DNA from: Burkholderiales bacterium
GTDB taxonomy: Bacteria > Pseudomonadota > Gammaproteobacteria > Burkholderiales > JABEVD01
Length of the DNA stretch: 39,334 nucleotides
Direction of reading: 5' to 3'
Assembly: GCA_013044025.1 (NCBI GenBank)
Contig: JABEVD010000018.1
Location: 1 to 39,334, forward strand
A program made the position numbers and the translations under genes. How positions within the stretch are numbered: the stretch's first letter is position 1; the number at the start of each line of letters is the position of its first letter. The notes under the pieces were generated by a model that was not told the origin of the DNA, did no database searches, and worked only from the letters and a program-made list of their open reading frames with translations. This document shows positions 1 through 39,334 of the stretch, piece by piece.

Positions 1-73
1 CAGGAACCGGTATTCATGGAAAATGTTGTACGTGAGACCCGCCCAAAACACCAAGTTGAGGTTATATGGCGTA

Positions 74-511
74 TTATTGCTTATGGCTTGGGAACGAAGC
101 TGCAGTCCCTCCAACACCCGGAACATTAATAATGATAGGTTGTTGCGGCGCAGCAACTTTCGGCGTTGCGTTATTTAGTACAAAAGCCATAACCGTGATG
201 GCAGTCGCACCTAAAGCGATAGCTGTTCCAATTATCCACTGAATCAAGCTGGCTTTCATCTCGGATGCTTCCGTTTTAGTTGCCAGAAATGGAACGGATG
301 CTTTGATTTCACTAACATCCGAACGCAATACAGATACATCGCCCTTTAAAACAGCGACATCCCTCTCAAGGCGACTAATGCGTCCATCATATTCCATCGG
401 GGGTTCTCCACTACCACCTCTCCGCATTACCTCTTGGTCGATAAACTCCTTGTAAGGGTGGGGTGCAACATTATCGAACTTAGGGGTAGATGGGTTTTCA
501 GGATTATCCAT
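74..511 (-). CDS. hypothetical coiled-coil protein with one membrane segment
   Basis: Unrecognised protein of 145 residues. The N-terminal 40 residues are polar and proline-rich. Residues about 44-70 form a heptad-like stretch (RISRLERDVAVLKGDVSVL) predicted to be a coiled coil. One hydrophobic helix follows at about 90-112 (WIIGTAIALGATAITVMAF), and the tail is Pro/Ala-rich. This arrangement (coiled coil then single TM near the C-terminus) is seen in small phage or accessory membrane proteins, but I cannot assign a family. The ATG lies inside the end of the upstream 91-residue gene (8 nt overlap), which suggests co-transcription. Base composition is more AT-rich than in the genes to the right. 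Function unknown. Confidence 0.6.
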   Translation of the reverse strand: MDNPENPSTPKFDNVAPHPYKEFIDQEVMRRGGSGEPPMEYDGRISRLERDVAVLKGDVSVLRSDVSEIKASVPFLATKTEASEMKASLIQWIIGTAIALGATAITVMAFVLNNATPKVAAPQQPIIINVPGVGGTAASFPSHKQ

Positions 512-779
512 TTGCAGGATCCCAGTTAGCGCTCAGCCAATCCCATATATTCCTCGGCGCATATCCATAATAACTTCTTACGGCAAAGACGGTTGCCGTC
601 CCTAGCTCGCCGTTAGTAATGTCCAGCAGGTTCGACAGATCTTGAGATGACCCTTGAAATGATACCAGCCATTCCCCTTTCTTAATTTCGATGGAATGGG
701 CTTGCGGCAGATTCTCTTTGATTTTGGCCGAAATTCCCTCCGGCGCAGCGTCTAGCGCTGATACCACAAAAATAGCCAT
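504..779 (-). CDS. hypothetical protein, 91 aa
   Basis: Small soluble protein that I do not recognise. It opens MAIFVVSALD and is predicted to be a mixed alpha/beta fold with a Trp-rich end (IWDWLSANWDP). There is no signal peptide or membrane segment. The stop codon overlaps the start of the downstream coiled-coil membrane gene by 8 nt, so the two probably form a two-gene unit. The ATG has no convincing Shine-Dalgarno sequence. Like its partner it sits in the AT-richer left edge, which suggests accessory origin. The reading frame is plausible, but the gene is short and could be mis-called. Confidence 0.5.
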   Translation of the reverse strand: MAIFVVSALDAAPEGISAKIKENLPQAHSIEIKKGEWLVSFQGSSQDLSNLLDITNGELGTATVFAVRSYYGYAPRNIWDWLSANWDPANG

Positions 780-814
780 TGTTGAGGAAAATGTGTATTG
801 TCAGGGTTAATAAC

Positions 815-842
815 AGTTTATCCTATCCTGGTTTTTTAGCAA
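815..842 (-). promoter_or_regulatory. candidate sigma70 promoter for the two small left-edge genes
   Basis: On the minus strand TTGCTA (842-837) is followed after 16 nt by TAAACT (820-815), about 35 nt upstream of the ATG at 779. The match is moderate. The position fits the two-gene unit at 74-779. No other evidence. Confidence 0.35.
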
Positions 843-865
843 GTCTGCCCTCAAATGAGTATAAC

Positions 866-886
866 GTTCGCTGCTGGCGAGCGAAC
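866..886. repeat. perfect 7-bp inverted repeat in intergenic region
   Basis: GTTCGCT (866-872) and AGCGAAC (880-886) are separated by 7 nt and lie between the small AT-rich genes and the sensor kinase. There is no T-tract on either side, so it is not a good intrinsic terminator. The rest of 780-970 shows only the candidate promoter. This is close to where base composition changes. Confidence 0.5.
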
Positions 887-970
887 AGTCCTTCCTGCTA
901 GTGATTTCACCTCTAAAATTCCGAAAAGGCGACATCCATCCTGACGGAGTTGCCGCTGATTTCGTGAATT

Positions 971-2383
971 TCAACAGGGCAGCGAGAGGCGAAAGGATAC
1001 TTCGCCTCGCGGGGAATCCAGGAGGACGAGATCCCCGCCATGGGCTCTTGCGATCTCGCGGGCGAGACTCAGCCCGAGCCCCACCCCGTCCACGTTGCGA
1101 CTGCGGGACGCATCCGTGCGATAGAAGCGCTCGAAGATCTTTTCCCTGGATTCCGGCGCGATGCCGGATGAGGAATTGGATATCTCGACCTGGACGACTT
1201 GCTCCGTTCTTTCCAGTCCGATCCGGATCCATCCGTTTTGCAGATTGTATTTCACCGCGTTGGAAACAAGATTGACGAGGAGCTGGCGCATCAGATCGGC
1301 ATCTGCCCGGATCGTGATTCCTTCCGGCAGTTTCACGGAGACCAGGAGCGCAGGAGCCATCATCCTGGTGTCCTCGACAAGCTCCTCAACCTCACGGGAA
1401 AGATCGAATGGCGTAAGCTGAAGGCGCAGCCTGCCCGCATCCGCCTGGGAAAGCAGCAGCAGCTTGCGCGAAATGGAGGATAAGCGTCTGGCCTCGTCCA
1501 GGATGCTGCCCAGCATCGCCTGCATGGGGGAGCCCGCCTCAACCTGGGAGATTGCCCGCTCGATCTGCCCCTGCAAAATGGTGAGTGGCGTCTTCAATTC
1601 GTGGGAAGCGTCCGCCGAAAAGCGCGAAGCCTGGGTGAAGCTCTTCTCCAGCCGCTCCAGCATCTCGTTGATTCCTTCAGCGAGCACAGCGAATTCCCGG
1701 TCCCGGATCACGGGAAGCCTCTGATCGAGCTTCTGGGCCGAAATCCCGCGGATCGATTGACCGAGTTCCCGCACTGGCTTGAGCGCCCTTCCCGAGAGAA
1801 ACCAGGCGCCCAAGGCGAGGAAGGCGAGCGCAGCCGGGGCGGCCAGCAAAAATCCGTTCCTCACCCTGTCCATTCCCAACCTCATTTCGTCCATGCCGAC
1901 CGCGATCGCGATCCGGGAATGAGGGGTTGCGGCTAGCCCGAATCTCCAGGTGGTGCCGTTCGCGCTCGCCTCATATTTCGCGGTTGCCGGCGGGATCCTG
2001 GGAGGAGGCCTGGAAAAATCCGGAGGCCATGGAGGAAGCTTCGCTTTCGGCCAGGGAAGCTTCGAAGAATCGATCCCGGCAGGCCAATTCCCTGATTCAA
2101 AAACAATCTCGCCGAAACGATTTTCCACCAGCAGCAGGACATGGGCGGGCTCGCGAATTCCGAGCGAGCGGGGCAGGACGTTTTCCGCGAACCGGGCCCA
2201 TTCCGGAGGGGGCAGGAAGCGCATCGATTCCCGCTCCGCGCTCGAGATCAGGTCGGAGTCGATGTCCGCGACCTTGATGTCGTGGACCACCCACCATGCG
2301 TATGCGCCGAATCCGGCCAGAACGGCCCCGGAAAGCGCGGCTGCGAGCAGGGCGAGCCGGATGCGGAAGGATCCCGACTTCAA
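971..2383 (-). CDS. two-component sensor histidine kinase
   Basis: Membrane sensor kinase, about 470 residues, partner of the regulator just upstream. Domains in order: TM1 at about 10-32; a periplasmic sensor of about 140 residues unusually rich in Pro and Trp (segments such as LPWPKAKLPPWPP); TM2 at about 178-198; HAMP; a dimerisation/phosphoacceptor helix with DASHELKTPLT (His about 261); and an ATPase domain with the N box (LVSNAVKYN), DGVGLGLSLA and related G boxes. I place the start at the TTG at 2383-2381, whose last two bases overlap the regulator's TGA (TTGA), with AAGGA just upstream. A frame-open extension to a TTG at 2452 exists but would lie inside the regulator gene. The layout resembles CusS/QseC-type kinases, but the signal cannot be inferred. 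The likely target is the divergent operon starting at 3205. Confidence 0.9.
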   Translation of the reverse strand: MKSGSFRIRLALLAAALSGAVLAGFGAYAWWVVHDIKVADIDSDLISSAERESMRFLPPPEWARFAENVLPRSLGIREPAHVLLLVENRFGEIVFESGNWPAGIDSSKLPWPKAKLPPWPPDFSRPPPRIPPATAKYEASANGTTWRFGLAATPHSRIAIAVGMDEMRLGMDRVRNGFLLAAPAALAFLALGAWFLSGRALKPVRELGQSIRGISAQKLDQRLPVIRDREFAVLAEGINEMLERLEKSFTQASRFSADASHELKTPLTILQGQIERAISQVEAGSPMQAMLGSILDEARRLSSISRKLLLLSQADAGRLRLQLTPFDLSREVEELVEDTRMMAPALLVSVKLPEGITIRADADLMRQLLVNLVSNAVKYNLQNGWIRIGLERTEQVVQVEISNSSSGIAPESREKIFERFYRTDASRSRNVDGVGLGLSLAREIARAHGGDLVLLDSPRGEVSFRLSLPC

Positions 2384-3069
2384 TGTTCCTTGTCCGGATC
2401 GTGATAACGGTAGCCCACGCCGCGAACGCTCTCGATCGGAGATGTTTCGCAACTGGAAATGCCGGCGATCTTTCTGCGGATCCGCTGGATGCAGACGTCG
2501 ACCAGATTGGTGCTGGGATCGAAATCGTATCCCCAGACATGTTCCAGGATCTGGGTTCGGGTGAATACCCTTCCGGGGGAACGCATCAGGTATTCGATCA
2601 GATTGAATTCCCTTCCGGTCAGATCCACCGATTGTCCCGCCCAGGAAGCCTCGCGGCTGATCCTGTCGAGCCTCAGTTCACCCACGCAAAGCAGGTTCTG
2701 CCGCTCCCCTGAAACCCTCCGCAGCATGGCATGAATCCTTGCGATCAATTCCTCCACGAAAAACGGCTTGGCGAGATAATCGTCTGCGCCAAGATTGAGC
2801 CCATCCACCCGGTCATCCAGCTCGTTGCGCGCGGTGAGCAGAATCACCGGGGTGTGGTTCCCGCACCGTCTCAGGCCGGAAAGGATGGAAAGACCGTCCC
2901 TTCCCGGAAGCATGATGTCGAGCACGATTGCATCATATCCTCCTCCTGCTGCGAGCAGGTAACCCTCGTTTCCGTCGCCGCAATGGATGACCGCAATTCC
3001 CCGTTCGCGAAATCCCGCGCACACGAAGTCGGCGATCCTCTGTTCGTCTTCGACCAGCAATATCTTCAT
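2380..3069 (-). CDS. OmpR-family DNA-binding response regulator
   Basis: Protein of 229 residues. The receiver domain (1-115) has the acidic pocket (LLVEDEQ), phospho-acceptor Asp51 (VLDIMLPGRDG), the conserved Thr region (LLTA) and Lys101 (YLAKPF). A C-terminal winged-helix trans_reg_C domain (about 130-225) has the typical LTGREFNLIEYL and RVRGVGYRY-like end (SVRGVGYRYHDP). It is the first gene of a two-gene unit with the overlapping sensor kinase (TTGA). Its ATG at 3069 faces the urea transporter/M23 operon across about 135 bp. That gap contains a palindrome suited to an OmpR-type dimer, so it probably autoregulates and controls the divergent operon. This is inference from position. Confidence 0.93.
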   Translation of the reverse strand: MKILLVEDEQRIADFVCAGFRERGIAVIHCGDGNEGYLLAAGGGYDAIVLDIMLPGRDGLSILSGLRRCGNHTPVILLTARNELDDRVDGLNLGADDYLAKPFFVEELIARIHAMLRRVSGERQNLLCVGELRLDRISREASWAGQSVDLTGREFNLIEYLMRSPGRVFTRTQILEHVWGYDFDPSTNLVDVCIQRIRRKIAGISSCETSPIESVRGVGYRYHDPDKEH

Positions 3070-3129
3070 TTAGCGACAAAATTCCAGTCTCTCCGATGGA
3101 TACGCTACGCCGAAAGAACGGATCTGACA

Positions 3130-3173
3130 ATTACAAAATCGTAATCGCGTAATTCCCCCATCGCGGATAGTAT
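3130..3173 (+). promoter_or_regulatory. candidate response-regulator operator and promoter of the UT-M23 operon
   Basis: ATTAC (3130-3134), 6 nt, GTAAT (3141-3145) is a perfect palindrome. A further GTAATT at 3149-3154 makes a direct repeat with 8-bp phasing. A -10-like TAGTAT lies at 3168-3173, so the palindrome and repeat sit over and just upstream of the expected -35 position. This is typical of activation by an OmpR-family regulator. The site lies between the divergent regulator gene and the operon it may control. Confidence 0.45.
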
Positions 3174-3204
3174 TTTCACGAAAGTGCGACGGAAAAACAA
3201 CACG

Positions 3205-5379
3205 ATGAAGATCCTGAAGCATCACCCCGAAAGGCTTTTCGAAGAACTCCAGCGCGGATACGCATGGGTGGCGCTCCTTCCGTCCCGGAAAGCAGGAATT
3301 CCGCTGGCTCTGTTGACCTTTCTCGATCCCGGATCCGGATTTTCGGGACTGTTCGCTGCGATCTGCGCATGGTATGCCGGGGAAATCGCCGGCGCTGACG
3401 AGGCGGAAAGGCCTGTCTGCGTTTTCAACGGCCTGCTGGTCGGCCTTTTCGTCGGGCATGTCTGGGTTGCAGGATACGGCACGGCAGCGATTTCCCTGCT
3501 CGGCGGGATATTTTCAGGATGGCTCACCGTGGTGCTCGGCCGCCTCGCCGCTTCGCTCGTCCGGCTTCCCGTCCTGAGTCTTCCTTTCACAATCGTTTCC
3601 ATGTTGACCCTGGCAGCGGGGAGCAGCCTGTCTTCCCTGCAGGCGAACCCCTATCATGCCCCGCCTGAGCTTTTCGGCATGAAAGCCGATCATTTCCTCG
3701 CCGCGCTGGGTAACCTCTACTTCATATCCAATCCTGCATACGGAATCCTGGTGATCGCGGTGATTACCTATTTCTCAAGGTATTACATCTTCCTCGCGAT
3801 CGCGGGATATGCCGCCGCCTCCATCTGGCTGAGTTTCCTGGGGGCCGCACCGGAGCACCTCGCCCCCACCGCATGGGACAGCAATGCCATCCTCGCTTCG
3901 ATCCTGGTGGGGGGGCTCCTTTCCTCTCCGTCCCTGCGAACCGCTGCGCTGGCCGTGCTCGCGGCGCTCTTCGCGGCCTGGCTCTCCTTATCCTTCGGCA
4001 GGATCCTGGATTTCGCCCATCTCCTGCCTTTTTCCTCCCCTTTCGTGATCTCTTCCTGGATCGTGCTGTATGCAGTTTTGCGCAACAACAGGATGTCGGC
4101 CAGTTTCAATCTTCTCCTCCCCGATTTTCCGGAACGCTCGCTGGAGCGGGCGCAACTCAGCCTCGCCCGCCTTTGCGAGGCTGGAAGTGTCGCCCTTGCC
4201 GTGCCATTTTCCGGTGAATGGACGGTCTCCCAGGGATTCTCCGGTCAGCACACCCATCGCGGACCGTGGCGCCATGCGCTTGATTTTGTCCTGCTGAAGG
4301 ATGGGCTCAGTTTTTCTGGCAAAGGGAACAGGCTGGAGGATTTTCACTGCTACAACCAGCCGGTCTATTCGCCCTGTTACGGCCAGGTTTGGCGCGTGGT
4401 GAACGACGTTCCGGACAATGAACCCGGCAAGGTCAATATGGATGCGAACTGGGGAAACCATATCCTGCTGCGCGTGCCCGGAGGAAAGCATGTCTTGCTC
4501 GCCCATCTCAGGCCATGGTCCATCGTCCCGGCGCCCGGGTCCTGGGTGAAGCCAGGGGACTTCATCGGTCATTGCGGAAATTCCGGCCGATCACCGCAAC
4601 CCCATCTTCATCTCCATCTCCAGGAAGGGGAAATGATTGGTGCGCCGACTTCCCCCTTCCATCTGGCGAGCGTGCTGATCTCGGAAAATGGAAAGCCACC
4701 ACGCTACGAGCTTTCCGTCGTGCCTGTTCAATCTGCGAGGATTTCCGCTGCGATTTCCGGGGAGGTCAGACCCTTCCATCTATTCGCAGGAAGGGGAATC
4801 CGCTACAGGGTGAGCCGGAACGGCGAACCCGTTGGGGATTGGTCGCTCTTTTGCATGGTGGACGATCTCGGCAGGATGGTCCTGGTCTCGAGCGAAGGGG
4901 GGCGCTCGGTGGCGGAATCGACCTGGGCGGTGTTTTCCTGCTACGAGAGGAACGAGAAATCCGACCTTTTCCTCGACCTCTGGCTCCTCGCCTGCGCCTA
5001 CTCTCCCGCATCCTTCCAGATCGAGCGCTGGGAGGACCGCGCGACTCCGGCGAGACTCCTGCCAATCCGGCTTGCGAAATTCCTTGCCTGCCTGATCTGG
5101 CCATGGATGACCTTCATCGAAAGCCGTCACCTCCGAAAATGGGACGACGAGTCCCAGGGATGGCGCCAGATTGCGGAGCACAGGCAAAGGCATTCCGGAA
5201 TCGGCGCGAAGACCGAGGCGCTCATCCTCCCCCAGAAAGGTTGCACCTTCGTCGGCGCCGAATCGGGGGGAAATCGCTACGCCATGCAGGCAACCAGCCT
5301 CTTCCAGCTCGCAGATGTCGGCGTGCCATCTTGGGAAGAGGAAATCAGAATGTCCAACTTACCAGGAAAATTGCAATGA
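3205..5379 (+). CDS. urea transporter domain fused to M23 metallopeptidase domain
   Basis: Two-part protein, 724 residues from ATG 3205 (a GTG at 3184 would add 7). Residues 1 to about 293 are a polytopic UT-family urea channel with two repeats. Its signature-like sequences are LPVLSLPF (121-128) and LPFSSPF (274-280), and DPGSGFSGLFAA resembles a pore-lining start. Residues about 330-485 form an M23 (LytM/lysostaphin-like) domain with HALDF (His357, Asp360), AHLR (His434) and PHLHLHL (467-471), which are the expected Zn and catalytic positions. The first motif is HxxD rather than the usual HxxxD. The last 240 residues are unassigned, with a weak hydrophobic segment (FLACLIWPWMTF). It is first in a six-gene operon, and its stop overlaps the next ATG. 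UT channels normally end in the cytoplasm, so the location of the peptidase is unclear. Confidence 0.85.
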   Translation: MKILKHHPERLFEELQRGYAWVALLPSRKAGIPLALLTFLDPGSGFSGLFAAICAWYAGEIAGADEAERPVCVFNGLLVGLFVGHVWVAGYGTAAISLLGGIFSGWLTVVLGRLAASLVRLPVLSLPFTIVSMLTLAAGSSLSSLQANPYHAPPELFGMKADHFLAALGNLYFISNPAYGILVIAVITYFSRYYIFLAIAGYAAASIWLSFLGAAPEHLAPTAWDSNAILASILVGGLLSSPSLRTAALAVLAALFAAWLSLSFGRILDFAHLLPFSSPFVISSWIVLYAVLRNNRMSASFNLLLPDFPERSLERAQLSLARLCEAGSVALAVPFSGEWTVSQGFSGQHTHRGPWRHALDFVLLKDGLSFSGKGNRLEDFHCYNQPVYSPCYGQVWRVVNDVPDNEPGKVNMDANWGNHILLRVPGGKHVLLAHLRPWSIVPAPGSWVKPGDFIGHCGNSGRSPQPHLHLHLQEGEMIGAPTSPFHLASVLISENGKPPRYELSVVPVQSARISAAISGEVRPFHLFAGRGIRYRVSRNGEPVGDWSLFCMVDDLGRMVLVSSEGGRSVAESTWAVFSCYERNEKSDLFLDLWLLACAYSPASFQIERWEDRATPARLLPIRLAKFLACLIWPWMTFIESRHLRKWDDESQGWRQIAEHRQRHSGIGAKTEALILPQKGCTFVGAESGGNRYAMQATSLFQLADVGVPSWEEEIRMSNLPGKLQ

Positions 5380-6254
5380 AAATGAAACTTGCCGGTCCGC
5401 TCCTGCTGACCCTCATGAGCATGGGAAAGGCGGAAGCTTCCTCATGGCTCTTCGACGCGAACCCGAGCCTGACCCAGGGAACCTACAGCGGTTCGATTGA
5501 GAGAAGCTCTCTCACGGACAGGGGAATCAAGGTCTCAGCGAGCTATCTCGACCAGGGAGCAATCACCGCCGGCTACAGCCGAACCCTTGTCGCAATGAAG
5601 ACCGCGCCGACAATCGATCAGGACAACTGGCTGCTGTCCGGACACTTCAACCGCTATCTGGATTCAGGCCATGGCAGACTGAGCTTTCGTCTGGACGGAT
5701 ACCGCCTCAACAACAACGACTTTGTCGGACAAACCGGCGGAGTCACCACCATCGCCCCGCAGGTTTCCTGGCTTTCGAACGACGGCATGCTGTATGCAGA
5801 CCTCGGGTACGCCCGCTCCGGCTACCAGAATGCGCTCACTGTCCAGCAATACACACCGACCGCCGGATTCGGCCTGAACGGCGGCAACGACTGGATCCAG
5901 TTTCGCGCATTCCTGATCCGCGGCCTCAATCCCCTGCGTGCCGAAGGAAAATCCGCCACCACCGGGGCGGATGCGAAATGGACTCACTATTTCGCAGCGG
6001 GTTCCCCGCTCAAGCCATCCTCTGTCTCGCTCGGGATTTCTCTGGGCGAGAAGATTTATGCTGTGGACATGGACGCCATGTCGGTCGCAAATCTCGCCGA
6101 CCTGCAGCGGGGCGGGGAAACGGTTGGCCTCGGCTGGAAGATCTCCAGAGACGCGAAACTGTTCGCACTTGCAGGGCAGATGCGCTACACCAACACCCAG
6201 ATCGCCAACGATTACAGGCTCAATGTCGGCTATGTCGACCTTTCTTTCGACTGA
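5376..6254 (+). CDS. predicted outer-membrane beta-barrel protein (YaiO-like)
   Basis: Protein of 292 residues starting at ATG 5376, with AGGA 8 nt upstream and a 4-nt overlap with the fusion gene's stop. A signal peptide (MKMKLAGPLLLTLMSMGKAEA) is followed by repeated amphipathic strands alternating aromatic and polar residues (ASYLDQGAITAGYSR, GRLSFRLDGYRL, LYADLGYARSGY). The chain ends YVDLSFD. There are no Cys and many Gly, Asn and Tyr residues, typical of a bacterial outer-membrane barrel. The C-terminal half looks like the YaiO family, though I am not certain. With the TPR protein that follows it resembles a split YaiO or exopolysaccharide-export pair. Probable role: outer-membrane passage or anchoring for this system. 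Confidence 0.7.
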   Translation: MKMKLAGPLLLTLMSMGKAEASSWLFDANPSLTQGTYSGSIERSSLTDRGIKVSASYLDQGAITAGYSRTLVAMKTAPTIDQDNWLLSGHFNRYLDSGHGRLSFRLDGYRLNNNDFVGQTGGVTTIAPQVSWLSNDGMLYADLGYARSGYQNALTVQQYTPTAGFGLNGGNDWIQFRAFLIRGLNPLRAEGKSATTGADAKWTHYFAAGSPLKPSSVSLGISLGEKIYAVDMDAMSVANLADLQRGGETVGLGWKISRDAKLFALAGQMRYTNTQIANDYRLNVGYVDLSFD

Positions 6255-6265
6255 TAAAGGAGAAA

Positions 6266-6883
6266 ATGATGCACGGAAGACTCAAGGCCGCAGTTCTGGT
6301 CCTCGTCATGATGTCGGGAACCGCTTTCGCAGGGGTAGAAGACTGGCAGAATTCCTATCGTCTGGAAAGGGAAGGCAAATATGCGGACGCTCTCGGCGCG
6401 ATCGCTCCGGTTCCGGCCAACGGGCCGGATGCCGAACTCAAGACGCTGCGCCGCGGCTGGCTGTATTACCTGACAGGAAGCTACAATGAATCGATCCGGG
6501 AATACCGCTACGCGGTGGAGAGAAACCCCCACTCCATCGACGCGCTTCTGGGCGAAACCCTTCCCCTCCTTGCGCAAAAGCGCTGGAGGGCAGCCGAACA
6601 GGTTTCGAAGGATGCGCTCGCGATTTCTCCCAACCATTACACCGCCCTGTTGAGGCTTTCCCAGGCCCTGGAAGGGGAGCGTAACTGGCCCGGCATGGAG
6701 CAGGCCGCTTCCTCCCTGGCCAATCACTATCCTTCGGATGCGACCGCCTTCCTTTACCTCGCCAGGGCCCATGCATGGCAGGGGCATAACGCTGAGGCAG
6801 CCGCGGCCTATCGCGCTGTGCTCGTCCGTTATCCGGATCAGGCTGAAGCCGCCTCCTTTCTTTCCGGAATGAACGGAAAATGA
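6266..6883 (+). CDS. secreted tetratricopeptide-repeat protein
   Basis: Protein of 205 residues. The signal peptide (KAAVLVLVMMSGTAFA, cleavage after AFA) directs it to the periplasm. The mature part is about five TPR-like helical pairs (for example GWLYYLTGSYNESIREYRYA and LYLARAHAWQGHNAEAAAAY). The strong ribosome site AAAGGAG lies just before tandem ATG codons at 6266 and 6269, and spacing favours the second. It follows the barrel gene by 11 nt, and its stop overlaps the decarboxylase start (ATGA). It is presumably a periplasmic scaffold for the barrel or for the M23 domain. TPR-barrel partnerships are common in envelope export systems, but no partner can be proven here. Confidence 0.75.
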   Translation: MMHGRLKAAVLVLVMMSGTAFAGVEDWQNSYRLEREGKYADALGAIAPVPANGPDAELKTLRRGWLYYLTGSYNESIREYRYAVERNPHSIDALLGETLPLLAQKRWRAAEQVSKDALAISPNHYTALLRLSQALEGERNWPGMEQAASSLANHYPSDATAFLYLARAHAWQGHNAEAAAAYRAVLVRYPDQAEAASFLSGMNGK

Positions 6884-9513
6884 ATCGATTCGATCTCAGG
6901 CAGCGGCGCGACGAACTGTGGGAATCCCTCGAGGCATCGGCCAATGCCTCCGCCTTCGATCTCGAAGACTTCTCCCGTTCGCTCAAAGAACTTTATGCTG
7001 TCGACAGGTTCTGGACTTTTCCCGGAAGAGGCGTGCTGTGGCGGCTTACGCATTACCTCGATGAGATGCAGTACACGCTGATCGCACAGCTCGTGAACAA
7101 TTGCCGGCATTACATGATGCAGGATCGCTACCGCTTCCAGGCCTTCAGTCCCTTCATGACCAATCTGGAATGGCTGGACCGCCCGATGCTGCACGAATCA
7201 GGGAACATGGAAGCGCTGTCCATCCACAAGCCCAGGCCCTATTTCGAGGTGCTGATCGTCCATCCCTGTCCTGACGAATACGAGTTGCTCTATCGCCAGC
7301 ATCTCGCGACCTTCAAATCCCCGCATGACGAATTCATCTACGACATCGTCCTGGTCGATTCGGCCGAGGATGCGCTCACCGCAGTGCTCGCCAATACGGA
7401 CATCCAGGCCTGCATCCATCTGCACCATGTCCCGCCCGGCACCGAAACTTCGGCGCCTCTGTTTGAGCGCTTCACCCGCCCCCAGCTTCTCCACACGCTC
7501 CCGGTGAATTATTCCGAAAGCGTGGAAGTCAATCTGTGCAGGACCATGCGCGCGATCCGACCGGAAATCGACCATTACCTCATCAGCGAGCTGCCCGCAT
7601 CCGAGCTGCCCTTTTCCGTCCGCAACCATTTCGACAGGGTGCTGTTCCATGTCAATCCTTTCCGGGATCTGCACGAAGCGATCATGAACGGCGTGAGAAA
7701 CCGCTTCAGCACCCCGTTTTTCGCTGCGCTTCAGGCCTATGGAAGGCAACCGAAAGGGGTTTTCCATGCCCTGCCTCTTTCCCGCGGCGCCTCGGTCAGA
7801 AATTCTCCGTGGATCCGCGACATGTACGACTATTACGGGGAAAGCGTATTCCGGGTAGAAACCTCCTCTACCCAGGGAGGACTGGATTCTCTGCTCGATC
7901 CGACCGGCGCGATCCTGCAGGCGCACATGAAGGCGGCCGAAGCATTCGGGGCGGATTCCACCTTTTTCGTCACCAACGGTACTTCCACCTCGAACAAGAT
8001 CGTCAATCAGGCGAATCTCCGCCCGGGCGACATCGTGCTGATTTCCGCGGACTGCCACAAGTCGATCCCCTATTCGGTGATGCTGGCAGGCGCATTTCCA
8101 GTTTTCCTGGAGACATGGCCGATCCCTTCCCGCGACCTCTACGGAGGGGTGGAGCTTGCCAGAATCAAGGAAGTGATGCTCGATTTGAAAAAATGCGGTC
8201 GCCTGGAGAAGCTCAGACAAATTTCCCTCACCAGTTCCACTTTCGACGGGCTGATCTATCACTGCGAAAAATTCATGATGGAAATCCTCGCCATCAAGCC
8301 AGACGTCATTTTCCACTGGGACGAGGCGTGGTCGGCCTTTTGCGGGTTCCATCCCCTCTATTACGGACGGACCGCGATGTCCGCTTCGAAAAAGATCCGG
8401 CAAAGGATGCAAGATCCCGCCTACCGGGAATTTCATTCGCAATGGCGAAAGGAATTCGACGCCAACCCGGAAGAAGAGAAATGGGATGGGCCACTCTATC
8501 CGCATCCAGATCTCGTGAAGCTCAGAGTGTATTCGACGCAGTCGACCCACAAGACGCTCTCCGCTTTCCGCCAGGCATCGATGATCCATGTCTCCGACGA
8601 TCTTTTCGATCGGGCGAGTTTCGTCGAGGCCTATCGCATCTACACGTCCACTTCTCCCAATTACCAGATCGTCTCCTCGATGGACATCGCGCGCAGACAG
8701 GCTTCCCTGGAGGGATTTTACCGGGTCAGGGAAGCGATCCTGCTTTCGCTGCAATTGAGGAGAAGGATACGCGAGGAGGAATCCCTGAAACCCTGCTTCG
8801 AACTGCTGACTGACTTGGAAATGGTGCCGGAGCGATTCAGGACTCCTGTGGGGGAAGGAGAGGGGCTGGCCGGATTGTGCTCCGAATGGGGATACTCCGA
8901 TTTCGTGGTCGACCCCACCCGAATCACCCTCGACGTGAGCGGCTGCGGCATCGACGGGAATAATTTCCGCCAGCTCCTGATGAGCCGCTACGACATCCAG
9001 GTCAACAAGACTTCGCGCAACACCGTGCTGTTTCTCGTCAACATCGGCGCAACCCGGGCCACGGTGGATTACCTTTTCCAGGTGCTGATGGAACTGGCAG
9101 CGAGATTCAGGATGGAGCGCAGGCACCACGAGCTGCCGATTTTCAGGGAATCGCTCCCGCCCCTTCCCCGGAAAAGAATCTTCCACCCGGCATTCCTTCC
9201 CTTCGAAGGCGGCGAGGATCCACCCTGCGACATCCGTAGCGCCCATTACCTCGGCGCCGAAGAATATACAACGGAATATCTACCGCCCCCGGAAGCGCTC
9301 GAAGCGGGCAGGGCGGGAGAATTGCAGGTATCTGCAAGCTTCGTCACCCCTTATCCGCCGGGATTCCCGGTACTCGTCCCCGGACAGTTCATCACGCCCG
9401 AAATCCTCGAATATTTCCATCATGCCAGAATTCCGGAAATCCACGGATTCAGTTTCGAAAAGGGATTCAGGGTGTTCCGCAAGGATTATCTCGAACAAGG
9501 AAACCGGAAATGA
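6880..9513 (+). CDS. Orn/Lys/Arg-type PLP decarboxylase, enlarged
   Basis: Fold-type I basic amino-acid decarboxylase of 877 residues. It is expected to convert ornithine, lysine or arginine to putrescine, cadaverine or agmatine plus CO2. Visible motifs: FVTNGTSTSNKIV (PLP phosphate region), ISADCHKS, HWDEAW (Asp for the pyridine N), and STQSTHKTL with the Schiff-base Lys at 558. The C-terminal domain has FVTPYPPGFPVLVPGQ. Family members are usually 710-780 residues with the PLP Lys near 370-390. Here about 170-190 extra residues precede it, made of an all-helical N-terminus (1-110) plus about 45 residues inserted between HWDEAW and the Lys. Substrate cannot be read from sequence. It overlaps the preceding and following genes by 4 nt. 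Confidence 0.9.
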   Translation: MNRFDLRQRRDELWESLEASANASAFDLEDFSRSLKELYAVDRFWTFPGRGVLWRLTHYLDEMQYTLIAQLVNNCRHYMMQDRYRFQAFSPFMTNLEWLDRPMLHESGNMEALSIHKPRPYFEVLIVHPCPDEYELLYRQHLATFKSPHDEFIYDIVLVDSAEDALTAVLANTDIQACIHLHHVPPGTETSAPLFERFTRPQLLHTLPVNYSESVEVNLCRTMRAIRPEIDHYLISELPASELPFSVRNHFDRVLFHVNPFRDLHEAIMNGVRNRFSTPFFAALQAYGRQPKGVFHALPLSRGASVRNSPWIRDMYDYYGESVFRVETSSTQGGLDSLLDPTGAILQAHMKAAEAFGADSTFFVTNGTSTSNKIVNQANLRPGDIVLISADCHKSIPYSVMLAGAFPVFLETWPIPSRDLYGGVELARIKEVMLDLKKCGRLEKLRQISLTSSTFDGLIYHCEKFMMEILAIKPDVIFHWDEAWSAFCGFHPLYYGRTAMSASKKIRQRMQDPAYREFHSQWRKEFDANPEEEKWDGPLYPHPDLVKLRVYSTQSTHKTLSAFRQASMIHVSDDLFDRASFVEAYRIYTSTSPNYQIVSSMDIARRQASLEGFYRVREAILLSLQLRRRIREEESLKPCFELLTDLEMVPERFRTPVGEGEGLAGLCSEWGYSDFVVDPTRITLDVSGCGIDGNNFRQLLMSRYDIQVNKTSRNTVLFLVNIGATRATVDYLFQVLMELAARFRMERRHHELPIFRESLPPLPRKRIFHPAFLPFEGGEDPPCDIRSAHYLGAEEYTTEYLPPPEALEAGRAGELQVSASFVTPYPPGFPVLVPGQFITPEILEYFHHARIPEIHGFSFEKGFRVFRKDYLEQGNRK

Positions 9514-10973
9514 CCAAAATTCTTCGCTCCCTGTCGGACATACGCAATCACTTCTCGCAGAACGAAATTCCCCATTATTTCATCAGCGCTAGCAACTTCA
9601 ACATGATGGGCATGCACGAATGGGTGAAAGGCTGGAAGAACGTCACCCTGATCGACAGCTTCGACGGAAAACATCCACATCTGCATGCGGTCCCTTCCAG
9701 GAAGGCTTTCGACAGCATCCAGGAAATCGATCTGCATTTGCTGCAGAACGGGCCATTCGCATCCCTCCAGGGAGAACGCAAAGGTCGGGCGATTTTCCTG
9801 TTTTTCGACGAGGAGGTGGAAGCGCTCTGCGAAAGGCTGGGCCTCGAAATTCTGCTCCCCCCTCACCGGCTGGTGCACGAGATGGACAGCAAGATCGTCA
9901 CCACGGAAATCGGCAATCAGGCCGGGGTGAAGAGCGTTCCCAACGTGCTGGCCAAAGTGGGCTGTTTCGAGGAGCTCGAAAGAGTCGCCTCCGGTCTGGG
10001 AAGAGATTGGGTAGTGCAATCCGCTTATGGGGATTCCGGGAAAACCACCTTTTTCATTTCAGACAGAGGGGACTTCGACGAGGCTGCATCCCGGATCGCG
10101 AAGGAGGAAAAGGTCAAGGTGATGCGCCGCATCTCCTGCACCGGCACCGCGATCGAGGCCTGCGCCACGCGCTGGGGGACTTTCGTCGGTCCGCTCATGA
10201 CAGAACTCATCGGCGTTCCGCAACTGACCCCCTATCCCGGGGGGTGGTGCGGAAACGAACTGTACGAATCCGCTTTCTCCCCGGAAATACGCAGACTCGT
10301 GCTGGAAAAGACCAGGGCGATGGGAGATGCGCTGTACCGAAGGGGCTACCGTGGATATTTCGAACTGGATTTCCTCATCGATCGCGGTGACGGGGAAGTA
10401 TATCTTGGCGAACTCAATTCCAGGATCACCGGAATTAGCGCCATGACCAATCTTTCCGATTTCTGTACGGAAAACATCCCTCTTTTCCTTTTTCACCTCC
10501 TCGAATTCGACCGGGAAGTTGAACTGGAAATCGATGCGGACGCCTTCAATGAGGCCGTGCTTCACGCCGGAGCCTCCGGAGTCTCCTCTCAGGCGATCCT
10601 GAAATACACCGACGAATCCCTGAAAATCGTTACTTCCGCTCCACAATCCGTGGTCTATTCCATGGACGATGCGGGCAGGATGGTCTTCAGGAAAGCGGGT
10701 TGGCATCGTCGGGACGCGCTCGGCGAGGACGAAGCGTATCTCCTTCGCATCATGGAGCCGGGGGAATATGTCTATGAGGGGGCGGATCTCGCCATCCTGT
10801 TCCTGAACCGGGTGATCGGAAACGGAGAGGGCGGACTGAACCTGCATGGGGAGAAATGGATTTCCGCACTGCAAGAATCCTTCGAATACAGGAATCTCCG
10901 TCAGGAAGAGCGATCCCTGGTCGAATTCATCAACCATCCGGCCGGCATCAAGAGCGGGGGAAGAAGATCGTGA
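9510..10973 (+). CDS. ATP-grasp family ligase (carboxylate-amine/biotin-carboxylase-like)
   Basis: Protein of 487 residues. An N-terminal pre-ATP-grasp domain (about 1-120) is followed by an ATP-grasp fold. WVVQSAYGDSGKTTFF (167-182) is the nucleotide-binding loop, ELDF (285-288) and ELNSRITG (301-308) are the Mg/ATP acidic and Asn/Arg residues, and the remaining ~170 residues form a C-terminal extension. Such enzymes activate a carboxylate as acyl phosphate and join it to an amine or thiol. Relatives are often labelled biotin carboxylase, but no biotin-carboxyl-carrier or carboxyltransferase gene is near. Placed between an amine-producing decarboxylase and an acyltransferase, an amide-forming role is the natural inference. 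It overlaps the decarboxylase by 4 nt and the next gene by 1 nt. Confidence 0.8.
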   Translation: MTKILRSLSDIRNHFSQNEIPHYFISASNFNMMGMHEWVKGWKNVTLIDSFDGKHPHLHAVPSRKAFDSIQEIDLHLLQNGPFASLQGERKGRAIFLFFDEEVEALCERLGLEILLPPHRLVHEMDSKIVTTEIGNQAGVKSVPNVLAKVGCFEELERVASGLGRDWVVQSAYGDSGKTTFFISDRGDFDEAASRIAKEEKVKVMRRISCTGTAIEACATRWGTFVGPLMTELIGVPQLTPYPGGWCGNELYESAFSPEIRRLVLEKTRAMGDALYRRGYRGYFELDFLIDRGDGEVYLGELNSRITGISAMTNLSDFCTENIPLFLFHLLEFDREVELEIDADAFNEAVLHAGASGVSSQAILKYTDESLKIVTSAPQSVVYSMDDAGRMVFRKAGWHRRDALGEDEAYLLRIMEPGEYVYEGADLAILFLNRVIGNGEGGLNLHGEKWISALQESFEYRNLRQEERSLVEFINHPAGIKSGGRRS

Positions 10974-11884
10974 TGAAATCATTCCATTCCGTCGAGGAAA
11001 CCTTTCCGGGGAAGAAGTGGCTGGAGCATTTCCATGCGGCGCTTCCCGCCTATCGGAGCTGGTTTGCAAGGGACAGGGAGCGTCCTGGATTGCAGGAATG
11101 CGTGGATGCACTCGAACGGCACATGCCAGAGCTCGTGCCGATCTGGAAACATCTCGTCGCCATTTCGGGCGCTGACGAGAACGATGCCCGAATGCTTACC
11201 TTCTATTGTCCGCCACCAAACCTTTCCGGTTGTTCGCAGGCGGTCTGGACCCGTTATACGCCGACCCTGGTGAGGAATTACGACTATGCGCCTGAGTATT
11301 GCGAAGGCAGGATCATGAAGACTCGCTGGCACAATCAGGAAGTCATCGCCGCAACGGATTGCCTGTGGGGAGTGCTCGACGGAATGAACCAGCACGGACT
11401 TTCGGTTTCCCTCGCTTTCGGCGGGAAGACTTGCGTCACCGAGGGATTCGGCGTCCCTCTCATCCTGCGCTACGTTCTGGAATTCTGCACCGATGTGGAC
11501 GAGGCGGTGAAAGTGCTTTGCCGGGTCCCGGCGCACATGGCCTACAACATCACCCTGCTCGATGCCTTCGGCCAGGTGAGAACGGTCGAGCTCACTCCCT
11601 TTTCCAGGCCGAACGTCACCTACAAGGCGCTCGCGGTCAACCACCAGGGTGATTTCGAGATCACCAATTACGCCATGTTCTCCCGCTCGTTCGAACGACA
11701 GCAGTTCCTGATCGGCAAGCTGACCGATCCCTTGATCAGCATCGAATCCTTCGTCAACGCATTCGAATTCAGGCCGCTCTTTTCCTCGAATTATTCGCAG
11801 GGATTCGGCACGCTGTACACGGCGATCTACAATCCGCGGTTGCGTGCGATGGAATACCGCTGGCCGAATCAGGCCAGGATGTAA
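10973..11884 (+). CDS. C45-family autoproteolytic acyltransferase/hydrolase (Ntn fold)
   Basis: Protein of 303 residues from ATG 10973 (a GTG at 10970 is also possible). It resembles acyl-CoA:6-aminopenicillanate acyltransferase (IAT) and the C45 peptidases. The sequence SGCSQAVWTRYTPTLVRNYDY holds the probable autocatalytic Cys87, followed by the conserved RNYD. The preceding 86 residues would be the cleaved pro-segment. Family members transfer or hydrolyse acyl groups on amines and amides. The TAA at 11882-11884 is followed by 16 in-frame codons (QSFAFFEEYEVLVELR) that look like the usual C-terminus of this family, ending at TGA 11935. The gene may therefore be truncated by a nonsense change, or read through. 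It is last in the operon and convergent with the DUF2059 gene. Confidence 0.8.
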   Translation: MKSFHSVEETFPGKKWLEHFHAALPAYRSWFARDRERPGLQECVDALERHMPELVPIWKHLVAISGADENDARMLTFYCPPPNLSGCSQAVWTRYTPTLVRNYDYAPEYCEGRIMKTRWHNQEVIAATDCLWGVLDGMNQHGLSVSLAFGGKTCVTEGFGVPLILRYVLEFCTDVDEAVKVLCRVPAHMAYNITLLDAFGQVRTVELTPFSRPNVTYKALAVNHQGDFEITNYAMFSRSFERQQFLIGKLTDPLISIESFVNAFEFRPLFSSNYSQGFGTLYTAIYNPRLRAMEYRWPNQARM

Positions 11885-11935
11885 CAGTCCTTCGCCTTCT
11901 TCGAGGAATACGAAGTTCTGGTGGAACTGCGCTGA

Positions 11936-12439
11936 TCACTGCTTCGCGGCGCCCATTTCGGAAGCGAAATCCTGCTGGATCTTCTGCATTTCCGGAGACA
12001 TCGAACGAATCATCGTATTGGTTTCCAGCATCACTTTCTGCATCAGAAGCGGCATCTTGTGGATGACCGCCTGGCCTGAAGGAGTTCTGTAGAAGGCGAG
12101 CATTCCCTTGACTTCTTCCTCGGAGAAGGTTTCCTTGTAAAGGCGAACGTACATGGGCTCGAGCTTTTCCCAGGAAAGATTCGCCTTCAGGAGGGCGGAA
12201 GTCCTTTCCAGCATGTGGTCGATCGCCTTCTGCTCCTTCGCGGTCGGAGACCTTCCCTTCAAGGCCTGCCCGACCGAGCCCTTCATCAGCCCTCCGATCT
12301 GGCCCTGCATGCGGTCTACGAGGGATTTCGCCTCGGTGACGGTGAGCAGCTCGTCGATGGAACGGTCGGTTGCAGGGGTGGCCATCGCGACGGAAGAGGC
12401 GAGCAGAAGCATGGCCAGCATGGCCCTGAAGAAATTCAT
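11936..12439 (-). CDS. DUF2059 secreted protein
   Basis: Protein of 167 residues with a signal peptide (FFRAMLAMLLLASSVAMA), so periplasmic. The mature protein is all-helical. The C-terminal DUF2059 region (about 85-145) has the pattern YKETFSEEEVKGMLAFYRTPSGQAV, in which the F/Y-x-T-x-x-G core is characteristic. The function of the family is not established. The start at 12439 is preceded by AAGGGGAA. It lies 42 nt downstream of argC on the same strand and probably shares its transcript. Its stop abuts the extended stop of the C45 gene on the other strand. Confidence 0.85.
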   Translation of the reverse strand: MNFFRAMLAMLLLASSVAMATPATDRSIDELLTVTEAKSLVDRMQGQIGGLMKGSVGQALKGRSPTAKEQKAIDHMLERTSALLKANLSWEKLEPMYVRLYKETFSEEEVKGMLAFYRTPSGQAVIHKMPLLMQKVMLETNTMIRSMSPEMQKIQQDFASEMGAAKQ

Positions 12440-12481
12440 TGGATTCCCCTTTGTTTGATATGCTTCAGGCCATTGTAACAC

Positions 12482-13510
12482 TCAGGGCATCAGCGGCACG
12501 ATTTCGAGCCCCTGCGTCTCCCTGAATCCGAACAGGATGTTCATGTTCTGAACCGCCTGGCCCGCAGCCCCCTTCACCAGATTGTCGATCACGGAAAGCA
12601 CAACGACGGTGTCCCCGCCTTGCGGCCTGTGCACCGCGATCCTGCAGATATTGGCGCCCCGCACGCTGCGGGTCTCCGGATGGCTGCCAAGAGGCATCAC
12701 GTCGACGAAAGGTTCATCCCGATAGCGATCCTCGTAGAGCTTTTGCAGGTCGATATCGGAAGTGAGCTTCGCATAAAGCGTCGCATGGATGCCGCGGATC
12801 AGCGGCGTGAGATGCGGAACGAATGTGAGTCCGACCTCCCTTTTCGCCGCGTTCGACAATCCCTGGCGGATTTCCGGCAAATGCCTGTGGCCAGGAACCC
12901 CGTAGGCCTTGAAGCTGTCGGAAGCTTCCGGAAAAAGGGTCGCGACTTCGGCCTTCCTGCCCGCGCCGCTCACGCCTGATTTCGCATCCGCGATGAGATG
13001 GCCGACGTCGACCACGCCCGCCTCGATGAGGGGAAGGAATCCGAGCTGCACCGCAGTGGGATAACATCCGGGATTGGCGACGAGCGATGCGCTCGCGATT
13101 TTCTGCCGGTTCACTTCTGGCAGTCCGTAAACCGCTTTGGCAAGAAGCTCCGGACAGGCATGGGTCATCCCGTACCATTTTTCCCAAACGGACACGTCGC
13201 GAATCCTGAAATCCGCAGCGAGATCGATCACCTTCACGCCCGCATCCAGCAGCGCCTTCGCCTCCTTCATCGCGATGCCGTTGGGAGTGGCGAAAAAGAC
13301 CACGTCGCATTCGGCAAGATTCGCGGCATCCGGCGTGACGAATTCGAGATCCACCCGTCCCCGGAGGCTGGGGAACATTTCGGAGACCCGCATTCCGGCT
13401 TCGGAACGCGATGTGATCGCGGAAAGTTTCACTTCCGGATGCAATGCCAGAAGGCGCAGCAGTTCCACCCCCGTATATCCTGTTCCGCCTACGATACCTA
13501 CCCTGATCAT
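12482..13510 (-). CDS. argC: N-acetyl-gamma-glutamyl-phosphate reductase
   Basis: Arginine biosynthesis, third step: NADPH-dependent reduction of N-acetylglutamyl phosphate to the semialdehyde in the cytoplasm. It has 342 residues, a normal length. The Rossmann motif [17 protein letters not shown] is at 3-19, the catalytic Cys is in [12 protein letters not shown], and the conserved His is in [10 protein letters not shown]. The ATG at 13510 is preceded by AAGGAG. It follows the rplM-rpsI operon but is separated from it by an intrinsic terminator, so it probably has its own promoter. The order rplM-rpsI-argC is common in betaproteobacteria. Confidence 0.97.
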
Positions 13511-13554
13511 GATCTTCTCCTTGGCTCGGATTCAAATATAGCTTTTTTGCGGGC

Positions 13555-13584
13555 AATAAAAAAGCCGCACAAGGCGGCTTTTTC
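13555..13584 (-). terminator. intrinsic terminator of the rplM-rpsI operon
   Basis: GCCGC (13564-13568) and GCGGC (13574-13578) pair around a 5-nt loop. The stem is extended by A/T pairs and, read leftward, is followed by TTTTTTATTG. It lies just after the rpsI stop. Confidence 0.85.
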
Positions 13585-13596
13585 GCTGGAAGCGCA

Positions 13597-13989
13597 TCAG
13601 CGCTTCGAGAATTGCTTGCGTTTGCGCGCCTTGTGCAGACCGACTTTCTTTCGTTCCACTTCGCGTGCGTCGCGGGTCACGAGACCTGCCTTCTTGAGCT
13701 CGGGCTTGAGCTCGGCATTGTAGTCGATCAGCGCACGGGTGATGCCGTGGCGAACCGCGCCTGCCTGTCCGGACTCGCCGCCGCCCATCACGTTCACCAT
13801 GATGTCGAAGCTGGTCAGGTTGTCGGTCAGTACCAGGGGCTGGCGAACCACCATGCGCCCGGTTTCGCGGGAGAAGAATTCGTCCACGGGCTTGCCGTTG
13901 ACGATGATGTTGCCGGTGCCTGCCTTCAGGAAGACCCTGGCGACTGCGCTCTTGCGCCTTCCGGTGCCGTAATTGTAGTTTGCGCCCAT
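13597..13989 (-). CDS. rpsI: 30S ribosomal protein S9
   Basis: Protein of 130 residues, full length. The N-terminus reads [22 protein letters not shown], split by normal S9 features, and the strongly basic tail [14 protein letters not shown] reaches the P-site tRNA in the ribosome. It is co-transcribed with rplM, one nucleotide separating the rplM stop from its ATG, and is followed by a clear terminator. Confidence 0.98.
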
Positions 13990-13990
13990 A

Positions 13991-14428
13991 TTATGCCTTC
14001 ACGATATCCAGGAGTTTCGGCTGTTGTGCCGTGTGCGGATGCTGCGGCCCTGCGTACACCTTGAGCTTCCTGAGCATGGCGTAGCCGAGCGGTCCCTTGG
14101 GCAACATTCCCTTGACCGCCTTTTGCAGGACGCGGCTGGGGAAGCGCGCATGCATCTTGGAGAAGCTGGTCGCATAGATACCGCCGGGATAGCCGCTGTG
14201 CCGATAGTAGATCTTGTCGTCGGACTTGTTGCCGGTCACGCGCAGCTTGTCTGCGTTGATGACCACGACAAAATCGCCGGTATCGACGTGAGGAGTGTAG
14301 ATAGCCTTGTGCTTGCCACGCAGACGGTGGGCGATCTGCGATGCAAGGCGGCCCAGAACCTGGTCCGTGGCATCTACGACGATCCAGTCGTGCGTCACTT
14401 CTTGAGGCTTAGCAGAAAATGTTTTCAT
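13991..14428 (-). CDS. rplM: 50S ribosomal protein L13
   Basis: Protein of 145 residues, about normal for L13 (142-145). Conserved blocks include [45 protein letters not shown] and [19 protein letters not shown]. It is an early-assembly 23S rRNA binding protein. It is the first gene of the rplM-rpsI operon, with a strong promoter about 40 nt upstream. Confidence 0.98.
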
Positions 14429-14467
14429 GAAGCCGATCCTAGATACTTGAATTAGGGAAAGTCCGGA

Positions 14468-14497
14468 ATTTTATGCCAGATTCCGCAGGCGTGTCAA
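14468..14497 (-). promoter_or_regulatory. sigma70 promoter of rplM-rpsI
   Basis: On the minus strand a consensus TTGACA (14497-14492), an 18-nt spacer and TAAAAT (14473-14468) lie about 40 nt before the rplM start. This is one of the best promoter matches in the window and is expected for a ribosomal-protein operon. Confidence 0.75.
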
Positions 14498-14560
14498 TCA
14501 CTAAAAACGGACTGACGCGAAAAAGCCCGGGAAGACCCCATCCGCGGCCCGTGTTTGGGT

Positions 14561-14577
14561 TAGAATCCTCCATTCTA
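14561..14577. promoter_or_regulatory. inverted repeat upstream of the osmC-like gene
   Basis: TAGAAT-CCTCC-ATTCTA is a perfect 6+5+6 palindrome ending 17 nt before the ATG. Its left arm is also a -10-like TAGAAT, and TACAAT at 14576-14581 is another -10-like hexamer. It could be a promoter with an overlapping operator, for example for a redox-responsive repressor. This is inference. Confidence 0.35.
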
Positions 14578-14594
14578 CAATCCGGGAGAATGGA

Positions 14595-15011
14595 ATGAAA
14601 GCGCGAGTCAAGTGGATCGAGAACATGAGCTTCGTGGGCGAGACCGCGAGCGGACATGCCGTGGTAATGGACGGATCTCCCGACATCGGAGGAAGGAATC
14701 TCGGGCCGCGCCCGATGGAAATGCTGCTCCTGGGAGCGGGCGGATGCACTTCGATCGATGTCGTGATGATCCTGAAGAAGGGACGTCAGCAGATCACCGA
14801 CTGCGCAGTGGAGATCGAGGCGGAGCGCGCCGGCGAGGACCCGAAGGTGTTCACGAAGCTGCATTTCCATTTCATTGTGACCGGAAAGGGACTGAACCCC
14901 GTCCAGGTGGAGCGCGCCATCCATCTTTCCGCGGAGAAATACTGCTCCGCCACCATCATGCTCGGCAAGACCGCGGAAGTCACCCACGACTTCGAAATCG
15001 TGGAAGGCTAG
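14595..15011 (+). CDS. OsmC/YhfA-family peroxide-reducing protein
   Basis: Protein of 138 residues of the OsmC/Ohr superfamily, YhfA-like subgroup. The two redox-active cysteines expected for the family are present: one in LLGAGGCTSIDVV (about residue 51) and one in SAEKYCSATIML (about 117). These proteins reduce organic hydroperoxides. The exact substrate of the YhfA group is not established. It is preceded by GGGAGA and an inverted repeat. The last 4 nt overlap the bioD stop on the opposite strand, so the two genes converge with no terminator between them. Confidence 0.9.
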   Translation: MKARVKWIENMSFVGETASGHAVVMDGSPDIGGRNLGPRPMEMLLLGAGGCTSIDVVMILKKGRQQITDCAVEIEAERAGEDPKVFTKLHFHFIVTGKGLNPVQVERAIHLSAEKYCSATIMLGKTAEVTHDFEIVEG

Positions 15012-15643
15012 AGCTTCGAAAGATCCAGAAAACGCGCCGCCTCATCGGGGGAGACCCCGTGAGGCAGGATGCCGAGAAGGGGCGCTTCCTTCCTCCCCGC
15101 AAGATAGTCGATGTTCTCGTCGAAATAACTCATTTCCGGATCGATGCGGTTGGCGATCCAGCCGGCGATGGGCAGGCCGCAGCTTCTGATCGCTGCAAAA
15201 GTGAGGAGAGCGTGACTGATGCAGCCTAGCCTCATCCCGACCACCACGATCACCGGAAGGGAAAGCCTTTTCGCCAGATCCGAAACGAGTTCCCGTTCGT
15301 TGAGCGGAACGAGAAACCCGCCCACGCCTTCCACGATCACCACGTCCGAGCGGATTTCGCCATAGGCTTTCGCGATTCTTTCCGTTTCGATCCCGATTCC
15401 CTCGATTCCCGCCGCGATGTGCGGAGAGGCGGGCGTTTTCAGCGGATAGGGATTCGCAAGCCGCGCCGGCGCCGGAATCGAGCTTGCCCGCTCAAGCCAT
15501 TGCGCATCGTCTCCGCCCGCCGAGACGCACTTCATTCCGGCAGCGGATTTCCCGGATGCGGAAAATGCGTGCAGCAGCGCGCAACTCGCGAAAGTCTTGC
15601 CGATTCCGGTGTCGGTTCCGGTGACGAAAAAGCCCTTCTTCAT
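15008..15643 (-). CDS. bioD: dethiobiotin synthetase
   Basis: ATP-dependent carboxylation and ring closure of 7,8-diaminopelargonate (DAPA) to dethiobiotin. The protein is 211 residues. The P-loop GTDTGIGKTFASCALL lies at the N-terminus, with EGVGGFLVPLNE (Mg/ATP contact) in the middle. I use the ATG at 15643, which overlaps the bioC stop (ATGA); an upstream open extension in frame is only the shadow of bioC. It is the last gene of the bioB-F-H-C-D operon. Confidence 0.95.
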   Translation of the reverse strand: MKKGFFVTGTDTGIGKTFASCALLHAFSASGKSAAGMKCVSAGGDDAQWLERASSIPAPARLANPYPLKTPASPHIAAGIEGIGIETERIAKAYGEIRSDVVIVEGVGGFLVPLNERELVSDLAKRLSLPVIVVVGMRLGCISHALLTFAAIRSCGLPIAGWIANRIDPEMSYFDENIDYLAGRKEAPLLGILPHGVSPDEAARFLDLSKL

Positions 15644-16512
15644 TTCAGCCTCTTTTCGAACCGGACGATGCCGCTTCCATCCGGAAGCTTGTTCGGCTGC
15701 GCTTTCCAGGCATGGCCGTATACGACCTCGAAGGTGGCGGGGAGCAATCCGTCTTTCCTCATCCTTTCTGAGCTGTCCACCACCCTTGCCCATGCATTCT
15801 TGCCGAATAGCCCGCGCGGCCTGCCGATCATCGCGTTGTGCGCGCCGATCGCCTTCAGGTCCATCATCACCGATTTCACGTCCGAATAGGTGAGGGTGAA
15901 ATTTTCCATGTCGAGGACAGGATTGGAAAAGCCGGCCCGGATCAGCGCATCCCCGATGTCGTGCATGTCGATGAAGCGGTTGACATGAACATGGCCGTCC
16001 ATTCCGGAAAAAGCGCTGCGCAACTCCTTCAGGGTGTCCGGCCCGAAAGTGCTGAACATGAGGAGCCCGTCCACTTCCAGCACCCGATGGAATCCGCAAA
16101 GCGCTGCATCGAGGTCGTCGCACCACTGCAATGCGAGATTCGACCAGACCATGCCGAAGCTGGAAGATTTGAGCGGCAGGCGCTCGATGTCGCCGCAAAC
16201 CTGCAGGGGAGATTCCGCAAAGGGCTTTTTCCACCAGGGAACTTCCGGCCTGGACTGCATCAGCATCGAGGGAGCAAGGTCGAGTTCGAACAGCGCTGCC
16301 TGTGGAAAGCGCGCGGAAAGGTCGCGCTTTCCCTTGCCCGTCCCGGAACCCGCATCGAGGATCCTGCCCGGATCCACTTTCACATAGTCGAGCCTCGAAA
16401 CCATGCGCTCGCCCACTTCCCTTTGCAGCACGGCCGCAGCGTCGTAGCTCTGCGCCGCCCGATCGAAGGCCCGCCTCACCAGGCGCTTTTCGTTCCTGTA
16501 TTCATCTTCCAT
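15640..16512 (-). CDS. bioC: malonyl-ACP O-methyltransferase
   Basis: SAM-dependent methyltransferase that caps malonyl-ACP to start pimeloyl synthesis. It has 290 residues from ATG 16512 (an adjacent ATG at 16515 is equally possible). Motif I is ILDAGSGTGKGK, and later LAPSML and WSNLALQWCDDLDAAL match BioC proteins. The N-terminus VRRAFDRAAQSYDAAAVLQ is the family signature. The start lies inside the end of bioH (about 11-14 nt overlap), with AGGA upstream. The stop overlaps the bioD start. Confidence 0.94.
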   Translation of the reverse strand: MEDEYRNEKRLVRRAFDRAAQSYDAAAVLQREVGERMVSRLDYVKVDPGRILDAGSGTGKGKRDLSARFPQAALFELDLAPSMLMQSRPEVPWWKKPFAESPLQVCGDIERLPLKSSSFGMVWSNLALQWCDDLDAALCGFHRVLEVDGLLMFSTFGPDTLKELRSAFSGMDGHVHVNRFIDMHDIGDALIRAGFSNPVLDMENFTLTYSDVKSVMMDLKAIGAHNAMIGRPRGLFGKNAWARVVDSSERMRKDGLLPATFEVVYGHAWKAQPNKLPDGSGIVRFEKRLK

Positions 16513-17212
16513 CATAAAATTCCTGCAGTGCATTGGCGCAGACTTGCGGGTCGGAAACATGCGGCGCATGCGCAGCACCTTCGATCCCGACCAGCCGCGC
16601 ATTTTTCATGTTTGCGCAAAGCCACTTTCCGGCTGCAAAAGGAATGAGGGAATCGCAAGTCCCGTGCAGGACCAGTGCCTCCTGCGCAAGCCCTTTCGCA
16701 GCCTCCCTGAGATCGTATCTTCCGAGCAAATCCAGCCCGTGCTCCAGTCCTTCCGGGTTCAATTGCTGCGGCGCGATTTTCTGCAGCATCCTGAAGACCC
16801 TGGAATTTCCTCCCAGCGCTTGCAAATGGAGGAAGCGCTTCATGGTTTCGGGCCGATTTTCCTGAAAATTCCCGAGAAACTCCATGAAGACCCCTTCCTG
16901 CATCGCCGCATCCCAATCCTGCCGCTTCACGAAGGAAGGGGTGGTTGCGACGAGGACGAGGCTGCGAACCTGCTCCGGAAATCTCGCCGCCCATTCCAGC
17001 GCGACCTGTCCTCCCAGGGACCAGCCAACCAGATCGACTTCGAAAGGGTGCGCGCCGGAAAGCGTCTCCACCCAGTCCTTCGCATGCGGATTCCTGCCGT
17101 GGCCCGGAAGATCGGCGCAATGGGTCCGGAAATTTCCGGAAAGGCGCTCCAGCAAGCCCGCCCAGCAGGAAGAATCCATTCCCCATCCGTGCAGAAAAAC
17201 GAGGTTTCTCAT
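16502..17212 (-). CDS. bioH: pimeloyl-ACP methyl ester carboxylesterase
   Basis: Alpha/beta hydrolase that removes the methyl cap from pimeloyl-ACP, ending chain extension. It has 236 residues. Oxyanion region LHGWGMDSSCW, nucleophile Ser in VGWSLGGQ, acidic residue in TCDSLIPFA, and His in GAAHAPHVS. The ATG at 17212 overlaps the bioF stop. A much longer open frame continues upstream opposite or within bioF but is not coding. Embedding of bioH in the operon confirms the BioC-BioH route. Confidence 0.94.
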   Translation of the reverse strand: MRNLVFLHGWGMDSSCWAGLLERLSGNFRTHCADLPGHGRNPHAKDWVETLSGAHPFEVDLVGWSLGGQVALEWAARFPEQVRSLVLVATTPSFVKRQDWDAAMQEGVFMEFLGNFQENRPETMKRFLHLQALGGNSRVFRMLQKIAPQQLNPEGLEHGLDLLGRYDLREAAKGLAQEALVLHGTCDSLIPFAAGKWLCANMKNARLVGIEGAAHAPHVSDPQVCANALQEFYDGR

Positions 17213-18336
17213 TGCAGCGCGGCAGCGAGATCCGCGATCTCTTCCTCGCCGTGGGCGGCGGAGAGCGAAATCCTGAGCCTCGCAGTGCCCGCCGGCACGG
17301 TGGGCGGCCTGATCGCAGGGATCAGGATCCCCCTTTCGCGAAGGCGCGAACTCATCTCGAGCGCGGCCTGATTCTCTCCCGCAAGATACGGCTGGATCGG
17401 GGTGTCCGAAGGCATCAACCTGTTTCCGAGCGCGGATTTCAGCGTTGCGACATGGGAATTCAGCCTTGCGCGCCGCCAGGATTCTTCCCCGATGATTTCG
17501 AGGCTCGCCAGGATCGCTTCGGCGAGCATCGCGGGCTGGGCGGTCGTATAGACATAAGTTTTCGCTTTCTGCACCAGATATTGCGCGAGATTCCCGCTTC
17601 CAGCGACGAAGGCTCCGGCAACCCCCGCAGCCTTGCCGAGCGTGCCCATGTAGACAATCCGCGGGGATGAAATTCCGAAATGGGAAAGGATGCCGCCGCC
17701 ATGCCCGCCCAGCACGCCGAATCCGTGCGCATCGTCCAGGAAAAGCAGCGCATCGTGCCTTTCGCAAAGCTCCAGCAATTGCGGAACCGGCGCGATGTCT
17801 CCGTCCATGCTGAACACCGAATCGCTCACCACGATTTTCCTTCTCGCAACCGAGGCGGCAAGACGGGATTCCAGATCTTCCAGATCGAGATGGCGGTAGC
17901 GCGACATTCTGGCGCGAGAAAGCTGCGCAGCGTCGTTGAGCGATGCATGGTTCAGCCTGTCGCAAAAGAGTTCGTCCTGCCTTTTGGCGAGCGCAGTGAT
18001 CACGCCCAGGTTCGCCATGTAGCCTGTGGAAAAGAGCAGCGCGGAAGCCAGCCCGACGAAATCGGCAAGAGCGGATTCCGCTTTTTCGTGCGCATCGGTA
18101 TGACCGCAAAGGAGGTGGGATGCGCCCGCGCCCACTCCGTATTTTTGCGCAGCCGAGATCGCGGCCTCGACGAGCTTCGGGTGAGCTGCGAGACCGAGAT
18201 AGTCGTTGCTGCAATAGCTCACATAGTCCAGGCCATCCACTCTGACCCTCGCGCCCTGCGGCCCTTCCAGCACGCGTCGATTGCGAAGCAGCCCTGCGGA
18301 TTCGATCCCGGAAATTTCTGCCGCGAGGAAATCCAT
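17209..18336 (-). CDS. bioF: 8-amino-7-oxononanoate synthase
   Basis: PLP enzyme that joins pimeloyl-ACP and L-alanine to 8-amino-7-oxononanoate with CO2 loss. It has 375 residues from ATG 18336; a GTG at 18339 is just upstream, and both overlap the bioB stop. Motifs: YCSNDYLGLAAHP, LLCGHTDAHEKAES, DDAHGFGVLGGHG, and the PLP Lys in YMGTLGKAAGVAG. Normal length for the family. Second gene of the biotin operon. Confidence 0.96.
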   Translation of the reverse strand: MDFLAAEISGIESAGLLRNRRVLEGPQGARVRVDGLDYVSYCSNDYLGLAAHPKLVEAAISAAQKYGVGAGASHLLCGHTDAHEKAESALADFVGLASALLFSTGYMANLGVITALAKRQDELFCDRLNHASLNDAAQLSRARMSRYRHLDLEDLESRLAASVARRKIVVSDSVFSMDGDIAPVPQLLELCERHDALLFLDDAHGFGVLGGHGGGILSHFGISSPRIVYMGTLGKAAGVAGAFVAGSGNLAQYLVQKAKTYVYTTAQPAMLAEAILASLEIIGEESWRRARLNSHVATLKSALGNRLMPSDTPIQPYLAGENQAALEMSSRLRERGILIPAIRPPTVPAGTARLRISLSAAHGEEEIADLAAALQ

Positions 18337-19280
18337 CACATCGGATGCATGCCGAGCTTCTCGAGAAAATCCCTGTCCTTCGCGGCATCTGGATTGCCGG
18401 TGGTGAGGAGTTTTTCACCGTAGAAAATCGAATTCGCGCCTGCAAGAAAGCAAAGCGCCTGGGTCGACTCGCTCATTTCGGCCCGCCCTGCTGAAAGCCG
18501 CACATGGCTTTTCGGCATGGTGATTCTCGCCGCTGCGATGGTGCGCACGAATTCCAGGGGATCGAGCGGATCGATGCCATGGAGCGGCGCGCCTTCCACC
18601 TGGACCAGGTTGTTGATCGGCACGCTCTGTGGCTGGGGATCCTGGCTGGCCAGCGTGGCGATCACGGCTGCGCGGTCCTGCCTGGATTCTCCCATTCCGA
18701 CGATCGCCCCGCAGCAGACGTTGATCCCCGCATTCCTCACCCTGGAAAGGGTGTCCAGTCTGTCCTCGTAATCGCGAGTCGTGACGATCTCTGCGTAATA
18801 GTCCGGTGAAGTGTCGAGGTTGTGGTTGTAATAATCGAGTCCCGCTTCCTTCAATTGCTCGGCCTGTCCATCCTTCAGCATGCCAAGGGTCGCGCAGGTC
18901 TCGAGCCCCAGGGCGCGAACCGCCTTCACCATTTCCTTCACTGCATCCAGATCGCGCTGCTTCGGACCGCGCCAGGCAGCGCCCATGCAGAACCGGGATG
19001 CCCCGTTTTCCTTCGCAACTTTTGCTGCGGCCAGGACTTCATCCACGCTCAGGATGGGCTGGCTCTGGACCGCGGTATCGTGCCTCGCGGACTGGGAACA
19101 GTAGCCGCAATCTTCGGAGCAGCCTCCGGTCTTGATCGAAATCAGCGTGGAAAGCTGTACCGCGTTGGGATCGAAATTTTCCCGATGGACGCATTGCGCC
19201 CTGTAGAGGAGATCGGAAAATGGCAGCTCGAAAAGCGCCTTCACTTCTTCAACGGTCCACATATCCTTCAGATCGGTCAT
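18336..19280 (-). CDS. bioB: biotin synthase
   Basis: Radical-SAM enzyme that inserts sulfur into dethiobiotin. It has 314 residues from ATG 19280 (GGAAAAAG upstream). The radical-SAM cluster cysteines C54, C58 and C61 lie in [12 protein letters not shown]. The [12 protein letters not shown] region carries the first Cys ligand of the auxiliary [2Fe-2S] cluster, and GGIHMSDIP-like strands are absent, as expected. It is first in the bioB-F-H-C-D operon, and bioA is not in the window. The divergent comF start is 54 nt away. Confidence 0.97.
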
Positions 19281-19310
19281 CTTTTTCCATCCTGTCCTAT
19301 ATTGCGGGGA

Positions 19311-19340
19311 ATCATCTTTCATCGGGAGAGGGTTTGTCAA
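19311..19340 (-). promoter_or_regulatory. candidate promoter of the biotin operon
   Basis: On the minus strand a consensus TTGACA (19340-19335) is followed after 18 nt by GATGAT (19316-19311), 30 nt upstream of the bioB ATG. The -35 box overlaps the TTG start proposed for comF on the other strand, so the two genes share a very compact control region. The -10 match is only moderate. Confidence 0.4.
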
Positions 19341-20032
19341 ATCCGTTCCGGAAAATTTTGAACAACTGCGCAAATTTCAGGCTTTTTTCATCCGACTGCA
19401 TTCTTTGCGGCGCGGTTGCGGAAAAATGGAATCTGTGCGCAGGATGTTTTGCCGACCTGCCGCGTCTGCCGAAGGATCGATGCAGGATCTGCGCGAATCC
19501 GGGGGCGGAAATCTGCGGCGTCTGCATTCATCATCCGCCCGCATATTCCGGCACGCTCGCCCTGTTTTCCTACGATTTTCCGGTCGACGCGCTGGTACGT
19601 GCGCTGAAATATCGGGAGAATCTGGCGATTGCCTCCACCTTCGCAAACCTGCTCGCAGAAGCATCCGCTTCCGTGAACCGCCCGGATCTGCTCCTTCCGG
19701 TTCCGATGCATCCGCTTCGGCTCGCGGAAAGAGGGTTCAATCAGGCACAGGAAATCGCAAGGCTGGTTTCGAGAAAGACCGGAATTCCGCTCGGTCACGC
19801 AGAAAAAGTCAGGGACACACCATCCCAGACTTCGCTTCCCTGGGAGGAAAGAAGGAAAAACGTGAAAGGGGCTTTTTCCTGCGCAATGGATCTCGAATCG
19901 AAGCATGTCGCCATCGTCGACGACGTGCTCACCACCGGCGCGACCCTGGACGAACTGGCCCGCGTATTGCGCGCGAGGAATGCTTCGGAGGTCAGCGCCT
20001 GGGTCATCGCCCGTGCGGTGAAATCAGTTTGA
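19334..20032 (+). CDS. comF: ComF family phosphoribosyltransferase-like protein
   Basis: Protein of 232 residues from a TTG start at 19334 (GGGAGAGG upstream). The family typically has about 230 residues, and longer frame-open extensions would run over bioB. The N-terminus has four Cys pairs (CILCG, LCAGC, CRIC, CGVC) forming zinc fingers. The C-terminus carries the phosphoribosyltransferase motif [17 protein letters not shown]. ComF proteins are linked to DNA uptake and single-strand DNA processing, though the biochemical role is uncertain in Gram-negatives. The last 9 nt overlap the lptD end on the other strand. Confidence 0.88.
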
Positions 20033-22296
20033 GGGCGGCGCGACGTTGGTCTTGGTGAAGCCCGGAATGCTGGTCTTCAGGGTATCGAGCGGATCCGGGC
20101 CGATTCTCGCCAGGCCGTCCAGTTCGAGCTGAACGAAGAAGGCGGTCGCCGACATCTGGTAGGCAATGGTGAAGCGCTTTGCGACCACCCGCAGCGCCCA
20201 GCAGTCGGCATCGTATTCCACCCCGGCAGTGCCTTCGAGAAGCTGGCGGTTGGCGAGCGAATAGCTCCATCTCCCCAATCCGTGCCATTTGTCGTAGAGC
20301 GGCCACTGTCCGGAAACGTCGAACTGGTTCAATGCATACCCCTGGGCCAGCACTGCTGCGGCAGGGTATTGACGAGCGCGGCCGCATAGGAAACGCCGTA
20401 GACGGTCGTCGAAAGGGGAAGGATCGTCCTGTTGTAGAGATAGCCGAAGTTGAGCAGCTTGCCGAATTCGGGCTGGTAATGCGCGTACATGCTGATGAAC
20501 TGGACCTGGCTGGTGTTCGGCGTGTACTGCAGCGAGCTGTCGAGGCTCAGGGTCTTGTTCACGGCTCCACCCACGCTCGCGATCACGTCGGAGGTGGAGG
20601 TCGTGACCGGGATGAGCTGAGGAGACTGCAGGTAAACGCGCTGGGCGATCGACATCCTGAGCCGCTCCTCCCCGGTATCTTCCTGGATGAAGCGGGAAGT
20701 GAGCGCGAGCGTCACCTCGTTTGCATCGCTGAAACGGTCATTGCCGATGAACTGATTCTCGGTGAAAAGCTGGGCATAAGTGAAATCGAGCGGCGCGGAA
20801 TCGAAGATCGGCAGGTTGTTCTGGTTGCGATAAGGCACATAGACATAGAAAATCCGCGGCTCCAGGGTCTGCAGCAGGTCGCTCCTGCCGAACGGGTGGT
20901 CTTTCTCGAAATACAGTCCGGAATCGACGCTCGCGACCGGAATGTTGACGGTCGCATTCGGCAGATTCGTCGTATTGTTCGCGCCGAGCGCGTAGCTCAC
21001 GCTGTGCATGCCGATTTTCGGAATGATGAAGGCCGAGGAGGTCTTCATCGGATAGCTCAGCGTGGGATAGAAAACGAGGCGCCTTCCGTTCACCAGGATC
21101 GGATGGGTGAAATCGTCGAATTCGCTGGTCAGCTTGAGGTCGAATCCGCCGAGATTTTCCTTTTCGCCGTTGAGGAGGATTTGCGGCGCTTCCGCGTAAG
21201 GAGCGACCACCGGGATGAGCGGGTTCTGCAGCGTCTGGAAATTCTGCACGCGGGTTGTGAGATTCCACCATCCTCCGTCGTAACTGAGATGCCCTTCCCT
21301 GGGCAGGACCGTCTGGGAGGTCATCGTCACGAGCGGGGAAAGATCCAGATAGTAATTCGGGTCGGAAACCTTCTGGATGGTGACCCCGCCGGAGAATCCA
21401 TGCCCGAAGCTCTGGTTGTGGGAGAAGCGCAGCTCGGAACGCAGCGTCTTGGTGACGGCGGCCTGCGGCAGGACGTTGTAGTCCAGTTGCCCTGAATAAC
21501 CCGGTTCGAGATAGCGGAACTCGTTGTTCAGCATCATGCCACGCTTGGCCATGAGGCGGGGCGCCACGGTCGCATCGAAGTTGGGCGCGATGTTGATGTA
21601 ATAAGGCACCGTGATTTCGGTGCCGCCCGCAGCAGTACTGCCGAAAATCGGAGCAAGAAATCCCGAACGCCTGCGGCTTCCGGTCGGAAAGTCGAGCCAG
21701 GGCATGTACAGGATCGGAACGCCCTTGAAGGACAGGCTCGCATCGTGCGCAATCCCGACCTGGGTTTCCTGGTTCAGATCGAGTTCCCCCACCTTCATGA
21801 ACCAGTCGTCGTTGCCGACGGGGCAGGTGGTATAGACCGCCTTGTGCAGCTTGTACTGATCCTTCCCGGCGAAATCGACCCGCTCCGCGTGCCCCCTGGC
21901 ATTGATTTGCGGCATGGTATAGGTCGGGCTGGTCATGAAACCCAGGTTGGTGTTGAGCTGCAACTGCAGATCCGGACCGGTGACAATTCCACCATTCTGT
22001 TCCAGCCGCTCATGTCCCTTCGCCTTGATCTCGTCGCTCGCCTGGAGGTATTTCAGCCAGTCCGCCACGATGGACTGGTCCCCTTTTCTGGCCTCCGCAT
22101 TTCCGGTCGCCTCGAAATCCTGCCCCTGATGCCCCTGCAGCATGTCCCCGCGAATGTAAACCGGCAGATCCTTGCCTTGCGGGGCGACGAGATCCTGCTG
22201 CGGCTTGAGCACCAGGGAATCGCCTTCTGCAAAGGATGCGGGCGGCAGCATGCAAAGCAGCGCTGCCAGGACGGGATTGATTCGGAAATTGTGCAT
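20024..22296 (-). pseudogene. lptD: LPS-assembly outer-membrane protein LptD, frameshifted
   Basis: Beta-barrel that inserts lipopolysaccharide into the outer membrane; restored length would be 757 residues, typical of LptD. Signal peptide (INPVLAALLCMLPPASFA), an OstA-like domain (about 40-170) and the Cys motif TTCPVGNDDWF are intact, then the barrel. The first frame ends at the TGA at 20329 after an odd tail (PQQCWPRGMH). The proper C-terminus (LNQFDVSGQWPLYDKWHGL, CWALRVV) continues in another frame from about 20353 to 20024. Adding one base at about 20353 (CAGCAG[G]TGC) gives a smooth LPQQVLAQGYALNQF. The gene is essential in most Gram-negatives that make LPS, so a sequencing error is likely. 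surA, usually next, is absent. Confidence 0.85.
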
Positions 22297-22355
22297 CGGG
22301 GTTGGTTTCGTTGTTTGGTGATAAAATCGCACAAATCTTTGAATATGGCAATCTC

Positions 22356-23333
22356 GTGGAAAGACTTCATCTCATCGAAAACTGGCTGAACGACCTTTAT
22401 CCAGGCGCAACCTTTTCGCTCGAACCCGCTTCCTCGGATGCAAGCTTCAGGCGCTATTTCAGGGTGAAATTCGGCGACAGGTCGCTCATCGTGATGGACG
22501 CCCCTCCCTCCAGGGAGGATTGCCGCCCCTTCCTGAAAGTGGCTGAACTCTTTGCGAAGTCCGGCCTGCATCTTCCGGAAGTGCTCGAAAAGGACCTGGA
22601 CAAGGGATTTCTGCTGCTTTCGGATCTGGGATCCACCACCTATCTCGACAGGCTGGACGAAGCGAATGCGGATCTCCTGTATCGGGACGCGATCGATTCC
22701 CTGGTGAAAATGCAGCAGGCGAGCATCCCGGGCTTGCTGCCCGAATACGACGAGGCATTGCTGCGGCGGGAAATGAACCTTTTCCCGGAATGGTATCTGA
22801 AGCAACATCTCGGCGAGATCGTGACGGAAGAGAACCAGGCAATCCTCGGCAGGGTGTTTTCGAAAATCGTCGAAAACTGTCTCGCCCAGCCCAAGGTGTT
22901 TGTACACCGCGACTATCATTCCAGGAACCTGATGCTGACCGAGCCCAATCCGGGGATCCTCGATTTCCAGGACGCGGTCTACGGCCCCATCACCTACGAT
23001 CTCGTTTCCCTGCTCAGGGACGCCTATATTTCCTGGGAAGAGGAAAAGGTGCTCGACTGGGCGATCCGCTATTGGGAAAAAGCCCGCGCAGCAGGCCTGC
23101 CCGTTTCCGGGGATTTCGCACAATTCTACCGCGACTTCGAATGGATGGGAGCGCAGCGTCAGCTGAAGGTGCTGGGCATTTTCGCCCGCCTCCATCATCG
23201 TGACGGCAAGGCGCAATATCTCGATGACATTCCGCTGGTTCTTTCCTACCTGAGGAAAACCTGCATGCGTTATTCCGAGCTTTCGCCGCTGCTGCGCGTC
23301 CTGGGCAAGCTGGAAGTCGGAACCACATTTTGA
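22356..23333 (+). CDS. amgK: N-acetylmuramate/N-acetylglucosamine kinase AmgK
   Basis: Aminoglycoside-phosphotransferase-fold sugar kinase that phosphorylates MurNAc at the anomeric position in peptidoglycan recycling. It has 325 residues from GTG 22356. The nucleophile region FVHRDYHSRNLML and the Mg site GILDFQDAVYGPITYDLVSLLRD are both clear. It is paired with murU (TTGA overlap), which matches the AmgK-MurU recycling route. The start is uncertain because no strong ribosome site is visible and the frame stays open to about 22302. It is divergent from lptD. Confidence 0.9.
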   Translation: MERLHLIENWLNDLYPGATFSLEPASSDASFRRYFRVKFGDRSLIVMDAPPSREDCRPFLKVAELFAKSGLHLPEVLEKDLDKGFLLLSDLGSTTYLDRLDEANADLLYRDAIDSLVKMQQASIPGLLPEYDEALLRREMNLFPEWYLKQHLGEIVTEENQAILGRVFSKIVENCLAQPKVFVHRDYHSRNLMLTEPNPGILDFQDAVYGPITYDLVSLLRDAYISWEEEKVLDWAIRYWEKARAAGLPVSGDFAQFYRDFEWMGAQRQLKVLGIFARLHHRDGKAQYLDDIPLVLSYLRKTCMRYSELSPLLRVLGKLEVGTTF

Positions 23334-23986
23334 AGGCGATGCTGCTTGCGGCCGGGCGCGGTGAAAGGATGCGCCCGCTGACCGACAGGGTGCCGAAACC
23401 GCTTCTCGAAGTGAAAGGGGTTCCCCTCATCGTCCGGCAGATCATGGCCCTTGCCGATTGCGGCATTTCCTCGATCGTGATCAATACCGCGCATCTCGGG
23501 AGGATGATCGAAGACCAACTGGGTGCCGGTGAAAAATATGGCGTCGAAATCCGCTATTCGAGGGAGGAGACCGCGCTCGAGACTGCAGGCGGTATCGCCC
23601 TTGCGCTTCCTCTCCTCGGGCAGGAGCCATTCATCGTCGCCAACGCGGATCTGTATTGCGATTATGACTATTCGCATCTTGCAGAAATGGATCTCGGCAA
23701 GAGGCTCGCTCATCTGGTGCTGGTGCCCAACCCGGAGCATCATCCGATCGGGGATTTTTCCCTGCAAGACGGGATGGCGATGCTCCGCGGAGAAAACTCC
23801 CTCACTTTCAGCGGGATCGGTCTCTATCGCCCGGAATTTTTCCATGCCCTGCAGCCCGGGAAGGCCGCCAAGCTTGCGACTCTCCTCAGGGAAGCCATCG
23901 CTCTGCAAAAGGTGAGCGCGGAGCGGCACGAAGGGCTCTGGGTGGACGTCGGTACCCCTGAAAGACTCGACCTGCTCAATCGGTGA
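23330..23986 (+). CDS. murU: N-acetylmuramate alpha-1-phosphate uridylyltransferase MurU
   Basis: Nucleotidyltransferase of 218 residues. The motif MLLAAGRGERMRPLTDRVPKPLLEVKG near the N-terminus splits as LLAAGRGERMRPL and KPLLEVKG and is the sugar-nucleotidyl signature; NADLYCDYDY holds the catalytic metal Asp. It makes UDP-MurNAc from MurNAc-1-P, feeding salvaged sugar back to wall synthesis. It starts at TTG 23330, overlapping the amgK stop (TTGA); ATG 23339 is an alternative. Confidence 0.9.
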   Translation: MKAMLLAAGRGERMRPLTDRVPKPLLEVKGVPLIVRQIMALADCGISSIVINTAHLGRMIEDQLGAGEKYGVEIRYSREETALETAGGIALALPLLGQEPFIVANADLYCDYDYSHLAEMDLGKRLAHLVLVPNPEHHPIGDFSLQDGMAMLRGENSLTFSGIGLYRPEFFHALQPGKAAKLATLLREAIALQKVSAERHEGLWVDVGTPERLDLLNR

Positions 23987-23998
23987 TAGAATCGGATC

Positions 23999-25297
23999 AT
24001 GAAAGACTACAGCCCGTTCATTTCCCGCAGAAAACGCCTTCTCGAAAAGCTCGGGGGGGTGGCGATCGTCCCGACCGCGCCCCATCAGCAGAGAAACCGC
24101 GATTCCCATTACCCGTACCGGTTCGACAGCCATTTCTATTACCTGACCGGATTTCCGGAGCCGGAAGCGGTTCTGGTGATGGTGGGCGGGGAGAATGCCA
24201 AATCCATGCTTTTTTGCAGGGAGCGCGACGAGGAGCGCGAGATCTGGGACGGGCATCGCTTCGGCCCGGCCCGGGCGAAGGAAGTGTTCGGCTTCGACGA
24301 GACGCATCCGGTTTCCGCCCTGGAAGGGATGCTTCCCGAACTGCTGAAGGATCAGCCCAGCGTCTATCATCCTCTCGGCGCAGACGAGAAATGGGATGCG
24401 AAGGTGCTCACCGCGCTGAACGCGGTTCGAGCACAGGCGAGGAGCGGCGTGGAGGCTCCGGAGAATGTCGCGGACATCCGCTGCCTCGTCGACGAGATGC
24501 GCCTTTTCAAGGACGATTACGAAATCTCCCTGATGCGCAGGGCTGCGCAGATCGCTTCGAATGCGCACCGCATCGCGATGAGAACGGCAAGGCCGGGGGC
24601 GCGCGAATACGAAGTGGAGGCTGAGCTTTTCGCCGAATTCAGGAGGAGCGGCGCGCAGGCGCCCTCCTACACGCCCATCGTCGCTGGAGGCGGCAATGCC
24701 TGCATCCTGCATTACGTGGAAAACGACGAAATGCTGCGGGCAGGTGAACTGTTGCTCATCGACGCGGGATGCGAACTCGACGGCTATGCTTCCGACATCA
24801 CCAGGACTTTCCCGGTCGGAGGAAAATTTTCCGCAGCGCAAAAGGATGTCTACGAGATCGTGCTCGAGGCGCAACTCGCCGCGATCTCGGAAGTGAAGCC
24901 CGGCTCCACCTGGGACAGTCCGCACGAAGCGGCGGTACGGGTTCTCGCAACAGGCCTCGTCGATCTCGGGCTTTGCCGGGGAAGCGTGGATTCGGTGGTC
25001 GAATCGGGAGACTACAAACGATTTTACATGCATCGCACCGGTCACTGGCTGGGGCTGGACGTGCATGATGTGGGCAGTTACAAATCGGGCGGAAAATGGC
25101 GCGCCCTGGAGCCCGGAATGGCGCTCACGGTCGAGCCCGGCTGCTACATCAGGCCGTCGGAAAGCGTGCCGGAGGCTTTCTGGAACATCGGCATCCGGAT
25201 CGAGGACGACGTGGTCGTGACTCGGCAGGGATGTGAAATATTGAGCTTCGATGCGCCCAAAACCGTGAAGGAAATCGAGGACTGGATGGCGAAATGA
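23999..25297 (+). CDS. pepP: Xaa-Pro aminopeptidase (PepP-type, M24B)
   Basis: Protein of 432 residues. The N-terminal AMP_N domain (about 1-140, YPYRFDSHFYYLTGFPEPEAV) is followed by a pita-bread M24 catalytic domain. Metal ligands: Asp in LLIDAGCELDG, Asp in YASDITRTF, His in MHRTGHWLGLDVHD, and Glu in LTVEPGCYI and IRIEDDVVV. It cleaves N-terminal residues before Pro. It starts an operon-like run with ubiH (ATGA overlap). An extended -10 (TGATAGAAT, ending at 23992) sits just before its ATG and would give a nearly leaderless transcript, but this is uncertain. Confidence 0.93.
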   Translation: MKDYSPFISRRKRLLEKLGGVAIVPTAPHQQRNRDSHYPYRFDSHFYYLTGFPEPEAVLVMVGGENAKSMLFCRERDEEREIWDGHRFGPARAKEVFGFDETHPVSALEGMLPELLKDQPSVYHPLGADEKWDAKVLTALNAVRAQARSGVEAPENVADIRCLVDEMRLFKDDYEISLMRRAAQIASNAHRIAMRTARPGAREYEVEAELFAEFRRSGAQAPSYTPIVAGGGNACILHYVENDEMLRAGELLLIDAGCELDGYASDITRTFPVGGKFSAAQKDVYEIVLEAQLAAISEVKPGSTWDSPHEAAVRVLATGLVDLGLCRGSVDSVVESGDYKRFYMHRTGHWLGLDVHDVGSYKSGGKWRALEPGMALTVEPGCYIRPSESVPEAFWNIGIRIEDDVVVTRQGCEILSFDAPKTVKEIEDWMAK

Positions 25298-26451
25298 GCG
25301 AACAGGTCGATGTGCTCGTCATAGGCGGCGGCCCGGTGGGCGCGGCCCTTGCGCGCGCTCTTTCCGGTCATCCCGTTTCGGTGATGGTGCTGGAAGCGAA
25401 AACCTCGCCCGCCTCCGACCCTCGCGTGCTCGCGCTCTCCCATGGCAGCAGGCTGTTCCTGGAAAGGATCGGGGCCTGGCAAAACGTGCGAAACGCAACG
25501 CCGATCGAGACCATTCACGTCTCCCAGAAGGGCGGATTCGGCAGGACGATCCTGAGGGCGGAAGAATCCGGCGTTCCATCCCTAGGCCATGTCGCAGGAT
25601 ACGGGGAAATCCACGACGCACTCGTCGAGGGGCTTTCCCCTGAAGTCTATGTCGAGGGTGCGAAGGCCTGTGAAATCGATCTTTCCAGGGGAGCGGTCGA
25701 TTTCGATTATCTCGGGGAAAGAAGGCAGATTTGCGCAAGGTTGGTGGTAATGGCCGAGGGAGGAAAACTCGTCGAGCAGGTCGAAGGCATCGAAGTGCAC
25801 CGCAAGGATTACGGCCAGTGGGCGGTGATCGGTCAGGTGAGAACCGACAGGGCGCACGACAACATCGCCTACGAGCGCTTCACCAGGGAGGGCCCTGTGG
25901 CGCTCCTTCCATTCGGGGAAGGATTCTCGCTCGTCTGGACCGCAACCCCGGAATTCGCCGGAGCCCTTGTCGAAATGGAAAAGGGCGAGTTTCTGCAAAA
26001 GCTGCAGGATCATTTCGGCTCTAGGGCGGGAAGGTTCGTCGACTGCGGCAAAATGAGCGGTTTTCCGCTCGCCCTGAGATATTGCGAACCCATCGTCGCG
26101 GAGCGCCTCGCCCTCGTCGGCAATGCGGCTCAGACGCTGCACCCGGTTTCAGGCCAGGGACTCAACCTCGGACTTCGCGATGTCGCTGCGCTCTCGCGCT
26201 CCATCCTGGATTGCCGGATCGAGGATATCGGCCTTCCCGGAATGCTCTCTGCCCATGCGAAATCCAGAAGGATGGATCGGGAGGGCGGAATCCGTTTCAC
26301 CGATTCCCTCATCCGGATTTTCTCCAATGAAATTCCCTTGCTGGATTCGGGAAGGGGACTCGGACTTGCCGCGCTGGACTGTCTTCCGCCCGCCCGCAAG
26401 TGGTTTTCACGGAAAATGATGTTCGGATTGAGGCCCGGCCGGATTTTGTGA
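25294..26451 (+). CDS. ubiH: UbiH-family FAD monooxygenase (ubiquinone biosynthesis)
   Basis: Flavoprotein hydroxylase of 385 residues. VDVLVIGGGPVGAALAR is the FAD Rossmann motif at the N-terminus; VGNAAQTLHPVSGQGLNLGLRD is the GD-box region typical of UbiH/UbiI/UbiF (aromatic ring hydroxylases of ubiquinone synthesis). Which ring position is attacked cannot be told from sequence alone. It overlaps pepP by 4 nt. The pepP-ubiH pairing is common in proteobacteria. Confidence 0.85.
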   Translation: MSEQVDVLVIGGGPVGAALARALSGHPVSVMVLEAKTSPASDPRVLALSHGSRLFLERIGAWQNVRNATPIETIHVSQKGGFGRTILRAEESGVPSLGHVAGYGEIHDALVEGLSPEVYVEGAKACEIDLSRGAVDFDYLGERRQICARLVVMAEGGKLVEQVEGIEVHRKDYGQWAVIGQVRTDRAHDNIAYERFTREGPVALLPFGEGFSLVWTATPEFAGALVEMEKGEFLQKLQDHFGSRAGRFVDCGKMSGFPLALRYCEPIVAERLALVGNAAQTLHPVSGQGLNLGLRDVAALSRSILDCRIEDIGLPGMLSAHAKSRRMDREGGIRFTDSLIRIFSNEIPLLDSGRGLGLAALDCLPPARKWFSRKMMFGLRPGRIL

Positions 26452-26473
26452 ATGCGCCGAAAGCGTTTACAAT
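26446..26473 (+). promoter_or_regulatory. candidate sigma70 promoter of dusB-fis
   Basis: TTGTGA (26446-26451), a 16-nt spacer and TACAAT (26468-26473) lie 25 nt before the dusB GTG. The -35 box overlaps the ubiH stop. A dedicated dusB-fis promoter is expected, since Fis is growth-rate controlled. Confidence 0.55.
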
Positions 26474-26498
26474 ACGGGCTTTAGTCAGAATTCCCATC

Positions 26499-27521
26499 GT
26501 GAAAATCGGTCCCCATCAGCTCCGGAACAACCTCCTGGTCGCCCCCATGGCGGGCGTGACCGACAGACCGTTTCGCCAGCTCTGCAAGTCCATGGGCGCA
26601 GCAATGGCCGTATCCGAAATGGTTTCCAGCAATTCCCTGCTCTGGGGAAGCGACAAAACCAGGCGCCGCGCCAACCATGAAGGCGAGGTCGATCCGATCT
26701 CGGTGCAAATCGCGGGCGCGGATCCGCAGATGATGGCCAATGCCGCGCGCTATAATGTGGATCATGGCGCCCAGATCATCGACATCAACATGGGGTGTCC
26801 CGCCAAAAAGATCTGCAATGTCATGGCGGGCTCCGCACTCCTCCGGAACGAGGCGCTCGTGGGCGAAATCCTGGATGCAGTGGTGGGCGCGGTCGACGTG
26901 CCCGTCACGCTCAAGATCAGGACGGGCTGGGACACAGGGAGCCGCAACGCAGTGACGGTCGCGAAGATTGCACAATCCGCAGGAATCCAGGCGCTCGCCA
27001 TCCACGGCAGGACGCGCGCCTGCGGCTATACTGGACAAGCGGAATACGACACCATCGCCGAAGTGAAGACGAGGATTTCCATTCCGGTGATCGCCAACGG
27101 CGACATCACTTCTCCCGTAAAGGCGAAGCTGGTGCTCGAAAAAACCGGGGTCGATGCGCTGATGATCGGTCGCGCCGCCCAGGGCAGGCCATGGATCTTC
27201 AGGGAGATCGCCCATTATCTCGAGACCGGGGAATTCCTCCACTCTCCGGAAGTTGCGGAGATCCGCATGGTGCTGCTCGCCCATCTCCAGGATCTCTTCG
27301 CTTTCTACGGCGAGGAAACCGGGGTCCGGGTCGCAAGAAAGCACATTTCCTGGTATACCAAAGGACTGGCAGGTTCTGCCGCATTCAGGCACAGCATGAA
27401 CCAGCTCCAGTCCGCTCCGGAGCAGATCGACCATATCGAACGCTTCTTCTCCGAACTCGCGTCGGCCAATCAGCGGCTGGTATATTTCCAATCGGAGGAC
27501 GAGGACAAATGGGCGGCATGA
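26499..27521 (+). CDS. dusB: tRNA-dihydrouridine synthase DusB
   Basis: FMN enzyme of 340 residues that reduces uridine to dihydrouridine in tRNA. It has the TIM-barrel fold. NNLLVAPMAGVTDRPFRQL is the FMN phosphate region, INMGCPAKKICNVMAGSALL carries the catalytic Cys, and IHGRTRACGYTGQAEYD and GVDALMIGRAAQGRPWIF are conserved. I use the GTG at 26499; an upstream frame-open extension overlaps ubiH. The order dusB-fis is widely conserved. Confidence 0.94.
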   Translation: MKIGPHQLRNNLLVAPMAGVTDRPFRQLCKSMGAAMAVSEMVSSNSLLWGSDKTRRRANHEGEVDPISVQIAGADPQMMANAARYNVDHGAQIIDINMGCPAKKICNVMAGSALLRNEALVGEILDAVVGAVDVPVTLKIRTGWDTGSRNAVTVAKIAQSAGIQALAIHGRTRACGYTGQAEYDTIAEVKTRISIPVIANGDITSPVKAKLVLEKTGVDALMIGRAAQGRPWIFREIAHYLETGEFLHSPEVAEIRMVLLAHLQDLFAFYGEETGVRVARKHISWYTKGLAGSAAFRHSMNQLQSAPEQIDHIERFFSELASANQRLVYFQSEDEDKWAA

Positions 27522-27754
27522 CAGGAGAAACGGATCTCAGCCTTTGCGTTCGCAAGGCGGTCGAAAGCTATCTCGGCGAGCTCGACGGCGAAAAACCGGG
27601 CGGACTCTACGAAATGGTGATCCGCTGCGTGGAACGTCCGCTCATCGAAATCGCGCTCAATCATTCGAAGGGCAACCAGACCCGCGCGGCCGAAATGCTC
27701 GGAATCAACCGCAATACGCTCAAGAAAAAAATGCAGGATCTGCAGATTTCCTGA
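27509..27754 (+). CDS. fis: DNA-binding protein Fis
   Basis: Nucleoid-associated regulator of 81 residues from ATG 27509; ATG 27518 (ATGA overlap with dusB) gives 78. GGAGGACGAGGA precedes the first ATG. The C-terminal helix-turn-helix NQTRAAEMLGINRNTLKKKM is the Fis signature, and the N-terminal beta-hairpin arms are short, as in betaproteobacterial Fis. It is co-transcribed with dusB. In the window, purH follows after 27 nt. Confidence 0.95.
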   Translation: MGGMTGETDLSLCVRKAVESYLGELDGEKPGGLYEMVIRCVERPLIEIALNHSKGNQTRAAEMLGINRNTLKKKMQDLQIS

Positions 27755-27781
27755 TTCCTCAATAATTCGGCTCAATACATC

Positions 27782-29341
27782 ATGACTTCGATCAAACAGG
27801 CGCTCATCAGCGTTTCAGACAAGACTGGCATTCTCGAATTCGCACGCGGACTCCATGAAATGGGCGTGAAAATCCTCTCCACCGGAGGGACTGCGAAAAT
27901 GATCCACGAGGCGGGCATTCCCGTCACCGAGGTGGGCGATTACACCGGATTTCCAGAAATGCTCGATGGCCGGGTGAAAACCCTGCACCCCAGGGTGCAT
28001 GGCGGAATTCTCGCCCGGCGCGATCTTCCCGGACACATGGAAAAGCTCGCTGAAGCCGGCATCCCGACCATCGACCTCGTCGTGGTGAACCTCTATCCCT
28101 TCGCGCAGACCGTGGCGAAACCGGATTGCACGCTGGAAGATGCGATCGAGAACATCGACATCGGCGGCCCCACCATGGTGCGGGCTGCAGCCAAGAATTT
28201 CCGCGACGTCGCGATCGTCACCGACCCGGCCGATTATGCGCCCATTCTCGAGGAGATGAAAAATGGCGGCGTTTCGCTCGAGACCCGTTATGCGCTTTGC
28301 AGGAAAGCCTTTTCGCACACCGCGGCCTACGACGGGGCGATCAGCAACCATCTCACCGCGACCGGACTCGACGGCAAAAAGCAGGGATTTCCCGAACAGA
28401 TCAATTTCAGCTTCGAAAAGGAGCAGGATCTGCGCTACGGAGAAAACCCCCATCAGCAAGCCGCCTTCTACCGCGAAAAGCATCCTGCTCCGGGAACCCT
28501 AGCCAACTACGTTCAGCTCCAGGGCAAGGAACTTTCCTACAACAACATCGGCGATGCCGATGCTGCCTGGGAATGCGTGAAGACCTTCGAGCAACCCGCC
28601 TGCGTGATCGTGAAGCATGCCAACCCCTGCGGCGTTGCGATCGCCGACAGCGCATTGAATGCATACCGGCTCGCCTACGCGACCGATCCCACTTCCGCTT
28701 TCGGCGGCATCATCGCCTTCAACCGCGAACTCGACGAGGAAAGTGCGGCGCAGATCACCGCCAACCAGTTCGTCGAAGTGATCATCGCGCCATCAGCGTC
28801 GGACGCCGCGCTCAGGGTGACGGCAGCGAAGCAGAACGTGCGGGTGCTGGTGGTGCCGATCGAATCCGGATCGAACCGGCTCGACCTCAAGCGGGTGGGG
28901 GGAGGAATCCTGGTGCAGACGCCTGACGACTTCGACGTGACCGAAGCCAACCTGCGCGTGGTGACGAAAAGGGCGCCCACCAGAGACCAGATCCGCGACC
29001 TGCTTTTCGCCTGGAAAGTGGCCAAGTTCGTGAAATCGAATGCAATCGTCTTCGCCGCAAATGGCCAGACGCTCGGCGTGGGCGCAGGGCAGATGAGCCG
29101 GGTGGACAGCACCCGGATCGCCTCCATCAAGGCGGCCAATGCAGGCCTCCCTCTTTCCGGCTCGGTGGTCGCATCCGACGCATTCTTCCCGTTCCGCGAC
29201 GGCCTGGACGTGCTCGCCCAGGCAGGGGCGATCGCAGTGATCCAGCCCGGAGGAAGCATGCGCGACGCGGAAGTGATCGCGGCTGCAGACGAACAGAACA
29301 TCGCGATGGTCTTCACCGGCCATCGTCATTTCAGGCACTGA
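27782..29341 (+). CDS. purH: bifunctional AICAR transformylase/IMP cyclohydrolase
   Basis: Last two steps of de novo IMP synthesis. It has 519 residues. The N-terminal IMP cyclohydrolase (about 1-200) starts with [17 protein letters not shown] and has STGGTAKMI. The C-terminal AICAR formyltransferase has the Lys-His pair in [15 protein letters not shown] and ends in [11 protein letters not shown]. Normal length, with no broken domain. It probably belongs to a purine unit with purD, 3 nt downstream. Confidence 0.97.
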
Positions 29342-29344
29342 TCC

Positions 29345-30604
29345 ATGAAAATACTGGTCATCGGAAACGGCGGGCGGGAACACGCCCTTGCATGGAAACT
29401 TGCGCGCTCTGCCCGCGTCTCGCGAGTCTATGTCGCCCCCGGGAATGCGGGAACCGCGCTTGACGAGGGATGCGTCAACGTGGACATCACGGAAATCCCG
29501 GATCTCATCGAATTCGCCAGGAGCGAATCGATCGCGCTCACCGTGGTGGGACCGGAAGCGCCGCTCGCCGCCGGGGTGGTCAACGAATTCAGGTCGGCGG
29601 GACTGAAGATATTCGGTCCTACCCGAGCCGCAGCCCAGCTCGAAAGCTCCAAGGCATTCGCCAAATCCTTCATGATGCGGCACGGCATTCCGACTGCCGC
29701 TTACGGCGAATTCGAGGACAGGGATTCCGCCCATGCCTATGTCGATGCGCAGGGCGCGCCCATCGTCATCAAGGCGGACGGACTTGCCGCCGGCAAGGGC
29801 GTGGTGGTGGCCATGACGCTCGAGGAAGCGCATGCTGCGATCGATTACCTGCTCTCGGAAGGCGGTCGCCTCGTCATCGAGGAATATCTCGAAGGAGAGG
29901 AAGCAAGCTTCATCGTGATGGTCGACGGAAAGAATGTCCTTCCCTTCGTCACCAGCCAGGACCACAAGCGCCTCCTCGACGGCGACATGGGCCCCAACAC
30001 CGGAGGAATGGGCGCCTATTCCCCGGCCCCGATCATCACGCCTTCGGTCCACGCCAGGGTGATGCGCGAGATCATCCAGCCGGTGGTGCGGGGCATGGCC
30101 CAGGAAGGAACGATCTTCACCGGATTCCTGTATGCGGGACTGATGATCGACAAGGATGGAAATCCCAAAACCCTGGAATTCAATTGCAGGATGGGCGATC
30201 CGGAAACCCAGCCGATCATGATGCGCCTCAAGACCGACCTCAGCCTGCTCGTCGAGCACGGAATCAACGGTACCCTCGACAGAATCGAAGCGGAATGGGA
30301 CAGACGCTCCGCGCTCGGCGTGGTGATTGCGGCCCATGGTTACCCCGATTCCCCTAGAAAAGGCGACATCATTTCCGGACTTCCCAGGAACGAGGAAGAT
30401 TTCCATGTCTTCCATGCCGGAACGAAGCTGGACGGAAGCCGCCAGGTGGTCACCTCGGGAGGCCGCGTGCTTTGCGTCACCGCCCTGGGCGACAGCGTCA
30501 AGATCGCGCAAAGGCGCGCCTATCAGGTGGCGGAAGGAATCTCCTTCGAAGGCTGCCAGATGAGAAGGGATATCGGCTACCGGGCCACTTCCCCCCGGCA
30601 ATGA
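29345..30604 (+). CDS. purD: phosphoribosylamine-glycine ligase
   Basis: ATP-grasp enzyme of 419 residues that makes glycinamide ribonucleotide (second purine step). The N-terminus KILVIGNGGREHALAWKL and the ATP-binding PIVIKADGLAAGKGVVVA, DHKRLLDGDMGPNTGGMGAYSP and LEFNCRMGDPETQ are typical. It sits 3 nt after purH and overlaps tsaC by 4 nt (ATGA). Confidence 0.97.
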   Translation: MKILVIGNGGREHALAWKLARSARVSRVYVAPGNAGTALDEGCVNVDITEIPDLIEFARSESIALTVVGPEAPLAAGVVNEFRSAGLKIFGPTRAAAQLESSKAFAKSFMMRHGIPTAAYGEFEDRDSAHAYVDAQGAPIVIKADGLAAGKGVVVAMTLEEAHAAIDYLLSEGGRLVIEEYLEGEEASFIVMVDGKNVLPFVTSQDHKRLLDGDMGPNTGGMGAYSPAPIITPSVHARVMREIIQPVVRGMAQEGTIFTGFLYAGLMIDKDGNPKTLEFNCRMGDPETQPIMMRLKTDLSLLVEHGINGTLDRIEAEWDRRSALGVVIAAHGYPDSPRKGDIISGLPRNEEDFHVFHAGTKLDGSRQVVTSGGRVLCVTALGDSVKIAQRRAYQVAEGISFEGCQMRRDIGYRATSPRQ

Positions 30605-31134
30605 ACCACAGGATCAGGGCTCACCTGAAGGCGGGCGGGGTGCTCGCCTACCCAACCGAGTCCTGTTACGGTCTGGGATGCGACCCCATGAACCGTCGCG
30701 CGGTCGAAAGGATTCTTTCCATCAAGGGTCGGCCCCGGCATAAGGGGCTGATCCTGATCGGCGCTTCCCTTCGTCAGCTTACCCCTTTCATTGCGGAAAT
30801 TCCCGATGCGAGCCGGCTCGAAAAATACTGGCCGGGGCCTTTCACGCTGCTGTTCAGACCTTCCAGGCGCACCCCGAAATGGCTCACCGGACGCCACGAC
30901 AGGATCGCCTTGCGTCTCACCGCCCACCCGGAATCCGCCCGCCTTTGCCGCTCGGCCGGTTCCGCGCTGGTCTCGACCAGCGCTAATCGCAGCGGAATGA
31001 AACCCGTGAAATCCTATCGCGAATGCATCGCCCGTTTCGGCAGAAAAGTCCTGGTGATTCCGGGCAGAATCGGAAAAAGGAAAAACCCGTCCACCATCCT
31101 GGATTTCGAAAGTGGTAGAATCTTCAGGCCTTAG
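30601..31134 (+). CDS. tsaC: threonylcarbamoyl-AMP synthase (TsaC/Sua5-YrdC family)
   Basis: Protein of 177 residues, the short TsaC form. [18 protein letters not shown] opens the fold, [13 protein letters not shown] binds the nucleotide, and STSANRSGM is the conserved SxN region. It makes threonylcarbamoyl-AMP for t6A37 of ANN-decoding tRNAs. I use ATG 30601; an upstream frame-open stretch lies within purD. It overlaps the purD stop. Confidence 0.92.
31113..31121 (+). promoter_or_regulatory. candidate extended -10 promoter of hemF
   Basis: TGGTAGAAT (TGn plus TAGAAT) ends 29 nt before the hemF ATG, which would leave a 20-25 nt leader with AGGAGG. No -35 is convincing, as is usual for extended -10 promoters. 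It lies in the end of tsaC. Confidence 0.35.
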
Positions 31135-31150
31135 CCAAAGAGGAGGGACA

Positions 31151-32046
31151 ATGAACATACAGGGAGTAAAGGATTTCCTGACGGAGCTGCAGGAACTCAT
31201 CGTCGAAAGACTGGAACAGATTGACGGAACATCCTTCCGCAGAGACGGCTGGGAACGCCCGGAAGGGGGAGGGGGATTATCCTGCGTGATCGAGGAAGGG
31301 GGCGTGCTGGAGCGGGGCGGAGTCAATTTCTCCCATGTCTTCGGCAAGGGACTCCCTCCCTCCGCGACCGCATCGAGACCGGAACTTGCAGGAAGATCCT
31401 TCCAGGCAATGGGGGTTTCGCTGGTGTTCCATCCCAGGAACCCTTATGCGCCGACCGTGCACATGAATGTGCGCTTCTTCGTCGCGGAAAGGAAGGCTGC
31501 GAGCCGGTATGGTGGTTCGGCGGCGGGATGGACCTCACCCCCTATTACGGTTTCGAGGAAGACGCGGTGCATTTCCATCAGACCTGCCGCAATGCGCTGC
31601 AGCCTTTCGGGCCGGATTATTACCCTGCTTTCAAGAAGTGGTGCGACGAGTATTTCTATCTCAAGCACAGGAAGGAAGCGCGGGGGATCGGCGGAATCTT
31701 CTTCGACGACTTCAACAAGCCCGATTTCGAGACCTGCTTCAATCTCACCGAAAGCGTGGGAGATCACTTCCTTTCGGCCTATGTTCCGATCCTGGAAAGA
31801 AGGATGGACACCCCCTATGGCGAGCGCGAGCGCGATTTCCAGGCTTACCGCCGCGGCCGCTATGTCGAATTCAATCTGGTCTACGATCGCGGCACGCTGT
31901 TCGGCCTGCAATCCGGAGGCAGGACCGAATCGATCCTGATGTCGATGCCGCCCATCGTGAAATGGCGCTACGACTGGCATCCCGAAGCGGGTAGCCCTGA
32001 AGAAAAGCTCTACAGCGACTTCATCATCGGCCGCGACTGGATCTGA
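31151..32046 (+). pseudogene. hemF: oxygen-dependent coproporphyrinogen III oxidase, frameshifted
   Basis: Aerobic haem step converting coproporphyrinogen III to protoporphyrinogen IX. Start ATG 31151 after AGGAGG. The first frame is good to about 31495 ([28 protein letters not shown]) then loses sense ([11 protein letters not shown]). The family core [19 protein letters not shown] continues in another frame from 31507 to the stop at 32046. Adding one base near 31496 (AAGG[G]CTGC) gives [12 protein letters not shown] and a 298-residue protein of normal size. So the gene is either a recent pseudogene or a base-calling error. An anaerobic HemN elsewhere could compensate if the break is real. 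Confidence 0.85.
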
Positions 32047-32054
32047 GGCTTGCC

Positions 32055-33041
32055 GTGAAGGCGCAGCTTCTCGATCACCCGGGTTTTCCGCTCAGGCTTG
32101 CCGACATTCCCGCCCCGAAACCGGGGCCGGGGGAAATCCTGATCGAGGTGCATGCTTGCGGCGTATGCAGGACCGATCTGCATATCGCGGACGGAGAGCT
32201 TGCAGCGCCGCATTACCCGATCATTCCCGGTCACGAAATCGTCGGGCGGGTGGTGGAGGGAGGATCCCGTTTTTCGGTCGGTGACCGGGTGGGCGTTCCC
32301 TGGCTGGGGAAAACCTGCGGAGCCTGCCGCTTCTGCCTGAGCGGACGCGAAAATCTTTGCGATTCCCCTCTTTTCACCGGTCACGGCATCCACGGCGGCT
32401 ATGCAGAATTTGTCGTCGCCAATGAAGATTACTGCTTCCCGATCCCCGAATTCTACAGCGATGCCGAAGCCGCGCCGCTGCTTTGCGCAGGTCTCATCGG
32501 GTATCGCGCGCTGCACTCTGCAGGGGATGCGGAAAAAATCGGTCTCTACGGATTCGGAGCGGCCGCCCACATCGCAAGCCAGGTCGCCTCCCATGAAGGA
32601 AGAAGGATTTACGCATTCACCAGAGCCGGGGATTCCGCAGCGCAGGATTTCGCCCGCTCCCTCGGCGCAGTATGGGCGGGAAGTTCAGGGGACGCTCCGC
32701 CTGACGAACTGGATGCCGCGATCATTTTCGCCCCTGCCGGAGAACTCGTTCCGGAAGCGCTTTCCAGGATTTCGAAAGGCGGGACGGTCGTCTGCGGAGG
32801 AATCCACATGAGCGACATTCCCCGGTTTCCCTATTCCATCCTTTGGGGGGAGCGATCCATCCGTTCTGTCGCCAACCTCACCCGCAAGGATGGCGAGGAA
32901 TTCATGAGGATCGCACCGCTTGCCGGCGTGAAAACGGAAGTGACGACCTTTCCCCTGGAATTCGCCAATCTCGCCCTCGACAGACTGAGATCCGGCAGGA
33001 TCCGGGGCGCTGCGGTGCTGGTGACTGCTGCATGTTCCTAG
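32055..33041 (+). CDS. zinc-dependent alcohol dehydrogenase family protein
   Basis: Medium-chain dehydrogenase of 328 residues. Catalytic Zn ligands: Cys in [11 protein letters not shown] and His in PGHEIVGRV. The structural Zn site has four Cys in [15 protein letters not shown]. The Rossmann part includes [16 protein letters not shown], where GxGxxG is replaced by GFGAAAH; coenzyme choice is unclear. It resembles AdhA-like alcohol dehydrogenases, but the substrate is unknown. GTG start at 32055, 8 nt after hemF. It overlaps the next gene by 10 nt. Confidence 0.88.
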
Positions 33042-33706
33042 GCCATTACGGCCTCGCTTTCGGAGCGAAAAAATACGCTCCCTGCGTCTCGCTCGGAACG
33101 CTTTTTCTCGCAGCGCAGTTTCTAGACTTGCTCTGGCCGACTTTCGTGCTGCTCGGAATCGAAACGGTTCGGGTCGTGCCCGGAATCACGAAAGTGACTC
33201 CGCTCGATTTCGAATTCTATCCTTTCTCGCACAGCCTGCTCGCCGTGCTCTGCTGGAGCCTGCTGCTCGGCTTCCTGCATTACAGGCTGAGAAAAAACCG
33301 CACCAGCGCCTTCGTGGTGGGATTCCTGGTGCTGAGCCACTGGTTCCTGGATCTCCTGGTGCACAGGCCGGATCTTCCCATCCTGATCCGGGGAAACAGC
33401 TTCGTTGGATTCGACGCCTGGTCTTCCTATTCCCTGAGCCTGTTCCTCGAGCTTTCGATCTTTCTGCCCGGGATCCTGATCTATGAGAAAACCACTTCCG
33501 CGATCGACGACAAGGGAAAATGGGGATTCCGCTCCCTGGTGATGCTGATGCTCTTCGTCCATTTCGGCAACACTTTCGGCCCCCCTCCCCCCGGTTCCAC
33601 TGCAGTCGCCTGGGTGGGGGAGATGCAGTGGCTGCTCGTCGCCTGGGGATACTGGGTGGACAGGCACAGGACGACTCAGGGAGATCCGAGGCGAAGCAGG
33701 CCGTAG
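33032..33706 (+). CDS. small polytopic membrane protein, possible metal-dependent hydrolase family
   Basis: Protein of 224 residues with several membrane helices (about six). The N-terminus [17 protein letters not shown] and the internal FYPFSHSLLAV and LSHWFLDLLVHRPDLPIL place His/Asp residues at membrane edges, like the DUF457/YbcI membrane-bound putative hydrolases. The match is by pattern only. ATG 33032 lies inside the end of the dehydrogenase gene (10 nt overlap), so they are probably co-transcribed. It is convergent with bacteriohemerythrin, 3 nt apart. Confidence 0.72.
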   Translation: MFLGHYGLAFGAKKYAPCVSLGTLFLAAQFLDLLWPTFVLLGIETVRVVPGITKVTPLDFEFYPFSHSLLAVLCWSLLLGFLHYRLRKNRTSAFVVGFLVLSHWFLDLLVHRPDLPILIRGNSFVGFDAWSSYSLSLFLELSIFLPGILIYEKTTSAIDDKGKWGFRSLVMLMLFVHFGNTFGPPPPGSTAVAWVGEMQWLLVAWGYWVDRHRTTQGDPRRSRP

Positions 33707-33709
33707 GTG

Positions 33710-34144
33710 TTACCGGGAGGGCTTCGTTTCGCTGACGCCGATCCTGTGCGTTGCGAGAAATTTCCCGTAGGCCCGATCCATTGAGAGGATGTGGGAGACG
33801 AGCCAGGTTTTCAGCAGGAAACTGAGCAGATCGGCGGCTTCGCGCTTTTTCCCCTCGTTGAAGAGCTTTTCGTGGATCCTCATCTGATGGAGAAGCTGTT
33901 CGTGCGCGGCCTTGTGTTCCGGAAATTCCGGATAGCCGATTTCGAGCAGCATTTTCTCCTCCACCTCGAGATGGATGATGACGTAGTTTCTCAGGAAATG
34001 GAAGGATTTCTGCAGGGATTCTTCCGGCCGGCCTTCCAGCGTCCCTTCCCTCAGATCGTTGATGGCGCGGAACAGGGCCTGATGATCCCTGTCCATCTGT
34101 TCGTTGTTGACGGTATAACCCGGGTACCAGTCCACGAATGCCAT
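33710..34144 (-). CDS. bacteriohemerythrin
   Basis: Protein of 144 residues. The four-helix di-iron O2-binding signature is complete: DRDHQALF (His), IIHLEVEEKMLLEIGYPEFPEHKAAHEQ split as HLEVEEKM (His, Glu) and PEHKAAHEQ (two His), and SHILSMDRAYG (His, Asp). It lies 31 nt downstream of cheB on the same strand, as the last gene of the chemotaxis operon. A soluble O2-binding protein next to PAS receptors suggests oxygen-linked taxis. It could instead act as an O2 carrier or scavenger. Confidence 0.94.
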   Translation of the reverse strand: MAFVDWYPGYTVNNEQMDRDHQALFRAINDLREGTLEGRPEESLQKSFHFLRNYVIIHLEVEEKMLLEIGYPEFPEHKAAHEQLLHQMRIHEKLFNEGKKREAADLLSFLLKTWLVSHILSMDRAYGKFLATHRIGVSETKPSR

Positions 34145-34175
34145 AGAAACCTCATCCTTCTGAATGTGCGAAAGA

Positions 34176-35249
34176 TTATACCCTGAAAGCGCGAACCCCG
34201 AGGCTGGAAAGATAATTCATGACCTGCGCGGACATTTCGGATAGCGGAACCACCTTGTCGACCCCTCCGGCCAGAATCGCTTCCCTCGGCATGCCGAAGA
34301 CGACGCAGCTCGCTTCGTCCTGGGCGAAGTTATAGGCACCTGCCTGCTTCATTTCCAGCATGCCCTGCGCGCCGTCCTTTCCCATGCCGGTGAGGATGAC
34401 GCCGATCGCATTCTTTCCTGCGCAATTGGCGGCGGAGCGGAACAAGACGTCCACGGATGGACGATGACGGTTGACCGGGGGGCCGTCCGAGAGCTCGCAG
34501 TGATAATTCGCCCCGCTGCGCTTCACGAGAAGATGCGCGTTGCCTGGTGCGATATAGGCATGTCCGGGCAGGATCCGGTCTCCCTGTTCCGCTTCCTTGA
34601 CCGAAATCCTGCACAAGGAATCGAGCCGCGCTGCGAAAGACTTGGTGAAAGCCTCCGGCATGTGCTGGGTGATGGCGATTCCCGGGCAATCTGGCGGCAG
34701 CTTCACCAGGAAATCCTTGATTGCCTCCGTCCCTCCCGTGGATGCGCCGACGATGATCAGCTTCTCGGTGGAAGCGGAGGTATTGGACAGGGAGGGAAGC
34801 ACCGCATCTGCGGAATATTTTTCGGACACGGCCAGCGGCTTCGTCCTCGGACGGGAGCGTGCTGCGGCGCGGATCTTTTCAGCGATTTCGTCTCCGTATT
34901 CCTGCATTCCCTTCTGGATGTCGAGCTTGGGCTTGGAGATGTAATCGACTGCGCCGAGTTCCAGCGCCTTGAAGGTAATTTCGGATCCTCTTTCGGTGAG
35001 CGAGGAAATCATCACGACGGGCATGGGGCGCAAGCGCATCAGCTTCTCCAGGAAATCGATTCCGTCCATTTTCGGCATTTCCACATCCAGCGTGAGCACG
35101 TCCGGATTAAGCGCCTTGATCATCTCCCTCGCGACGAGCGGGTCGGGAGCTGCGCCCACCACGGTCATGTCGCCATGGCTGTTGATGATCTCCTTGAGAA
35201 TGCTGCGGATCAGCGCAGAATCGTCCACTACGAGCACTTTGATGGTCAT
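34176..35249 (-). CDS. cheB: chemotaxis methylesterase/glutamine deamidase CheB
   Basis: Protein of 357 residues. The receiver domain (1-120) has Asp55 in [11 protein letters not shown]. After a linker comes the CheB catalytic domain with Ser in [13 protein letters not shown], His in [13 protein letters not shown] and Asp in [13 protein letters not shown]. It demethylates or deamidates receptors. It overlaps cheD (ATGA) and precedes bacteriohemerythrin. Confidence 0.97.
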
Positions 35250-35857
35250 GTGAAGAGTTCCACTTCTCCCTCGACCTTGCCGTAATCGAGGCGGGTTTCA
35301 TACTGGCGTTCGCGTTCGACAATGGTGTCGTTGTGCACGCCTTTCAGTTTTTTCACCAGCACCTTGCCGGTGCCGGGAAAGAAATAGACCTTTCTCGGGT
35401 AGATGTCCAGCAGATCCTTCGCGACCACAGGAATGTTTTCCTTCTTCAGGTAGTCGAGCACGAAGGAAGCATTCCTTTCCCCGACATTGGTGACCGTGAA
35501 TCCGCGCAGCACGTTTCCTCCGCCGAACACCTTGGCCTCGAAATTCTTCTTTTTGGCTCCCAGCTTCAGCAGGTGATTGATCAGCACTTCCATCGCATAG
35601 CTTCCGTAGCGGGCAGAAGTGGAAAGCGGGCTGGAGGCATTCTTGTCGCTGTGCGGGAGCATGAAATGGTTCATTCCGCCGATTCCGCTTTCGCGGTCCC
35701 GGATGCATGCTGAAACACAGGAACCGAGGACGGTGACGATCATCATGTCCCTCGAACTCACATAATACTCTCCCGGAAGGATCTTTGCCGCTTCGATCCT
35801 GAAATGCCGGTCGTAATAGATGTTGGGGGAGAGGACTTCCTCGAAGCTTTCCGCCAT
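35246..35857 (-). CDS. cheD: chemoreceptor glutamine deamidase CheD
   Basis: Protein of 203 residues. The catalytic Cys lies in [10 protein letters not shown] and the His in [26 protein letters not shown] and VFGGGNVL are family blocks. It deamidates receptor glutamines and may bind CheC/CheY. Start ATG 35857 is 3 nt after the cheR stop, and it overlaps cheB by 4 nt. Confidence 0.96.
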
Positions 35858-35860
35858 GGC

Positions 35861-36709
35861 TCAGCCGGCCCGTTCCTGCTGCCGCATGGCTTCAGGCGAG
35901 ATCCGGTAAACGGTCTTGCCGAGCGATTTGAAAAGATCGACAGCCTGATAGAAGTTTTCGGAATGCCCGGCAAAGAGCAGGCCGTCCGGCTGAAGCAGGG
36001 GAACGAATTTTTTCAGGATCCGGTACTGGGTCGCCTTGTCGAAATAGATCATCACGTTCCTGCAGAATATGGCGTCGAAATGGCCCTTCATCGGCCAATT
36101 GTCATCCAGCAGATTGAGCCTGTCAAAGGTGATCATATCGCGAAGCGCCCGCTTCACCATGACCTGCCCCTGCATTTTTCCGCTTCCCCTGAGGAAGAAT
36201 CTCTTCACCAGAGCGGGATCGAGCTTTTCGATTCTCTCGATCGGATAGACCCCTTTTTCCGCCTGTTCAAGCACATTGGTGTCGATGTCGGTGGCGAGAA
36301 TCTTCACCTGGCTGGTGAAATCCCCGTAAAGGTCCGCCATGGTCATGGCCATCGAATAGGCTTCCTCCCCGGTGGAACATGCCGAACACCAGAGACTGAC
36401 CGGGCGCTTTCCGGCGAATTTTGCGACATGATCGGCGAGGATGGGGAAATGATGTTCCTCGCGGAAGAAGGAAGTGAGGTTGGTGGTGAGCGCATTGGTG
36501 AACGCTTCCATTTCCTCCGCATCCTTCTCGGCGCGTGAAAGATAGGCTTCGAACGTGGTGAATCCGGTCGCCCTCAGCCTCCTGGAAAGCCTGCTGTAAA
36601 CGAGATACTTCTTGATCGGGGAAAGCGAAATCCCCGCCCGCTCGTAAAGGAGCTTGCGTACCCTGGCGAAATCCTGATCGGTGAAGGCGAATTCGCGACC
36701 GCTACCCAT
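35861..36709 (-). CDS. cheR: chemotaxis protein methyltransferase CheR
   Basis: SAM-dependent glutamate methyltransferase of 282 residues. The N-terminal helical domain (ISLSPIKKYLVYSRLSRRLRA) is followed by LWCSACSTGEEAYSMAM (SAM loop) and FDAIFCRNVMIYFDKATQ (NVMIYF core). It methylates receptors, and both MCPs here end in DWQEF, which probably docks it. It follows the MCP by 3 nt and precedes cheD. Confidence 0.96.
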   Translation of the reverse strand: MGSGREFAFTDQDFARVRKLLYERAGISLSPIKKYLVYSRLSRRLRATGFTTFEAYLSRAEKDAEEMEAFTNALTTNLTSFFREEHHFPILADHVAKFAGKRPVSLWCSACSTGEEAYSMAMTMADLYGDFTSQVKILATDIDTNVLEQAEKGVYPIERIEKLDPALVKRFFLRGSGKMQGQVMVKRALRDMITFDRLNLLDDNWPMKGHFDAIFCRNVMIYFDKATQYRILKKFVPLLQPDGLLFAGHSENFYQAVDLFKSLGKTVYRISPEAMRQQERAG

Positions 36710-36712
36710 TCA

Positions 36713-38560
36713 TCAGAATTCCTGCCAATCCCCGTCGTCTCCATGTACTGCGGCTGCCTTGCGGACCGGCTTTTTCGCATGCTGGACGACAGGCTTCTTC
36801 TCCATCCTGACCGGGGCTGCGCGCTGTTTCGTCACGCTCCTCGATTCTTCTCCGATTTTGAAGATCGAAACCGAACTGCTCAGATTTTCCGCCTGTTCCT
36901 GCAGGGATTCCGCAGCAGCGGCCGCTTCTTCGACCAGCGCAGCATTCTGTTGGGTGACTTCGTCCATCTGCGTCACCGCCTGATTGACCTGCTCGATTCC
37001 CGAACTCTGTTCGTCGGAAGCCGCCGAGATTTCCGCCATGATGTCGGTGACATGCTTGACCGAGGTGACGATCTCTCCCATGGTTTTCCCGGCTTCCTGG
37101 ACGAGGCGTGATCCTCCTTCCACCTTGGAAACCGAATCCGAAATCAGTTGCTTGATTTCCTTGGCCGCTGCCGCGCTTCTCTGTGCGAGGTTCCTGACTT
37201 CCGCTGCGACCACGGCAAATCCTCTTCCCTGCTCACCTGCACGTGCCGCCTCCACCGCCGCATTCAGGGCGAGGATGTTGGTCTGGAAAGCGATCCCGTC
37301 GATCACGGAAATGATGTCGACGATCTTCTTCGAAGATTCGTTGATGGCGGTCATGGTATTCACGACCTCGCCGACGACCGCCCCGCCCTTGACCGCCACC
37401 TGGGAGGCGGCCGCAGCCATCTGGTTGGCCTGCCTGGCATTCTCTGCATTCTGTTTCACGGTCGAGGAGAGCTCTTCCATCGAGGAGGCCGTCTCCTCCA
37501 GACTCGACGCCTGTTCCTCGGTGCGCTGCGAAAGATTCGTGTTGCCGGATGCGATCTCGGAAGAGGCGGTGGCGTTGAGGTCGACCGCTTCCATGATTTT
37601 TCCCACGATGTCGCGGAGATTTTCGATGGTTCTCACCACGGCGTCGCGCAGCACGGCGAATTCTCCGGTGAAAGCCCCTTCCATCGACTGGGTGAGATCT
37701 CCAGCCGAGAGCGCTTCCATCACCCTGCGGGTTTCCTTCAGCACCGCCTCCACCTGGATCTGGTAATTCTTCTGCTCGGTGACGTCGGATGCATATTTCA
37801 CCACCTTGTAGGGTTTGCCATTGAGATCGGGGATGGGATTGTAGGACGCCTGGATCCAGACTTCCCGCCCTCCCTTCGCGATGCGCTTGTACAGGGCGGC
37901 ATCGTATTCCCCCCGATTCAGCCTTTCCCAGAATGCCCTGTATTCGGTGCTGTTCGCATAGGCAGGATCGACGAACAGGCGGTGATGTTTTCCCTTCACC
38001 TCATCGAGGGAATAGTTGATGACATCGAGGAATTTCTGGTTCGCGGTGATGACGGTACCATCCATGTTGAACTCGATCACGCCCTGGGATTTTCCGATCG
38101 CATCGATCTGCCCCTGATAATCGGCATTTCTCAGCTTCTGCCTGGTGATCTCGGTTGCGAACTTGATCACCATGTATGGCTTCCCGTTCTGATCGAGGAT
38201 CGGATTGTAGGAAGCCTGGAGCCACACTTCGCGCCCTCCCCTGCCGATGCGCTTGTATTCCCCGGAATCGAATTCCCCCCGGTTCAGCTTGTCCCAGAAT
38301 GCCCGGTATTCATGGCTTTCCGCGTGGGCCGGATCGACGAATATGCGGTGATGTTTGCCACGGATATCCTCGAGAGAATAGCCGAGAATGGAAAGAAAAT
38401 TCTGGTTTGCGGTGATCACCGTCCCGTCCATGTTGAACTGGATCACGCCCATGGATTTGCTGATGGCCTCCACCTGCCCCTGCAGCTTGGCGAGTTCGGC
38501 GGACGATCCATCGTCTGAAGAAAACATTCTTGCGAAAAATCCTATTTGTTTGGTATTCAT
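36713..38560 (-). CDS. soluble methyl-accepting chemotaxis protein with tandem PAS domains
   Basis: Receptor of 615 residues with no membrane helix. The order is a short N-terminus, PAS-PAC 1 (about 30-150), PAS-PAC 2 (about 150-270), a HAMP-like linker ([12 protein letters not shown]), then a long coiled-coil signalling domain with the tip [20 protein letters not shown]. The two PAS units are closely similar ([46 protein letters not shown]). This is Aer-like, so oxygen, redox or an internal ligand is likely; haem or flavin binding cannot be seen. The C-terminal DGDWQEF is a probable CheR/CheB tether. Start ATG 38560 has AGGAG upstream; a longer TTG start is unlikely. Confidence 0.94.
36880..37020. 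repeat. duplicated MCP-tail sequence, copy 1 (copy 2 at about 39195-39334)
   Basis: The tail of the soluble receptor's signalling domain and the partial receptor at the right edge match closely in DNA as well as protein. They are paralogous receptors in one operon, and gene conversion between them is possible. Confidence 0.6.
37790..38360. repeat. internal duplication: tandem PAS-PAC coding repeats
   Basis: The segments coding for the two PAS-PAC domains of the soluble receptor are similar at the DNA level (for example both carry the GKHHR and FVDPA region and the GGREVW region). They look like an in-gene duplication with later divergence. Boundaries are approximate. Confidence 0.6.
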
Positions 38561-38588
38561 GCCATGCTCCTGAAATAGGCCCGGATGA

Positions 38589-39059
38589 TCATTCCTGGGC
38601 AACGGTATCGACGAGTTCCATGTCGCGGCTCGTCATCAGCCTTTCGATGTCCACGAGGATCAGCATCCTGTCGTCCACCGTCCCGATTCCCGTCACGTAT
38701 TTCGTGTCGATTCCGGAACCAAATTCCGGGGCCGGTTTGATCTCGTCCGGGGTCAGCGTCACCACGTCGGATACCCCGTCCACGACCATCCCCACCACCC
38801 GCCTTGCCACGTTGAGGATGATGACCACGGTGAATTCGTCATATTCGACGTTGCCCAGATTGAACTTGATCCTCATGTCGACGATCGGAACGATGCTTCC
38901 CCGCAGATTGATCACTCCCTTGATGAAATCGGGGGTGTTGGCAATATGCGTGACCGCATCGTATCCACGGATTTCCTGAACCTTGAGGATTTCGATGCCA
39001 TATTCCTCCTGGCCCAGGGTGAAGGTCAGAAACTCCCTGTTTGTTTCTTCGGCATTCAT
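38589..39059 (-). CDS. cheW: chemotaxis coupling protein CheW
   Basis: Protein of 156 residues. It is one CheW domain: [23 protein letters not shown], then [22 protein letters not shown] (the conserved NLRG region), and a C-terminal [13 protein letters not shown]. It links receptors to CheA. It lies between the two MCP genes (28 nt before the downstream one). cheA and cheY are not in the window and presumably lie to the right. Confidence 0.95.
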
Positions 39060-39069
39060 CGTTGGCTCC

Positions 39070-39334
39070 TTAAAATTCCTGCCAGTCTTGATCGGTCGTG
39101 GCAGGCTTCATTGCCGGTTTCCCGGCAGTTCTGGACATCGTTTTGCGGAAGAGGGGCGCGGCTTCGCCCAGCTTGAAAGTGGAAACCGAACGGGACAGGT
39201 TTTCCGCCTGCTCTTCCAGAGATTCGGCGGCTGCTGCCGCCTCCTCGACGAGCGCCGCATTCTGCTGCGTCACTTCGTCCATCTGGATCACCGCCTGATT
39301 CACCTGCTCGATCCCGGAACTCTGCTCGTCGGAC
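39070..39334 (-). CDS. methyl-accepting chemotaxis protein, C-terminal fragment
   Basis: Open from the right edge of the window, so only the last 87 residues are seen: the end of the signalling hairpin ([21 protein letters not shown], then [21 protein letters not shown]) and a Pro/Thr linker ending in DWQEF. The sequence is closely similar to the end of the soluble double-PAS receptor. Ligand domain unknown because it lies outside the window. Confidence 0.92.

Follow-up and report, generated by a model that had tools for sequence, protein, structure and literature searches.

A six-gene operon beside a two-component system

The window, by which we mean the whole analysed stretch of 39,334 nt, comes from a draft genome assembly of a Burkholderiales bacterium (2.56 Mb, 88% complete). 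ORF calls confirmed six plus-strand ORFs at 3205-11884, encoding a fusion of a urea transporter-type (UT) channel to an M23 domain (UT-M23), an outer-membrane barrel, a TPR protein, a decarboxylase, an ATP-grasp ligase and a C45 enzyme (Table 1). A first-pass annotation made from the sequence had described six co-directed genes with tight junctions, and the ORF coordinates bear this out: 4-nt overlaps join UT-M23 to the barrel, the TPR gene to the decarboxylase and the decarboxylase to the ligase, 11 nt separate the barrel from the TPR gene, and ligase and C45 overlap by 1 nt if the latter starts at its ATG (10973) or by 4 nt from an alternative GTG (10970). Its domain assignments for UT, M23, TPR, decarboxylase, ATP-grasp and C45 were matched by Pfam and NCBIfam models.

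The two-component control that had been placed next to the operon is present as a divergent pair of OmpR-type regulator and histidine kinase (971-3069), and such a system also adjoins related loci described below (L054-L056, L058, L059, L018, L020, L021). The nearest NCBIfam model of the kinase is the heavy-metal sensor kinase subfamily, with a score below its cut-off. A search for a sigma-70-like promoter upstream of UT-M23, the first gene, found none.

Elsewhere in the window, a 408-aa ORF on the minus strand (15008-16234) adjoins BioB- and BioF-like genes and has a BioD-type AAA_26 domain confined to residues 200-392. Its residues 1-200 have no Pfam match at 1e-8, consistent with either a fusion or an early start.

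Table 1 Genes of the operon and of the adjoining two-component system in the window
Feature	Coordinates	Strand	Description
Sensor histidine kinase	971..2383	-	HAMP, HisKA, HATPase; start approximate
OmpR-type response regulator	2380..3069	-	Divergent from operon
UT-M23 fusion	3205..5379	+	UT-fold channel (residues 15-290) and M23/LytM domain
Outer-membrane barrel protein	5376..6254	+	Signal peptide; 14-strand OmpG-like model; no Pfam family
TPR protein	6266..6883	+	Exported; TPR domain match (Pfam/NCBIfam)
Decarboxylase	6880..9513	+	877 aa; fold-I PLP; Rv2531c family
ATP-grasp ligase	9510..10973	+	PRK06524-like profile match
C45 Ntn hydrolase/acyltransferase	10973..11884	+	AAT/C45, NF040521

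UT-M23 is linked to a decarboxylase and a ligase across genomes

Using UT-M23 as the anchor, as the first-pass annotation had proposed, we obtained another 41 loci whose flanks could be read (L018-L028, L030, L031, L164-L191) from genome samples dominated by draft assemblies. One of them, L164, agrees with L057 in the identity and spacing of every gene, and the two are probably one contig. A decarboxylase gene was present in 42/42 loci (the window and the 41), and an ATP-grasp gene at every locus where the contig reaches, that of L027 ending first. The complete order of the window (UT-M23, barrel, TPR, decarboxylase, ATP-grasp, C45) is repeated in L054, L055, L056 (Sideroxydans) and L057, with variant orders in L058-L064 and L097. 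The repeated order and the 42/42 decarboxylase linkage rule out a chance neighbourhood and uphold the proposed association. UT-M23 is absent from five genomes of the same genus (G404, G448, G489, G527, G562; 95-99% complete), so the operon is accessory in the window's genus. Matches to M23 only (L032, L193) or to UT only (L192) were set aside as partial matches rather than fusions; these separate relatives of the two halves are possible sources of the fused protein.

A genome scan with the ATP-grasp gene as anchor returned 80 loci, and decarboxylase, ATP-grasp and C45 occur together in 77 of them. At the three exceptions no decarboxylase was found (L094), C45 is missing (L097), or no C45 was seen on a contig that nearly ends (L118). 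By their record titles, the loci with this trio belong to Pseudomonadota, Bacteroidota, Myxococcota, Planctomycetota, Gemmatimonadota, Bacillota and Candidatus Eisenbacteria, although some records are metagenome bins whose names (e.g. 'Bordetella parapertussis', 'Klebsiella pneumoniae') may not hold. The view of the six genes as a single set therefore holds in part: they form a conserved functional unit, but this unit is made up of two separable modules, and the enzyme trio lacks the envelope module in most loci.

Apart from UT-M23, the trio keeps different company. Among non-UT trio loci of at least 15 kb, 58/59 carry a carbon-nitrogen hydrolase, GABA aminotransferase, aldehyde dehydrogenase or agmatinase, whereas the same genes occur at 0/12 UT-linked loci of that length and at none of the 15 UT-linked loci examined. 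This contrast (Fisher p 1e-12, with loci counted as independent despite shared ancestry) suggests that the trio serves the catabolism of amines at one kind of locus and belongs to an envelope-linked system at the other. The apparent amine-catabolic clusters are found in roseobacters, Halomonadaceae, Myxococcota and others (L044-L053, L068-L133), and no literature description of the trio in such clusters was found. Two loci carry two C45 genes each, in tandem in L049 (10571-13062) and on opposite strands in L105 (2596-4578).

Two enzyme sets with non-homologous decarboxylases alternate beside one channel

The enzymes next to UT-M23 come in two versions. The window-type set consists of an Rv2531c-type decarboxylase, a PRK06524-type ATP-grasp and C45; the alternative combines a fold-III decarboxylase (PF02784/PF00278) with a PylC/CarB-like ATP-grasp and a PqqD-like protein. 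The two decarboxylases are non-homologous and differ in fold (PF01276 vs PF02784), and C45 and PqqD are each confined to one version. The alternative pair is present in 37 of the 41 further UT-M23-anchored loci, most of which also have relatives of the barrel and TPR genes, and a PqqD-like gene lies directly upstream of the alternative ATP-grasp in 35/36 loci where the latter is visible. Alternative operons (L018-L028, L031, L165-L180, L183-L191) are carried by many genera of one family (f247). Despite the PqqD-like genes, no conserved short precursor ORF was present in the upstream stretches, and a RiPP precursor was rejected for now.

A tree of 51 UT-M23 proteins, built by a quick method and with some long branches, needs three changes of enzyme set, at least two of them forced by well-supported branches. 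The swap of sets on this tree suggests that the output of decarboxylase and ligase, and not one particular protein, goes with the channel. The UT-linked Rv2531c-type cassettes form one clade (together with some short contigs of unclear status) plus one independent Bacteroidota case (L097).

The closest solved protein to the alternative decarboxylase is the N-citrylornithine decarboxylase FslC of the rhizoferrin pathway (7kh2; 295 bits vs 211 for the next), which acts on amide-linked ornithine. The window decarboxylase has another fold, and the ligase of rhizoferrin synthesis is an NIS synthetase, not an ATP-grasp enzyme. The alternative ligase weakly matches PylC (4ffl, 1.6e-5).

A UT-fold channel with an M23 domain, and an OmpG-like barrel

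The UT domain matches PF03253 at 5e-35 (121 bits vs a cut-off of 25) and the M23 domain PF01551 at 3.5e-10. In the structural model of UT-M23 (pLDDT 81), Foldseek related the UT domain to UT-A, UT-B and dvUT, with a TM-score to target of up to 0.85 and the UT fold spanning the whole domain, and the M23 domain to LytM domains. UT-M23 differs from these SLC14/dvUT urea channels in its fused M23 domain, its altered signature threonines and its lack of a urease context. It scores 49 bits against the Yut equivalog TIGR03441, under the cut-off of 274.6, and the threonines of the LPxxTxPF signature are replaced by Ser in 48/51 proteins, with Ala, Ser, Thr or Val at the second-half site.

The zinc-ligand and catalytic residues of the M23 domain (H351, D360, H434, H467, H469) are invariant in 51/51 sequences. 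No signal peptide was detected, the window protein has no additional segment of strong hydrophobicity, and K+R are concentrated in two places, the N-terminus (mean 2.6) and the stretch directly following the UT domain (mean 5.4). In solved urea transporters, both termini are inside. Together with this topology, the charge pattern predicts a cytoplasmic M23 domain, which probably lies on that side of the inner membrane. The M23 domain as such, named a peptidoglycan-hydrolase domain in the first-pass annotation, is thus intact in its residues, but a hydrolase role is doubtful given its predicted location. We know of no role for a cytoplasmic M23 domain.

The barrel protein was modelled with 14 strands (pLDDT 87), and its top structural match is OmpG; no sequence relatives were found in Pfam or the PDB. 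Its model resembles the monomeric pores OmpG and CymA, with which it shares 11-12% identity and no common Pfam family.

Conserved residues argue against a free basic amino acid as substrate

The decarboxylase matches OKR_DC_1 (PF01276; 234 bits, 2.6e-69), and its PLP lysine K558, H393 and D481 are invariant in 77/77 sequences. Two further positions depart from the characterised enzymes in all 77: N709 aligns with Glu526 of E. coli Lys decarboxylase, also Glu in an Arg decarboxylase, and Q836 stands where Lys and Arg decarboxylases have the Glu of a PGE motif. Glu526 has been proposed to bind the substrate, from docking and cited work (PMC5607190). With Asn at this position throughout, we infer that the distal group of the substrate is not a free ammonium, although loss of the Glu could instead mean a different binding mode. 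Free arginine or ornithine, suggested as the substrate by the first-pass annotation, is accordingly doubtful. Rv2531c of Mycobacterium tuberculosis (PDB 9n0n-9n0p), to which no activity has been assigned in the literature (PMC12910592), is a full-length homologue (605 bits) whose aligned sequence likewise shows Asn for Glu526, as well as PGQ.

The ligase matches NF005096/PRK06524 at 1.8e-155 (518 bits), below the equivalog cut-off of 684, and a biotin carboxylase identity was rejected on this score. Its E301-x-N303-x-R305, D287 and GDSG loop are invariant in 69/69 sequences. PylC is an ATP-grasp ligase that acylates the lysine side-chain amine; the window ligase gave no sequence match to it at the threshold used. 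The pyrrolysine pathway proceeds without a decarboxylase step, whereas the operons described here pair the ligase with a decarboxylase.

The C45 protein matches the C45/AAT family at 1.2e-34 and NF040521 with 155 bits (cut-off 85). Its nucleophile C87 is found in 72/72 sequences with a residue at that position, R101, D104 and R242 are also conserved, and autoproteolysis is predicted at G86-C87.

Interpretation of the operon

Both modules are real, conserved and linked to each other, and their catalytic residues are intact. Our leading explanation, to which we give a probability of about 0.4, is that the two-module operon serves to synthesise a small amide-type amine and to carry it through the inner and outer membranes. 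Much as PylC acylates lysine, the ATP-grasp ligase would couple a diamino acid, through its side-chain amine, to a carboxylic acid at the expense of ATP. The decarboxylase would then strip the alpha-carboxyl from this amide-linked amino acid, in the way that FslC decarboxylates N-citrylornithine, yielding an N-acyl diamine whose acyl group C45 may trim or exchange. The product would cross the inner membrane via the UT-type channel of UT-M23, whose M23 domain, on the cytoplasmic side, may act on the cargo or gate its passage. The OmpG-like barrel would take the product through the outer membrane, and the TPR protein would be its putative periplasmic partner; the divergent two-component system is the likely switch.

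An acylated diamino acid as substrate is supported by the similarity of the alternative decarboxylase to N-citrylornithine decarboxylase and by N709 in the window family. Of the ideas in the first-pass annotation, the one in which the ligase amidates an amine and envelope components transport it best fits the 42/42 linkage, N709, the porin-like barrel and the UT fold. Against it, UT channels pass very small solutes, and the size or charge of an N-acyl diamine may be too great. Somewhat more tentatively, a new amide-linked diamine, supplied by either decarboxylase–ATP-grasp pair, may have its own path across the two membranes in the UT-fold/cytoplasmic-M23 protein and the OmpG-like pore, with a UT cargo other than urea. 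Export is weakly preferred to uptake, because the UT loci lack catabolic enzymes.

Uptake keeps some probability, since the non-UT relatives of the cassette look catabolic. The barrel and UT channel would admit a small amide, C45 and M23 would hydrolyse it, and the other enzymes would feed amine metabolism. Such channels are passive, and the catabolic neighbours of the trio elsewhere are accompanied by TRAP or amino-acid transporters. The non-UT loci follow a logic like that of the gamma-glutamyl-putrescine (Puu) pathway, with its ATP-made amide, aldehyde dehydrogenase, GABA aminotransferase and amide hydrolase, but Puu uses other enzyme families, and Puu-like partner genes are missing from the UT loci. 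ATP-driven ligation would also be an unusual way to start a breakdown route, although Puu uses it, and the UT-linked cassettes form a separate clade with one independent case. We consider uptake less likely than export at the UT loci.

Modification of the envelope, in which M23 would help to attach the amine to peptidoglycan or to cut it off, as for cadaverine in Selenomonas, is improbable: the invariant M23 residues, the structural match to the LytM domains of Csd1/Csd2 and DipM, and the outer-membrane and periplasmic partners in the operon would suit it, but the missing signal peptide, the charge pattern placing both UT ends inside and the lack of a further hydrophobic segment do not.

More improbable still is a metal-controlled operon that makes a small ligand for metals. 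FslC takes part in siderophore synthesis, and the two-component proteins are closest to heavy-metal sensor and regulator models, albeit with scores under cut-off. In genome G250, UT-M23 (L029, 483-13061) lies beside genes for CusB/CusF, an RND pump and a YHS P-type ATPase (Cus-type copper efflux), and a MerR regulator adjoins the enzyme half, which is on a separate contig (L048); these metal genes were seen in a single genome in a non-systematic look at the flanks, and a siderophore-sized ligand is not expected to fit the UT pore.

Sensing or salvage of urea or amine nitrogen through a true urea transporter, the other idea of the first-pass annotation, is very unlikely despite the UT fold and one ureohydrolase-family gene in the window's genome, given the altered signature threonines and the absence of a urease alpha subunit from 11/15 UT-M23 genomes (the window's, at 88% completeness, among them), of urea carboxylase above cut-off from the 12 tested and of ureohydrolases from 8/15 (present in 7/15). 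Urea assimilation is thus not the shared function.

A literature search of partial coverage for the gene combination, UT-M23, the grouping of C45, ATP-grasp and decarboxylase, and a link to iron oxidisers returned nothing relevant, in agreement with the earlier view that the combination matches no described pathway; a 2009 amidoligase survey may show part of the neighbourhood. The operon offers a handle on three orphans: the Rv2531c decarboxylase family, with a solved structure and a member in M. tuberculosis; the PRK06524 ATP-grasp family, which bears the label biotin carboxylase; and UT homologues in bacteria without urease. The swap of enzyme sets around one channel makes the channel cargo directly testable, and Psychromonas aquimarina (L063), by its name a culture-collection strain, is a likely tractable host.

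Follow-up and report, generated by a model that had tools for sequence, protein, structure and literature searches.

A urea transporter-type channel fused to an M23 peptidase domain and its conserved operon in Bacteroidota and Pseudomonadota

Results

The window, which is the whole 39,334-nucleotide stretch of DNA analysed here, encodes a 724-aa protein (3205..5379, forward strand) that carries a urea transporter (UT) domain and an M23 peptidase domain in one chain, and this UT-M23 protein is almost certainly part of a real multi-gene system. At all 46 homologous loci it is encoded with a PLP decarboxylase, an ATP-grasp ligase and a periplasmic TPR protein, and in most of them also with a predicted outer-membrane barrel. 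When 395 Bacteroidota genomes were searched with a decarboxylase profile, 34 genomes matched at E < 1e-100. These were the 33 genomes with the fusion and one more (G067), in which the fusion exists as two adjacent overlapping pieces, with no exceptions (Fisher p 7e-50, uncorrected for phylogeny). The conserved operon is the more important finding, and it was absent from the preliminary description of this DNA, which dealt with the fusion protein. Both domains are known, and their operon setting is apparently new; no paper found in our search, which covered literature readable without subscription, describes the fusion or the operon, and the system is apparently undescribed.

The fusion is real. 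The reading frame starts with ATG and has no internal stops, in line with the single open frame noted in the preliminary description, and the domain search proposed there placed both domains above the curated Pfam cut-offs: UT (PF03253) at residues 15-290 with E 5.1e-35 (121.5 bits against a cut-off of 25), and Peptidase_M23 (PF01551) at residues 383-474 with E 3.5e-10 (40.4 bits against 28.7). Full-length relatives from independent assemblies are 82% (G002/L031), 64% (L032) and 59% (G042) identical, and more distant ones occur in an Ignavibacteria MAG (L033, 28%) and a Bacteroidales MAG (L034, 28%). With a genome counted as a carrier if one match spans both UT and M23, full-length fusions were present in 33 of the 395 genomes sampled from Bacteroidota and in 33 of the 398 from Pseudomonadota, about 8% of the sampled genomes in two phyla. 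The samples were evenly drawn around the Bacteroidales MAG and the window's genome and their phylum names are inferred; the name Pseudomonadota rests on the close relative L031, labelled Proteobacteria. In that sample the window's genome is the sole carrier within its own class, the others belonging to other classes. The concern that two genes had been joined by error is refuted by these counts. Chance, a frameshift or an assembly error is excluded by full-length homologues without stops in several phyla, no point in favour of such an artefact was found, and we give this explanation a negligible probability. Three copies contain an in-frame stop or are split between two frames (G067:C1:2246027-2248032, G132:C12:54641-56707 and G540:C28:14046-16178); they are possibly decaying genes or sequencing errors. 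No relative was found in the viral contigs searched.

The UT domain (residues 15-290; 3247..4074, forward strand) has a 10-TM channel fold by homology. A profile of six sequences (A1), compared with the solved UT structures, covers the whole solved fold (8blo, E 9e-48), and residues 9-331 of the dvUT chain 3k3f align with positions 4-313 of the profile. Both repeat halves are matched, which places the protein in the UT family by homology and fold. With the dvUT pore residues numbered after the published structure, the window clade has W/N/S/S at Q24/E187/T130/T294, and Phe27 is replaced by Leu. Across the family, the Thr130 position is Ser in 44 of 46 members, Thr294 is kept in only 4 of 46 (mostly Ala, Val or Ser instead), and Glu187 is replaced by Ala, Ser, Leu, Asn and other residues, and the pore polar residues of a urea-selective UT are thus not preserved. 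A genomic link to urea use, scored by urease, is lacking as well: a strong urease-alpha match was found in 6 of 54 carrier genomes and in none of the remaining 48, and the search of the window's genome gave no strong match. Given this drift in the pore and the lack of a strong urease match in 48 of the 54 carriers, urea is probably not the substrate. The name "urea channel" given in the preliminary description is therefore unsupported as a function, and so is urea uptake coupled to urease.

The M23 domain spans about residues 326-490 (4180..4674, forward strand) and is assigned by its profile score and fold. Structure prediction of residues 300-724 had been proposed earlier; we ran it on residues 326-724, and the AlphaFold2 model of this crop recovers the M23 fold. 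Foldseek matched it to M23 structures with probability 1.00 and E 7e-06, and VIA-align with Z up to 13.6. Most of the M23 core has a pLDDT of 70-93, and the model is usable for that core only. The full-length model from 5 sequences (pLDDT 54) was excluded for the UT domain and the zinc geometry. The closest solved structures to this region are peptidoglycan enzymes or their partners. On the forward strand, H351 (4255-4257), D360 (4282-4284), H434 (4504-4506), H467 (4603-4605) and H469 (4609-4611) are invariant in the alignment of all 46 homologues, which comprises the His, Asp and HxH ligands and the second catalytic His. The zinc site, predicted from this conservation as H-x8-D plus HxH, looks complete. 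An HxxD motif with H357 (4273..4275, forward strand) had earlier been taken as the first zinc motif, with the suggestion that the domain was perhaps a binding module; this reading did not hold up, as 29 of the 46 homologues have His at position 357, 13 have Tyr and 4 another residue, and H351 is the conserved histidine. HxxD is ruled out as a metal motif. Because the five residues are invariant while H357 varies, the domain looks catalytic, as far as can be predicted from the alignment. In most stand-alone M23 relatives a His precedes Q[RK][YFN]Ax[DE] in the same loop, shifted by two or three columns in the alignment; the exceptions are L151 and L165, which have no loop His before it.

Residues 500-724 (4702..5376, forward strand) form the third conserved region of the fusion family. 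This C-terminus of about 225 residues, left unassigned before, is conserved in the family and matched nothing in searches against Pfam and PDB sequences. It gives a weak LolA/RseB-like fold signal, and the likeness to RseB/MucB (VIA-align Z 8.5, from a low-confidence model) is a lead only.

Solved UT proteins have both termini in the cytoplasm. In our family the segment after the last TM averages 6.0 K/R per protein and the loop that joins the two halves 1.9, and the segment has the higher value in 46 of 46 proteins. Because of the full-length UT homology to dvUT and this basic segment, the M23 domain is predicted to be cytoplasmic, and likely is. The topology puzzle raised in the preliminary description is genuine: a peptidoglycan hydrolase would have its catalytic domain outside the cytoplasm, homology and charge predict a cytoplasmic one, and secreted M23 relatives exist. 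Near stand-alone relatives are split, some with signal peptides or lipoboxes and others with a TM segment followed by basic residues; a haloarchaeal relative has TM segments and then basic residues.

Downstream of the fusion gene, on the same strand, five further genes follow with spacings of -4, +11, -4, -4 and -1 bp, which suggests that the window operon is one transcript. The first encodes a predicted outer-membrane beta-barrel protein of 292 aa (5376..6254) and overlaps the UT-M23 gene by ATGA. It has a signal-like N-terminus and related proteins in other loci; the barrel assignment is made from the signal peptide and sequence pattern only, and barrel proteins searched against Pfam and NCBIfam gave no match. 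The periplasmic TPR protein of 205 aa (6266..6883) has a signal-like N-terminus and Pfam TPR hits, and a match to it is present in all 46 loci. When the TPR and barrel proteins were set against known export pairs of the PgaA and AlgK/AlgE type, the searches gave TPR repeats only. These are followed by a fold-type I PLP decarboxylase (OKR_DC_1) of 877 aa (6880..9513; PF01276, E 2.6e-69), an ATP-grasp ligase of 487 aa (9510..10973), which is similar to the "biotin carboxylase" PRK06524 (NF005096, E 1.8e-155, below the curated cut-off), and a C45 autoproteolytic acyltransferase/hydrolase of 303 aa (10973..11884; PF03417, E 1.6e-34; NF040521 above its cut-off). On the reverse strand, divergent from the operon, lies a two-component pair of heavy-metal type (971-3069), which consists of a CzcR/CopR-like response regulator (2380..3069) and its sensor histidine kinase (971..2452). 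The pair is kept in L031 and L032, and the regulator was not found in L035; it is possible that this regulator controls the operon.

Two operon types were distinguished. Type 1, with 40 of the 46 loci, consists of PqqD, ATP-grasp, a LysA-like fold-III PLP decarboxylase, UT-M23 and TPR, and an outer-membrane-type protein was recognised in most of these loci. The best NCBIfam matches of its decarboxylase are lysA (E 1e-66) and the N-citrylornithine decarboxylase FslC (E 7e-65), below the cut-off. Type 2 comprises the window and L031, L032, L035, L126 and L127, and contains UT-M23, TPR, the fold-I OKR decarboxylase, a different ATP-grasp, the C45 acyltransferase and the barrel. The OKR decarboxylase substitutes for the LysA-like enzyme, and the two are unrelated. 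The biosynthetic half of the operon has been exchanged and the envelope half kept; one exchange is enough, because the UT-M23 proteins of the six type 2 loci group in a single clade (SH-aLRT 100).

Some neighbouring features were also recorded. In eight loci (L128-L131, L133-L135 and L137) PqqD is fused behind a TetR-like N-terminal region (258-272 aa); within family f78 most of the Pseudomonadota loci have this fusion, and so does L128, which suggests a pathway-sensing regulator. A conserved protein of about 280 aa with a T9SS-type C-terminal "YPNPFNP" tail is found near the operon in ten Bacteroidota loci (L110-L119). No small ORF within 1.5 kb upstream of PqqD is conserved beyond close pairs, and no RiPP precursor was found there. 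PADLOC, run on 9 proteins, gave no anti-phage defence match.

Discussion

The explanation that we prefer, tentatively, is an export system that handles a decarboxylated amino-acid conjugate, with UT-M23 as its inner-membrane component. Cytoplasmic enzymes would decarboxylate a basic amino acid (Orn/Lys/DAP type) and couple the product by an amide bond. The resulting small molecule would leave via the UT pore, and the M23 domain, on the cytoplasmic side, would trim or release it at the channel mouth or else gate the channel. The TPR protein and the barrel would then take it over the periplasm and outer membrane. That the product is the amide of such a decarboxylated amino acid is suggested by the two decarboxylases, which are unrelated but both of the Orn/Lys/DAP kind, and each of which is accompanied by an ATP-grasp ligase. 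The direction of transport is a guess. Against this explanation count the small solutes to which a UT pore is limited, and the many stand-alone relatives in this M23 clade that carry signal peptides or lipoboxes and work outside the cytoplasm, together with the two partners predicted to be periplasmic or outer-membrane, which a periplasmic M23 domain would fit better.

A periplasmic M23 domain is indeed the central point of the strongest competing account, which we consider rather unlikely. With the UT domain upside down or an extra membrane crossing, the M23 domain would remodel peptidoglycan, the decarboxylase and ligase would make a polyamine-type envelope group, and the TPR protein and barrel would be envelope anchors. 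The signal-like N-termini of both partners agree with it, as do the secretion typical of studied M23 enzymes and seen in several near stand-alone relatives, the peptidoglycan enzymes or partners among the nearest solved structures, and the weak likeness of the C-terminal region to the periplasmic RseB/MucB. It is opposed by the full-length UT homology, which puts both ends on one side (the cytoplasmic one in solved UTs), by the strongly basic stretch that follows the last TM in all 46 proteins, and by the Arg/Lys-rich segments that precede M23 in several membrane-tethered relatives, including the haloarchaeal one.

If the M23 domain is tethered to the channel in the cytoplasm, as predicted, it could also be a non-catalytic gate or sensor, comparable to the IIA domains by which transporters are regulated; M23 and EIIA-Glc have the duplicated hybrid motif fold in common. 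We regard this reading as improbable. Degenerate LytM activators usually lose their catalytic residues, but here all of these are invariant. The chances are slimmer still for a channel for urea or a small amide to which the M23 domain is tethered incidentally or for regulation. The UT homology is clear and proteins of this family conduct urea; however, the diverged pore positions, the scarcity of strong urease matches among carriers and the exact co-occurrence of the fusion with the decarboxylase all speak against it.

On the export explanation, UT-M23 is probably neither a urea-uptake channel nor a peptidoglycan hydrolase. The fuller form of this explanation is more speculative: a trans-envelope system, present in two phyla or more and able to swap its biosynthetic half, in which a repurposed UT channel passes the decarboxylated amino-acid conjugate and a cytoplasmic M23 domain processes it.

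If this is true, a supposedly stand-alone urea channel family has been recruited into a multi-gene system together with a peptidase domain, which sits on the side of the membrane away from the cell wall and is built into a channel. It would also correct annotations made by domain name alone ("urea transporter", "peptidoglycan hydrolase") for a family present in about 8% of the sampled genomes. Through the exact co-occurrence with the decarboxylase the substrate can be approached directly, and with two biosynthetic halves that are interchangeable the prediction can be tested in cultured members of Bacteroidota or Pseudomonadota.

Comparison with known systems

When compared with the UT urea channels (dvUT and mammalian UT-A/UT-B), UT-M23 shares the whole two-fold repeated UT domain (E down to 9e-48) but adds the M23 domain and a third region, has altered polar residues in the pore, and is encoded with a decarboxylase and a ligase, urease being usually absent. 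It has the fold and the full His/Asp/HxH set of the M23/LytM peptidases (Csd1/2, DipM, LytM and ShyA), whereas its first motif is H-x8-D in place of HxxxD, and it is predicted to be cytoplasmic and channel-tethered. The closest M23 sequences are membrane-tethered or secreted proteins of Haladaptatus, Thermus and Bacteroidota, which share the His before Q[RK][YFN]Ax[DE] but have no UT domain, and some of which are secreted. Two M23 proteins from this clade, both membrane-tethered, are encoded at L044:2701-3627, in a haloarchaeon near nitrile hydratase genes, and at L045:2653-3612, on a Thermus plasmid. Haloarchaea have no peptidoglycan. PqqD-containing RiPP clusters likewise have a stand-alone PqqD beside tailoring enzymes; in contrast, no precursor peptide was found here, and the window type is without PqqD.

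Related enzyme modules exist apart from UT-M23. A trio of OKR-like, ATP-grasp and C45 genes, the first assigned by annotation and position only, occurs without UT-M23 beside ABC importers on Roseobacter and Rhizobium plasmids, and in Roseateles the ATP-grasp/C45 pair is next to agmatinase and 2-ketoarginine decarboxylase genes. ATP-grasp and C45 modules on Roseobacter, Roseateles and Rhizobium plasmids (L177, L178 and L179), two of them with a PLP enzyme upstream, adjoin peptide-type ABC transporters or arginine catabolism genes. As hints to the substrate these modules are leads only. A "biotin carboxylase" of Paraburkholderia phymatum, Bphy_7724, is on record (PMC8305402); identity with the window's ATP-grasp is not implied. 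The Roseobacter/Rhizobium plasmid module of OKR decarboxylase, "biotin carboxylase" ATP-grasp and C45 has, by annotation, apparently the same gene kinds in the same order as the window, but it adjoins peptide-type ABC transporters, whereas the window module adjoins the UT-M23, TPR and barrel genes.
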